A stretch of 47,878 nt of DNA from Allorhodopirellula solitaria (lineage in GTDB: Bacteria; Planctomycetota; Planctomycetia; Pirellulales; Pirellulaceae): assembly GCF_007859855.1 (NCBI RefSeq), contig NZ_SJPK01000022.1, positions 1 to 47,878 of the forward strand, given 5' to 3'. Each line of letters opens with the position of its first letter. The first letter of the stretch is position 1. This document shows positions 1 through 47,878 of the stretch, piece by piece. The position numbers and the translations under genes were made by a program. Under the pieces are notes generated by a model that was not told where the DNA came from, made no database searches, and was given only the letters and a program-made list of their open reading frames with translations.

Positions 1-265
1 CGAAGCGTTTCGCATCCTGAACCGAATCGAGCTGGTGTTCACACCCAAACATGGAAGCTGGCTCAACATGGCCGAACCGGAATTAAGCGTGATGACCCGT
101 CAGTGTTTCGCCGGTCGAGTTGGCAGCGAGCAAGAAGTCGCTGACCGAATAACGGCTTGGCAGCAGGATCGCAACGAACGCCAAGTTGGGATCAATTGGC
201 AATTCTCAACCGACGATGCAAGGGTCAAGCTAAAACGCCTCTACCCGAAAATGGAGCTGCGATAG
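1..265 (+). CDS. IS630-type transposase, C-terminal fragment (cut by window edge)
   Basis: The frame is open from base 2 to a TAG at 263-265, so the gene begins outside the window. The visible 87 residues contain FTPKHGSWLNMAE, the typical block around the last catalytic acidic residue of IS630-type DDE transposases, followed by ELSVMTRQC and a basic C-terminal tail. The family catalyses cut-and-paste transposition at TA targets. The GTG at 35 is probably not the real start, because coding similarity (RILNRIELVF) continues upstream of it. I could not define the right inverted repeat of this element between 266 and 339. Whether the whole element is intact cannot be judged from here. Confidence 0.75.
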   Translation, partial: EAFRILNRIELVFTPKHGSWLNMAEPELSVMTRQCFAGRVGSEQEVADRITAWQQDRNERQVGINWQFSTDDARVKLKRLYPKMELR

Positions 266-339
266 AATGCTAGTCAGTGTCGCCGCTTGCCTCACCCGAT
301 ATCGGTTTCGGGCTCATCCAATCGCCTTGATGTCTAAAT

Positions 340-558
340 ATGAACAGACATGAATTGATCGTTACGCTCCGGGCGGAGCACTTGGAAACGATTGACAAGG
401 TGGCATCTTCGCAACAAAAGGCTCTGGACATCCTCCGGCCTACGGAACAAATCGTGGGGATCACATCACGAATGGAGGTTTATTCGACGATCTTGTCCCT
501 GTCCAAAGTTGACTCCGTGGAACGCGGCGAGGCGATGCAAGTATTTGACGACGAGTAG
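340..558 (+). CDS. small hypothetical protein, 72 aa
   Basis: An ATG-started ORF lies just after the IS630-type fragment. The product is mixed-charge (MNRHELIVTLRAEHLETIDK...), with no signal peptide or recognisable domain. There is no clear Shine-Dalgarno directly upstream. A longer +1-frame ORF (392-727) overlaps it, so it could be a chance frame. If real, it would be a small cytoplasmic protein, predicted mostly helical. The stretch 559-751 between it and the lipoprotein gene shows no gene and would hold the promoter of that gene. Confidence 0.3.
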   Translation: MNRHELIVTLRAEHLETIDKVASSQQKALDILRPTEQIVGITSRMEVYSTILSLSKVDSVERGEAMQVFDDE

Positions 559-751
559 ACTCGCGGACACCAAGGCAGAAGGGCTGATGTTAATCTGTGC
601 GGGCAATTCGCATTTTGTCACCAGAGCCGATCCTAGGGGTCGATACCTCGTTCGGTGGGGCGCCGTTCAACGGCGACTCGATTGTCGCGTCAAATCCAGT
701 CCGTTTGCCAATCGATGGTGCGTTTGACTGGTATCTCTTGAGAGGTGTTCA

Positions 752-2371
752 ATGAGAATCATTTTGCATAGTTGGCTTTTTGTCGTGCTTGGAATCGCGT
801 CTCTTCTGTCGGGATGCGCCCGCTGTCAGCAACGGCCGATGATCACTGCGGTAGGACTATCGCCCGCCAATCAATGTGACCCACCGGGAATTCCCTACTA
901 CCTCCCCAAGCCACTATTGGTGGTTGCTAAGAATGTACGACACATCGACGAAAGTAAAGTTGGTTTGACCGGACCTGCACCTATCCCGGGTGGCTTCGAT
1001 AATCAAGCAGCCTACGCAGACATTAAGGCTAATGTGACCGTGCCTAACACCGGCGGCGAATCAGGGGGCGGCTTGGCCGCGGCGACTTTAACGCCGGCAG
1101 CATTGTCCGGGGCGGTAGTCGGTACCGGTGGAAACCAATCGACAGTTCCCGAAAAGATGACACCGGACCAGAGTTACAAGGATGGCGTTTCTCCCGACAG
1201 TTTCTTTACCTACCAGGTTATCTTCGTCCCCGACCTGACTCAGAAGTACGGCCTGCAGATTAGCGGCGGTGCCGGTGAGTTCCGAGCCGCAATGAACATG
1301 GTCAACGGCTGGATGTACACCGGGATGGGACCGTTCTATATGAAAGACAGTTCATCTGCCCAGAATGCAATGGCGACCGGTGTTGCAGCGATGTATGCCG
1401 GGCGGGGCGTTTCGGATGTTGTTGACAGCGTCGGCGGTCTAACCACTGCGATCGGAAATCTTCCTGGACAGGAAAGCGGCATTCGCACCGACGGCTTGCA
1501 AGCGGATGAATTCAGCAGTGCGGTCCGTGCACTCGAGCTTGCTCAAGAAATGGCTCCGAAAGTCCATCGTGACATTTTGAACTACGCTGAAGTTTACATT
1601 TACGAGCCTGTGCTTCTGCCCGACGGCCAAACAACCGAGTGGCGACAGGTTGCCGAACACCACTTTGATCGTCACTATTTCGACACGGCTGAAACGCCAG
1701 GCATGGCGAACCAGCGTGAACAGGTGATGCAAGGTCTATTTCGTCAGGCCATGGGTGTCGGTAAGCCAGCCCAGCCACCGACATTCGCTCAGCCTCCGAC
1801 GGAATCAAGTGTCCTTCCTCCGCCAATTATCAATCGGATCGACCCGCCCTCCAATCAGTTTTCGCCCTTTGATAACGGGTCGGACTTAGAGGACCAGGAC
1901 GAGCCAACCGACGCGAATGACGATCCGGCAACAGAGTCTGCCCTACGAATTCAGACCAAGTGGAATCAACAGCTGGCGATTGTTAGTCAGCAGGAGTCCG
2001 CCGTCCGTCAACACGCCGCTGAGCTACAGGTTCAGGAATCGGCGATCCGTCAGCAGCAAGTGACCCTTGGGGAGCGTGAAGCGGAGGTGCGTATACGTGA
2101 GAACGGCCAAAATTTCGCCATGGGAATGTTGAATCGAGCAGACGGTTTTCAGGTGCCATCGCAGGCCGGTAAACCCTATCCCATTGTCACTACCGATGCC
2201 TCCGGCAATCCTGTCTCTCCAACGGTGGTGCAGATGAACGTCCACGAAGCCGAGACCGAAAACGTCAATCCGCGACCGCGGTTAAGCCTCCGCGAGCTGT
2301 TCCACTGCGCACCGGCAGATCGGCCAACGGTCCGCAGCGAGGTCGCCCCACAAAGAATCATTTTACCATAG
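752..2371 (+). CDS. secreted lipoprotein with coiled-coil region, unknown function, 539 aa
   Basis: The N-terminus is a clear lipoprotein signal: MRIILHSWLFVVLGIASLLSGC has a basic start, a hydrophobic core and a lipobox (LLSGC) with Cys22. A PPGIPYYLPKPLLVV block follows near residue 45, a Gly/Ala-rich stretch at about 105-130, and an ordered middle part to about residue 320. A Pro-rich acidic linker spans about 335-390. Residues about 400-450 (SQQESAVRQHAAELQVQES) are Gln/Glu-rich and predicted coiled coil. No enzyme motif was seen. The stop is 9 bp before the V8-like protease gene, so the two are probably co-transcribed. The start ATG follows GAGAGG at 739-744, a plausible ribosome site. 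It is probably an envelope-anchored protein of planctomycete type; the role is unknown. Confidence 0.8.
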   Translation: MRIILHSWLFVVLGIASLLSGCARCQQRPMITAVGLSPANQCDPPGIPYYLPKPLLVVAKNVRHIDESKVGLTGPAPIPGGFDNQAAYADIKANVTVPNTGGESGGGLAAATLTPAALSGAVVGTGGNQSTVPEKMTPDQSYKDGVSPDSFFTYQVIFVPDLTQKYGLQISGGAGEFRAAMNMVNGWMYTGMGPFYMKDSSSAQNAMATGVAAMYAGRGVSDVVDSVGGLTTAIGNLPGQESGIRTDGLQADEFSSAVRALELAQEMAPKVHRDILNYAEVYIYEPVLLPDGQTTEWRQVAEHHFDRHYFDTAETPGMANQREQVMQGLFRQAMGVGKPAQPPTFAQPPTESSVLPPPIINRIDPPSNQFSPFDNGSDLEDQDEPTDANDDPATESALRIQTKWNQQLAIVSQQESAVRQHAAELQVQESAIRQQQVTLGEREAEVRIRENGQNFAMGMLNRADGFQVPSQAGKPYPIVTTDASGNPVSPTVVQMNVHEAETENVNPRPRLSLRELFHCAPADRPTVRSEVAPQRIILP

Positions 2372-2380
2372 AATGGCAGA

Positions 2381-3229
2381 ATGAAAAATCAAAACGCAAA
2401 CAACAACTGGCTGCTTCAGAACGATCTTCTGCATCCGATCGGGAATCCGCTACCGCTGCTGCCAAGGAGCATCATTGGAACCGATGATCGACAGGCATGC
2501 CCTGACGTAACCCTCAATCCATTCCGGTGGATCTGTCAGATCGAATCCACTGGACGAACTCGCAGCGGAGCGACAGGCACCGCGTACGGAACCGGTTGTC
2601 TCATCGGACGCCAAACAATCTTAACTGCCGCGCACAACTTCTTTGTCGGCGGTCAAAAGGTCGCCAACCGCGACGTTCGCATCACATTTGGCACCGATGG
2701 TGACCGGTCTCGCCCAATGCTGGGCGCTTATGCTGTGACCAATGTTGAAACTCCCAATGCTTACAACCCAGCGGAGATCGTTTCCTCGCACGACATTGCC
2801 GTGGTCGGACTTCGCGCGCCCTACCCCGCAGACCAGATCACCAATATGGGATCTCAGTCATGGACAGAGATCACCGCGTCGCAATTGCTTCATGAGCAAG
2901 CATTTATCAGCGGCTATCCCGTCGATCGCCCGCGCACTCCGCCGCCAACCGAACCTGCCAATGCGGTCCAGTTCTGGCACGTTGAACGCGTGACCGACAT
3001 CGCGTCGGGCGAATTGTTCTACGCGGTCGACACGACAATTGGGCAAAGCGGTAGTCCTATCCTCGCCCAGTTGCAATTGGAGAATGGTCGCACCGACACG
3101 GTCGCGGTGGGAGTCCACACTAACGCCGCCAGCGACCTCTTACCCAATCGAGGCCTCACGATCGAAGGCCCTATCGCCGACTTCGTACGACATCACTACG
3201 AAAGCAATGAACGAGGCTTCATGGCATAA
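2381..3229 (+). CDS. V8/glutamyl-endopeptidase-like serine protease (S1B-type), 282 aa
   Basis: This is a chymotrypsin-fold serine protease. The visible triad is His85 in LTAAHNFF, Asp138 in SSHDIAVV and Ser223 in GQSGSPIL. The stretch RSIIGTDDRQ at about 29-38 resembles the mature N-terminus of V8-type proteases, so residues 1-30 may be a short propeptide. No hydrophobic signal peptide is present, which is odd for this usually exported family; export by another route or cytoplasmic action is possible. It starts 9 bp after the lipoprotein gene. The subtilisin-like protease 2.5 kb away, beyond the ISAzo13 insertion, also lacks a signal peptide. Family assignment is firm; the substrate is unknown. 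Confidence 0.85.
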   Translation: MKNQNANNNWLLQNDLLHPIGNPLPLLPRSIIGTDDRQACPDVTLNPFRWICQIESTGRTRSGATGTAYGTGCLIGRQTILTAAHNFFVGGQKVANRDVRITFGTDGDRSRPMLGAYAVTNVETPNAYNPAEIVSSHDIAVVGLRAPYPADQITNMGSQSWTEITASQLLHEQAFISGYPVDRPRTPPPTEPANAVQFWHVERVTDIASGELFYAVDTTIGQSGSPILAQLQLENGRTDTVAVGVHTNAASDLLPNRGLTIEGPIADFVRHHYESNERGFMA

Positions 3230-3304
3230 GCTCCGATGGCTCACCTTGCCGATTGAGTTTGCCCAGATGCCAATGCGTTGAACGTCTATTCGTCGACCTG
3301 CATG

Positions 3305-3439
3305 TCAAGCTGGTGGATCGGTGCCACTGGCGGCTTGGAAGTAGACCGGTACACCTCCATCATCGCTCAGGGTGCAGTCGGGCAGGTAGCACGTGTTACC
3401 CTTGGGTTTCAGCATGATTTCAATCGATTTGTCTGAGTT
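3305..3439 (-). pseudogene. 3' tail of a gene interrupted by the ISAzo13-type element
   Basis: On the minus strand, a frame open from the left inverted repeat of the insertion element reads about 44 residues (KSIEIMLKPKGNTCYLPDC, then an acidic Gly stretch and PVYFQAASG) to a TGA at 3305-3307. No start with a ribosome site is evident, apart from an internal ATG in IEIMLKP. The simplest reading is the C-terminal end of a gene whose 5' part now lies beyond the element near 4744. The 310-residue gene there ends in its own stop at 4803, so the match is not proven. The product is not recognised. Confidence 0.4.
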
Positions 3440-3468
3440 AGGACCTGTTCGGAAACAATTTCGGGATT

Positions 3469-4640
3469 TCAGCATGGGATGACATAATTGAATTTACTGA
3501 GGCTTGAGTCCCGCTGAGTCGGTTCGTTGTCTTTGAATGCTTGCTCTACCTTGATTCCAGAGTGGTAGACTTTGCGAGCCAACTCGCAGACAACCTTCAG
3601 ACCAGTTCGCGTATTGACTTTCGAAATCAGCGTCTGCATCCATGAGAGTGATTCGACGAGCCGTCCGCTGATCGCTCGTGTTAGGTGACAGAACAGGCGA
3701 TGATCGATCGGGTTGTACTTGCTGCAATACGGAGGCAGATGAGCGACGCGAATTGGGATTCCAAGGGTGACCGCCACGCGGTGCAGGCGTTCCCGATAGA
3801 GCGGGACGCGGTAACCGTTGCTGCCACCGCAGTCAGCCAGGAGCAACATTCCCCCGGCATCGGCGTAACGGGTTCGTCCCATTCGATACCACCAACGACG
3901 AACCGCATCGGCAGCTAACTCACCGGTGTCAGCGCCCGTCGCCAAATACACAAACGCTTCGTTGGCAACTGTATCGTAGACGCCGTAGGGAATTGCTTTT
4001 GAATCACTGCTGTAGGACCCGAAGTCATGGTCAAAAGCATGTAGCGAGCCATCAGTCCAAGAGCGTCCGCTGCGGGAAAACTGACCGATCAACTCCTTCT
4101 TCTTCGTGTCCACGCTCAAGATCGGCCATCCGAGTCGTTCGTACTGCTGGCGAAGCTGCTGCAACCGGTCGAACTGTGGCTGGCGAAACTCGCTAGCCCC
4201 CAGAGGAATGTCTTTGGAGATCTTGCGACGCCCCAGTTTTAGGTTTCTACGAAGGATCTCAGCGATCACGCCCGGTGAGAGTGAAAAGCCAAGCCGATCG
4301 ATGGCCGAGGCAATCACTCGCAGCCCGATGCTGGTCCAGATTTGACCATCGTGGACCGGCGATCCAGCTGTTTGCGTCGTGACTTCAGTTTCAATCGCAT
4401 CGACGACCCCCGGCTGGGCTTTGCTAGCAAATCGGCGGCCTCCCCTTTTTTTCGAACTCGTCCTTGGGCCTCATCATGGGGCAGGTTTTGCAGGTCACGC
4501 TTGCCTCGCGTGATCGTATCGGGGTGACAGCCGAACAACTCAGCAACGTAACCGATCCCGCCATGGCCCAACTTGCTCGCTTCAATGGCCGCATACCGTC
4601 GTCGGTCCTTCTCGCTGAGCGATTCGTACAAATTCCGCAT
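3469..4640 (-). CDS. ISAzo13-type DDE transposase, apparently made by -1 ribosomal frameshift
   Basis: The first frame (start ATG at 4640, MRNLYESLSEKDRRRYAAIE) carries the N-terminal helix-turn-helix region typical of 'Rhodopirellula transposase'. It runs to RVRKKG and then loses family-like sequence. The second frame continues as RGGRRFASKAQPGVVDAIE, then TVARLL-like DNA-binding sequence and the DDE core: SVDTKKKELIG (first Asp), LLADCGGSNGYR (second Asp) and YNPIDHRLFCH. The third acidic residue is Asp here, where I expect Glu in most relatives. The switch point is a run of seven A. Read that way, the protein is about 390 residues, normal for the family. A one-base sequencing or inactivating indel is the alternative. 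Confidence 0.8.
4442..4452 (-). promoter_or_regulatory. candidate -1 frameshift site A-AAA-AAA-G in the transposase
   Basis: On the minus strand the zero frame reads CGA AAA AAA GGG GAG. A slip of -1 on the A7 run gives CGA AAA AAA AGG GGA GGC and joins the N-terminal part directly to the frame carrying the catalytic core. A7 and A6G runs are well-known slippery sites in insertion-sequence transposases. The downstream stimulatory structure was not worked out. Confidence 0.6.
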
Positions 4641-4802
4641 CTGCGTTTCAACATCGCCTCGGTAAACATTCTACATCGCTGGCCTCCGTGGAAAGTGACG
4701 AAACCAGTTTACACGTTTCCCGAAGTTGTTTCCGAACAGGTCCTGAGCCCGAGTGAAACGAGAGCTTTCAACTTTTGCTCAGGGTAACGCTTCTCACTGC
4801 TC

Positions 4803-5720
4803 TTACGATCCAGGAGACAGGGCGACGCGGAACACGAAATAGTTGTAGGGAAGAATTTCCGTAGGATTGTCCTTTGCGACGAACGCCCATCGATGCTTGT
4901 CGAACACCCATCCGTTCCAGTCAAAATTCTGTGACTCTTTCACTTGAACGACAATGTAGTTACCGCACCTCATCGGTGCAGCGAGCGGAGCGTCATCGAA
5001 ATCGAGTCCGAGAAATAGTTCTTGAACCTTTACATTGCGATTCCGTTTCAAAAGCGATTCGACAAGGCCACGCCCCACGTCGACGAACGGCTTTAGAACC
5101 GGTTGAGAGGTGGCGAGCAAGTTCAGTCCAGCCTTTACCGATTCGCTCTTGAGAGCGTTGAGAAGCTGCTCGTCAGTTTCATTTCTCGCATTGACGGTGC
5201 AAAGCTGAAATGACACTCCGCGCTTCCCCACCACCAATCCGTTAAAAATGGGGTATCCAATGACACCTGCGGCATCATCTTCGTTGACGTCGAACGCTTG
5301 ATTGAATACGACAGGCTCAGGTGAATCTGTCCCAGACAATTCATGGTTCGCCTTGAATTGAACTACAATCTGATGTTTTCCACGACCTGGGTAATCGTAG
5401 ATCCGTAGCCGATCAAGACGAATGTCAATGGCCGCACCCTTCAGTGAACTGTCCGGGCTGACGTTTCCAAGCGATTGAATGGACACATGGTTCTCAGTAG
5501 TCGCGTTGACAAATTCGAGAAAGCCGATGGTCTGATTCGAGTATTCGTACGGGCGTGTCCCGAACCAAGATCGGGTTGCACCTGCACCAATCTTGGGTTG
5601 CCCAGTTCGCGTCTCTCCAGCCGAGGCAAGGTCAAGCTCGCGCACGACACATGCTGCGTCCTCCGCAGATAACTCGCCAATGGTAGGTATATCTGCGTAG
5701 AGTTTTGGAAAGCTGTTCAT
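4803..5720 (-). CDS. conserved-looking protein of unknown function, 305 aa, next to subtilisin-like protease
   Basis: The ORF has possible starts at ATG 5720 (MNSFPKLYADIPTIG) and GTG 5735, 15 bases upstream. Neither has a strong ribosome site, so the start is uncertain. No signal peptide or membrane segment is visible. The middle part looks rich in beta strands (RLRIYDYPGRGKHQIVVQFK), followed by GVSFQLCTVNARNE and a helical section at about 190-225. A compact C-terminal beta part contains ELFLGLDFDDAP, GNYIVVQV and ILPYNYFVFRV. No catalytic motif was recognised. It lies 58-73 bp downstream of the subtilisin-like gene on the same strand, so the pair is probably an operon; a partner or substrate of the protease is plausible but unproven. 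Its 3' end is 59 bp from the ISAzo13-type element. Confidence 0.7.
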   Translation of the reverse strand: MNSFPKLYADIPTIGELSAEDAACVVRELDLASAGETRTGQPKIGAGATRSWFGTRPYEYSNQTIGFLEFVNATTENHVSIQSLGNVSPDSSLKGAAIDIRLDRLRIYDYPGRGKHQIVVQFKANHELSGTDSPEPVVFNQAFDVNEDDAAGVIGYPIFNGLVVGKRGVSFQLCTVNARNETDEQLLNALKSESVKAGLNLLATSQPVLKPFVDVGRGLVESLLKRNRNVKVQELFLGLDFDDAPLAAPMRCGNYIVVQVKESQNFDWNGWVFDKHRWAFVAKDNPTEILPYNYFVFRVALSPGS

Positions 5721-5793
5721 CGGATCGGCTTGCACCTCAAAAGTGGAGATCGATTAGGAGGGGGACGGTTTGATAGCGACAGGACGCGTGCAT

Positions 5794-6975
5794 CTATACT
5801 TGCGGAGCTCGGACCATTCCGTTTCCGACATCGCTGAACACTGCGTCCGAGATGAATCTTGCCGACGCCAGTGTTTTGACGGCTAGATTCGTGTTGGTCA
5901 GCATTCCGGTGAGTTCCTTTTGCTGCTGGGCCCAAAGGGCCGCACAACCAGCCACGTGCGGTGTCGCCATGCTCGTTCCGCTGATTGTATTCAGCGCTCG
6001 ATCATCACCGATCCATGAGGAGGTCACAGCCACACCTGGCCCGCTCAGATTGCAGTTAGTATTGGAGAACGACGCGATGCTGAACTGGTCGCTCGGAGAG
6101 CGTTGCAGTGCGCCGACGGAGATCATGCCATCGCCTGCAGCGGGCGGGGCCACCGCGATTTGGTATCGCGGTCGCTGGCTCTCATTTCCTGACGCCGCAA
6201 CAATGACAGCCGCCTGCGCGAATGCATCGGAACTTGCCAGCATCGAGGTCAGTCTACTGAATAGGTTCACATTGGCGCGGTACTGCTCTAACGCGATCGA
6301 GGTGGCAGGCTCCGCTTCGAACCCACGCTGTTCGATCAACCAGGCAACGTAGCCAGGGAAATCAATTCCCAGTGACATCGAGATGACATTTGCTCCTTGC
6401 TCGTAGGCCCAGTGAATAGCGTTGGCCAGGGTCGCGGACGACCCACCGCCTGGGCCCAACACTTTACCAATGACTGCCTTCTGGACACCTGGGGCAACTC
6501 CAATCCGCAGGCCATCAACGTCTCGACCCAAAATTGTCCCGGCACAGTGAGTCCCGTGGCCATTTTCATCGTCATCGCCACCCTGAGTAAAATTACGGCG
6601 TTCCAGCTGAACACCGTTGAACGCATCGTGATTGGGGTCGATTCCCGTATCGAGGACTGCCACGACGACGCCCGATCCGTCATAGGGGCTTGTGTCCGCC
6701 CCCACCGCTTCAATCCCCCAGGTACTCCCCGTCACTGGGGCCGGCTCGGTACTCTTGAACGGTTCAATCAGCTTCAGTGGGATGGGATCGGCAATCGCCA
6801 GAACATTCGGATCGCGGCTGAGGTCCGCCACATCCGCTGATGTCATCTCGTGATGTTCCAGCGTCGGTTCGGCGAGATTTGTGAGTGTCCCCTCTTCTAA
6901 AGGACCGTAATTCATCGAGCGGGTCACCGCCGCTCTGCGCCGAAGCACAATTCTCTCTGAAGTTTGATTATCCAC
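5794..6975 (-). CDS. subtilisin-like serine protease (S8 family), no signal peptide, 393 aa
   Basis: All four signature residues are present: Asp109 in VVAVLDTGID, His140 in NGHGTHCAGT, oxyanion Asn264 in AASGNES and Ser335 in SGTSMATPHVAG. Residues 1-85 look like an inhibitor-type prodomain (LSRDPNVLAIADPIPLKLIE). There is an insertion at about 205-250 (the GFEAEPATSIALEQYRAN region) between the family blocks. The N-terminus (MDNQTSERIVLRRRAAVTRS) is charged and lacks a hydrophobic core, so the enzyme seems to act inside the cell or leave by a non-Sec route. Together with the V8-like protease and the adjacent unknown protein it makes an unusual local set of proteases without normal export signals. 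Confidence 0.9.
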   Translation of the reverse strand: MDNQTSERIVLRRRAAVTRSMNYGPLEEGTLTNLAEPTLEHHEMTSADVADLSRDPNVLAIADPIPLKLIEPFKSTEPAPVTGSTWGIEAVGADTSPYDGSGVVVAVLDTGIDPNHDAFNGVQLERRNFTQGGDDDENGHGTHCAGTILGRDVDGLRIGVAPGVQKAVIGKVLGPGGGSSATLANAIHWAYEQGANVISMSLGIDFPGYVAWLIEQRGFEAEPATSIALEQYRANVNLFSRLTSMLASSDAFAQAAVIVAASGNESQRPRYQIAVAPPAAGDGMISVGALQRSPSDQFSIASFSNTNCNLSGPGVAVTSSWIGDDRALNTISGTSMATPHVAGCAALWAQQQKELTGMLTNTNLAVKTLASARFISDAVFSDVGNGMVRAPQV

Positions 6976-7196
6976 CGCACTCTTCTCCCTATGACGAAGT
7001 TAAACGACCAACGCAAGTAGTCCACGTGAGGTAGCTGCAGTTACCCCGAGCGACATTGGCCATCCTTTCGCGTTGGGTTAAATCAGTCAAGAGGAGGGGG
7101 TGAGGAATTCGCTGAAAAGTTATTTTTTAGCGAGCGATCGCGTCAGCAATCTCACCAACTTGAGAGCGCGTATTGGAGGCTTTTAGTGATGCCTCG

Positions 7197-7299
7197 TTAG
7201 CAGAATCGGTGGGTTTGATTTGGCTCAGCGAGCTTTCCGAGCTGGTGATACAGGGCGATTTCGTACGCCTTGTAGGATTTAAAACCGTAGGCTTTTCTT
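7197..7299 (-). pseudogene. C-terminal fragment of a transposase-like gene, cut by the ISL3-type element
   Basis: Reading on the minus strand away from the ISL3-type left end gives KAYGFKSYKAYEIALYHQLG, then a short tail ending THRFC and a TAA at 7197-7199. This has the feel of a transposase C-terminus, but I cannot name the family. The rest of 6976-7339 holds no gene. The stretch beyond the right end of the ISL3-type element (8569-8633) does not obviously contain the missing N-terminal part. Confidence 0.35.
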
Positions 7300-8568
7300 G
7301 GTTCTTCGGGGAATTTAGTGGCTGATCGCTTGAAACGCGTTGATTCTGTATTTCGTTGGGATGAAAGATCTCAACCAACACTACCGACTACTTCTTGGGC
7401 TCAGCGACGAATGGAAAGTCGTCGACGTTGACCTCGATCTAAACGCCAACCGAGTCATCATCGACCTGGAACATTCCGGTGGCAAGCTCTGCTGTCCTGA
7501 GTGTTTGGGATCTTGTTCACGAAGCGATACTGCTGCGAAACGAACCTGGCGCCATCTCGATGCGATGCAATTTGCGACCGAGATTCGAGCAGCGGTTCCG
7601 CGAAGCAGGTGCCTTACATGCGGAGTCAAAACCATCTCGGTTCCTTGGGCCGGCAAGCATCCTCGGTTCACACTGATGTTTGAATCCTTCGCCATCCGTG
7701 TTTTGCAGGCGGCGGCCAATGTCTCCCGCGCCGCTGAGCTTCTCAGATTGAGTTGGGATAGCGTTCATTGCCTGATCGAACGTGCGGTGCAACGAGAGCT
7801 GGACCGTCGTTCGCTGGACTCGGTCCACCATGTCGGCATGGACGAAAAGAGTCTGGGGAAAGGGCACGATTACGTCTCCGTGATGACGGACATTGATCAT
7901 CGCCGTGTTCTGGATGTTTCGAAAGACCGTACCATCGCCGCGGCGGACGACCTTTGGCAAACACTCAACGAAAACCAGCGAAATGACGTCGAATCCGTCT
8001 CGATGGACATGTGGACGGCGTTCATGACGAATTTCACGTCAGCAAGTATCTCGGCGAAGCGGTCGACAAGGTGCGTCGTCGAGAGCAGCGAGAACTCAAA
8101 GCCGAGGGCGACGAGCGCCTAACAGGGCTTCGCCAAATGCTTCTTTACAATGAAGAGAACCTGAGTGAGGACCAGCAGGTCGAACTTCATATTTTGCAGA
8201 AGAGGGACCTGCGCACGGGACGAGCCTGGGCTCTGAAGGAGAACTTTCGACACTTCTGGGACTGTGGCAACGCGGCTGCTGGGCAGCGTTTCTTTGATGG
8301 CTGGTACGGTTGGGCAGTTCGCAGTCGCTTGGAACCGATCAAGAAGGTCGCGAGGATACTCAAGGGGCATCTTCCGGGCCTGATGAGCTGCTTCAATCAC
8401 GGAGTCACAAATGCTCTTTCAGAAGGATTCAACAGCAAGATTCAGTCGATCAAATCCGCCGCCCGGGGGTTTCGTTTGTTCAAGAACTACTGCTTGAGAA
8501 TCCTCTTCTATTGCGGCAAGCTCGAACTCAATCCATTCATTCCTAGCCACTAAATTCCCCGTAGAACC
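7300..8568. mobile_element. ISL3-family insertion sequence, degenerate copy
   Basis: GGTTCTTCGGGGAATTTAGT (7300 on, 24 bases to 7323) is matched in inverted orientation at 8545-8568 with one mismatch, the usual look of ISL3 ends. The transposase stop lies inside the right repeat. The expected 8-bp target duplication is not visible: CTTTTCTT on the left, GAAAAATA on the right. Confidence 0.8.
7361..8553 (+). pseudogene. ISL3-family transposase disrupted by a small internal deletion
   Basis: The frame starting MKDLNQHYRLLLGLSDEW carries the N-terminal zinc-finger pairs (CCPECLGSC and CLTCG) and the DDE parts VGMDEKSLGKG and SVSMDMW. After MDMWTAF the reading continues in the wrong frame and ends at 8122. 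The family sequence resumes in the next frame at about 8020 as VHDEFHVSKYLGEAVDKVRR, runs through ALSEGFNSKIQSIK (last catalytic Glu) and stops at 8551-8553. The segment normally linking MDMW-AF to VHD-FH is missing, roughly a dozen residues, and the frame is broken. The element is therefore probably inactive unless helped in trans. Confidence 0.8.
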
Positions 8569-8633
8569 GAAAAATAGAGTGCCTTCTATTCGATACCGTC
8601 GCGCGAGTGACGATCTTAGAGACCCCTTATGGC

Positions 8634-9389
8634 CTAGGAATGACCTGGTGTATTCGTGTCGGTTTGAAGCAACATTTGCACTTCGGAGAGGAGGTAGAGT
8701 ACTGCTCGCTTCTCACCTTTTGACAAGCCGCTGGACTCGCCATTTGCGTAGGGGGTGAGGACTTGTTGCAGGAGGTTGATGTGGTTGCTTACTTCTTGAA
8801 GGTGTTCTGTTGGTGGGGAACCGTTATTGGCTGCCTCGCTCTTGGTTTGGGGGATGTCGAAGTGGCGGGGGGCGACGATGTCGGGATCGGCGTATTTGAG
8901 GGGGCGGCTGGTGGTGGTTGTGGTGGTATTGGTTGTGGTGGGGGGCTGTTTGCTGGGGCGGGGTGGGGCGAGGCGGAGGAGGCCGGCGGCGGTGATTTCT
9001 TCACCGAGCTGGCAGGATCGCTTGACGTAGTCGGCGAATTGTTGGTCGGTGATCGTGGCGGAGCGCTGCCAGCGTTTGGATTGGTTTTGGGTGATTCCCA
9101 AGTCGCTCAGTTTCAAACGGTCATCGTGACCGTTTGATTTGCGGTCACCGCCTTTGAGCTGCATCTGAGCGAGCATCTTGCCCGCTTTGCGTTCGGCGAG
9201 CAGTCGTAGCTCGGCGGCCCGGTTTTGCACGTCGAGGCTCTCTTGGGCGCTCTTGGCCCAAACTCGAATCGCTTCGGCTCGACTGCGAAGGTCCGAAAGT
9301 TCGTCGAGGTTCTCTGCCTCGGCGATCGCCCTGCGGCAATCGTCGAGGGCGGCGATCTCGTGGGAATTCTCAGCGACTGCGGCCTGCAT
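8634..9389 (-). CDS. phage/plasmid-type protein with KGG-LSDLGI-NQS-RWQ motif, 251 aa
   Basis: The N-terminal half is helical (residues 1-75, LDELSDLRSRAEAIRVWAKS, then ELRLLAERKAGKMLAQM). It leads into KGGDRKSNGHDDRLKLSDLG and TQNQSKRWQRSA, a pattern I associate with phage and plasmid accessory proteins that combine a coiled helix with a small helix-turn-helix. A Pro/Thr-rich linker (about 150-167, TTTNTTTTTTSRP) precedes a C-terminal helical part (about 200-250). Function is unknown; DNA binding is inferred. The Thr/Pro linker corresponds to a strongly G/T-biased + strand at 8880-8960. It sits between a dead ISL3-type element and the hairpin-rich DNA, consistent with acquired DNA. Confidence 0.65.
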   Translation of the reverse strand: MQAAVAENSHEIAALDDCRRAIAEAENLDELSDLRSRAEAIRVWAKSAQESLDVQNRAAELRLLAERKAGKMLAQMQLKGGDRKSNGHDDRLKLSDLGITQNQSKRWQRSATITDQQFADYVKRSCQLGEEITAAGLLRLAPPRPSKQPPTTTNTTTTTTSRPLKYADPDIVAPRHFDIPQTKSEAANNGSPPTEHLQEVSNHINLLQQVLTPYANGESSGLSKGEKRAVLYLLSEVQMLLQTDTNTPGHS

Positions 9390-9654
9390 CGTCTCACCCT
9401 TCTCGTAGCGGAAATCTTGCTCGTCTGAATCTGTATGCCAGGTTGGTTCCTCACCGGATGCCTAGCGTATACTTCGAAAGAGGGGGTGGCAAGTTTTTTG
9501 TGGAGATTTTCGGGGGGGCAGGGTTTGTGGGTGGGGGGGCGGGAGTTTTTTCGGGGTCGCGGAGGGGGGGATTGTAGTGAGCGTGGTGTATTAGGAGGAC
9601 TTATGTGGAAATGGTGAGTAGATTAGCTGGGGTTATGGGTGCGAGGGTGGTCTG
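9390..9654. other. gene-free G-rich DNA with a quadruplex-type motif
   Basis: No convincing gene was seen. On the + strand, 9512-9543 reads G7-CA-GGG-TTTGT-GGG-T-G7-C-GGG, five G-runs with short loops, and more G-runs follow to about 9570. This lies upstream of the minus-strand gene starting at 9389. Small ORFs here are low-complexity shadows. Confidence 0.5.
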
Positions 9655-9824
9655 CGACCCCGAGCGGGGTCGGTTGGGAGGGTTTGATTTTTGGTTCCGG
9701 CGGTGGGCGCTGCGCTCGGCCGCCGGCTTTTGTCTTGTACGCCTTCGGCGTGAAGACGGGGGGGAAATTAGCGGGGGCGTTTTCTAATTTCAAAACGTCG
9801 CTTCCCGTGTGACGAGCACACGGG
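9655..9824. repeat. cluster of small palindromes (hairpin array)
   Basis: Separate perfect stems are visible. CGACCCC/GGGGTCG is at 9655-9672. ACGCC/GGCGT at 9740-9752 is nested in GTCTT/AAGAC at 9733-9758. CCCGTGTG/CACACGGG is at 9804-9824. They share the style of the hairpins inside the adjacent 250-bp element: short GC-rich stems with loops such as GAGC and ACGAG. No gene overlaps them. Confidence 0.6.
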
Positions 9825-9916
9825 GGAGCAGGCGGGTGGGTGGTTGGCGTCTTGGTTAGGGAGGGGCTCGTTGGTTTGGCGGTGTGAGGGGTTGGGAGGG
9901 ACTCGTGGCCTCCTGT

Positions 9917-10166
9917 CAGTTACCCACAAGTTTGCCCACGCCGAAGGCGTTTTAGGAAATAGCCGGTGGTTTGAACGCAAGCGAACACCACCGGATACGA
10001 CGCGAAACGCGAGAGCCAACCCCGAATGGGGTGGAAGATCATTCATGACGAGGTCTGGGACCCACTTCGGGGTCGACGTTCGGTGACCAATGAATCACCG
10101 TAGGTGGCGCTGCGCTGGCCTACGGTAATTCTCTATCATCCCTAACGGGATACTTGTGGGTAACTG
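9917..10166. repeat. 250-bp hairpin-array repeat, copy A, with 15-bp terminal inverted repeats
   Basis: The ends CAGTTACCCACAAGT (9917-9931) and ACTTGTGGGTAACTG (10152-10166) are perfect reverse complements. Inside are at least six hairpins: ACGCC/GGCGT (9938-9950), CCGGTGGT/ACCACCGG (9963-9994), ACCCC/GGGGT (10019-10032), GACCC/GGGTC (10059-10074), a CGTAGG/CCTACG stem near 10099-10125, and ATCCC/GGGAT near 10137-10152. The same order recurs at 40788-41032. It codes for no evident protein. Confidence 0.75.
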
Positions 10167-10170
10167 GCTG

Positions 10171-10190
10171 CTCGTCGCCTCGTCCACTAC
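10171..10190. repeat. copy of the CTCGTCGCCTCGTCCACTAC motif
   Basis: CTCGTCGCCTCGTCCACTAC directly follows repeat copy A. It is the reverse complement of the arm of the MITE hairpins at 32263 and 37436. The same motif also follows repeat copy B. Confidence 0.7.
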
Positions 10191-10394
10191 GGCGGGTGGG
10201 GGCGGAGAGGGCGGGATCTGGGCCGGAGGATGGGGTTTGGTTGGCGGGATGGCTCCGCAATGAACCTTTGCTGATTCTGTAGCCTCCTGGACGGGGACGT
10301 GATGCTTTACCTTGATTGGCCCGTTGAGATGGATCGATTGGGGTTGAGGGTCGGTTGCGTTTATTTTAGTCGTCGCGTGAGGGAATCCGCTGTG

Positions 10395-11630
10395 ATGCCG
10401 AAGTCGAAGTCGAGTCCGTTGACCGCTGCCGAGTGGAAGCTCGTCCTGCTGCTGGCGGCGATTAACTTTACCCACATCTTGGATTTCGTGATCGTCATGC
10501 CGCTGGGGGATCAGCTGCGCCACGAACTCTCGATCACGCCCCGACAATTCGGATTCATCGTTTCGGCGTACGGGATCTGTGCGACTGTGACTGGCATCAT
10601 CGCGTCGACGGTTATCGACCGATTCGATCGTCGCCGGACCATGCTGTGGTCCTTCATCGGTTTCTTGGCTGCGACTTGGTACTGTGGTCTCGCGCCGAGC
10701 TTCACGCACTTGCTCGTCGCACGGGGGTTATCGGGGCTGTGCGGGGGTGTGGTGGCTTCGACGGTGATGGCGTTCATTGTCGAGTTGATTCCCGAGCAAC
10801 GGCGTGGCCGCGCGATTGGCGCGGTGACGTCCTCGTTCGCCTTTGCATCGACGATTGGCCTCCCGATCGGCTTGGCGCTCGCCAGCGCGACAGAGCATTT
10901 CGGGACTCCGTTTCTGGCCATTGCAGTCTTCGGTACGCTGGTTCTCGCCGCGACAGCGAAGCTCTTGCCTTCGCTGCCGGGGACGCACCGCGATCTGCAC
11001 GTGCATCCGCTGAAGACACTCCGGGATGTCGCCAGTCAAGCGAATCATTTGTGGTCGTTTGCGTTCATGATCGCGATGATCTTTGGGACGTTCATGATCG
11101 TTCCGTATATCGCTCCCTATTTGCAAGCCAATTGTGGGCTGTCGCGTGACAACTTGCCGCTTGTTTATGCCGTGGCGGGTGCGTTCTCGCTGTTTGTAAT
11201 GAACTTCAGCGGTTGGTTGACGGATCACTTCGGGCCGCGACGCGTGTTTGCCGGAGCGGCTGGCGCGGCGGTGGTGATGACGTTGGTGATCACGAATCTG
11301 CCGCCGGTCAGTCTGATCGTGGCCGTGCTCGTCACGACGCTCTTCATGTGCGTGGCGTCAAGCCGGATGGTGCCCGCCCAAGCCATGATGCTGCGGTCGG
11401 CCGACCCGAAGTCACGAGGCGCTTTCACGAGTCTCAATACGGCGATGTCGCATTTCGCAACCGGGGTTGGACCGCTGATTTCAGGTTCGATAATCGGTGA
11501 AGTCTACCCGGGCGGACCGCTTACCCAGTACTGGCTCGTCGGAGTCGTGGCGGTCTGCTTTGGCTTGCTCGCCATCGGCCTCTCGTTCATGCTGCGACCG
11601 CCCGCGGACCCGATCGTCATGACGACTTGA
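10395..11630 (+). CDS. MFS transporter, drug/sugar efflux type, 411 aa
   Basis: The ATG at 10395 (MPKSKSSPLTAAEWKLVLLL) is preferred over the upstream 10299 start, because the first 32 residues of the longer form are not membrane-like. About 12 hydrophobic segments are visible, starting at LVLLLAAINFTHILDFVIV. DRFDRRRTM after the second segment matches the MFS loop 2-3 signature (G-X-X-X-D-R-X-G-R-R type). The second half repeats the pattern with LTDHFGPRRVF. The family exports small molecules using the proton gradient; the substrate is unknown, and AraJ-like efflux is the closest impression. It stands alone, with no co-directional neighbour close by. Confidence 0.8.
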   Translation: MPKSKSSPLTAAEWKLVLLLAAINFTHILDFVIVMPLGDQLRHELSITPRQFGFIVSAYGICATVTGIIASTVIDRFDRRRTMLWSFIGFLAATWYCGLAPSFTHLLVARGLSGLCGGVVASTVMAFIVELIPEQRRGRAIGAVTSSFAFASTIGLPIGLALASATEHFGTPFLAIAVFGTLVLAATAKLLPSLPGTHRDLHVHPLKTLRDVASQANHLWSFAFMIAMIFGTFMIVPYIAPYLQANCGLSRDNLPLVYAVAGAFSLFVMNFSGWLTDHFGPRRVFAGAAGAAVVMTLVITNLPPVSLIVAVLVTTLFMCVASSRMVPAQAMMLRSADPKSRGAFTSLNTAMSHFATGVGPLISGSIIGEVYPGGPLTQYWLVGVVAVCFGLLAIGLSFMLRPPADPIVMTT

Positions 11631-11645
11631 GCAGGAATGACGTTT

Positions 11646-11745
11646 CCGGTGGTGATCGCTACGCTCAGATCACCGGCGATATTCAAAATGCGTCTGTGCG
11701 TGGTCAGTCGATAATCCTCGCTCACGCGTCGGGTAACCAAGACTG
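11646..11745. repeat. REP-like palindromes downstream of the MFS gene
   Basis: GGTGATC (11651-11657) pairs with GATCACC (11668-11674) around a GCTACGCTCA loop. A second imperfect palindrome, TAATCCTCGCTCACGCGTCG followed by GGTAACC, lies near 11713-11739. The remainder of 11746-12153, about 400 bp, shows no gene or clear signal. Confidence 0.45.
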
Positions 11746-12153
11746 CTTCGCAAACAAAAGGAAGTGTCATTCGGCGATCGCCGTGGGACGCTCCGTTACC
11801 GGGGCCGGCTCGAAAGAGCTATGCGGGAGGATTGCTTCCGACGTGCGTAGCGGTTGTGCCGTTTTTCAGTGGTTCCATTGGAAGGGGTTGCAACGGCTTC
11901 ACCCTCCCCGGAAGACTCGCGAACGGCTCGTCTTCCGACCCTCCCAGTTCCGCCGGGTGGGTGAAGGAAATCGTTTCTGCGCAGCAACTTAAAAACGGCC
12001 TGAGTCGCTTGGGTCGGGGCCCGGAACCTGGTGGCTCTACTGATGATTTTTCGAACGCGATCCAGTGGATTTGTCGATGTAGTTGCTGCGTTGCCAACGG
12101 CGGCGCCGCTTTTCCGGGCATCGGCTAGTATTGGGGCGCCAGGGATCCGGTTT

Positions 12154-13101
12154 TCAGGAATCCGATTGGGGCACGTTCTCGGCGATCCATTGGGGACGCA
12201 GGAGGAATACGAGCAAAGCTTTCTGCGCGTGCATGCGATTGCCGGCTTGGTTGATTACATCGCTTTGTGAGCCATCGATCACTTCATCGGTGATCTCCTC
12301 ACCGCGGACGGCGGGGAGGCAGTGCAGGACGCGGGCGGTCGACGGAGCCGCTGACATCAATTTGCTGTTGAGTTGATAGTCAGCGAAGGCTTGTCGGCGG
12401 ATTTTTGATTCGGCTTCCTGTCCCATGCTCGTCCACACATCGGTGTAGATCGCATCGGCATCCTTGATTGCTGCAATCGGGTCACTGACTTGATGGATCT
12501 GTGCATCGGGATACTGTTTCGCGATGCGAGCCAGCCAGGACTCGTCGAGTTCGTAACCATCGGGCCGGGCCAGCGTGAAACGCATTCGGAGCATGGCGCA
12601 GGCCAGGGCGAGTGAGCGAGAAACGTTATTGCCGTCACCGACAAAAACCACGTGCTTGCCCGCGACGCAGCCGAAGGCTTCTTGGATCGTCAACGCATCG
12701 GCGATCGCTTGGCAGGGATGCGACAAATCCGTCAGGCTGTTGATCACCGGCATCGCGTTGAATCGAGCGAGTTCCTCGACCCGTTCGTGTTTCTTTGAGC
12801 GGCAGGCAACCGCATCGACGAACTGGCCGAGCACGTTCGTGAAATCGGAGGGGGCTTCGCGTTTACCCCAGCCCACATCATCACCGAGAAAGAGACTGCC
12901 GCCACCGAGTTGGGTCATGCCGGTTTCAAAGCTCACCCGGGTCCGCAGGCTGGGTTTTTCAAAGAGCAGTGCCAGGGTGTGACGCGCCAAGATTGGCGGG
13001 CGGTTACCGCTGCGAAGTTCGCTCTTGAGATGCTGCGCAGTGGCGAGAATGGATTTGAGTTCACTTTGCTCGAGGTCGAACAGGGTCAGTAGGTGTCTCA
13101 T
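12154..13101 (-). CDS. argF: ornithine carbamoyltransferase
   Basis: The enzyme makes citrulline from ornithine and carbamoyl phosphate in arginine synthesis in the cytoplasm. Visible motifs are the carbamoyl-phosphate loop in [13 protein letters not shown] (about 48-60), [16 protein letters not shown] (about 121-136, the HPCQ block) and [17 protein letters not shown] (the HCLPA block with the ornithine-side Cys). The length of 315 aa is normal. Its ATG overlaps the stop of the argD-like gene by ATGA, so translation is probably coupled. It is the last gene of the arg cluster. The SLRTR variant of the usual STRTR motif is common in this branch of the family. Confidence 0.95.
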
Positions 13102-14495
13102 GGTTGGTTCTCCGGGTCGGTAGGCGTGGCCGGGGTGTCACGGTGGTTGGATGGGGTTGAGCTTTCGTCGAGTTGATCAGCAGGTTGCTCGTCGATCAGA
13201 GTGTCCGTCTCGCCTTCTTCGCTGGAGTCTTCCTCCGCTATCGCGAGCAGGGGTTCCGCTGAGGCATCCTCGAGCCCGCGATCGTTGGGCTCGGTCGCAG
13301 AAACGTCTGACGCGGCGGCTGGTTCGTCAGGGGCGGTGGCAGGGCCTTCGGAGTCCGATTCCTCGCGTGCTATCGACTCGAATACGTCGTCCACGCGATC
13401 GCACAATGTCGCGATCTCGGCAGAGCTGATGACCAGGGGAGGCTGCATCGCGACGGCGAACTCGCCCGCTGTCGCAACACCGAGTTGATGGTCGGCAGCG
13501 GAATTCACCCACTGGGCTGCGGGGATATCGAGTTCTATCCCGATGGTGCGGCCGGTCAGGTGGAGGTCGCGGACACATTGATGGTTTGCCAATCGTCCGG
13601 CCAGCTCCGTCGCCAGTTCATCGGTCTGCACCTCGCGCCAGGATTGGTCGATCCATTGCTGGAGAGTCTCGCTGACGAGTGCGGCTGCCCAAGTGTGACG
13701 GGGCAGCTCAGAATCACTCGGCAGCAGAGAGGGAACATGCTTCGCCAGAGAAGCGTTCAGCGTGAGTAAACCGCCGGGCGTGCCACCCATCAATCCGGCT
13801 GACATGATTACTGCGTCCGCCGTGATCGAGGCAATCGCGTCATGCAGCCAGAAGCCACCGCCACCTTGCGGAGGAATGTGACGGTGGTCAATGACGAGGC
13901 AGGCCCCAGCACGCTGGCAGGCGGCAGCGATGCCGAGCAGCTGATCCTGGGTGACCGGTTTCATCATGTCGTGAACGTCGATCGGCGATACAAGCACCAT
14001 CGCGATCGAATCATCGATGCGTTCGGCCAAGGATTCGAGGGCTGCGTGGGTGAATCCAGGAACCAGAGGCCATTGGGCTGATCGGCCATCGGCGCGGCCG
14101 CTCGCCATCTGCCCCAGGATTCCATCGCCATGGTCGCTGCCGACTGCAGCCAGACAGCGCGAGCTGAAAGCCGTCGATGCATCTGTCGCTGAGGATGATC
14201 CGTGTACTGCCTGATGTTGCAGTCGGCAGAGCACCAAGGCCCACTGCAGAAGTTCCTCCTGCGAGGCGGAGACCAAGCAGGACGCGATGCTGTCTTCGTC
14301 GAGTTCGGTTAACGCGCGCAGATGCTCGGCAATGTTGGCTGCGGTCGCATCGGTCGCGTCTCCTTCAGCGGCCTGCCATTGCCGCTGAGTCCACTGTGAA
14401 CTCGCGGTGGCCAGGTAGGGGCAATCGGCTCCGGTCGCCGAAATCGTCCCGGCGAGTGCATCGATCCACGGCAGCGAATCCTGAATTTCGCTCAT
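13098..14495 (-). CDS. ArgD-like aminotransferase homologue without the PLP lysine, with acidic tail
   Basis: Position between argB and argF, and residual similarity to class III aminotransferases, suggest descent from acetylornithine aminotransferase. [19 protein letters not shown] corresponds to the ALLVFDEVQCGMGRTG block of Arg[15 protein letters not shown] corresponds to the LTSAKALGGGFP block, but Ala replaces the PLP-binding Lys. I checked this at the DNA level: the codon is GCC on the minus strand. The Gly-Thr phosphate-binding block (NSGTEANEAA) is also unrecognisable ([12 protein letters not shown]). After about residue 365 comes an acidic Ser/Glu/Asp/Pro-rich tail of about 100 residues, absent from normal ArgD. 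Overlaps of 4 bp with both neighbours and an intact frame argue that it is maintained. A structural or regulatory role is inferred. Confidence 0.75.
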
Positions 14496-15355
14496 GCGTG
14501 AATCTCAGTTCCCACGCCATCGGTGGTGAAAATTTCCAGCAGCAGCGAGTGGCGCAGTCGCCCGTCGATAATGTGGACCTTTTGCACGCCACGGTTAAGC
14601 GTGTCGAGGCAGGCTTCGACTTTGGGGATCATGCCGCCTCGAATCACGCCGTCAGCGATCAGTTGGCGGGCGGTATCAGCGGACATCGCGGGGATGATGG
14701 ACTGTGGGTCTTGCTCATCCCTCCGAACGCCATTGACATCCGAGAGGAAGACGAGCTTGTCGGCCCCGAGCGACTGGGCGACCGCCATGGCGGCGGTGTC
14801 AGCATTGACGTTGTAGAGTTGGTTGTTGTCGTCGTAGCACAGCGATGGAATCACCGGGACTTGATCGGTGTAGGCGAGTCCTTCGATCACATCTCGGTCG
14901 ACACTGGTGACGTTTCCGACAAACCCGAGATCGGCGCCATCTGGATCGAGCAGTGGTTCACCGTGCAAGACACAGGTGGTGCGTGGGGACAAGTTCATTG
15001 CCCGCCCACCGAGTTTTTCCATCATCTGGGTGATCTCGACATTGAGTTCACCGGCGAGCACTTGCTCAACAACCTCGAGCGATTTCGCGTCGGTGACCCG
15101 CCGGCCACGGATGAACTCGGCCTCGATACCGGCATCGGCCATTGCCTGCGTGATTGCTTTGCCACCACCGTGGACCACGATCGGGCGGAGGCCGACGGTT
15201 TCCATGAAGACCACGTCGAGCAGCAAATGGTGCAGCGCCACCCGATCCTCGAGCAGGCTGCCGCCGAGTTTGATGACGGTCGTTTTGCCACGAAAACGAC
15301 GAATCCACCCCATCGCTTCGATCAGGGTGTCCGCTTTCGCAATCGCTTGGTTCAT
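14492..15355 (-). CDS. argB: acetylglutamate kinase
   Basis: This is the second step of arginine synthesis, phosphorylating N-acetylglutamate with ATP. The amino-acid-kinase blocks are clear: [11 protein letters not shown] (about 27-37), [14 protein letters not shown] (about 59-72), [14 protein letters not shown] and [14 protein letters not shown] near the C-terminus, with the Lys of the nucleotide site. The length of 287 aa is normal. No Arg-sensing N-terminal helix extension is obvious beyond about 25 residues, although the start [20 protein letters not shown] resembles the mobile helix of Arg-inhibited enzymes. Its stop overlaps the argD-like start. A 100-bp gap separates it from the methyltransferase gene upstream and may contain a promoter. 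Confidence 0.95.
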
Positions 15356-15455
15356 TAGATGCTCGCCCGCAAGAAAAGCGGGAAATTTTACGGTGCCCGC
15401 GACCGGGGGTCAATTCGGGACCTTTTTTCGCCCGCTGTTGTCAGGCTGGAGCAGT

Positions 15456-16112
15456 TCAGGCGCGTGAGACTGCGCGCCAGGCCCGCATTTCGTTCGGACC
15501 GCAGAACTGGACGAGAACGGCTCCACGGGCAGCGTATTGGTCGAAGATCTGTTCGTGAAATTCGTCCTCGCCGGGCCACGGATAGCTGTAGACCACGGCA
15601 AAATCATCGAGTTCCAGACCGAGACGATGGTAGACCGGCTCGCTACCGTGACCAAGACTCGGCAGCGTCGGGTCGTCAGCGAGATCTTCGGCGCCGGCCG
15701 GCAGGAAGTTGCCCTGCCATAACTCGGGCGGCCGGAGTGGTGCGATCGCGGAATCCTCTCGCAAGGCATCACACCAATCGGCGACTGTGCGGCGGCCATG
15801 TTCGATCAGGACCGACTCGGATTCGATGCCGAGTGCCTCCCAGCCGAGTGCATCGGCCATCAGCGTCACCGCGGCAAAACCACATCCCCATTCGACGAAG
15901 CGGTTTCCGATCATCAGTTGAGACTCGCGTAGCCAATCGAGTGTTTGGTACACCAATTGATAGTCGGCAGCGACGAACTGTTCGATTTGGGGAATGTCCC
16001 AGCGGTCCTGGAACGCTTCGATGCGACATCGCAGATCGTGTACCATCGCATGCACACTGGCAGGGATCGGGCGGGTATCGAGATGACGCGGCAGTGAGAT
16101 GGATTGCAACAT
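15456..16112 (-). CDS. SAM-dependent methyltransferase-like protein, 218 aa
   Basis: RFVEWGCGFAAVTLMADALG (about 71-90) is a class I methyltransferase motif I (E-X-G-X-G type), followed by WEALGIESESVLIEHGR with an acidic residue at the end of strand 2. FAVVYSYPWPGEDEFHEQIF sits where motif IV is expected. The substrate is unknown. The start is 17 bp after the stop of the carbonic-anhydrase-like gene, so they are probably co-transcribed, and it is followed by the arg cluster. The C-terminal GAVLVQFCGPNEMRAWRAV resembles the final strands of the fold. An antisense ORF (15359-16114, +) is judged a shadow. Confidence 0.7.
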   Translation of the reverse strand: MLQSISLPRHLDTRPIPASVHAMVHDLRCRIEAFQDRWDIPQIEQFVAADYQLVYQTLDWLRESQLMIGNRFVEWGCGFAAVTLMADALGWEALGIESESVLIEHGRRTVADWCDALREDSAIAPLRPPELWQGNFLPAGAEDLADDPTLPSLGHGSEPVYHRLGLELDDFAVVYSYPWPGEDEFHEQIFDQYAARGAVLVQFCGPNEMRAWRAVSRA

Positions 16113-16129
16113 GATGATACGAGTGGCTC

Positions 16130-16654
16130 CTACGAACCTTCGCCCTGGTACCAGCTCGCGTACATCAAATAATTGTTGGCGATCTTTTCAATCATCTCGC
16201 GGGATTGTTCTGGATCGACGTCCTTAATTCGCCGCGCCGGCGTCCCCGCATAGAGGCTGCCCGGTTCGATCTTCGTACCAGCGAGAACGACTGACCCCGC
16301 GCCAACGATCGAGCCTTCGCCAATGTGCACATGATCGAGAATCACCGAGTTGATGCCAATCAAGCAGTTTCCGTCGATGCGAGCACCGTGGACACAGACG
16401 TTGTGGCCGATCGAAACATTGTCGGCGATCTCGATTACCGATTTCTGATACAGTGTGTGCAGTACGGATCCGTCCTGAATATTGACTCGGTTGCCAATTC
16501 GAATGGAATTCACGTCCCCTCGAATGACAGTGCTGAACCAGGCTGAGCAGTCATCGCCCATCACTACATCACCGATCACCACCGCGTTGTCGGCAAAGTA
16601 GCAGTTATTGCCAAAGCGCGGCGTGAAACCGCGGACAGTTTTAATCAATGGCAT
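16130..16654 (-). CDS. gamma-carbonic-anhydrase-like hexapeptide-repeat protein, 174 aa
   Basis: The start ATG at 16654 (MPLIKTVRGFTPRFG) is preferred; the longer frame adds residues atypical of the family. Left-handed beta-helix hexapeptide repeats are obvious (VVIGDVVMGDDCSAWFSTVI, then IRIGNRVNIQDGSVLH). The three zinc-ligand histidines expected for the family are present: one in GSVLHTL and two in SIGHNVCVHGA. A C-terminal helix follows GTPARRIKDV. The family includes YrdA/CaiE-type proteins of uncertain activity as well as true carbonic anhydrases, so activity is not certain. It is the first gene of the minus-strand group leading into the arg cluster and is divergent from the ThuA-like gene 81 bp away. 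Confidence 0.85.
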   Translation of the reverse strand: MPLIKTVRGFTPRFGNNCYFADNAVVIGDVVMGDDCSAWFSTVIRGDVNSIRIGNRVNIQDGSVLHTLYQKSVIEIADNVSIGHNVCVHGARIDGNCLIGINSVILDHVHIGEGSIVGAGSVVLAGTKIEPGSLYAGTPARRIKDVDPEQSREMIEKIANNYLMYASWYQGEGS

Positions 16655-16735
16655 GGTGAGCAAGGGCGTTTCGAGGGATAGGCGATCGCGACGGATCGAG
16701 AGTGTAACGTAAATCACCCGTGAGACTGAGTACCG

Positions 16736-17515
16736 ATGTTAAGATCACTTTTCGTTTTCCTGGCTCTGATTTCGATCTCGCCTGCCGCCACCGGACGGGC
16801 TGATGAGACCAAGCCTCGTCTCGTGATGTTGATTGCCGAGCGGGAGTACGACACAGAGGTGACGCTGCCGCGTTTCGCTGAAGACACACTTTCAGATCAG
16901 TACGCGGTTTCCATCGTTGGGCCCGCCGAGGACGACCGAAATGCTTTCGACGGAATTGAAAAGGTTCAGCAAGCGGATGTATTGCTAGTGAGCGTGCGGC
17001 GTCGGACTCTCCCGGCAGAGCAGCTGGCGATTCTTCGGCAGTACGTGGCCAGCGGAAAGCCGGTGATCGGCATTCGCACCGCCAACCATGCGTTCTCGGT
17101 TCGCAATCAATCTGTCCCCGAGGACCGCGCTGTGTGGCCGAAATGGGATCAAGAGGTGTTCGGTGGCAACTACACGAATCACCATGGCAGGGAGCTTACG
17201 ACAACCATCCGCCGGTACCATTCCGGGTCAACGCCAGCTGGACTGCTAGCGGGGATTCCCGACGATCAAACCTGGACGACGCAAGGGTCGCTCTACAAAG
17301 TCTCGCCGTTGGCGACGGGGGCCACCGTGCTGCTACGAGGCAGCGTCCCAGGCCAGCCGAGCGAGCCGGTGGCGTGGACTTTCCAACGGGCTGATGGCGG
17401 TGCGTCGTTCTACACGTCGCTGGGCCACCGCGATGATTTCGACGGTTCACTGCTACCTCAGTTGCTCGCCAACGCGATCGCTTGGTCCTTGACGGCGTCG
17501 AACCCTCGAGACTGA
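16736..17515 (+). CDS. secreted ThuA-like protein, 259 aa
   Basis: The N-terminus MLRSLFVFLALISISPAATG is a Sec signal peptide with probable cleavage around residue 22 (GRADE). The rest has a glutamine-amidotransferase-like flavodoxin fold of the ThuA type: RLVMLIAEREYDTEVTLPRF, then ADVLLVSVRRRTLPAEQL, GKPVIGIRTANHAF, a WPKWDQEVFGGNYTNHHG block and GGASFYTSLGHRDDF near the end. ThuA-like proteins are abundant in planctomycetes; the reaction is not established, and roles in sugar metabolism are assumed from the trehalose locus. The promoter would lie in the 81-bp gap shared with the divergent gene. It is followed by a convergent gene. Confidence 0.8.
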   Translation: MLRSLFVFLALISISPAATGRADETKPRLVMLIAEREYDTEVTLPRFAEDTLSDQYAVSIVGPAEDDRNAFDGIEKVQQADVLLVSVRRRTLPAEQLAILRQYVASGKPVIGIRTANHAFSVRNQSVPEDRAVWPKWDQEVFGGNYTNHHGRELTTTIRRYHSGSTPAGLLAGIPDDQTWTTQGSLYKVSPLATGATVLLRGSVPGQPSEPVAWTFQRADGGASFYTSLGHRDDFDGSLLPQLLANAIAWSLTASNPRD

Positions 17516-17565
17516 CCACGCATCGCTGTGATGGACGCCCCGTGGAATCGGTCGTGCCAGCCAGT

Positions 17566-19005
17566 TCATTGGCAGCTAGTAAATCGTTTTTGGACGATGT
17601 GTCGGCGGGGAGTTTTTTTCGCAGTCAGTTCACCTCGATCGATTGAGAGCGGCGGGGAGAGACGCTCGATTCGGACCTGCGTATTCGGCGGCAACAGAGT
17701 CTTCAGCGTGGTCGCGATTGCAGGGCCGTCGAATGTTTCGCTCTGCACAGCAATCAGGACTCGCCCGTTCCAGCCGAAGACAACGGCATGTTCGCACGCA
17801 TGATGTCGCAGGATGGCTTGCTCGACCGCAAGTGGATGCAGTTTGAATGCGTTCTCCAACACGATCACGTCGTCGGCCCGACCGAGAATTCGCATTTGAC
17901 CGTCGTCCTGGCGCTCGACCAGGTCGCCTGTGTCGAGCCATCCTTGGGTATCGATTTTCGTCGCCGTCGCCTCGGCATCATCGAGGTATCCAAGCATCAC
18001 GAGAGGACCGCGGACGAACAGGCGGCGATCGACGATGCGGACTTCACAACCATTGATAGGCGGGCCGACTAACCCTAGTTCGCTCATCCCCGGAGAGGCG
18101 CTGCAGATGACTGGAGAGGTTTCGGTGCATCCATATCCTTGGATGACCTCGACACCGCATTGGCGCAGCCTGGTGAATAGTTCGCGGTCCAGCGCGGCGC
18201 CACCGCAGCCGAGCACCGCGAGCTGATCGAGTGTCCGGTCGCCGGCTTCGAGACGCTTGGCGATCTCGCGGGCGAGAACGGGGACGCAGTTGATCATCGT
18301 TGGCCGATTGGCGTCGCTGAGTCGATCGAGCCCGCTTCTGCCGTAATCTAAAATCCACGAACATCCCGAGAGCAGCCACGTGCCCATGTCGCAGGTGCGA
18401 GCGTAGGCGTGGGCAAGCGACAACAGAGTCAACCGAATGTCATCACGGCCCTGCGGAACCGCCGCGAGTTTCGCCAGTGCATTGCCGGTCAAATTCTGCT
18501 GTGACAGAACCACACCTCGAGGTTCGTCCGTCGTGCCGCTGGTCCACAGCACGAGGCTGGGCTGGTGAACATCGACCTTGTCCGAGCAACGTTCGAGCTG
18601 GCTGAGTGCGTCAGGAAGGTCAGTGCTGCGGCTGGGTACCGGCTCGGCATCTCTTTGAAAGCGTACACCGCTGCAACGCTTTGCAATTTGATCGCGCATG
18701 GCCGCGGGCAAACGTGAATCGATTGGGATTTCAATTGCACCGGCTGCGATACATGCCAACGCGATGGATACGTCTGAGATGGAATTGCGGCTTTCGTGAA
18801 CGATCCGCAGACCGAGGCTGCTGCGATCGTCCTGGGCAGGCCGCGAAGTGTCGCTCGCGAGTCTTTCCAGCTCGCCCCGTGTCCGATTGACGTCGACCGC
18901 GAGCTGCGCCCAGGTACGCGGTTGCTTGCCGGGGCAGTGCAGTGCCTCAGCATCGGGCTGGTCGCGGACCTGGTTGAGGAATGCGTCGAGTAAATGTCGG
19001 CTCAT
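17566..19005 (-). CDS. AMP-forming acyl-CoA synthetase / ligase family protein, 479 aa
   Basis: Adenylate-forming enzyme blocks occur in order: the phosphate loop LWTSGTTDEPRGVVLSQ (about 154-170), VIQGYGCTETSP (about 285-296), LDTGDLVER (about 355-363) and ILGRADDVIVLENAFKLHP (about 370-388). The C-terminal ELTAKKTPRRH contains the usual catalytic Lys region. The family activates carboxylates (fatty or aryl acids) with ATP and then transfers them to CoA or a carrier protein; the substrate is not predictable. Its length is shorter than FadD. Its start overlaps the TrmH stop by ATGA, so the pair is translationally coupled. Confidence 0.85.
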   Translation of the reverse strand: MSRHLLDAFLNQVRDQPDAEALHCPGKQPRTWAQLAVDVNRTRGELERLASDTSRPAQDDRSSLGLRIVHESRNSISDVSIALACIAAGAIEIPIDSRLPAAMRDQIAKRCSGVRFQRDAEPVPSRSTDLPDALSQLERCSDKVDVHQPSLVLWTSGTTDEPRGVVLSQQNLTGNALAKLAAVPQGRDDIRLTLLSLAHAYARTCDMGTWLLSGCSWILDYGRSGLDRLSDANRPTMINCVPVLAREIAKRLEAGDRTLDQLAVLGCGGAALDRELFTRLRQCGVEVIQGYGCTETSPVICSASPGMSELGLVGPPINGCEVRIVDRRLFVRGPLVMLGYLDDAEATATKIDTQGWLDTGDLVERQDDGQMRILGRADDVIVLENAFKLHPLAVEQAILRHHACEHAVVFGWNGRVLIAVQSETFDGPAIATTLKTLLPPNTQVRIERLSPPLSIDRGELTAKKTPRRHIVQKRFTSCQ

Positions 19006-19790
19006 CGGATGGGTTTGGTCAGCTCGTACAGAAAGATCGCGCCAGCCACACCCACATTGAGACTGTCGGTGGTGGCATCCATCGGGAGCGTCGTCCGAAA
19101 GGTGCAGAGATCCTGAACCGATTGATCGAGACCTTGGGCTTCGTTTCCGACGACCAATACGGTTCCGCCGCCTGTCGAAAGCGTGCGCAGTTGCTCAATC
19201 TCGATGGCGTCCTTGTCGAGAGTTGTGGCTGCGAACTGGATTCCGGTCGCCTGCAACTCGGCGATCTGATCGAGGGGGTGATCCAAACGGTAGAAGCGAT
19301 GATGAAATACAGACGCCATGCTGACGCGGATCACGCGGCGGGCGTAGGGGGTGATTGTCCGCGGTCCGATGAGAATGTCGTGAACGCCGAGGGCCGCAGC
19401 GGAACGCAGTAGACTGCCGACGTTCTCGGGGTCGCTAATAGCGATCAATGCCAGCGAGAGGCGGGGGCGTCGCTGGTTCAACTCCTCGCTCGCCAGCAGG
19501 GCGGGGCACTCGCCATGGGCCAGCACACCGCGATGGAAATCGTAGCCAGCGATCTGCTCACCGATATGCGGATCGACGACGAAGACGGGCGTGGAACTGT
19601 CGATCCGATCGACGTACTTGTGTTCCTGGCCCTTGTGAAGCAGTAACGATCGCAAAGGAATTTCGCTCTGCAGAAGCCTCCGCACCACCAGCGAACCCTC
19701 GGCGACGAATCCGTCACTCGGATCGCGGGTTCGAACGTTGCGATAGGCGTCCAGACGCGGGTCGGAGGGATCGGAGACTTCAATGAACAC
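19002..19790 (-). CDS. TrmH/SpoU-family RNA 2'-O-methyltransferase, 262 aa
   Basis: The three SPOUT motifs are clear: DPENVGSLLRSAAALG (about 124-139), VLVVGNEAQGLD (about 215-226) and DSLNVGVAGAIFLYEL (about 243-258), which form the trefoil-knot SAM site. The N-terminal part (FVAEGSLVVRRLLQS) looks like the substrate-binding domain of the RlmB/TrmH group. The RNA target (tRNA or rRNA) cannot be chosen from sequence alone. It overlaps the acyl-CoA synthetase gene by 4 bp, an unexpected pairing that probably only reflects operon packing. Confidence 0.88.
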   Translation of the reverse strand: MFIEVSDPSDPRLDAYRNVRTRDPSDGFVAEGSLVVRRLLQSEIPLRSLLLHKGQEHKYVDRIDSSTPVFVVDPHIGEQIAGYDFHRGVLAHGECPALLASEELNQRRPRLSLALIAISDPENVGSLLRSAAALGVHDILIGPRTITPYARRVIRVSMASVFHHRFYRLDHPLDQIAELQATGIQFAATTLDKDAIEIEQLRTLSTGGGTVLVVGNEAQGLDQSVQDLCTFRTTLPMDATTDSLNVGVAGAIFLYELTKPIR

Positions 19791-20015
19791 GGATGGCGGT
19801 GATCCAACGGGACGGAGAGAAACGCTCGCGGCGTTTGGCGTCAGGGTTAGGTTTTAACGCTTGTGCAGGTTACACCCAACGGGTTTTGCCGGGGAGTCCG
19901 GTTTTTGGAATTGTGCGTAGACGGAAGCGATGTGTCCCGCCGATTACAACGGCTGTCGGGGAAACTCGGCATGTGCTTTTCGATTCACATGAAACGGCAA
20001 GGGAGACGCATCGCA

Positions 20016-21065
20016 ATGTCAAAACTAATCTGGGACTGGTGGTTCGGCGACGACCCACAGCGACGATTGGCGGTCACCCGATTCACGGCGCGGCGCCGTT
20101 TCATGGTGTTCTTGGCAGCGATCGGCGCGACACATGGCGTGGGCACGCCAATGATCTGGGCCGATGAAGGGGCTGGTCCGATTATCAACCAACCTGTTTC
20201 TGAGAGCGAGATACCCGTCTCGACATTTGCCATGATGCTCGCGGCCGATGAGGTAACTGCCGCTCAAAGCGGCTCCGCAGCGGTAGAGAGTTCTTCCCCG
20301 GGGCTCGACGTTTCTGCGGACGATGGATCTCGGTTGGACCTAGGAGCGGACCTCGACGCGGGTGCGCCGCTGACCGACGACGAAAAACGCAAAGAGCGAT
20401 TGAAAAAACTGCTCGGTGACAACGAACCCTCTGCACCATTGGATCGTCCGGCCGCTCTCGATAACCGAGGCACCGGCGATGACGAGGACTCGCGAGATCC
20501 CAATCAAGTGCCTCCTAGTATCAAGGAGGACGGTGGATTGTTCTCCAAACCGTTCATCAAACGTCGATACCCCGAGGTGGAGCAGGGGCGGTTTGTCTTG
20601 CCACCCATTCGCGCGGTGTCCATCGATCAAAAACCGATTGGCAACGGTCGCATTCCCGAGACCGTCACTGCTGGCAAGCAACTCGATCTGATCCCACTGC
20701 CCGAAGATGGCATGCAGCGTGTAGCGATCTCCGGCGAAGGGGTGTGGCCAGAGCTTATCCGTCCCTGGGCGGCACCGAACACGTTCTCGCACCCATTGTA
20801 CTTTGAAGACCGAATGCTCGAACGTCACGGGCATGAGCGTTGGGGATACTTCCAACCATTCGCTGCTGGCACACGATTTTTCGTCACGCTGCCAATGCTG
20901 CCGTACCTCGCGACGGTGCAACCTCCGTGTGAGACCGTGTACAGCAAGGGCTACTACCGAGCCGGATCGCCTGTGCCGAAGTTCTTGCAGCGACCGCCGC
21001 TGGAGCGACGGGCGATCATTGTCGAAGCCGCGGTGGTGTCGGGCACGTTTATCGCCTTGCCGTAA
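20016..21065 (+). CDS. planctomycete-type secreted protein of unknown function, 349 aa
   Basis: I chose the ATG at 20016 (MSKLIWDWWFGDDPQRRLAV) because it puts a signal-anchor-like stretch at about 28-48 (RRFMVFLAAIGATHGVGTPM) after a basic region. The upstream frame from 19863 adds unlikely sequence. An acidic, Ser/Ala-rich linker (about 70-165, with DDEKRKERLKKLLGD) precedes a conserved-looking C-terminal part: HPLYFEDRMLERHGHERWGY, then FQPFAAGTRFFVTLPMLPY and YSKGYYRAGSPVPKF. The His/Tyr/Trp-rich block looks like an unknown domain. It lies 164 bp upstream of the TolC-family gene on the same strand; an envelope role is plausible. Confidence 0.7.
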   Translation: MSKLIWDWWFGDDPQRRLAVTRFTARRRFMVFLAAIGATHGVGTPMIWADEGAGPIINQPVSESEIPVSTFAMMLAADEVTAAQSGSAAVESSSPGLDVSADDGSRLDLGADLDAGAPLTDDEKRKERLKKLLGDNEPSAPLDRPAALDNRGTGDDEDSRDPNQVPPSIKEDGGLFSKPFIKRRYPEVEQGRFVLPPIRAVSIDQKPIGNGRIPETVTAGKQLDLIPLPEDGMQRVAISGEGVWPELIRPWAAPNTFSHPLYFEDRMLERHGHERWGYFQPFAAGTRFFVTLPMLPYLATVQPPCETVYSKGYYRAGSPVPKFLQRPPLERRAIIVEAAVVSGTFIALP

Positions 21066-21229
21066 CCAATCGTCTCCCCCAAAACGAGTTGAATTTGTGA
21101 TCGCCGGGCTGCATTGCCTGGCGTAACCTATCACCCGCTCGCTCGCCACGCTATCTCGACAAGGATGTCAGATGCGGCGGGCGATCGCGGACTCACCGAA
21201 GTCAATGTTTGCGAAAGTCTGAGTCAGCC

Positions 21230-23371
21230 ATGGATCGGCAACCCACTAACGACCGCCCTGTCGACAACCGTCGCCACAACTCATCTAACGCTAGCACCAG
21301 TGGCCGGCAGGCGAGTCGAGCTCAGCGGCGGCGTCGACGCTTGAGTGCCATCCTGTGCGGCTGCGTTGCCTCGGTCGCCACGCTCGGATGCGAGATGGCC
21401 CAGAAGATCCCCGACGGGCCGCATGATACGGTGATGTCGTATCACGATCACTCGGCGTTGAAGATCGAGTATCCCGAAGTACAGGATTGTGCGACGATCC
21501 AGACTGCGGCAGCGGAGGCCGCCGTTGCCCCCAATACCTTGCAAGACCCGTCGGCGCTGCCAGCTGTTGAAATCACGCTGCAGGACGCGATTCGCACGGC
21601 ACTGGGTAACAGCCCGGTACTGCGATCGATCGGCGGAACGATCGTCACAACTCCCGCCGCGATGTCGACGGTTTATGACCCCAGCCTCGCTCATGCCAGT
21701 CCACAGCTCGGCGTCGAAGCTGCTCTGTCTGCCTTCGATGCTCAGTACACCCAAGCGTTGTTCTGGAATAAGATCGATGCCCCTCGAAACCTCAACCCGG
21801 CCGCGTTTGGGGGTGGTGGTGGTGTCACCAACTTGTTCCCGAGCTACACGAACCAAACCTTGGGAACCTACACGAACGAGGTCTCGAAACGTACGGCAAC
21901 GGGAGCCACGTTCGCTCTGCGTAGCAATGTCGGCTACACCCGTACCGACGACCCCAGCCGGCAAAGTCAATTGTTCCCCAGCGCCTTTACCGGATTCATG
22001 GAAGCTGAGTACCGGCAACCGTTGATGAAGGGCGCCGGGACGACTTACAACCGGATTGCGGGCACCAGCGGTATCATTGGCCAGTACAACGGTGTTCTGA
22101 TCGCCCGGGTCAATGAGGATGTCGCCCTCGCCGATTTCGAAGCCGCTGTGATTTCAATGGTCTCGGACGTTGAGCAAGCCTATTGGGAACTCGCCGCCTC
22201 CTACCGAATCCTCGAGGCGGTCGTCAAAGGTCGCGAGTCGGCACTGCAAACCTATCAGTATCAGCAGGTGCGTTTGGACGTCGGTGCAGGCCGCAGCGAC
22301 GAGGAAGCACAAGCCCGATCGCAATACTACGAGTTTGAAGCCCAGGTTCAATCCGCATTGGCGGGGCAATCTGGTTTGTATCAAGTGGAACAACGCCTGC
22401 GGTACTTGGTCGGCATGCCCGCCAGTGACGGAACTCTGCTCAAACCCACGACCGCTCCGCTCGATGCCAAAGTCGTCTTTGACTGGGAAAGCGCCCTCGG
22501 CCAAGCACTCGTGCGACGTGTCGAGGTTCGACGTCAGAAGTACAACGTCAAACGGCGAGAGCTGGAGCTAACCGCAGCTCGGTTGAACCGACGGCCACAG
22601 GCTGACTTTATCGGTACCTACCGCTGGACGGGCATGGGGGATCACTTGATCGGCAACAGTTCAGGTGCTCCCTACAACCAGAACCTTTTCAGTTCGGTCA
22701 CCAGTGGCCAGTATCAACAATGGGGTGCTGGCGTGGAGTTCACCGCTCCGATCGGGCTGCGAGCGGCCAGCAACGCGGTGGCTCATGCCAACCTCAACCT
22801 TCGCCGTGATCGGGCACTTCTCAACGAAACCGAGTTGCGGATCAGTCACGATCTCTCCGACGCCGCACGAGAAATCGACTTGACCTACCAACTCGTCGAA
22901 ACCAACTACAACCGTTACCTGGCCGATCTGCGCCAGGTCGATGTGCTGCGGCGGCGATATGAAGATGGTACGGACAATATCAACTTCCTGTTGCAGGCCC
23001 AGCGTCGTGTTGTGCTGTCCGAAACCGAATTCTATCGTTCGATCTCCAATTACAACCTAGCGATCCGTGACTTCCACCGCGAAAAAGGCTCGCTGCTCGC
23101 CTATTCTGAAATCGGCTTGGCCGAAGGCGGCTGGTGCCCAGGTGCTGACCGCGATGCCTATGAACTCGGTAGGTTCCTCGAGCCTCATTGCCACCCTGAA
23201 GATGTCTGTGTACCACGCCCAGTCAGTTCCGGACCCTTCGATCCCTCGGCCACTCAGGGCTCAGGTGGAATGGTTGGGTTCAGCAACGAGGAAATGATCG
23301 ATGTCGGCATAAGCTCACCCGGTGATTTCAACGAGACGACAGTCGCATCGCCGATCGAGGGCGAAGAGTAG
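21230..23371 (+). CDS. TolC-family outer-membrane efflux protein, 713 aa
   Basis: The ATG at 21230 (MDRQPTNDRPVDNRRHN) is preferred over the TTG at 21209. The N-terminus is long and basic (AQRRRRRLSAILCG), leading to a hydrophobic stretch and VATLGCEMAQ, a possible lipobox. Two outer-membrane-efflux repeats follow. The first is at about 110-400 (EITLQDAIRTALGNSPVLRS, then ELAASYRILEAVVKGRESAL). The second ends near 600 (RHY-type ISNYNLAIRDFHREKGSLL). It would form the outer-membrane channel of a tripartite pump; the inner-membrane and adaptor genes are not adjacent. The C-terminal tail of about 90 residues is acidic with extra Cys, longer than in proteobacterial TolC. Confidence 0.85.
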   Translation: MDRQPTNDRPVDNRRHNSSNASTSGRQASRAQRRRRRLSAILCGCVASVATLGCEMAQKIPDGPHDTVMSYHDHSALKIEYPEVQDCATIQTAAAEAAVAPNTLQDPSALPAVEITLQDAIRTALGNSPVLRSIGGTIVTTPAAMSTVYDPSLAHASPQLGVEAALSAFDAQYTQALFWNKIDAPRNLNPAAFGGGGGVTNLFPSYTNQTLGTYTNEVSKRTATGATFALRSNVGYTRTDDPSRQSQLFPSAFTGFMEAEYRQPLMKGAGTTYNRIAGTSGIIGQYNGVLIARVNEDVALADFEAAVISMVSDVEQAYWELAASYRILEAVVKGRESALQTYQYQQVRLDVGAGRSDEEAQARSQYYEFEAQVQSALAGQSGLYQVEQRLRYLVGMPASDGTLLKPTTAPLDAKVVFDWESALGQALVRRVEVRRQKYNVKRRELELTAARLNRRPQADFIGTYRWTGMGDHLIGNSSGAPYNQNLFSSVTSGQYQQWGAGVEFTAPIGLRAASNAVAHANLNLRRDRALLNETELRISHDLSDAAREIDLTYQLVETNYNRYLADLRQVDVLRRRYEDGTDNINFLLQAQRRVVLSETEFYRSISNYNLAIRDFHREKGSLLAYSEIGLAEGGWCPGADRDAYELGRFLEPHCHPEDVCVPRPVSSGPFDPSATQGSGGMVGFSNEEMIDVGISSPGDFNETTVASPIEGEE

Positions 23372-23481
23372 CGTCTGCTGATCGGACCCTACCGCGACGT
23401 AACTCGAAGCGATATGGCGGGACTGGAGCCTTCGAGTTTCGCCGAGACATCCGAAATGTCGCTGCCTACCTGCTTCGCGAT

Positions 23482-25347
23482 TCAGTTGGGTTGCTTGGTG
23501 GCGGCCGACGTAGGCGAAATCAAGATCGCACAGCCACTTCCCGCACTCATAGTAGCTGTCAACGAACTGGCCGAGTTGACTTGACGAGACTCGATCGTGA
23601 CCAGCTTCATGTTCTCGGGATCTTCGGCAAAGACTGTCGCGGTGAACTCGCCGGGGCCCAAGAAATCCAGCGGGACTTCGAGGCTCCGAGCTTCGTTGAC
23701 GATCGTGCCGACGAACCAGCGGTCGCCTTTTCTCCGAGCAATGGTCATATGGCTTCCGATCGATCCATGAACCACTTTGGAATCGTCCCATGTCGTCGGC
23801 ATCTCTTTCCAAAACTCAAGCTCAGGGTATGCCTTCTCAGCGTATTGATCGGCCTGGTCGTACCAGTGTAAATACTGCAGAGGGCTGAAGAACACCACCC
23901 CAAGAGCTAGCTGAAACGAACGGCTGACAACGCGGCCGTTAAGGTAGCAGGGCGTGTAATCACCTGCTCCTGCAATCATTCTGGCGAAGGAAGTGGTCAG
24001 AACATTCTTCGGTGGGTTGCCTCTGTCTGCGTGTTCTTCGTTGCCGAGAATTCCCTCGACGGTCAAGAGATGAGGATAGGTTCTTTCGATCCCGGTCAAC
24101 CGAAAGTTATCGTGGATGTCAACGACGAGTTGGTACTTTGCTGCCGTCTTGATGGCATTGAACAGAAACTCCATGTCGGCTTGGCTTCTCCAGTCGACAA
24201 AGCCCATCTTCACTCCGCGAATCCCCCATTGTTGGTAGGTGCGAAACGTCTCGTCGAGATCGTATTGCGACATCGCAATCTTGTTGATGTAACAGATCAA
24301 ACCGATGCCATGTTCGTTCGCATAGCGAATTGTCTCCTGCATGTCGATCGGGTCGATGACCGTCAGCGGGTTGGATTTGGCATCTCGTTCGGGCCCATAC
24401 CAGCCCGCATCGTAGTGCACGTATTGGTACTTGTGGGTCGCGGCGTAGTCGATAATCGCCTTTGCCCCGCCAGTCGTGAGGCCACTTCGCCAGACCTTGC
24501 CAGGCCTGATCCAGGACGTATCACTCAACGCACAGGGAGCCGATAGATTTTGGAGCAGGTAGTGGTTCTCGACCAGCGTGCCGGGGTGGTCGGCGACCAT
24601 AACGACGCGCCATGGCGTCACGAGGGAATCGGTTGCCGAAACGGTTCCACTTCTGAACCGGGTGACCAATTGGTTTTCGCCGGAACGATTGAGCATCATC
24701 GGCGCGTAGTGTTCGAGACTGCCGGCTTCGGCAATGGCCACAAAATGCGGTCCGGCTTCCACGAGTAGTGGCCGGATCGAATGGTCGGGCATCTCCGAGA
24801 TTGGCACCTTGGTGTATTCTGCCTGGGGGTAGTCATCCCAGTAAACAAAGTGATCGTCGGTGAACTGAAACAGACTGTCCTCGGACCGAACTTCTATTGC
24901 TGCGAAACCCTGCTGTTTGGGAATCGTATAGCGAAACGCGACCCCTTCATCGTATGCCCGGAATGAGAGGTCGAGTCTACGCTTCTGTTCGGAGGTTTCC
25001 TGTAGCTGAACGACGCATTCGTTGTACGCGTTGGGGTAAGAACTCTTCGATCCGGCCACGGGGACCCAACTATCCTGCATTGACTCGGTTCGGGTGTCCT
25101 TGACGACGAATCTTTCGCCCAGAGCATCGCCAGCGAGATTCAATGACAGGCCGGAATCGGCAAGGATGACAGTTCCCTGATAAGAGACGCTGTAATGCGG
25201 CACCCCTTCGATCAGTGAAAAGTGGATCGCGTGGTTTCCCGAGGGCGATGTGACCTTCACTTCGGTGGCACTCAAGGCCCCGCCCGATGGCGCGATCGCT
25301 ATCAAGCAAAGTGTCAGGAAGGTGGGCAGAATTGGCATCGAGGTCAC
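23482..25347 (-). CDS. secreted glycoside hydrolase family 97 enzyme, 621 aa
   Basis: A signal peptide is visible (PILPTFLTLCLIAIAPSGGA, cleavage about 27). The N-terminal beta-supersandwich (about 30-270: VTSPSGNHAIHFSL, DEGVAFRYTIP) and TIM barrel (YQYVHYDAGWYGPERD, GIGLICYINKIAM, GIRGVKMGFVDWRSQ, LLTVEGILGNEEH) follow GH97 order. In retaining GH97 enzymes the residue in GVKVDF is the nucleophile Asp; here it is Gly (GVKMGF), so an inverting, SusB-like alpha-glucosidase mechanism using Glu residues is suggested. VVDIHDNFRLTG and VEGILGNEE supply acidic candidates. It acts outside the cytoplasm on alpha-linked oligosaccharides. It lies 238 bp downstream of the alcohol dehydrogenase gene on the same strand, suggesting one sugar-use unit. 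Confidence 0.9.
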   Translation of the reverse strand: MTSMPILPTFLTLCLIAIAPSGGALSATEVKVTSPSGNHAIHFSLIEGVPHYSVSYQGTVILADSGLSLNLAGDALGERFVVKDTRTESMQDSWVPVAGSKSSYPNAYNECVVQLQETSEQKRRLDLSFRAYDEGVAFRYTIPKQQGFAAIEVRSEDSLFQFTDDHFVYWDDYPQAEYTKVPISEMPDHSIRPLLVEAGPHFVAIAEAGSLEHYAPMMLNRSGENQLVTRFRSGTVSATDSLVTPWRVVMVADHPGTLVENHYLLQNLSAPCALSDTSWIRPGKVWRSGLTTGGAKAIIDYAATHKYQYVHYDAGWYGPERDAKSNPLTVIDPIDMQETIRYANEHGIGLICYINKIAMSQYDLDETFRTYQQWGIRGVKMGFVDWRSQADMEFLFNAIKTAAKYQLVVDIHDNFRLTGIERTYPHLLTVEGILGNEEHADRGNPPKNVLTTSFARMIAGAGDYTPCYLNGRVVSRSFQLALGVVFFSPLQYLHWYDQADQYAEKAYPELEFWKEMPTTWDDSKVVHGSIGSHMTIARRKGDRWFVGTIVNEARSLEVPLDFLGPGEFTATVFAEDPENMKLVTIESRQVNSASSLTATMSAGSGCAILISPTSAATKQPN

Positions 25348-25585
25348 GGCTAGCAGCTCCCGTAGTTCAGATCAGTTGGCGAAATATCGTGTGACGTGTC
25401 TTCATAACCTGTCCGTTACCCACCGGTATGTTGCCTCGTGTGCTCGTCAAAGGGGAGGCAACATTTGGAAACGAGGGACCGCCGATAGCGATCCGGTTTC
25501 AGGGTCCACTGACAGATTTTAGCAGAATCCGCGGTCTCCGATGTCTCGCACGTGTTGCGAATCAGATACAGGGAGTCTCGCGGTA

Positions 25586-26617
25586 TCACCCACTTACTTC
25601 GATCATCGCTTTCAGGACTCCCGAATCGGGAGCGATCCACTGGTCAAAGACGTTTGGTACGTCCTCAAACTTCGCGTGATGGGTGATCCAGGGTTCTGTG
25701 TTGATTTTCTGCTCTTGAATCAACTGGATAATCCGTCGGAAGTCCTTGGGCATCGCATTGCGGCTAGCCAACAGGGACAGCTCGCGTCGATGGAAAACGG
25801 CTGCATGTGGAAACTGCAAATCGTTTTGTGTGATTCCGACATAGACCACTCGCCCCGTGAAGGTAGCGAATTCGAAAGCACGCACCATGCTGTGGTGATT
25901 GCCGGTCGCATCGATGATCACGTCGGCAAGCCGGCCATCGCCTCGATCTCTAATGGCATCGAAGTCTTGCTCGTCTCCTTGCAGTTGCACCGTCTGGGTG
26001 ACGCCCATCACGTTCGACACGAAGTCCAGTCGCTGTTGGTTGATGTCTGCCACGATCACATTGGCATCGGCGAGCCTGGCGAACTCCATGGCGGATAAAC
26101 CAATCGGACCGGCGCCGAGAATCAATACGTTTTCGCCTGGCTTGGGGCCGCCTCGGTCGACGGCGTGGCAACCAATAGCCAAAGTCTCGACGAGAGCCGC
26201 TTGTTCGTAGGTAAGCGATCCAACGGGATGCAGTTTCCGGGCTGGGAGGATGACCTGGTCGGTCAGTCCGCCATCGCACATGACGCCAAACGTTTGGTTG
26301 TGTTCGCAGCAATTCGTGTGTCCACGCTGGCAGGAGTCGCACTTGCCGCAGTTAAGATAAGGTTCGACACAACAGCGGTCGCCGGGTTGAACGTGGGTGA
26401 CGCCCTTCCCTACCTCTAAAACCTCGACGCCCAGTTCATGTCCAGGAATGCGAGGGAACTCGAAGAAGGGGAATCTGCCTAGATAGCAGCCGACATCGGT
26501 TCCACAGACTCCCATCCGATGAACGCGGACGAGCACTTCATCGGGGCCGGGATCACCGGGCTCGGGGATGTCGATTTGTTTCCACGTCTTGGCTTCGCTG
26601 ATTTGTAGTGCTTTCAT
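25586..26617 (-). CDS. zinc-dependent alcohol/polyol dehydrogenase (MDR family), 343 aa
   Basis: The ATG at 26617 (MKALQISEAKTWKQIDIPEP) is chosen because the longer frame is not family-like. The motifs are catalytic zinc site GVCGTDVGCY (Cys about 38), GHELGVEVLEVG (His/Glu), four structural-zinc Cys in NCGKCDSCQRGHTNCC, and Rossmann NAD site ILGAGPIGLSAME. An acidic residue (VADINQQRLD) at the end of the second strand suggests preference for NAD. The family oxidises polyols, galactonate-type sugar acids or alcohols. The ATG lies 2 bp after the stop of the aldo/keto reductase gene, so translational coupling and a shared sugar-oxidation route are likely. Confidence 0.88.
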   Translation of the reverse strand: MKALQISEAKTWKQIDIPEPGDPGPDEVLVRVHRMGVCGTDVGCYLGRFPFFEFPRIPGHELGVEVLEVGKGVTHVQPGDRCCVEPYLNCGKCDSCQRGHTNCCEHNQTFGVMCDGGLTDQVILPARKLHPVGSLTYEQAALVETLAIGCHAVDRGGPKPGENVLILGAGPIGLSAMEFARLADANVIVADINQQRLDFVSNVMGVTQTVQLQGDEQDFDAIRDRGDGRLADVIIDATGNHHSMVRAFEFATFTGRVVYVGITQNDLQFPHAAVFHRRELSLLASRNAMPKDFRRIIQLIQEQKINTEPWITHHAKFEDVPNVFDQWIAPDSGVLKAMIEVSG

Positions 26618-26619
26618 CG

Positions 26620-27567
26620 CTAGTTGTTCTCCGGAAGACCTTCGCTGTGGCTGATATTGTGAACGGGTTGGAGGATACAGAGCACGTCCGCGAGCAAGTC
26701 TTCGTCGATTGGTTGGCTGATCCACTCCGCCCACTTGCGGATATTGTTTGGGTTGGCACTGCCCGCCACCGTGGTGGCAAGGTCGGGGTGGTTGCATGAG
26801 AACTGGAGTGCCAATTTGGCGATGTCCACTCCCTGCTTCTCACAGTGCTGGGCAGCCAACCGTGCAGCCTGCTGCACCTCCGGTGAATCTTTGTGCCAAC
26901 TCGGCAGCGGTGCGTTGGTCAGCAATCTCGCCGCGAATGGGCCAGCATTCATGACCCCAACGCCCTTGGGTTTGAGTTGCGGCAGCACCTCATCGACCAG
27001 CCGAGTGTTCTGCAATGTATACTGGTTGTAGGACATGATACAGTCGAGGTCGACCTGCGTAGCCACCTCACCAAACACCTTCATCGGATAGCCACTGACC
27101 CCGATCGCGCGTACCTTGCCAGCCTCTTTGGCTTTGCGAAGTGCCGGGATCGTCTCCTCGATGATTTGCGTCAGCGGAATGAATTCGATGTCGTGGCATA
27201 GCACGATGTCCAGGTGGTCGGTACGCAGTCGGTGCAGACTGACGTCAATGCTTTCAGCAACCCGTTTGGCTGAGAAGTCGAAATGGTTGACATCATACCG
27301 GCCCAGTTTGGTACACAGCATGTACTGGTCGCGGGGGACGTTTTGCAGAGCGATGCCGAGTAAGACCTCGGACATGCCACGACCGTAATAGGCGGACGTA
27401 TCGATCAGATTCATGCCGAACTCTAAGGCCGCACGCACACTCGCGAAAACCTCTGACATTTCCACGTTGCGAAATTCGGCTCCGAGCGATGAGGCGCCAA
27501 AGCTGAGAATCGGTAGGTCCAGATCGGTGTTTCCGAGCCTGCGCGTCGGGAGCGTTGCAACACCCAT
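26620..27567 (-). CDS. L-galactose-dehydrogenase-like aldo/keto reductase, 315 aa
   Basis: An AKR barrel with the catalytic tetrad: Asp in NLIDTSAYYGRG together with the Tyr of the same block, Lys in LCTKLGRYD and His in DIVLCHDIEF. RRLGNTDLDLPILSFGASSL and HCHDIEF-like text closely resemble plant L-galactose dehydrogenase and bacterial L-fucose or D-threo-aldose dehydrogenases, enzymes that oxidise C1 of a free sugar with NAD(P). A GAG/GGAG site lies just upstream of the ATG at 27567. It is first in a unit with the dehydrogenase and GH97 genes and divergent from the AraC regulator. Together they suggest use of an L-galactose- or fucose-type algal sugar; the exact sugar is inference. Confidence 0.88.
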   Translation of the reverse strand: MGVATLPTRRLGNTDLDLPILSFGASSLGAEFRNVEMSEVFASVRAALEFGMNLIDTSAYYGRGMSEVLLGIALQNVPRDQYMLCTKLGRYDVNHFDFSAKRVAESIDVSLHRLRTDHLDIVLCHDIEFIPLTQIIEETIPALRKAKEAGKVRAIGVSGYPMKVFGEVATQVDLDCIMSYNQYTLQNTRLVDEVLPQLKPKGVGVMNAGPFAARLLTNAPLPSWHKDSPEVQQAARLAAQHCEKQGVDIAKLALQFSCNHPDLATTVAGSANPNNIRKWAEWISQPIDEDLLADVLCILQPVHNISHSEGLPENN

Positions 27568-27847
27568 GAATTTTCTCCTGGTTCGTGTGGTGGGTATGGA
27601 AAGGACGAGGTGGTCTTAGCGGGTCGGCGGCCTGCCGGCCAGGGGCGCACCTTCACGCCCCGATTAACGAGTCTTCCCTAATGCGCGAAATTGCGCACTG
27701 GGTTGACGGGCGTCGCGATTGCCCAGGCCGTGCATTCGTTTCTCGAGTTGCATCGGTGGTTCGTGTTTTGCGTATCATTGTGGGCCTCGTGCTGGTATTC
27801 TCCATAGCCAAATCTGAACCATGCATGTCTTTTTTTAACCTGAGTCG
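27568..27847. promoter_or_regulatory. divergent control region between AKR operon and AraC-family gene
   Basis: This 280-bp gap must hold both promoters. A small dyad, TGCGC (27682-27686) and GCGCA (27693-27697) around GAAATT, is a candidate operator. A second palindrome, GGCCTGCCGGCC-like, lies at about 27627-27640. No direct proof of binding. Confidence 0.4.
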
Positions 27848-28726
27848 ATGACTGTCGATCCTGACTTTGTATCCCGTCAGACGCATGACGCGCGGCGTTT
27901 TTACCTTAATCTACAACCCTCGCAAGCGCAGCCGTTGTCGCTCGTCTGCGGAGGCGTGGAGCGGATGGATGCCGATTACGTGGTGGAGCGATCCAGTTTC
28001 CCGTATCACGCCATCGAATGGGTGAGCGAGGGACGCGGGATTCTGGAGATGGGGGGCAAGGAACACGAGTTGGCTGTCGGATCGATGTTCGCTTACGGCC
28101 CCGGCATCCCACATCGGATCCGGAACCTGCCGCCCGAGAACATGCGGAAGTATTACCTCGATCTGGCGGGCACGGAGGCAACCGAGAGACTCACTGAGCT
28201 GGGGTTGCTCGATGGTAGACCGGTGACGATCGGACGACCGCACGAATTCGTCGAGCTGTGGAACCTGATCGATCGCGAAGCCCGTGATGTGGGCGAGCAC
28301 TCGCATTCGATCTGCGAGATGTTGACCTGTGTGTTCTTGCGGAAGATTCAACAGCGACTCGTGTCCGCTCCCGCGGGGGAGTCGTCCGAGGCCTCTCAAA
28401 CTTTTGAGATGGCATGTCACCTGATCGGAGAGCGGTTTCTTGATTTTCGGACAGTGGAGGAGGTCGCTGCCGAGCTCGGCTTCTCCCCAGTCTACCTCTC
28501 GAGGTTGTTCAAGCGATTCACCGGATCGGGTGCGTATCGGTATCTGTTGCGTTTGCGGATGAACTACGCTGCGGAGTTGCTCGTTGAACGGGGCCTGCAA
28601 GTCAGTGCAGTCGCAAAACGTCTTGGCTATGCTGACGCGTTCCAATTCTCTCGCGCCTTCAAACGTGTGTACGGAGTCCCGCCGAGTTCGCTCGCCAAAA
28701 CCTTCTCTGCAAAAGCCGGGCAATAG
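27848..28726 (+). CDS. AraC-family transcriptional regulator, 292 aa
   Basis: The N-terminal half is cupin-like (PYHAIEWVSEGRGILEMGG, then FAYGPGIPHRIRNLP, about 50-105), the usual sugar-sensing domain. The C-terminal third has two helix-turn-helix units: RTVEEVAAELGFSPVYLSRL and LQVSAVAKRLGYADAFQFSR followed by FKRVYGVPPSSL, which is the AraC signature. The gene is divergent from the aldo/keto reductase, dehydrogenase and GH97 unit, so it is the likely regulator of that unit. The effector is unknown. The following 28727-29071 (345 bp) contains no gene that I can support. Confidence 0.92.
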   Translation: MTVDPDFVSRQTHDARRFYLNLQPSQAQPLSLVCGGVERMDADYVVERSSFPYHAIEWVSEGRGILEMGGKEHELAVGSMFAYGPGIPHRIRNLPPENMRKYYLDLAGTEATERLTELGLLDGRPVTIGRPHEFVELWNLIDREARDVGEHSHSICEMLTCVFLRKIQQRLVSAPAGESSEASQTFEMACHLIGERFLDFRTVEEVAAELGFSPVYLSRLFKRFTGSGAYRYLLRLRMNYAAELLVERGLQVSAVAKRLGYADAFQFSRAFKRVYGVPPSSLAKTFSAKAGQ

Positions 28727-29071
28727 GATCCTATCGGTAGCGATCGCAACTCAACGAAAGACGGTGCCGTGCCGTGAGGGAGCCCCCAGGGGCGTTTCCA
28801 TTCAACTTGAATCTGAATCATTCCAAATCGAACTATCGTTCATGGCACATCGCCTGCCAACGGAGCGTGCTTGCGGTCCCCCGGTGCGAAACCGAATAGA
28901 CTGACCCGCGGCCAAGTCGCATGATAAAATACACGAGCACCACTTGGCAAAATTGCGAACGCCGGCTGCGGCGAGTCACGCTCTCGTCTCAGTTTGATAA
29001 CGCGGACAGAATCCAACCGGGCCGTTTGCAGACAAAATATCCATCCACCTATGAGACGAGCTGGAGAACTG

Positions 29072-30535
29072 ATGAGATCCATTTTTCGACTGCCCAGCAC
29101 ATCGAGCGTGCTGGCCATGCTGGTGTGGATGAGTGCATCCGCGGTTGCCGCAGCACCGGAGGTACCCAGCAAGCCAAGCTTCGTGATCATCTTCTGTGAC
29201 GACTTGGGGTACGGCGACGTTGGCTGCTTTGGTTCGAAGACGATCAAGACGCCGAACATCGATCGCATGGCGAACGAGGGTTTGAAGCTAACTAGCTTCT
29301 ATGCTCAAACCGTCTGCGGGCCGTCGCGGGCGTCGTTGATGACGGGCTGTTATCCGATGCGACTGGCCACGGAAAAGAACGACGTCGCTGTTCATCCACG
29401 TCTGCACACCGAGGAAGTGACCATTGCCGAAGTCTTGAAGCCGCTCGGTTATGTGTCGATGGCCATTGGCAAATGGGATCTTGCGGGGCATTCGCAGTCC
29501 ACGTATTCGCGTGATCTGCTGCCGACCTACCAGGGGTTCGATACCTTTTTTGGTACACCCTCGAGCAACGATTCAATTGTCAACTTGCTGCGTGACGATC
29601 AGGTCATCGAGAAGAAGGCCGACATGAGCCAGTTGACTCGCCGCTACACCGATGAGGCGATTTCGTTCATCAAGCAGAACAAGGAAAATCCTTTCTTCGT
29701 TTACTTGGCTCACTCGATGCCACACATCCGCTTAGCCGTCTCGGATCCGTTTCAGGGAAGTTCAGCGGGCGGCATCTATGGCGATGTCGTGGAGGAGATC
29801 GATTGGAACGTTGGCCGCATATTGAAGGTGTTGCGAGACGTTGGCGTGGACGAGAACACCTATGTGATTTTTAGCAGCGACAACGGTCCATGGTATCTGG
29901 GACGTAGTCCGAACCATCTAAAAAGGTTGGGCCCTAATGCTGAGCAGCATGGCGGGTCAGCGGCACCGCTTCGCGGCGCGAAGACGTCGACCTGGGAAGG
30001 TGGCTTGCGAGTTCCCTTCGTAATCCGGGCGCCGGGAAAGGTTCCCGCGCGAACGCAGAGCGACGCAGTAGCGGCGACCATCGATCTGTTGCCGACATTG
30101 GCAGCGCTTGCGGGCGGGAAAACGCCTTCGGACCGTGTCATCGATGGACGCGATATCACAACTCTGTTCACAACGGCGGATGGGGCGGAGCTACCAATGA
30201 AGCCCTATTTCTATTACGGTCATAGGCGTCTCGAGGCCGTTCGGTTGGGGAAGTGGAAGCTACACTTGCCCCTGCCTGTCAATCAATCGTGGGCAAAGTT
30301 TTCGAAGGTCGGTGATAACGTGATTTTGGAAACGCCAGCTCTCTATGATCTCGACACAGATATCTCTGAGACCAGAGACGTTGCGGCGCAGCACCCGGAA
30401 GTGGTGGCGAGGCTGATGAAGTTTATCGAGCACGCCCGGGCAGACATCGGAGACCATGACTGCGTGGGAGAAAATGCGAGGTTTTTCGATCCAGACCCCC
30501 GTCGACCTGACCTCAGGAAATCAACGAAGCAATAG
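29072..30535 (+). CDS. secreted sulfatase (arylsulfatase type), 487 aa
   Basis: I chose ATG 29072 because GGAG stands 8 bases before it and MRSIFRLPSTSSVLAMLVWM then forms a signal peptide ending near VAAAPE. The calcium-site aspartates are in IIFCDDLGYGD. The formylglycine motif is VCGPSRASLMTG (C-X-P-S-R), so a formylglycine-generating enzyme is needed elsewhere. SMAIGKWDLAGH and FFVYLAHSMPHI carry further active-site Lys and His; VIFSSDNGPW carries the Asp-Asn metal ligands. The family cleaves sulfate esters; the target here is probably an algal sulfated polysaccharide (inference). It is followed by a convergent gene 36 bp away. Confidence 0.93.
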   Translation: MRSIFRLPSTSSVLAMLVWMSASAVAAAPEVPSKPSFVIIFCDDLGYGDVGCFGSKTIKTPNIDRMANEGLKLTSFYAQTVCGPSRASLMTGCYPMRLATEKNDVAVHPRLHTEEVTIAEVLKPLGYVSMAIGKWDLAGHSQSTYSRDLLPTYQGFDTFFGTPSSNDSIVNLLRDDQVIEKKADMSQLTRRYTDEAISFIKQNKENPFFVYLAHSMPHIRLAVSDPFQGSSAGGIYGDVVEEIDWNVGRILKVLRDVGVDENTYVIFSSDNGPWYLGRSPNHLKRLGPNAEQHGGSAAPLRGAKTSTWEGGLRVPFVIRAPGKVPARTQSDAVAATIDLLPTLAALAGGKTPSDRVIDGRDITTLFTTADGAELPMKPYFYYGHRRLEAVRLGKWKLHLPLPVNQSWAKFSKVGDNVILETPALYDLDTDISETRDVAAQHPEVVARLMKFIEHARADIGDHDCVGENARFFDPDPRRPDLRKSTKQ

Positions 30536-30571
30536 ACGAGATTCGGGGCAGGTATGCTGAACGGGGCAAAC

Positions 30572-32062
30572 TCAAACGGTTACCGTTTCGATCACTTTTC
30601 CCTCTTCGTTAATCAACCGGAATACTGCTTCGGGGGTTGCGCCCTGCTGGCTGAATGAAAACTCTCCGAACGCCCATGACCTCGATGGCAGCCCAAACAA
30701 TTGGTGGGTGCGGTCGTCACCGAATGCTTCCGGCCCTGGTACACCACCTAGCGTTCCGACCTCAAACTCGTGGATCGTTTTGTGACCGGGTCTGGGGATT
30801 TGAAAGCCTCGTGCGCCGTGGCGGTCTCCGGACAACAGCATCGCTTTCGAATCTGACTTTTTATCGATCCATTGGAAAATTTGCTCCCGACCTTCTTTGT
30901 CCCAAATTCCCCAACTGTCTTTGCCGTTGGAAATATGGTCGGTCCACATCGTGCCGCCACTGATCAGAATGAATGGGGAATCAGAATCGGCCAATTGTTT
31001 TTCTAGCCATTTCATCTGCTCGTCGCCGAGGAATGACCCCGCCCGCCCCTTCCGCTCGTGAATTCGGCAAGAACGCGTGTCCAATGCGATGTAATGGATG
31101 GGCCCGAAGTGAGTTGCAAAGTAAATTCCCTTGCGATCCGCGAGATCACGCTGTGGATTGTTCCACTGCGACTTCCACGTCTCTCGAAGTTTCTGCACAT
31201 CGATTGGTTTACCGGAGCGGGTGAGCTTGCCCGACGTGTCATTGCCCCAGTAATCATGGTCGTCCCAGGTTGCCAATGTGGGCACGTTTGCCGTCAACGA
31301 TTGGATCGCCGGCGAGAGGTTCCGCAGCATGTAGTCGGTGTTGATCATGGGAAGATCGTCTTTGCGACCATCCACTGCGCTGTCGCCGATCAACAACATC
31401 GCCCGGCTACCACGTTCGCGAATCAATTGCATCAATTCCGGGCGGTACATTCCGATCTTATGAAAATCGCCACCGAAGGTGATTCGCCAGGGCTTTTCGT
31501 TCAGCTTGTCGGGAGGCGTCACGAATTGACCTTTGCCAAGCTCGACTCCCGCCTGGTTGGCGACGGTGTAGGTGTAACCCGTGTCGTTGCGAAGACCGTT
31601 GCAGCGGATAGATAGGATGGGGCTATCAGAACTCGACGTGAATGCTTTTGAGTGACCGCCGTTGTTCTCCGTCATCGTCACTGTCACGGCGGTCGGCTTG
31701 GGCATGTGCATCCAGACCGCGACGCTAGTTGGCGTGACGTCGCCCAACATCGGTCCGCCGAGCTTGTGCCGATTGAACTTGCTGCAGATATCCGCCACGG
31801 CTTGCTCTGGGTTGGCACCATTGAGAGCAGCACGGCAAGCGACATAGAAGTCCTGTACCTCCTGGGGCTGGTCACCGAATTGGTTCATGATCCGCAGATC
31901 GATCTTGATGGTGCCGATGTGGGCCTCGCGGAGCGAGACAAATTTGTCACTCGGTGTCACCGTCTCGTCCGCAGCCGCAACGGCCGGCAGCGCGAACGCT
32001 CCGCTACTGGCGGCCGCAATGGCGAGAAATCGACGGCGTTGGATCTCGGTGGGGTCAATCAT
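30572..32062 (-). CDS. PhoD-like metallophosphatase with Tat-like leader, 496 aa
   Basis: The N-terminus contains RRRFLAIAAASSGAFALP after a polar start, a twin-arginine type leader for export of a folded metalloprotein. The core has PhoD-type metal blocks: ITFGGDFHKIG, LLIGDSAVDGRKDD, TLATWDDHDYWGND and LLSGDRHGARGF. The first domain (about 95-180, GDVTPTSVAVWMHMPKP) matches the Fn3-like N-terminal part of PhoD enzymes. The family hydrolyses phosphate esters, typically diesters, outside the cytoplasm. It lies between two sulfatase loci, fitting a general ester-scavenging neighbourhood. Confidence 0.88.
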   Translation of the reverse strand: MIDPTEIQRRRFLAIAAASSGAFALPAVAAADETVTPSDKFVSLREAHIGTIKIDLRIMNQFGDQPQEVQDFYVACRAALNGANPEQAVADICSKFNRHKLGGPMLGDVTPTSVAVWMHMPKPTAVTVTMTENNGGHSKAFTSSSDSPILSIRCNGLRNDTGYTYTVANQAGVELGKGQFVTPPDKLNEKPWRITFGGDFHKIGMYRPELMQLIRERGSRAMLLIGDSAVDGRKDDLPMINTDYMLRNLSPAIQSLTANVPTLATWDDHDYWGNDTSGKLTRSGKPIDVQKLRETWKSQWNNPQRDLADRKGIYFATHFGPIHYIALDTRSCRIHERKGRAGSFLGDEQMKWLEKQLADSDSPFILISGGTMWTDHISNGKDSWGIWDKEGREQIFQWIDKKSDSKAMLLSGDRHGARGFQIPRPGHKTIHEFEVGTLGGVPGPEAFGDDRTHQLFGLPSRSWAFGEFSFSQQGATPEAVFRLINEEGKVIETVTV

Positions 32063-32229
32063 CGTTGCGGTCCTGATGGTCGTGGGGAAGTAGCCTGGAG
32101 CGAACGCGGCTGGTGCGGCTTTCGGCTAGTCTGGTATCAATTAGACGCCAAATTGTTATCGCACGGGTGACGTGAGTGTCTCGGATCGCGTTTAGGCCCG
32201 AATGTCGTTGCGGGGGAGGGGGGATTCAT

Positions 32230-32344
32230 CTAGCAACACACGATGAATAAGTGTCGGTTTTAGTAGTGGACGAGGCGACGAGTCCTGCGGCTTTGGACTC
32301 GTCGCTTCGTCCACTACGACAGAAATTGATCGTGCGTTGCCTAG
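32230..32344. repeat. 115-bp MITE-like element, copy 1
   Basis: The outer ends CTAGCAACACACGAT and ATCGTGCGTTGCCTAG are imperfect inverted repeats. The centre is a 23-bp palindrome: arms at 32263-32285 and 32295-32317 around the loop TGCGGCTTT, one mismatch. A copy in the same order is at 37401-37516. No coding sequence. The rest of the 580-bp gap 32063-32642 shows no supported gene. Confidence 0.8.
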
Positions 32345-32642
32345 TTGCGGATCGATGTGGTTGTCAGTCGCGTCAGGGGTGATCTTACCACGAGGCGAGA
32401 CCTCCAAGAGCCTGGGGGGGCTCGCTGCACCAAGATTACAAATTCGTCCGTGTTTCCTGGGGATCTCGTTCATCTCGACGCGATTGCGAGGCGGGGAAGC
32501 CAGTCTGCTCCGCAAACGGGGCGTGAAGGGATGCTTCATTCGCGTAAACCAGAGGCTGTGATGAAGATCGGAGGGAAAAGATCTAAGATGCTGTGAGAGC
32601 CGCCCGCCATCCTTTCACTGAACATTCGATTGAAGCTGCAGT

Positions 32643-35045
32643 ATGAGCATCCAGAATCAGGTCAAGCAACTATTTGTCGTGTTGCTCGCGGTAGCCGCCG
32701 CAGCTTCGATAGGTGCTGCGGCACCGCCAGCCATTCGTCTGGAGAAGATTCCCGATCTCACACAGGGAGACGAAACCGACGGCAGCCACGCTTGGACGCT
32801 CGGGCCAACCGGCGCTCGAGGCTGGGTCTATGCGTGGAAGCATACTGCCGATGCGCGTCAAATCTTAATCACACGGGTCGCCGAAGGTTCACCTGCGGAC
32901 GGCGTCCTGGAAGTCGACGATATCATTCTCGGGGTTGACGGCGCGCCATTTGATGACGATGCGCGGATTGAGTTTGCTCGCGCCGTGACGCAAGCCGAGC
33001 GTGAAGAATCCGGCGGTGTTCTCAAGCTCATCCGTTGGCGTGATGGCCTATCCGAGAATGTGGAGATCCAAATTCCAGTGATGGGGACCTACAGCGATAC
33101 AGCTCCCTATGACTGTGAAAAGTCGGCAAAGATCTTCCGGCTCGGTTGCGACGTGATCGCGAAGCAGCGGTTCAGACGCGTGTCGATTCCCAACAGCATC
33201 AACGCCCTTGCCCTGCTCGCTAGCGAGCAGCCAAAATACCATCCCTTGCTCGCGGGCTACGCCCGGAAGGTATCCAGATATTGGACCGACGACTTTGCCA
33301 CCTGGCACTATGGGTATGGGATCATGTTCCTCGCGGAGTATGTTATTGCGACCGGCGACGACTCGGTCATGCCTGGGTTAGAGCGACTGGCTCTGGAGGC
33401 TGCCCACGGTCAAAGTAACGTCGGCTCTTGGGGACATCGATTTGCGTTGCCCGATGGTCGCGTCGGCGGATACGGGTGTATGAATTCGCCAGGAATCCCG
33501 TTGACCATTTCCATGGTGCTGGCCCGCGAGGCCGGTGTGAATCATCCCGACCTGGATCTCGCGATCACTCGGTCGGCCCGGTTTCTCAGATGGTATGTCG
33601 ACAAGGGCGCGATCCCTTACGGTGACCATGAGCCCTGGCCCGGGCACGAAGACAACGGTAAATGTTCGATGGTGGCCGTGATGTTTGATCTGTTGGGCGA
33701 CGAGGAGGCGTCCAGCTTCTTCGCGAAGATGGCCACGGCTGCTTACGATGAGCGAGAACGTGGCCACACGGGTAATTTCTTCAATATCCTGTGGGCGATG
33801 CCGGGCGTGTCTCGCTGTGGTCCGCTCGCCAGTGCAGCGTACTGGAAGGAGCAATCCTGGCTTTACGACCTCGCACGCCAATGGGACGGCAGCTATCCAT
33901 ACCAAGGATCGCCGTACGGCGAAGAGGAGCACGGGAAGTACGCCGACTTCGATAGCACGGGGGCATATCTGCTGGCCTATGCCTTGCCATTGAAGAGTCT
34001 TTACATCACTGGCAAAAAGCCCAGTTCCGTGCCGCCACTCGATCAGTCGGACGTGGATGATGTCATCGCTGCGGGGCGCGGTTTTTTCGCAACGAAAGAA
34101 AACGATCGCTTCCGGTACCAAGATCGCAGCGAACAGGATTTGCTCGGCGGGTTGACCAGTTGGTCGCCTTCGGTTCGCAAACGCTCGGCTCGGGAATTGG
34201 GAAAACGCAAGGGCGATTTCCAGCCAGCCGTGCTAAAACTCATTGCCTCTGGCGATCGCTATTCACGCTATGGGGCCGCCGAGGCACTCGGGCAGATTGA
34301 GCCGAGTGCCGATCCGGCCGCTAGTGTGTCCGCGCTGACGGGGGCATTGGAGTCGGACGATCTGTGCCTGCGTATCCTCGCCGGGGAAGCGATTGCGAGC
34401 ATCGGCGAACCAGCAATGTCTGCAGTTCCGGTGATGCTCCAGCGACTCGCCAGCCCCGATCTGGAGCAAGATCCCAGAGGGATGGAACAACGCTTTCTCT
34501 GTTTCAGTCTATTCAACCGTCGAGGTGGCCTGATCGGCGGGTCACTCGACGGCGTCGACCGTGATCTCCTGTTGCGAGCCGTTCGCGCCGGCCTGCAGAA
34601 TCAAGATGGCCGAGCACGCGGCAGCGTTGGCACTGTGTTTAAATATCTGACCTACGAGGAAATCAAGCCACTGCTGCCTGCGATCCATCAAGCGATTGTC
34701 GAGCCCGCACCGAGCGGAATCATGTTTGCCAACCAGGTCCGTCTCGCCGGTGTCGAGCTACTGGCTAAGCATCGCATCCGAGAAGGCATGCCACTGTGTA
34801 TCGAGATCATGGAGATCGACAAGTGGGGCAAGAAGGCGCGTATCACGCAATGCCTGAAAACGCTGGAAACCTACGGAGCAGGGGCGAAACCTGTATTGCC
34901 TCAACTTCGAGAACTCGAAAAGGACTTGCTCGCCCACCGCGAGCATAGAATGCTGTCGCCTATCATTGAGCAACTTGGCGACCTGATCGAACAAATCGAA
35001 AACGGCACGGAGGCTGTTGAGCTACGAAGTCTCCCAAAGACGTAG
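32643..35045 (+). CDS. secreted PDZ / DUF6288-like / HEAT-like repeat protein, 800 aa
   Basis: The signal peptide is QVKQLFVVLLAVAAAASIGA (cleavage about 26). Residues about 60-145 look like a PDZ domain (ILITRVAEGSPADGVLEVDD, then IILGVDGAPF). Residues about 160-470 resemble the DUF6288 family: alpha-toroid-like repeats with WHYGYGIMFLAEYV, SWGHRFALPDGRVGGYGCMN and FNILWAMPGVSRCGP. From about 500 on, HEAT-like repeats appear (KRSARELGKRKGDFQPAVLK; YGAAEALGQIEP; LRILAGEAIASIGEPAMSAV). No catalytic residues were assigned. Position between sulfatase and phosphatase genes suggests a role in polysaccharide handling, but this is only context. Confidence 0.75.
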   Translation: MSIQNQVKQLFVVLLAVAAAASIGAAAPPAIRLEKIPDLTQGDETDGSHAWTLGPTGARGWVYAWKHTADARQILITRVAEGSPADGVLEVDDIILGVDGAPFDDDARIEFARAVTQAEREESGGVLKLIRWRDGLSENVEIQIPVMGTYSDTAPYDCEKSAKIFRLGCDVIAKQRFRRVSIPNSINALALLASEQPKYHPLLAGYARKVSRYWTDDFATWHYGYGIMFLAEYVIATGDDSVMPGLERLALEAAHGQSNVGSWGHRFALPDGRVGGYGCMNSPGIPLTISMVLAREAGVNHPDLDLAITRSARFLRWYVDKGAIPYGDHEPWPGHEDNGKCSMVAVMFDLLGDEEASSFFAKMATAAYDERERGHTGNFFNILWAMPGVSRCGPLASAAYWKEQSWLYDLARQWDGSYPYQGSPYGEEEHGKYADFDSTGAYLLAYALPLKSLYITGKKPSSVPPLDQSDVDDVIAAGRGFFATKENDRFRYQDRSEQDLLGGLTSWSPSVRKRSARELGKRKGDFQPAVLKLIASGDRYSRYGAAEALGQIEPSADPAASVSALTGALESDDLCLRILAGEAIASIGEPAMSAVPVMLQRLASPDLEQDPRGMEQRFLCFSLFNRRGGLIGGSLDGVDRDLLLRAVRAGLQNQDGRARGSVGTVFKYLTYEEIKPLLPAIHQAIVEPAPSGIMFANQVRLAGVELLAKHRIREGMPLCIEIMEIDKWGKKARITQCLKTLETYGAGAKPVLPQLRELEKDLLAHREHRMLSPIIEQLGDLIEQIENGTEAVELRSLPKT

Positions 35046-35150
35046 CCGAACGAGACTCTTGGGCGAGCGGTAGGTGCGTTCGTGCCAGCTGTCGTCGTGG
35101 ACGAGTCATTGCCGCTTCAGCTGCCTGTCTTGTTTGATCTGCCGCTCGGC

Positions 35151-36731
35151 TCACTGCCAGTACTTGTTGAGCAAGTATTGATTGTCCTTGCCGTGCTGCA
35201 GCCATTCGTCATACTCTGATCGAGAGCGGAAAGGTGGGATGTGGTGCGGATCTAATTTCTCAGACGTTTTGACCAGCGGAGCAGGCGACTCCGGAATCTG
35301 AGCGGCAAGTTTGTTCTTGATCTGAGCGAAGTTCGGATCTCCCGCTAGGTTATGCCATTCTTCGGCGTCCGATTGATGGTCGTAAAGCTCTTCGCTGCCA
35401 TCGATGTAGCGAGTGTACCGATAACGCTCGCTGCGCACCGAGAACTCGCCAAAGTCGTACGTGGTCAACGCGACGTGATCCCATCGTCCCTCAGGTTCCT
35501 CGAGCAGAGGCGTCAAACGGTGGCCGTCGATCTGGTTGTTCGTCGGCAGGCCACATAGATCGACTAGAGTTGGATAGATGTCTTGTAAAGAAACAGGGCG
35601 ATGGCACCGCTGTCCGTCGGCCGAACCGTCGGGCAGTCCGGGAGCGTTCTTGGGAACGTGGATCATTAACACCGAACGCACGACGTTGTCCCAGAGCGCG
35701 AACTTACGCCAATGCTGTTTCTCGCCAAGTTGCCAGCCGTGGTCGGACCACAGCACGATGATAGTGGTTTCGCGTTGACCGCTCTCGTCGAGACCGTCGA
35801 GTAAGCGTCCGAACATCGCATCAGCGAAGGCGATCGACGCAAGGTATCCCTGAACAGCCCGTTTCCATTGACCAGCCTCCACAACGTGCTGATGGTAGCC
35901 TCCGCCTCGAGAAGCGATGTCCCGTACGCGTGGCCCGACGTCTGCGAGATCGTTTTCCAAACGCTTGGGAAGAACCACCTCGTCGAGTGGAAACATGTCG
36001 AAGTATTTGCCAGGCACATACCACGGCAGGTGCGGTCGGTAGATACCACAAGCCAGGAATAGTGGTTTGTCGCGTGGCTTGTTAAGTTGCCCCAGCACGT
36101 AGTCGACACTCTTGAAATCTCCCATTTCTTCATCGGCGATATCCAGGGCCGACCAGTCGAACGCTCCATACATTTGATCGAACGCTGGCATATTCATTGT
36201 AGCTGGCGTTGGCTTATCAGCCGTCGCGAGCCTCGACTCGGTGAAATCAGGCAAGGCATCGTCGGGCATGTTTTGCTGCTGCGACGGCCAGTACTCGTCC
36301 CAACATTCAGGGTCGACCATATGGTAGTGGAAAATTTTTCCCGCACCGGAACTGAAGTAACCCTGCTGCCGAAAATAGGCGCCGATCGTTTGGTGGTTTG
36401 AAATCGCCTCACGCCAGTCTTGATAGTTGGAGTAGACACCGGACGTGTAGGGAGCCAAACCGGTCATGATTGCCGTACGGGACGGGTTGCAGCCAGGACT
36501 CGGGCAGTTGGCGTTCGTAAAACAGACCGAACGCTTCGCGAAACGAGTGAAGTTGGGTGTCATCGCTTGCGGATGCCCACGCAGTGGCTCAATCCAGTCG
36601 TTCAAATCGTCTACTGAGACAAAAAGAACGTTGGGGCGTCGCTCCTCTGCGAAGGCTGACGCAATGGCAGGCAGAACAAATGCGCAAATTAACACCAGCC
36701 GAAGTTTATCTTTCACGAGTCTCTCGCTCAT
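35151..36731 (-). CDS. secreted iduronate-2-sulfatase-like sulfatase, 526 aa
   Basis: The ATG at 36731 (MSERLVKDKLRLVLICAFVL) gives a signal peptide ending near SAFAEE; the start at 36746 is also possible. Metal-binding block NVLFVSVDDLNDWIEPL and formylglycine block CPSPGCNPSRTAIMTG (C-X-P-S-R) are characteristic of the iduronate-2-sulfatase branch. GIYRPHLPWYVPGKYF, IIVLWSDHGWQLGEKQHWRK and RYTRYIDGSEELYDH continue the family pattern. It cleaves 2-O-sulfate-type esters on uronic-acid-like sugars; the true substrate is unknown. It is convergent with the DUF6288-like gene. The 3' gap 35046-35150 shows nothing distinctive. Confidence 0.92.
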   Translation of the reverse strand: MSERLVKDKLRLVLICAFVLPAIASAFAEERRPNVLFVSVDDLNDWIEPLRGHPQAMTPNFTRFAKRSVCFTNANCPSPGCNPSRTAIMTGLAPYTSGVYSNYQDWREAISNHQTIGAYFRQQGYFSSGAGKIFHYHMVDPECWDEYWPSQQQNMPDDALPDFTESRLATADKPTPATMNMPAFDQMYGAFDWSALDIADEEMGDFKSVDYVLGQLNKPRDKPLFLACGIYRPHLPWYVPGKYFDMFPLDEVVLPKRLENDLADVGPRVRDIASRGGGYHQHVVEAGQWKRAVQGYLASIAFADAMFGRLLDGLDESGQRETTIIVLWSDHGWQLGEKQHWRKFALWDNVVRSVLMIHVPKNAPGLPDGSADGQRCHRPVSLQDIYPTLVDLCGLPTNNQIDGHRLTPLLEEPEGRWDHVALTTYDFGEFSVRSERYRYTRYIDGSEELYDHQSDAEEWHNLAGDPNFAQIKNKLAAQIPESPAPLVKTSEKLDPHHIPPFRSRSEYDEWLQHGKDNQYLLNKYWQ

Positions 36732-36841
36732 CAATCCGTTAGGCAACTTTCAATGGTTCACAACTCGACTTCAGGATAGCAGCAATGGGTGAGGGCACAC
36801 GGACGAGCCACCCGCTAGAAGCGTTGCCGAGGAGAGAATTC

Positions 36842-37398
36842 AAGGCTCATCCGACGGAAGCGTGCGCCCGAGGTTTTCAAGGCATGGCTCCCGTATCCAA
36901 GGATTGATTTGTGGGATGTGATTATCAATGTTAGACTGGCACTGCCGGGAGAAACGGAGCCGAGCTCGAATGGCGTGGACTTAGGGCTTTTCTGGTGGTT
37001 TCACGGGCTCGACCGCGATCCGCTTGGCTCGGCTGGGTCGAGGCTTTTTCAGCTTGGGATATTTTGATTGATTTCGGCGTTTGAGCTCGCGAGGTTCCTG
37101 GCGACCGGGGCGATCTCGGACCAGCCGGGAAGTTGCCGACAGCACGATCCACATTAAATATGTGTCCCTGACGAACAAACGCTCGCCAGGGACCGACAAC
37201 ACCATTGGCGTACCGCTTTTGCAGGGAAACGCTGGCGACCGAGATATCCCTTGCCAAGCCAGCACCTCTGCAGAGCTCGGCTCCGTCTCTCACGGCAGTG
37301 CCAGTCTAACATTGATAGTCACATCCCACAAATAAATCCTTGGATACGGGAGCCATGCCTTGAAAACCTCGCGCGCACGCTTCCGACGGATGAGCCTT
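36842..37398. repeat. 126-bp inverted repeats around a 305-bp core with a transposase remnant
   Basis: Bases 36842-36967 and 37273-37398 are reverse complements with about six differences in 126. Both arms contain CAAGGCATGGCTCCCGTATC and TGTTAGACTGGCACTGCCG. The core encodes an IS4-like C-terminal fragment. The right arm ends 2 bp before MITE copy 2. This looks like two inverted ends of one transposable element, or a fold-back element. Confidence 0.85.
36981..37265 (-). pseudogene. IS4-like transposase C-terminal fragment
   Basis: The minus-strand frame reads FVRDTYLMWIVLSATSRLVR, then a basic tail with RELKRRNQSKYPKLKKPRP. This resembles the C-terminal end of IS4-family transposases in planctomycetes (a hydrophobic strand followed by KRR-X-K-X-Y-P-X-L). 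The catalytic DDE part is absent, so it is a remnant. An overlapping ORF (36931-37293) in another frame is a shadow. Confidence 0.5.
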
Positions 37399-37400
37399 AA

Positions 37401-37516
37401 CTAAGCAACACACGATGAATAAAGTGTCGGTTTTAGTAGTGGACGAGGCGACGAGTCCTGCGGCTTTGGACTCCTCGCCTCGTCCACTACGACAGAAATT
37501 GATCGTGCGTTACTAA
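37401..37516. repeat. 115-bp MITE-like element, copy 2
   Basis: Same order as copy 1: CTAAGCAACACACGAT at the left end, arms at 37436-37458 and 37468-37490 around the loop TGCGGCTTT, then ACAGAAATTGATCGTGCGTT. The arms differ from copy 1 at a few positions (CTCCTCGCCTCG against CTCGTCGCTTCG). It stops 6 bp from the YbjN-like stop codon. Confidence 0.8.
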
Positions 37517-37521
37517 CAGGC

Positions 37522-37968
37522 TCACAGTTCGGCTGCGGCGATGGCTAATTTCACGTCTTCGTTGCCGTAGACAATCGACAAGAACGCTGGCATGTAGCGA
37601 TCGAGCATCGCGCCACCCACGTACAGGATATGATCGATCACGTCGTCGTCGGGGAACGGGTCGCCCAGGGGCAGGGCAGTCTGATATCGCAGTTCGCCAT
37701 CCTCCAAATCCATTTCGAAATTACCGAGTTTGAGGCCATAATTGGCCCGCGTGGTCGCTTCGGTGATCAGTTGTCGATGGCTCTCAGGGATTTTATTGGC
37801 CGGGTGGGTGAAAACCTGGAGCATGGATTCATCGATGATCATGGTCACGCGGAGGTCGCCATGTTTGCCCTCAAAAAGCATGCGAAAGAGTCCGCGTTCC
37901 TCGTCTTGATCATAAACAATCGTGCCTCGATCCAAATAAGCGCTGAGCTGATCGACTTGAGCTGACAT
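37522..37968 (-). CDS. YbjN-domain-like protein, 148 aa
   Basis: The ATG at 37968 (MSAQVDQLSAYLDRGTIVYD) is preferred; the 54 residues before it in the open frame are not family-like. The protein is small, acidic and alpha/beta: LFRMLFEGKHGDLRVTMIID, then THPANKIPESHRQLITEATT, NYGLKLGNFEMDLEDGELRY and VIDHILYVGGAMLDRYMPAF. This order fits the YbjN/type III chaperone-like fold. No enzyme activity is known. It is transcribed towards MITE copy 2, which could act as its transcription stop. Confidence 0.75.
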   Translation of the reverse strand: MSAQVDQLSAYLDRGTIVYDQDEERGLFRMLFEGKHGDLRVTMIIDESMLQVFTHPANKIPESHRQLITEATTRANYGLKLGNFEMDLEDGELRYQTALPLGDPFPDDDVIDHILYVGGAMLDRYMPAFLSIVYGNEDVKLAIAAAEL

Positions 37969-38177
37969 GTCGGTAACTCCGAGGGTTAGTGATTTGGAAA
38001 AGGTCTCGGCAGCACTGAAGAACCAAGACAAAACGAGCCGTGCGGAGGTTCGCACGGCAGCGCGATGTCCCGACCATGTGACGCTCGCTACCGACGATTG
38101 TACCGAAAAATTCCATTCGAAGCGAATCACGACGCCCAGCGGGAACTATACTCCCCTAGTCCCCTTTTCCCCTGAGA

Positions 38178-38774
38178 ATGACCTCGCTCGTGATCCGCGT
38201 CCTCCTTACCGCCTTCGAACCGTATGACCGCTGGCCCGACAACGCCAGCTGGCTGGCGCTGATCGATTTGACACGCTGGTATGACGGGGCGGTCGAAGTA
38301 GTGACCCGCCGCTACCCGGTGGACCTCAGCCAAATGAGTGAAAAGCTGCGGACGGACCTGCAGGAAGACTATGATTTTGCCTTGCACTGCGGCCAATCGC
38401 CGGGTTCGTCAGGGCTGCGTCTCGAGGCGATCGGCCTGAACCTACGAACCGATGGCAGCGAGATTCTCAGCGGCGCCCCTGCCGCCTATCGCAGCCCCCT
38501 ACCGCTGGCGAGCACCGCTCAGCACATTCGCCATGCTGGTATTCCCGCCGCGGTTTCGCATCATGCGGGCACCTACCTCTGCAACGCGGCTCTGTTTCTC
38601 AGCCAACACTACATCAGCTCTTTTGGGATGCGAACGGCATCGGCATTCCTCCATGTTCCACTGGCGCCTGCCCAGGTGGCTCGCGAGAACTCAGACGCCC
38701 CGAGCATGAGCACGCCGATGGTCAGCGCCGCCCTGGCGATTATGATTGAAAACCTGTCCGAACATCGACGCTAA
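38178..38774 (+). CDS. pcp: pyroglutamyl-peptidase I-like cysteine peptidase, 198 aa
   Basis: The C15 peptidase triad is visible: Glu83 in LRLEAIGLN, Cys135 in GTYLCNAALF and His159 in SAFLHVPLAP. The start VIRVLLTAFEPYDRWPDNAS matches the LVTGFEPF-G opening of the family. It removes N-terminal pyroglutamate from peptides in the cytoplasm. The length is slightly below the usual 210-220. It lies upstream of the leu leader on the same strand, with about 100 bp between them, and is divergent from the YbjN-like gene. Confidence 0.88.
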   Translation: MTSLVIRVLLTAFEPYDRWPDNASWLALIDLTRWYDGAVEVVTRRYPVDLSQMSEKLRTDLQEDYDFALHCGQSPGSSGLRLEAIGLNLRTDGSEILSGAPAAYRSPLPLASTAQHIRHAGIPAAVSHHAGTYLCNAALFLSQHYISSFGMRTASAFLHVPLAPAQVARENSDAPSMSTPMVSAALAIMIENLSEHRR

Positions 38775-38873
38775 ACCGCCGCTGGGATGGCCGCCGAATT
38801 TTCTGCTCCACGCAAACGAACCTCTGCGAACGATTCTCGCTCAAGGAAGGCAGCCGGTGCTTTTCGTCACCAC

Positions 38874-38903
38874 TTGACGCATCTCGTGAACACTGTTTAT
38901 TCT
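38874..38903 (+). promoter_or_regulatory. candidate sigma-70 promoter of the leu leader and leuA
   Basis: TTGACG (38874-38879) and TATTCT (38898-38903) are separated by 18 bases. Transcription would start at about 38909-38911, almost on the leader ATG. The leader peptide would then be translated from a leaderless or nearly leaderless transcript; no Shine-Dalgarno sequence precedes it. Confidence 0.5.
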
Positions 38904-38910
38904 GAAAAAC

Positions 38911-38988
38911 ATGCGGATTCAACTCACTCGACGACTGCTACTCGACCTCGGCCTGCTACCCGGCAGCTCGAGCCGATTCGTCGTGTGA
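38911..38988 (+). CDS. leuL: Leu-rich leader peptide of leuA (attenuator), 25 aa
   Basis: This short ORF reads MRIQLTRRLLLDLGLLPGSS, then SRFVV and TGA at 38986-38988. Seven of 25 residues are Leu, six of them in eight codons (CTG CTA CTC GAC CTC GGC CTG CTA). It sits directly before a terminator hairpin and the leuA gene. By analogy with leu operon leaders, stalling at Leu codons when charged tRNA-Leu is scarce would let a competing hairpin form and leuA be transcribed. The peptide itself has no other expected function. The gene symbol is by analogy only. Confidence 0.75.
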   Translation: MRIQLTRRLLLDLGLLPGSSSRFVV

Positions 38989-39029
38989 CCCGAGACCATC
39001 GCGTTTCCGCACACCACTGAACACGAATT

Positions 39030-39067
39030 AGCCCGAGCCGCCCGAAGTTGCGTCTCGGGCTTTTTTT
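39030..39067 (+). terminator. rho-independent terminator of the leu attenuator
   Basis: AGCCCGAG (39030-39037) pairs with CTCGGGCT (39054-39061), followed by a run of seven T (39061-39067). CGAGCCGCC (39034-39042) in the 5' arm can instead pair with GGCAGCTCG (38962-38970) inside the leader ORF, 8 of 9 positions, which is a plausible antiterminator. Confidence 0.8.
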
Positions 39068-39116
39068 ATGCTCGTCAACCGTTCATTCTTTCCCACCTTC
39101 TTTCACTTTTACTGCC

Positions 39117-40721
39117 ATGTCCGAGCCCACGTCTGCCGCCGACTCCTCCGCAACCGAACCGACGCCTGGCGTCGCGACGCGCCACATCCGCATCTTCGAC
39201 ACCACGCTTCGCGATGGTGAGCAATCGCCCGGTGCGAGCATGAACTTGGCCGAGAAGCTGGAGGTGGCTGCGGCCCTGGCCGACATGGGCGTTGACGTGA
39301 TCGAAGCGGGATTCCCGATTGCTTCGCCAGGGGATTTCGAGGCCGTCCGGCAAATCGCCGCAACCGTCCGCGGTTCGACCATCTGCGGTCTCGCTCGCTG
39401 CAACGAGAAAGACATTGATCGGGCTTGGGAAGCGTTGAAGGTCGCCCCGAGCAGCCGCATCCATGTGTTCTTGGCCACCAGCGCGATCCACCGTCAATTC
39501 AAGTTGCGGATGTCGACCGACGAGATCGTCGAGCGGGCAATCGCTGGAGTGAAGCGGGCTGCCACGCACTGCGACGATGTGGAGTTCTCCCCCGAAGATG
39601 CCTGCCGCACCGAACATGATTTCCTGTGCCGCGTTGTCGAAGCTGCGATCGATGCCGGTGCCACTACCATCAACGTTCCCGATACCGTCGGCTACGCCAC
39701 ACCCGAAGAGGTCTTGGAACGGTTCCAGATGCTCTGCAATCGCGTGCCCAATATCGACAAGGCTGTGCTGAGCACCCACTGTCACAATGATTTAGGGATG
39801 GCGGTCGCCAATTCCTTGGCCGCTGTCGCGGGTGGTGCGGGCCAGATTGAATGCACGATCAACGGCATCGGTGAGCGGGCTGGGAACGCGGCCCTCGAGG
39901 AGATCGTCATGGCGATCCAAACACGCAAGGACTGCTTGAACTTGTCCACCGGTATCAACTCCCGCCGCCTCGTTCCCGTCAGCCGTTTAGTGAGCAAGAC
40001 AACGGGCATCCACGTCCAACGCAATAAAGCCATTGTCGGCCGCAACGCATTCGCCCACGAATCGGGAATCCATCAAGACGGGATGCTGAAGGAGCGCAGC
40101 ACTTACGAGATCATGTCCCCCGAAGAGGTTGGGTTTGCCAAAACCGATTTGGTACTGGGCAAACACAGCGGCCGGGCCGCTTTGGCCGATCGAGCCAAAC
40201 AATTGGGCTTCACCCTCAGTGGCGAACAGTTGCAGGAGGTCTTCGAAAGCTTCAAGGTGCTCGCGGACAAGAAGAAAGAAATCTACGACGGCGACATCGT
40301 GGCCTTGGTCCAGCAACAGATCAGTGGACCGGAGACGTCCCAGTGGAGCTTGCTCGATTACGAAGTCACTAGCTCTCGCAGCCAGACGCCTCGCGTTCGT
40401 GTCACCCTGGGCCACGCGGGTCAGGAGTTCACCGAACAGGTAGAACAAGGAGATGGGCCGATTGATGCCGCCTTCTGGGCGGTCGAGAAAATCACCGGCA
40501 TCGAACTGGTGTGCAAAGACTTTCGCGTCCGCAGCGCCACGCTCGGTCGCGACGCAATCGGTGAAGCGAACTTGGAAGTCGAACACAAAGGACGGACCTA
40601 CCGTGGTGTCGGTGTCAGTACCGACAGCGTGGAGAGCACGATCCTCGCGATACTCAATGCGATCGACCGCATCGCGTCGGGAAAAACCGACGGCGAGGAA
40701 AACAACCTGCCGCAGCCCTAA
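39117..40721 (+). CDS. leuA: 2-isopropylmalate synthase
   Basis: The enzyme condenses acetyl-CoA with 2-oxoisovalerate in the first step of leucine synthesis. The start ATG 39117 ([20 protein letters not shown]) follows the terminator; the 39048 frame start would include the terminator itself. Signature blocks are [18 protein letters not shown] (about 24-41), [18 protein letters not shown] and [20 protein letters not shown] (metal-binding HXH region), then [18 protein letters not shown]. The C-terminal regulatory domain for Leu feedback is present ([20 protein letters not shown] to the end). The length of 534 aa is normal. The gene is preceded by an apparent Leu attenuator. No leuB/C/D genes are adjacent. 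Confidence 0.95.
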
Positions 40722-40731
40722 AGGACATCTC

Positions 40732-40783
40732 GTAGTGGACGACGCCACGAGCCCTGTTCGGTAGTGGACGACGCCACGAGTCC
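40732..40783. repeat. two direct copies of the 23-bp GTAGTGGACGACGCCACGAG motif
   Basis: Copies at 40732-40754 and 40761-40783 differ only at the end (GCCC against GTCC). With the inverted copy at 41037-41059, the second one brackets repeat copy B. They lie immediately after the leuA stop. Confidence 0.8.
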
Positions 40784-40787
40784 ATGA

Positions 40788-41032
40788 TTCTCCACAAATT
40801 CTCCTACGCCGAAGGCGTTGAAGAAAATAGCCGGTGGTTTGAGCGCGAGCGAACACCACCGGATACATCGCAAAATGCAAACGCCAACCCCGAATGGGGT
40901 TGAAGATCATTCATGACGAGGCCTGCGACCCACTTCGGGGTCGACGTTCGGTGACCAACGAACGCACGTAGGTGGCGCTGCGCTGACCTACGGCTATTTT
41001 CTATCATCCCGTTCGGGATGCTTGTGGGTAAT
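40788..41032. repeat. hairpin-array repeat, copy B
   Basis: Colinear with copy A through the whole core: ACGCCGAAGGCGTT, CCGGTGGT/ACCACCGG, CAACCCC/GGGGTTG, GACCC/GGGTC, CGTAGGT/ACCTACG and CATCCCG/CGGGATG. Several sites differ from A in ways that keep or improve pairing. The terminal repeats are degraded (TCCACAA against TTGTGGG). No gene lies in 40722-41114. Confidence 0.75.
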
Positions 41033-41036
41033 CGAT

Positions 41037-41059
41037 GGACTCGTCGCCTCGTCCACTAC
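41037..41059. repeat. inverted copy of the 23-bp motif after repeat copy B
   Basis: GGACTCGTCGCCTCGTCCAC plus TAC. It is the reverse complement of the MITE arm and of the copies at 40732 and 40761, and it closes a roughly 299-bp unit with the copy at 40761. Confidence 0.8.
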
Positions 41060-41114
41060 CAAACAGCTGTTGGAAATTCCCCGCGTATTGATCACGTGAT
41101 GCCAACCGCCGCGT

Positions 41115-41423
41115 TCACTGTTTGTCCAGCACGTCTTCGACCCAGCTCTTCGCTCGCATCATGGTCGGGAAACCGATTGTGGGGGCGGTCAGTAACGCCA
41201 CGTGTCGCAAGTCCTCCCCACTGCATCCCGCCTGGAGCGCCTTGCGGGTGTGAGAATGGGCGCCGCCCTCGAGCCCCGCAGTGATCGAAATGGCCAATTT
41301 GACGAGCGCGACCTCGCGGTCCGAAAGCGGCCCCGACTCACGCGATGCTTTCCCCATCGCTTCATAAGCCTGCATGAATTCAGGGAAGTCTTCGTGCATC
41401 TTTTCATAGCTCTTGGGGATCAT
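41115..41423 (-). CDS. AhpD/carboxymuconolactone-decarboxylase-like protein lacking CXXC, 102 aa
   Basis: The ATG at 41423 (MIPKSYEKMHEDFPEFMQAY) is preferred to the long frame starting at 41672. The helical body contains LSDREVALVKLAISITAGLE, then GGAHSHTRKALQAGCSGEDL. In AhpD-like peroxidase partners the motif is E-X-X-X-C-X-X-C-X-X-H; here the two Cys are replaced (GGAHSH), so redox activity of that type is unlikely, although the His remains. RHVALLTAPTIGFPTMMRA completes the fold. A member of the broader CMD family with unknown function. Confidence 0.8.
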   Translation of the reverse strand: MIPKSYEKMHEDFPEFMQAYEAMGKASRESGPLSDREVALVKLAISITAGLEGGAHSHTRKALQAGCSGEDLRHVALLTAPTIGFPTMMRAKSWVEDVLDKQ

Positions 41424-41529
41424 GTTTTGCCTCGCGTTGGTAGGAGATCCGTGAAAGGGGAGTCGTCGGCACAGCCTACCATAGCGGGCGCAAGCTCCGG
41501 GAAAAGCTGGGCGCCGCCGGCTCCTTTCC

Positions 41530-43560
41530 TCAGGGATCGATCTCAGGCGATTCACAGTGAAAATCGCGGCATCGATAGAGTGTGAAAGACTCTCCCAGCG
41601 AAGTTTTCCCTGCCCGCAGCGCGGCCGCGAGTGGCGACGCATCGGAGCCATCCGGTAACACCCAGGCGACACTCAATCCAGGCTGGTAAGCCGCCAATAC
41701 CTGCCGGGCGATCGATGGAATGTCCGCCCCGGCGGCGGGGGCGATCACCAATTCTCCTGGGTCGTGGTGCAGCTCATCGAGCACGCTAATTAGCGCCGAG
41801 CAAGCCCGGGACTGGGTGCGGATCACGGTTTCACCCGCCCGCAGCGTGTCCGTTGCCGCTTGGGCGAACCGCGTCTCTCCTGTCAACCGCGAAAGCTTCA
41901 ACAGCACCATCGCAGCGGCAGCACTCCCGCTGACGAGCGAACCATCGTGCCAATCCTTGTTGCGAGTGATCAGCGCGCCGGCGTCACTGGCCGTGTAATA
42001 AAATCCACCGTCCTCGGTGTCCATGAACCGCCCCACCAACTCTTCGGCCAAACCAACACTCTGTGTCAACCAACGTTCATCCGCGGTCGCGTCGTAGAGT
42101 TCAATCATCGCTTCGGCGAGCAGTGCATGGTCGTCGACAAAAGCCGTCCCGTGGGCGGTGCCGTCGCGATAGACGTGCAGGAGTTTGCCAGAATCGTCCC
42201 GCATGGAATCGAGAATAAAATCGGCTGCGTGAATTGCTGTGCGCAAGTAGTCATCGCGCCCGAGCACGACGCTCGCGACTGCGAAGGCACGGATGGCCAA
42301 GGCGTTCCAGGCGACGACAATCTTGTCATCACGCTGCGGTTTGATGCGGCGCTGACGCACGCTCCACAACTGCTCCCGGTCCGCGGCCAGTTCGCTCTCG
42401 AGCTGGTCCAGTGGGATCGCTAGCTCGGTCGCCCACTCAGCGAGCGGACGTGGCAGATTGGCGATGCTGTGGCCCTCAAAATTCCCTCGTTCGGAGATGT
42501 CGTAGATCTGGCAGAACCGCCGCCCCCGCGCCTGTCCGAGTACCTCAAGCACCTCGGCTGGATCCCAAACATAGAACTTGCCCTCGACGCCCTCACTATC
42601 GGCATCCTCGCTGCAATGAATTCCGCCGGATTCGTCGAGCATGTCCCGTTGGATGTAATCCAAAATCTCGGCGGCGACCTCGCTGTGACGCGAATGCCCC
42701 GTCACCTGGCTGGCCCGGGTGTAGACCATCGCCAACAAAGCGTTGTCGTAAAGCATCTTCTCAAAGTGAGGAACCAACCACTGGCCATCGACGCTGTACC
42801 TCGAGAACCCACCACCGATGTGATCGCGGATTCCGCCAGCGGCCATTTTGTCGAGTGTGAGTTCGGCGGCGTTGATCAATCGCGAATCCCCGGTTCGCAT
42901 CGCCACACGCAGCATCAACTCCAGATCCGTTGCATGAGGGAACTTCGGCGCCTGACCGAATCCGCCCCAAGTCAGATCGACGGTCTTGAGTAATTGTTCG
43001 ACAGCGACACCGACGCGATCGCCCCCGGGGACTTGATCGACCGTGGCCCCGGTACCGATGGCGAGTTGTTGCAGTGCTGCGGTGATCTCGCCCGCATGCG
43101 ACGCGATGCTGTCGCGTCGCTGAGCCCACGCGTCGACCAACGCATCGAGCACCTGCGGGAAACTCGGCATGCCGCCCCGCGGCGTCACCGGCCAGTAGGT
43201 ACCGGCATAGAACGGCCGCCCGTCATGGTCGAGAAAAACACTCATCGGCCAGCCACCGTGTCCGGTCATCAACTGCACCGCATTCATGTAGATCTGGTCG
43301 ATGTCGGGGCGTTCCTCTCGGTCCACTTTGACACAGACAAAATGCTCATTGAGATACGCGCCGACCTCTTCATTCTCAAAACTCTCATGGGCCATCACGT
43401 GGCACCAGTGGCAGGCGGCATAGCCCACCGACAGGAACACCGGCACATCGCGTTGACGCGCCTGGGCAAATGCTTCGTCGCCCCACGGCATCCAGTCCAC
43501 CGGATTGTCCTGGTGTTGGAGCAAGTAGGGACTCAGTGAACGGGCGAGTTGATTGGACAT
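41530..43560 (-). CDS. thioredoxin-domain protein of the DUF255/YyaL (SPATA20-like) family, 676 aa
   Basis: The ATG at 43560 ([20 protein letters not shown]) matches the typical start of the family (NRLA-ESPYLLQHA-NPVDW). The thioredoxin-like domain has the CHWCHVM motif (about 48-54) in [18 protein letters not shown]. It is followed by [20 protein letters not shown], a family hallmark. The rest is an alpha/alpha-barrel resembling glycosidase-like toroids ([46 protein letters not shown]). No verified activity is known for bacterial members. It lies 86 bp downstream of hrpB on the same strand. Confidence 0.92.
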
Positions 43561-43646
43561 GAAGATATTCTCGGTGTTGAGGATTTTTCTGAGCAGGCTA
43601 TTGTGACAGGGCAACGCAGGGGTCGAGCGTCTCGGGACCAAGCTGC

Positions 43647-46238
43647 TTACTTGGGTTTGAGTCCGTTGTGTGTGGCCTGGGCGGTCTGTGGGTCTTCGGG
43701 CCAATGATGCTTGGGATAGCGTCGCCGGAGTTCCTTGCGAATCTCTCCGTATGTGTTCGCCCAAAAACTCTCCAGATCGTCGGTGATCTGTTGAGGGCGG
43801 CGATTCGGACCGAGCAAATGCAACTGGATCGCGACGCGGCCGCCAAGGATACGCGGCGTGCTCTGCCATCCGAAGCACTCCTGGATCCGCGCCTCGAGCC
43901 ATGGCGGGCGGCCCTCGGCGTAACCGACTTTAACACGATTGCCGCTGGGCAACACCAGATGGGTCGGCGCATCGGCCTGCACCCGCTGCCAAAAATCATA
44001 CCCCACCTTTCCGATCAGGTAGTCTTTCCACGGCGCCCCGCGAAGTTCGGCGAATGAGCGCCGACCATGACAGAGATCGCGGCAGACTTCCTCCCAAAGT
44101 CGTTTTCGCTCGGCGATACCCAAAGATTCACTGTCAGGGGCGTGGTCAAGGGTGAGTTCAATGCGGTGCAGTGCAGTCTCCAGGTTGTTCTCATCCCCCG
44201 GCGCAGCCGATGGCATCACTCGTTCAGGAGCCTGCAGAGCGGCCTGCAGGAGCTGGTTTGCAGCCGCGTCGCTCTGCTCGCATGCAACCGGTGTCTCACT
44301 GAGTATCAGGTCTTCGTAACGCCGCACGTCACGGCAAACCACCGCCTCGCGCTCGTAGTCAAAATCCACCTCAGTGACGTGCTCAATCTTTTCAGGGGGC
44401 AGCCAAGAGACATCGATCGCAACGGCGCCGCGGACTCGCGATTGTGTCGAACTGCCGTCGACGTCGTAGCACAGCAAGCAATCTGCCGAGCGATCCAGGT
44501 GGGTGAGCGAAAGCAGGCCGATCACACCGCGGCGGCCGACCATCACGCCGCGGTCGGACGCGTGACCGCGCCGCAGCACAACGCGATCCGGGTACGCAGC
44601 GAGCAAGGCGCGAGCAATGGACTGGGCGGGCGGTGAATCCTCACCGACAGGCAGCGACTCGGCCGCTCCCATCGCGCGTTCGATCTGGCGGCAAACATTG
44701 CGAAAGCTGCGGCGGAGCGATTGCGGGTGCGCCGCGATCCACTGCGCCTTCTCAGGCAAAGACAATTTCTCATATTCCGCTGAATCCGAGTTCAATGGGT
44801 TCGGTTCGCTCAACAAGGCCGAGGCGATGGCGACGTGGGCAGGTGGCAGGTGCGGGCGAGCAGCCAAGACAAAGCGAGCGACGCGCGGGTCCAAAGGAAG
44901 CCTCGCCATCTCACGGCCCAGCGTCGTGATCCGTCCCTGGGAATCGAGAGCACCGAGCATACTCAAGCGATCCTGAGCCGCTCGCAGAGAGTGATCCGGT
45001 GGCGGGGTGAACCAGGCAATCGACTCGTCAGCCCGTTCACCGAGACTGGCCAGCGTCAACACGGTGGCTGCCAAGTCGCCACGCAGGATTTCGGGACGAT
45101 CGTAGGCTTCCCGTGTCCGCTGAGCTGCCGCAGACCACATCCGGTGCGCCACGCCCGGAGCCGTCCGCCCGGCGCGGCCCGCTCGTTGGTCCGCCGACGC
45201 GATCGAAATCGGTTCGGTCTGCAACCGAGTCAGACCCAAGCGTGAATCCAGCACGGGGATCTTTGCTAATCCGGAATCAACTACAGCCGTGACGCCTTCG
45301 ACCGTGACCGACGTCTCGGCAATATTCGTCGACAGAATGATCTTGCGGCCGCGGTCGAAACCTCCGCGAATCGCGACGTCCTGTTGCGACGGTGAAAGTG
45401 ACCCATGCAACGGCAGCACCGAGACATCCGGAGCGAGCGAAACCGAGGTCAGTGCATGGCGAGCGCGGTGAATATCAGCGATCCCCGGCAGAAACACCAA
45501 CACATGCCCCGCAGTCTGTTCCAACGCCCCCACGATCGCCTGCCCCAGTCGCCCATAGTCGACCGACGGCTCCGCCCGTCGCGAGAAATCTCCCCCACCA
45601 ACCGACCGCTCCCCCCGTCGCCTGCCACCCTTACGCCATCGATCATGAAAAACAATCTCCACGGGAAAACTCCGCCCCTCACAGGCCAATGACACGGCAT
45701 CGGCGCCGAGGTAGTCGGCGATCGGTTGCGGATCGAGCGTTGCCGACATCACGATCAAGCGGAGTTCGCCGCGCAACTGGGTCCGCAATCGCTGCGTCAG
45801 CGCCAACGACAAATCGAGATCGATACTGCGTTCATGGAACTCATCGAGAATCACGCAGCCGGCCCGCTCGAGCAGCGGATCGGACTGCATCCGCCTCAGG
45901 AACATGCCGGTCGTCATGAGCAGCACACGGGTGTGTGCCGATTCTTTTCGGTCGTGCCGGACATGGTAGCCAACTGTCTCGCCCACCTGTTGGCCGAGAG
46001 AACGAGCCAAAAACTCGGCGACACTCCGCGCCGCGAGCCGCCGTGGCTGCACGACCCAAATCTGCTGATCCTGCAGAGCGGACAGATCGAGCAACGCCAA
46101 CGGCACCCCCGTCGTCTTGCCTGCCCCCGGAGGTGCTTTCAAAACCACGGGGCACCCCCGCGAAACCACCGCCTGCAATTCAGGCAGCACCTCGTCAATC
46201 GGTAGCGTCGGTCGGGTTAAACGATCATTCACGGGCAC
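43647..46238 (-). CDS. hrpB: ATP-dependent RNA helicase HrpB
   Basis: A DEAH-box/RHA-type helicase. It has Walker [16 protein letters not shown] (about 35-49), motif [17 protein letters not shown], motif [10 protein letters not shown], motif [17 protein letters not shown] and motif [14 protein letters not shown]. The long C-terminal part with [14 protein letters not shown], then [20 protein letters not shown] and [20 protein letters not shown] is diagnostic of HrpB. A Gly/Arg-rich insertion ([20 protein letters not shown], about 210-230) sits between the two helicase lobes and looks like a lineage-specific loop. The length of 863 aa is near normal. HrpB acts on RNA; its precise role in bacteria is uncertain. 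Confidence 0.93.
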
Positions 46239-46336
46239 CTCAGAGGCATCGGCGGATACACGCAGTCATAGTCGCATCGCGTGATCAATAAGGAGCGAAT
46301 CTGGCGAAAATTATTTTATGGTGGACGGTATTGAGG

Positions 46337-46359
46337 GGACTCGTCGCCTCGTCCACTAC
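46337..46359. repeat. 23-bp motif copy between hrpB and the trypsin-like gene
   Basis: GGACTCGTCGCCTCGTCCAC plus TAC. An imperfect partner (TGGTGGACGGTATTGAGG) lies directly before it at about 46319-46336, so the site may be a decayed hairpin. It lies just past the stop of the trypsin-like gene. Confidence 0.65.
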
Positions 46360-46371
46360 GAGCTTTGCGGG

Positions 46372-47412
46372 TTAAGAATTCTTTGTCACGACGTTGACAC
46401 AATCAAGCGCCGTCGCGTGGAGCTTCTTTCGCAACCACTGCAGACTGATGTCGAACGATTGAGCATACCCGACTCGAAACTCAGGGCGCATGGCAGCAAC
46501 CTGCACCCCGAGCACCAAGCCACCCGCGACAAGCACGCCACCGCTGCTACCGGGACCAAAGGGCGAACGGCGTCGCTCGTCGCTGGGGACGCTCTCGTAT
46601 GCGATGATGTGTTGCAGGCGGCCGAGAGTGGGGATCGCAAGCGTTGGATAGAAGGCATCCCAATACCAGGGCACAGCGATGGCATCACCGACAAAGTCGC
46701 CCGACGTCCCAGTGCTTGCCCAGCGAGCCAGGTCTTCGCCTGTCACCACGGCGAGTGGCGGCAGTCCGATCTCCGGGAGAAAACCGCTCAACCACAATCG
46801 ATCCCACCCCGTCTCGACGATCGCCACGTCGGGGCCGCCCGGAATGCGTCCTCGAGCAGCGACACGGGAACGAATCGCATCGGGGCCATCACCGCAGGCC
46901 GCGACACGCCGCACCGCCGCTCGTGATTGGCTATCGAGATCCCCACGGCCCACGAAGAGATGGGAAACTGTCACCAGCCCCCAACGCCACCTGGGGTCGT
47001 CGGGTTGCCTGGCATCCGGACGTGATGGTGTCGGCCGGACCGTCGTCCACCGCACCACCATCGACGTCGTGGCGCGTCCTTCCTCTGTCGAGATGCTCAC
47101 CCCAGTCGGGAGGATACTCCCCGTTTGCCGAATCTGGGTGGGCAACTCCAACTCACGGTACGTGCTCGTCGAGCGGTCGAGCAGTCGCACCGGTTCCACT
47201 GGCTCGATACGTTTTCCCGGTGGGACACGCTTGCGTTTTCGATTGACATCAAACCGGGCCTGAACCACCGCGTCACCCGAGTCACCTGACTGCAGCGGAG
47301 AGAATCCGACCGAACGGACGTTCTCGGCATCGCGACTGGCAACCCGACGCTGCAGCGTTTGCTGCAGTCGCCGCAGGCAATCGAGCGACAACGACGCAGG
47401 CGGTCGATTCAC
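46372..47412 (-). CDS. trypsin-like serine protease without signal peptide, 346 aa
   Basis: The chymotrypsin fold is suggested by His151 in WGLVTVSHLFVG, Asp195 in GGPDVAIVETG and Ser290 in PGSSGGVLVAGGLVLGVQ (a G-X-S-G-G type block). Residues 1-140 are an N-terminal region rich in Arg and Pro (RKRKRVPPGKRIEPVEPVR) without a known domain and without a hydrophobic signal, so a cytoplasmic enzyme is expected. The start is GTG at 47412, overlapping the TGA of the next gene upstream as GTGA. With the small acidic gene and the truncated gene upstream it forms a tightly overlapping unit. A role in a regulated proteolysis or conflict system is only a guess. Confidence 0.7.
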   Translation of the reverse strand: MNRPPASLSLDCLRRLQQTLQRRVASRDAENVRSVGFSPLQSGDSGDAVVQARFDVNRKRKRVPPGKRIEPVEPVRLLDRSTSTYRELELPTQIRQTGSILPTGVSISTEEGRATTSMVVRWTTVRPTPSRPDARQPDDPRWRWGLVTVSHLFVGRGDLDSQSRAAVRRVAACGDGPDAIRSRVAARGRIPGGPDVAIVETGWDRLWLSGFLPEIGLPPLAVVTGEDLARWASTGTSGDFVGDAIAVPWYWDAFYPTLAIPTLGRLQHIIAYESVPSDERRRSPFGPGSSGGVLVAGGLVLGVQVAAMRPEFRVGYAQSFDISLQWLRKKLHATALDCVNVVTKNS

Positions 47413-47789
47413 AGTTCCTCGTCGCTTTCAATCTCCACCAGGAACGCATCGAGGTTGGGATAACTCTCCACCAGCCACACATCAATGGCGTCTCGAATCG
47501 GCATCGACGGGATCCCCGCCGGGATGACCACACGCACATCCACGCGGTCGTCGCTGGAGGTCACCTCCACGCCCTGCACACTCATCCCGAGGCTGTTCAA
47601 GTGAGCGTGCAAGCGAGTTTCCAATCCAACGGTGTCCACCTGTCCTGACGGCGTGTCGATCTCGTTGGGCGCTGGCGCTGGCGTCGCAGTGGACTCTTTC
47701 TCACTGAGCGCAGCGGCCGAGACCGCTGGCGTGATCGCCATGACATCGAGAGGGTGCGATCCGCTTGGTGCGCTCGACGAGTCCTGCAT
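47409..47789 (-). CDS. small acidic protein of unknown function, 126 aa, coupled to trypsin-like gene
   Basis: The start ATG at 47789 overlaps the upstream TGA as TGATG; a GTG at 47792 is an alternative. Residues 1-50 are Ala/Pro/Ser-rich and probably disordered. Residues about 55-126 form a compact-looking alpha/beta part: LETRLHAHLNSLGMSVQGVE, then DRVDVRVVIPAGIPSMPIRD and VWLVESYPNLDAFLVEIESD. No known motif. Its coupling to both neighbours implies a partner role. Confidence 0.6.
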   Translation of the reverse strand: MQDSSSAPSGSHPLDVMAITPAVSAAALSEKESTATPAPAPNEIDTPSGQVDTVGLETRLHAHLNSLGMSVQGVEVTSSDDRVDVRVVIPAGIPSMPIRDAIDVWLVESYPNLDAFLVEIESDEEL

Positions 47790-47878
47790 CACGCTGTTTC
47801 CAAATTGATAAGGTCGCCGACGGTCGGTTTTGACTGGAGCCAGTTCTCATAGACGGCATCCCACACTCCACTGAGCAG
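47789..47878 (-). CDS. C-terminal end of a gene running off the right edge
   Basis: The minus-strand frame is open from the window edge and reads LLSGVWDAVYENWLQSKPTV, then GDLINLETA and TGA at 47789-47791. Too short to identify. Its TGATG overlap with the next gene makes it the first visible member of the trypsin-like unit. Confidence 0.55.
   Translation of the reverse strand: MLSGVWDAVYENWLQSKPTVGDLINLETA

Follow-up and report, generated by a model that had tools for sequence, protein, structure and literature searches.

Attenuation of transcription by leader peptides is textbook knowledge, and a leucine example is the leu attenuator of Escherichia coli and relatives (leuL; Rfam family Leu_leader). 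The locus that we describe here, upstream of leuA in the planctomycete Allorhodopirellula solitaria, shares with leuL a short open reading frame (ORF) with a leucine run rich in the rare codon CTA, alternative antiterminator and terminator structures, and a position directly before leuA. It differs from leuL in having no Rfam match and in belonging to a clade in which the leader is predicted to be leaderless. Furthermore, leuC lies on another contig of the genome, so that there is no leuABCD operon.

Several other described systems resemble the locus in part. The trpL leader ORF of Sinorhizobium meliloti (rnTrpL) begins at the 5′ end of its RNA and is a leaderless attenuator, for which the short RNA and its translation have been measured (PMC10117765). 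It is, like our locus in its predicted form, an attenuator of an amino acid gene with a leaderless leader ORF, but it concerns tryptophan and an alphaproteobacterium. The actinobacterial LEU element also places a leucine-rich leader ORF before leuA; compared by its description, it differs in having a pseudoknot and in the pairing of the leucine run with the leuA Shine-Dalgarno sequence (PMC1262725). The initial annotation likened the leader to leaderless attenuators of Actinobacteria, but the word “leaderless” does not occur in that paper. In Staphylococcus aureus, a Firmicute, a leucine-rich attenuator peptide is likewise described as a leader peptide that controls branched-chain amino acid genes (PMC5794164). 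In a statistical paper, short leader genes are reported near structural genes in a number of phyla, Planctomycetes among them, and the authors favor reinitiation (PMC4833913). In a terminator survey, the term “planctomycet” is absent, and the main text is without “pirellula,” “leuA,” or “leucine” (PMC2965389). None of the open-licence literature matches listed describes attenuation before leuA in a planctomycete. Predictions for this phylum may be contained in a work on attenuation by Lopatovskaya and colleagues from 2010.

Layout of the leuA locus and proposed mechanism

The window, which is the whole stretch of 47,878 nucleotides that was analyzed (contig NZ_SJPK01000022.1), contains the following features upstream of and including leuA.

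38874 to 38903, + strand: promoter, TTGACG (38874 to 38879), 18 nt, TATTCT (38898 to 38903); located 6 to 7 nt before the ATG in 13/13 genomes of the genus
38911, + strand: predicted start site, on or adjoining the A of the leader ATG, from the promoter position
38911 to 38988, + strand: leader peptide ORF, 25 codons, predicted to be leaderless, without a Shine-Dalgarno sequence
38935 to 38958, + strand: putative regulatory leucine run, CTG CTA CTC GAC CTC GGC CTG CTA; six leucines in eight codons, two of them CTA
38962 to 38981, + strand: predicted antiterminator 5′ arm, in the final third of the leader ORF; conserved core, 38966 to 38981
39023 to 39042, + strand: predicted antiterminator 3′ arm, which shares positions with the terminator 5′ arm; conserved core, 39023 to 39038
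39030 to 39067, + strand: intrinsic terminator; stem-loop, 39030 to 39061, T run to 39067
39117 to 40721, + strand: leuA, 2-isopropylmalate synthase, 534 amino acids, the putative regulated gene

The initial annotation had described a 25-codon ORF with six leucines in eight codons, then a terminator, then leuA, and this arrangement was confirmed (38911 to 38988, 39030 to 39067, and 39117 onward, respectively). The ORF runs from the ATG at 38911 to a TGA that ends at 38988 and would encode MRIQLTRRLLLDLGLLPGSSSRFVV, with the leucine run as codons 9 to 16; 7 nt separate TATTCT from the ATG. The terminator has an 8-bp outer stem plus CGC/GCG, and the fold of positions 38997 to 39068 has a z score of −3.43, with none of 200 shuffles as stable. 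A simple terminator scan missed the terminator at 39030 to 39067, probably owing to the scan's loop limit of 8. The LeuA protein scores above the NCBIfam cutoffs for 2-isopropylmalate synthase (TIGR00973 and NF002086).

A dispersed repeat, GTAGTGGACGAGGCGACGAGTCC and its reverse complement, occurs in the window at 37436 to 37490, 40732 to 40785, 41018 to 41059, and 46318 to 46359; immediately past leuA, two copies stand in tandem. In four sister genomes (loci L009, L010, L011, and L014), a short tandem repeat with the unit AGCTAGAA lies directly upstream of the leuA promoter.

We consider it very likely that the region before leuA acts as a sensor of charged tRNA-Leu through ribosome-mediated transcription attenuation. 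What can be read from the sequences themselves are the parts, their conservation, the rare-codon enrichment, the complementarity across genera, and the joint presence or absence of the leucine ORF and the terminator; from these we infer where transcription starts, that the ORF is translated, that ribosomes stall and transcription terminates, and that the locus responds to leucine. RNA polymerase would start on or adjoining the leader ATG, and the ribosome would begin at a nearly leaderless 5′ end. A shortage of charged tRNA-Leu would stall the ribosome in the leucine run (38935 to 38958), leaving positions 38966 to 38981 free to pair with 39023 to 39038, a segment that contains the terminator 5′ arm; with the antiterminator formed, the polymerase would read on into leuA. 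With leucine in good supply, the ribosome would reach the stop codon at 38986 and cover the antiterminator 5′ arm, the terminator would fold, and the RNA would end after about 157 nt.

Promoter position and the start of the leader

The promoter, the ORF, the leucine run, and the terminator are all kept in the 13 genomes of the genus set, which consists of the window's genome and 12 others with leuA. The leucine run holds 4 to 6 leucines in eight codons across these genomes, and the leader ends in SRFVV in seven of them and in SGF(V/M/L)V in six; these last codons coincide with the antiterminator arm, which is enough to account for their being kept. With a covariance model (R1), 13/13 genomes each had a single strong match, located at leuA, and there were weaker hits with E values of 0.001 to 0.09. 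A transcription start downstream of the terminator, which would have contradicted the initial annotation, is not indicated, since the best predicted promoter lies upstream of the terminator in 13/13 genomes.

It had also been proposed that the TTGACG-18-TATTCT promoter would start the RNA almost on the leader ATG and that the leader has no Shine-Dalgarno sequence. Both observations extend to the whole genus: the spacing is 6 to 7 nt in 13/13 genomes, and none of the listed set of Shine-Dalgarno motifs was found before the leader in any of the 13. The leaderless state is a well-supported prediction for the genus. We found the same spacing in 42/43 sequences of seven genera (g1, which is the window's, g12, g14, g59, g60, g61, and g66) versus 35/1,720 shuffles; the seven were picked after promoter positions had been inspected, and one of 44 sequences was dropped because it had no usable upstream sequence. 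In the other genera, the best promoter lay 6 to 7 nt before the start in 7/77 sequences versus 57/3,080 shuffles. For one locus (L008), the distance was counted from the first of two adjacent ATGs.

The attenuator could be real without being leaderless if an unrecognized promoter farther upstream gave the transcript a 5′ untranslated region (UTR), and the other genera offer a precedent, because their best promoter lies 20 to 99 nt before the leader start in 64/79 sequences; planctomycete promoters, moreover, are little studied. We regard this as unlikely for the window's clade, given the spacing in the seven genera, the lack of a Shine-Dalgarno motif throughout the genus, and the distribution of the two states on a LeuA tree quickly built from 52 rows, where 31 leaderless and 10 leadered rows require a single change of state. 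That count omits seven rows without a clear promoter class, and it becomes two changes if they are counted as not leaderless; several forks of the tree are weakly supported, and nine sequences from other genera with a promoter at 6 to 7 nt stand outside it. The leader in the window's clade is therefore probably leaderless, as judged from promoter position. In a survey that included one planctomycete, this organism was among the species with few Shine-Dalgarno genes and with a bias that may reflect leaderless mRNAs or protein S1 (PMC5397173). Leaderless transcripts are reported to be spared by kasugamycin (PMC3160421). No start-site map of a planctomycete was among the literature matches listed.

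Conservation across the order and a second element before leuA

To the genus set we can add an order sample of 158 leuA upstreams from 75 genera. It excludes two extra leuA copies in G040 and partial or contig-end cases (G029, G131 contig 87, G062, G128, G078, G150, and G110); 12 genomes (G028 and 11 others) had no leuA match. The detector called an ORF by its leucine count per eight codons, with the ORF ending at most 110 nt before a terminator. At least 4 leucines in 8 codons before a terminator were detected in 123/158 upstreams and 59/75 genera, so that the leucine codons and the terminator, which the initial annotation expected in close relatives, are kept well beyond the genus.

An ORF preceded a detected terminator in 125/158 upstreams, and the detector failed in 35/158, including two loci with a terminator and no leucine run (L024 and L187). 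Of the 33 upstreams in which no ORF-preceded terminator was detected, 30 are likewise devoid of any ATG-started ORF that reaches 5 leucines in 8 codons, which indicates that the leader ORF and the terminator come and go together. The remaining three (L218, L223, and L234) have such an ORF; by eye, a terminator is evident in L218 and L223, and L234 has a hairpin with the T run set off from it. Because the 35 failures include every sampled member of two genera, the attenuator is dispensable.

Those two genera are g11 (L018, L150 to L154, L156, L157, L159, and L160) and g80 (L183, L185, L191, L195, L202, L203, L206, L212, and L213), in which the leucine leader and the terminator are both absent. 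This pattern suggests loss or replacement of the attenuator.

In other genera of the order, we detected a second, conserved element between the attenuator terminator and leuA: a short ORF with codons for Leu-(Leu/Val/Ala)-Leu, followed by a hairpin. The search demanded an open frame that has a start and contains Leu-(Leu/Val/Ala/Ile)-Leu, with a hairpin of 6 bp or more following 0 to 10 nt later. The element occurs in 46/158 loci and 32/75 genera versus 1/1,580 shuffles (for example, L021, L026, L166, L192, L224, L228, and L236); it was found in 0/97 upstreams of ilvB, trpE, hisG, and leuC and in none of the seven leaderless genera, including the window's (0/13 loci). The first attenuator was also detected in 43 of the 46 loci, representing 29 genera.

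When one locus per genus was compared, the inner six pairs of the hairpin started 5 nt after the leucine codons in 23/32. The hairpin is of a perfect GC type (GCCGGY, 5 nt, RCCGGC), and three of these pairs occur both as G-C and as A-T (e.g., GC in 27 and AT in 5), pairing being a condition of the search. The codons vary mostly synonymously; the first and third leucines are present in 32/32, as the search required, and the middle residue is leucine in 22, valine in 8, and alanine in 2. The peptide often reads (S/T)RAxLLL or RAxLVL. An Rfam search of 12 other loci returned two matches below the gathering score (E values of 0.075 and 0.48). In seven genomes, the hairpin pattern GCCGRYNNNNNRYCGGC was not enriched (7 to 90 forward matches versus 7 to 105 reversed), and the second element is therefore not a dispersed repeat present in many copies.

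By layout, with L-x-L codons by a structured RNA near the leuA start, the second element resembles the actinobacterial LEU element more than the attenuator in the window does, and it could act at translation as a further sensor of leucine. Its leucine run paired with the region before leuA at −15.5 kcal/mol, compared with −14.1 for shuffled and −13.5 for swapped partners, and exceeded shuffled sequences in 20/32 genera (P = 0.02); the effect is striking in a few loci (L021, L182, and L229) and absent in others, which leaves the support for such pairing weak. As a tentative scenario, one that we think possible and would not favor over its alternatives, many Pirellulales may carry two stacked leucine sensors before leuA, an attenuator followed by a translational LEU-like element, and the clade that contains the window's genus and Stieleria may have lost the second and shifted the promoter of the first to the leader ATG, leaving one leaderless sensor.

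These observations bear on whether the window's own locus could be controlled at translation, with stalling exposing or hiding the leuA start as proposed for the LEU element. Leucine-rich leaders whose leucine run pairs with the leuA Shine-Dalgarno sequence do precede actinobacterial leuA (PMC1262725), and 32 other genera have the second, possibly translational element. We nevertheless find translational control at this locus very improbable: the second element is missing from all 13 loci of the window's genus, the ORF is followed by a terminator in most upstreams of the order, and the two are gained or lost jointly.

We turn to the attenuator's own leucine run. With the stricter threshold of at least 5 leucines in 8 codons before a terminator, 114/158 upstreams qualified versus 20/2,460 dinucleotide shuffles, and by the same rule 5 was reached for alanine in 2/158, for serine in 1/158, and for all other amino acids in none. 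CTA makes up 216/703 (31%) of the leucine codons in the runs, compared with 37/1,684 (2%) in leuA genes; in the runs of the window's genus, it accounts for 12/67.

A pyroglutamyl peptidase gene (PF01470) lies upstream of leuA on the same strand, at 38178 to 38774. Its end at 38774 leaves room for the view that the terminator merely ends the peptidase transcript and that the leucine-rich ORF is a product of chance. The counts against shuffles speak against the chance ORF, and a promoter lies between the peptidase gene and the terminator. In addition, a peptidase gene was within reach of leuA in only 1/31 loci searched, the window itself, and absent from the 30 others (the flanks spanned at most some 1.5 kb, except for 3 kb at a single locus), yet the terminator is kept; it follows that the terminator belongs with leuA. 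We give this view hardly any credence.

The predicted antiterminator switch, its spread, and its implications

The initial annotation had proposed that GGCAGCTCG pairs with CGAGCCGCC to form the antiterminator. The inner half of this pairing, GCTCG/CGAGC, held up, with 96.7% of genus alignment cells paired; the outer four pairs, the GGCA half, fared less well, at 62.5%. Positions 38956 to 39043 fold into one long antiterminator (−32.1 kcal/mol; z = −4.80; 0/200 shuffles as stable) that includes part of the proposed pairing and extends to CGATTCGT/ACGAATTAG. The antiterminator is thus longer than was thought, and the conserved pairing runs in the other direction, through the latter pair of segments. 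Over 16 positions, 87.5% of genus cells are paired, compared with 18 to 42% when the arms are slid by 1 to 3 columns; one position never pairs, and the alignment holds only 12 distinct sequences, which is few.

The initial annotation had suggested looking for covarying stems. Two antiterminator pairs changed on both sides, in six cells in total, a number of cells reached by 1/500 shuffles; the number of pairs with two-sided changes is itself ordinary (202/500 shuffles). In the terminator, 97% of genus cells are paired, and the changes are one-sided only. In the genus alignment, the conserved blocks are the promoter, the ORF, the antiterminator, and the terminator. A T-box or small-molecule riboswitch before leuA, of the kind by which some Firmicutes control amino acid genes, has next to no likelihood given these blocks and an Rfam search of positions 38400 to 39600, which gave no match at gathering score, leader families included, and four matches (E values of 0.19 to 1.9) that were all far below it.

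Across genera, the 3′ part of the leader pairs better with its own terminator arm (−20.3 kcal/mol) than with arms swapped between genera (−16.4 kcal/mol). This was the case in 51/59 genera (Wilcoxon P = 8e-9), and 8/59 did not beat the swapped partners; base composition may help the matched pairs. When folding was computed with the ribosome's footprint masked, upstream RNA held the terminator 5′ arm at 0.72 with the ribosome stalled on leucine and at 0.24 with it at the stop codon, and holding was higher in the stalled state in 59/59 genera. The difference between the last leucine and the stop codon was 0.48 for real sequences versus 0.07 for spacer-shuffled ones, with real exceeding shuffled in 117/123. 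At equilibrium, in the full-length RNA, the terminator is still dominant (0.82 stalled versus 0.95 at the stop), and the switch therefore needs the antiterminator to fold first. An untranslated leader gave an intermediate state in folding. The fold of the window shows a protective 1:2 hairpin, which does not recur consistently across the genus.

Taken as a whole, the initial reading of the locus as a leucine attenuator is supported: the tests aimed at refuting it, all run on sequence data, left it standing.

Within the same family, the leucine detector found no run of at least 4 leucines before a terminator in any of 108 upstreams of ilvB (28), trpE (27), hisG (26), and leuC (27), and no tryptophan or histidine run of 4 was present in the first 1,560 nt of these upstreams. 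One ilvB locus (L273) has 4 isoleucine, leucine, or valine codons in 8, which is unremarkable. Eight control loci are possibly clipped at contig ends, and the count leaves out L296 and L297 (ilvB), L325 to L327 (trpE), L353 and L355 to L357 (hisG), and L385 to L387 (leuC). No such attenuator was found before ilvB, trpE, hisG, or leuC in this sample.

In a phylum sample, 29/88 genomes, the window's own included, had a leuA match; one of the 28 new loci (L262) was dropped for want of an anchor. Seven of the remaining 27 have at least 5 leucines in 8 codons before a terminator: all five members of family f21, which belongs to the same class, one of f43, and one of f38, whose two other members reach 4. 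A scan of named genomes retained 80 loci, and 7 qualified at the same threshold, namely, L032 (Stieleria tagensis), four planctomycete bins (L033, L034, L036, and L037), L047, and L091. None of the rest reached 5, and 4 was reached by L055, L062, and L078; the planctomycete bins L035, L038, L039, L050, L052, and L099 failed the detector.

L047 and L091, which come from bins labelled Verrucomicrobia, have a leucine-rich leader ORF and a terminator before leuA.

Planctomycetes have unusual cells, and their gene regulation is little mapped. The leucine attenuator appears to be widespread in these little-studied bacteria; it would be a device of a known kind, working like E. coli leu attenuation, in a group where the listed literature offered no account of it. 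Its conservation implies that in planctomycetes the ribosome would trail RNA polymerase closely enough to steer it. The sister genera with a predicted 5′ UTR (g7 or g79 type) and those without one would form a natural experiment, asking if attenuation can be driven by leaderless initiation. If the second ORF also senses leucine, leuA in the genera that carry it would be under two successive leucine sensors, one acting on transcription and the other on translation.
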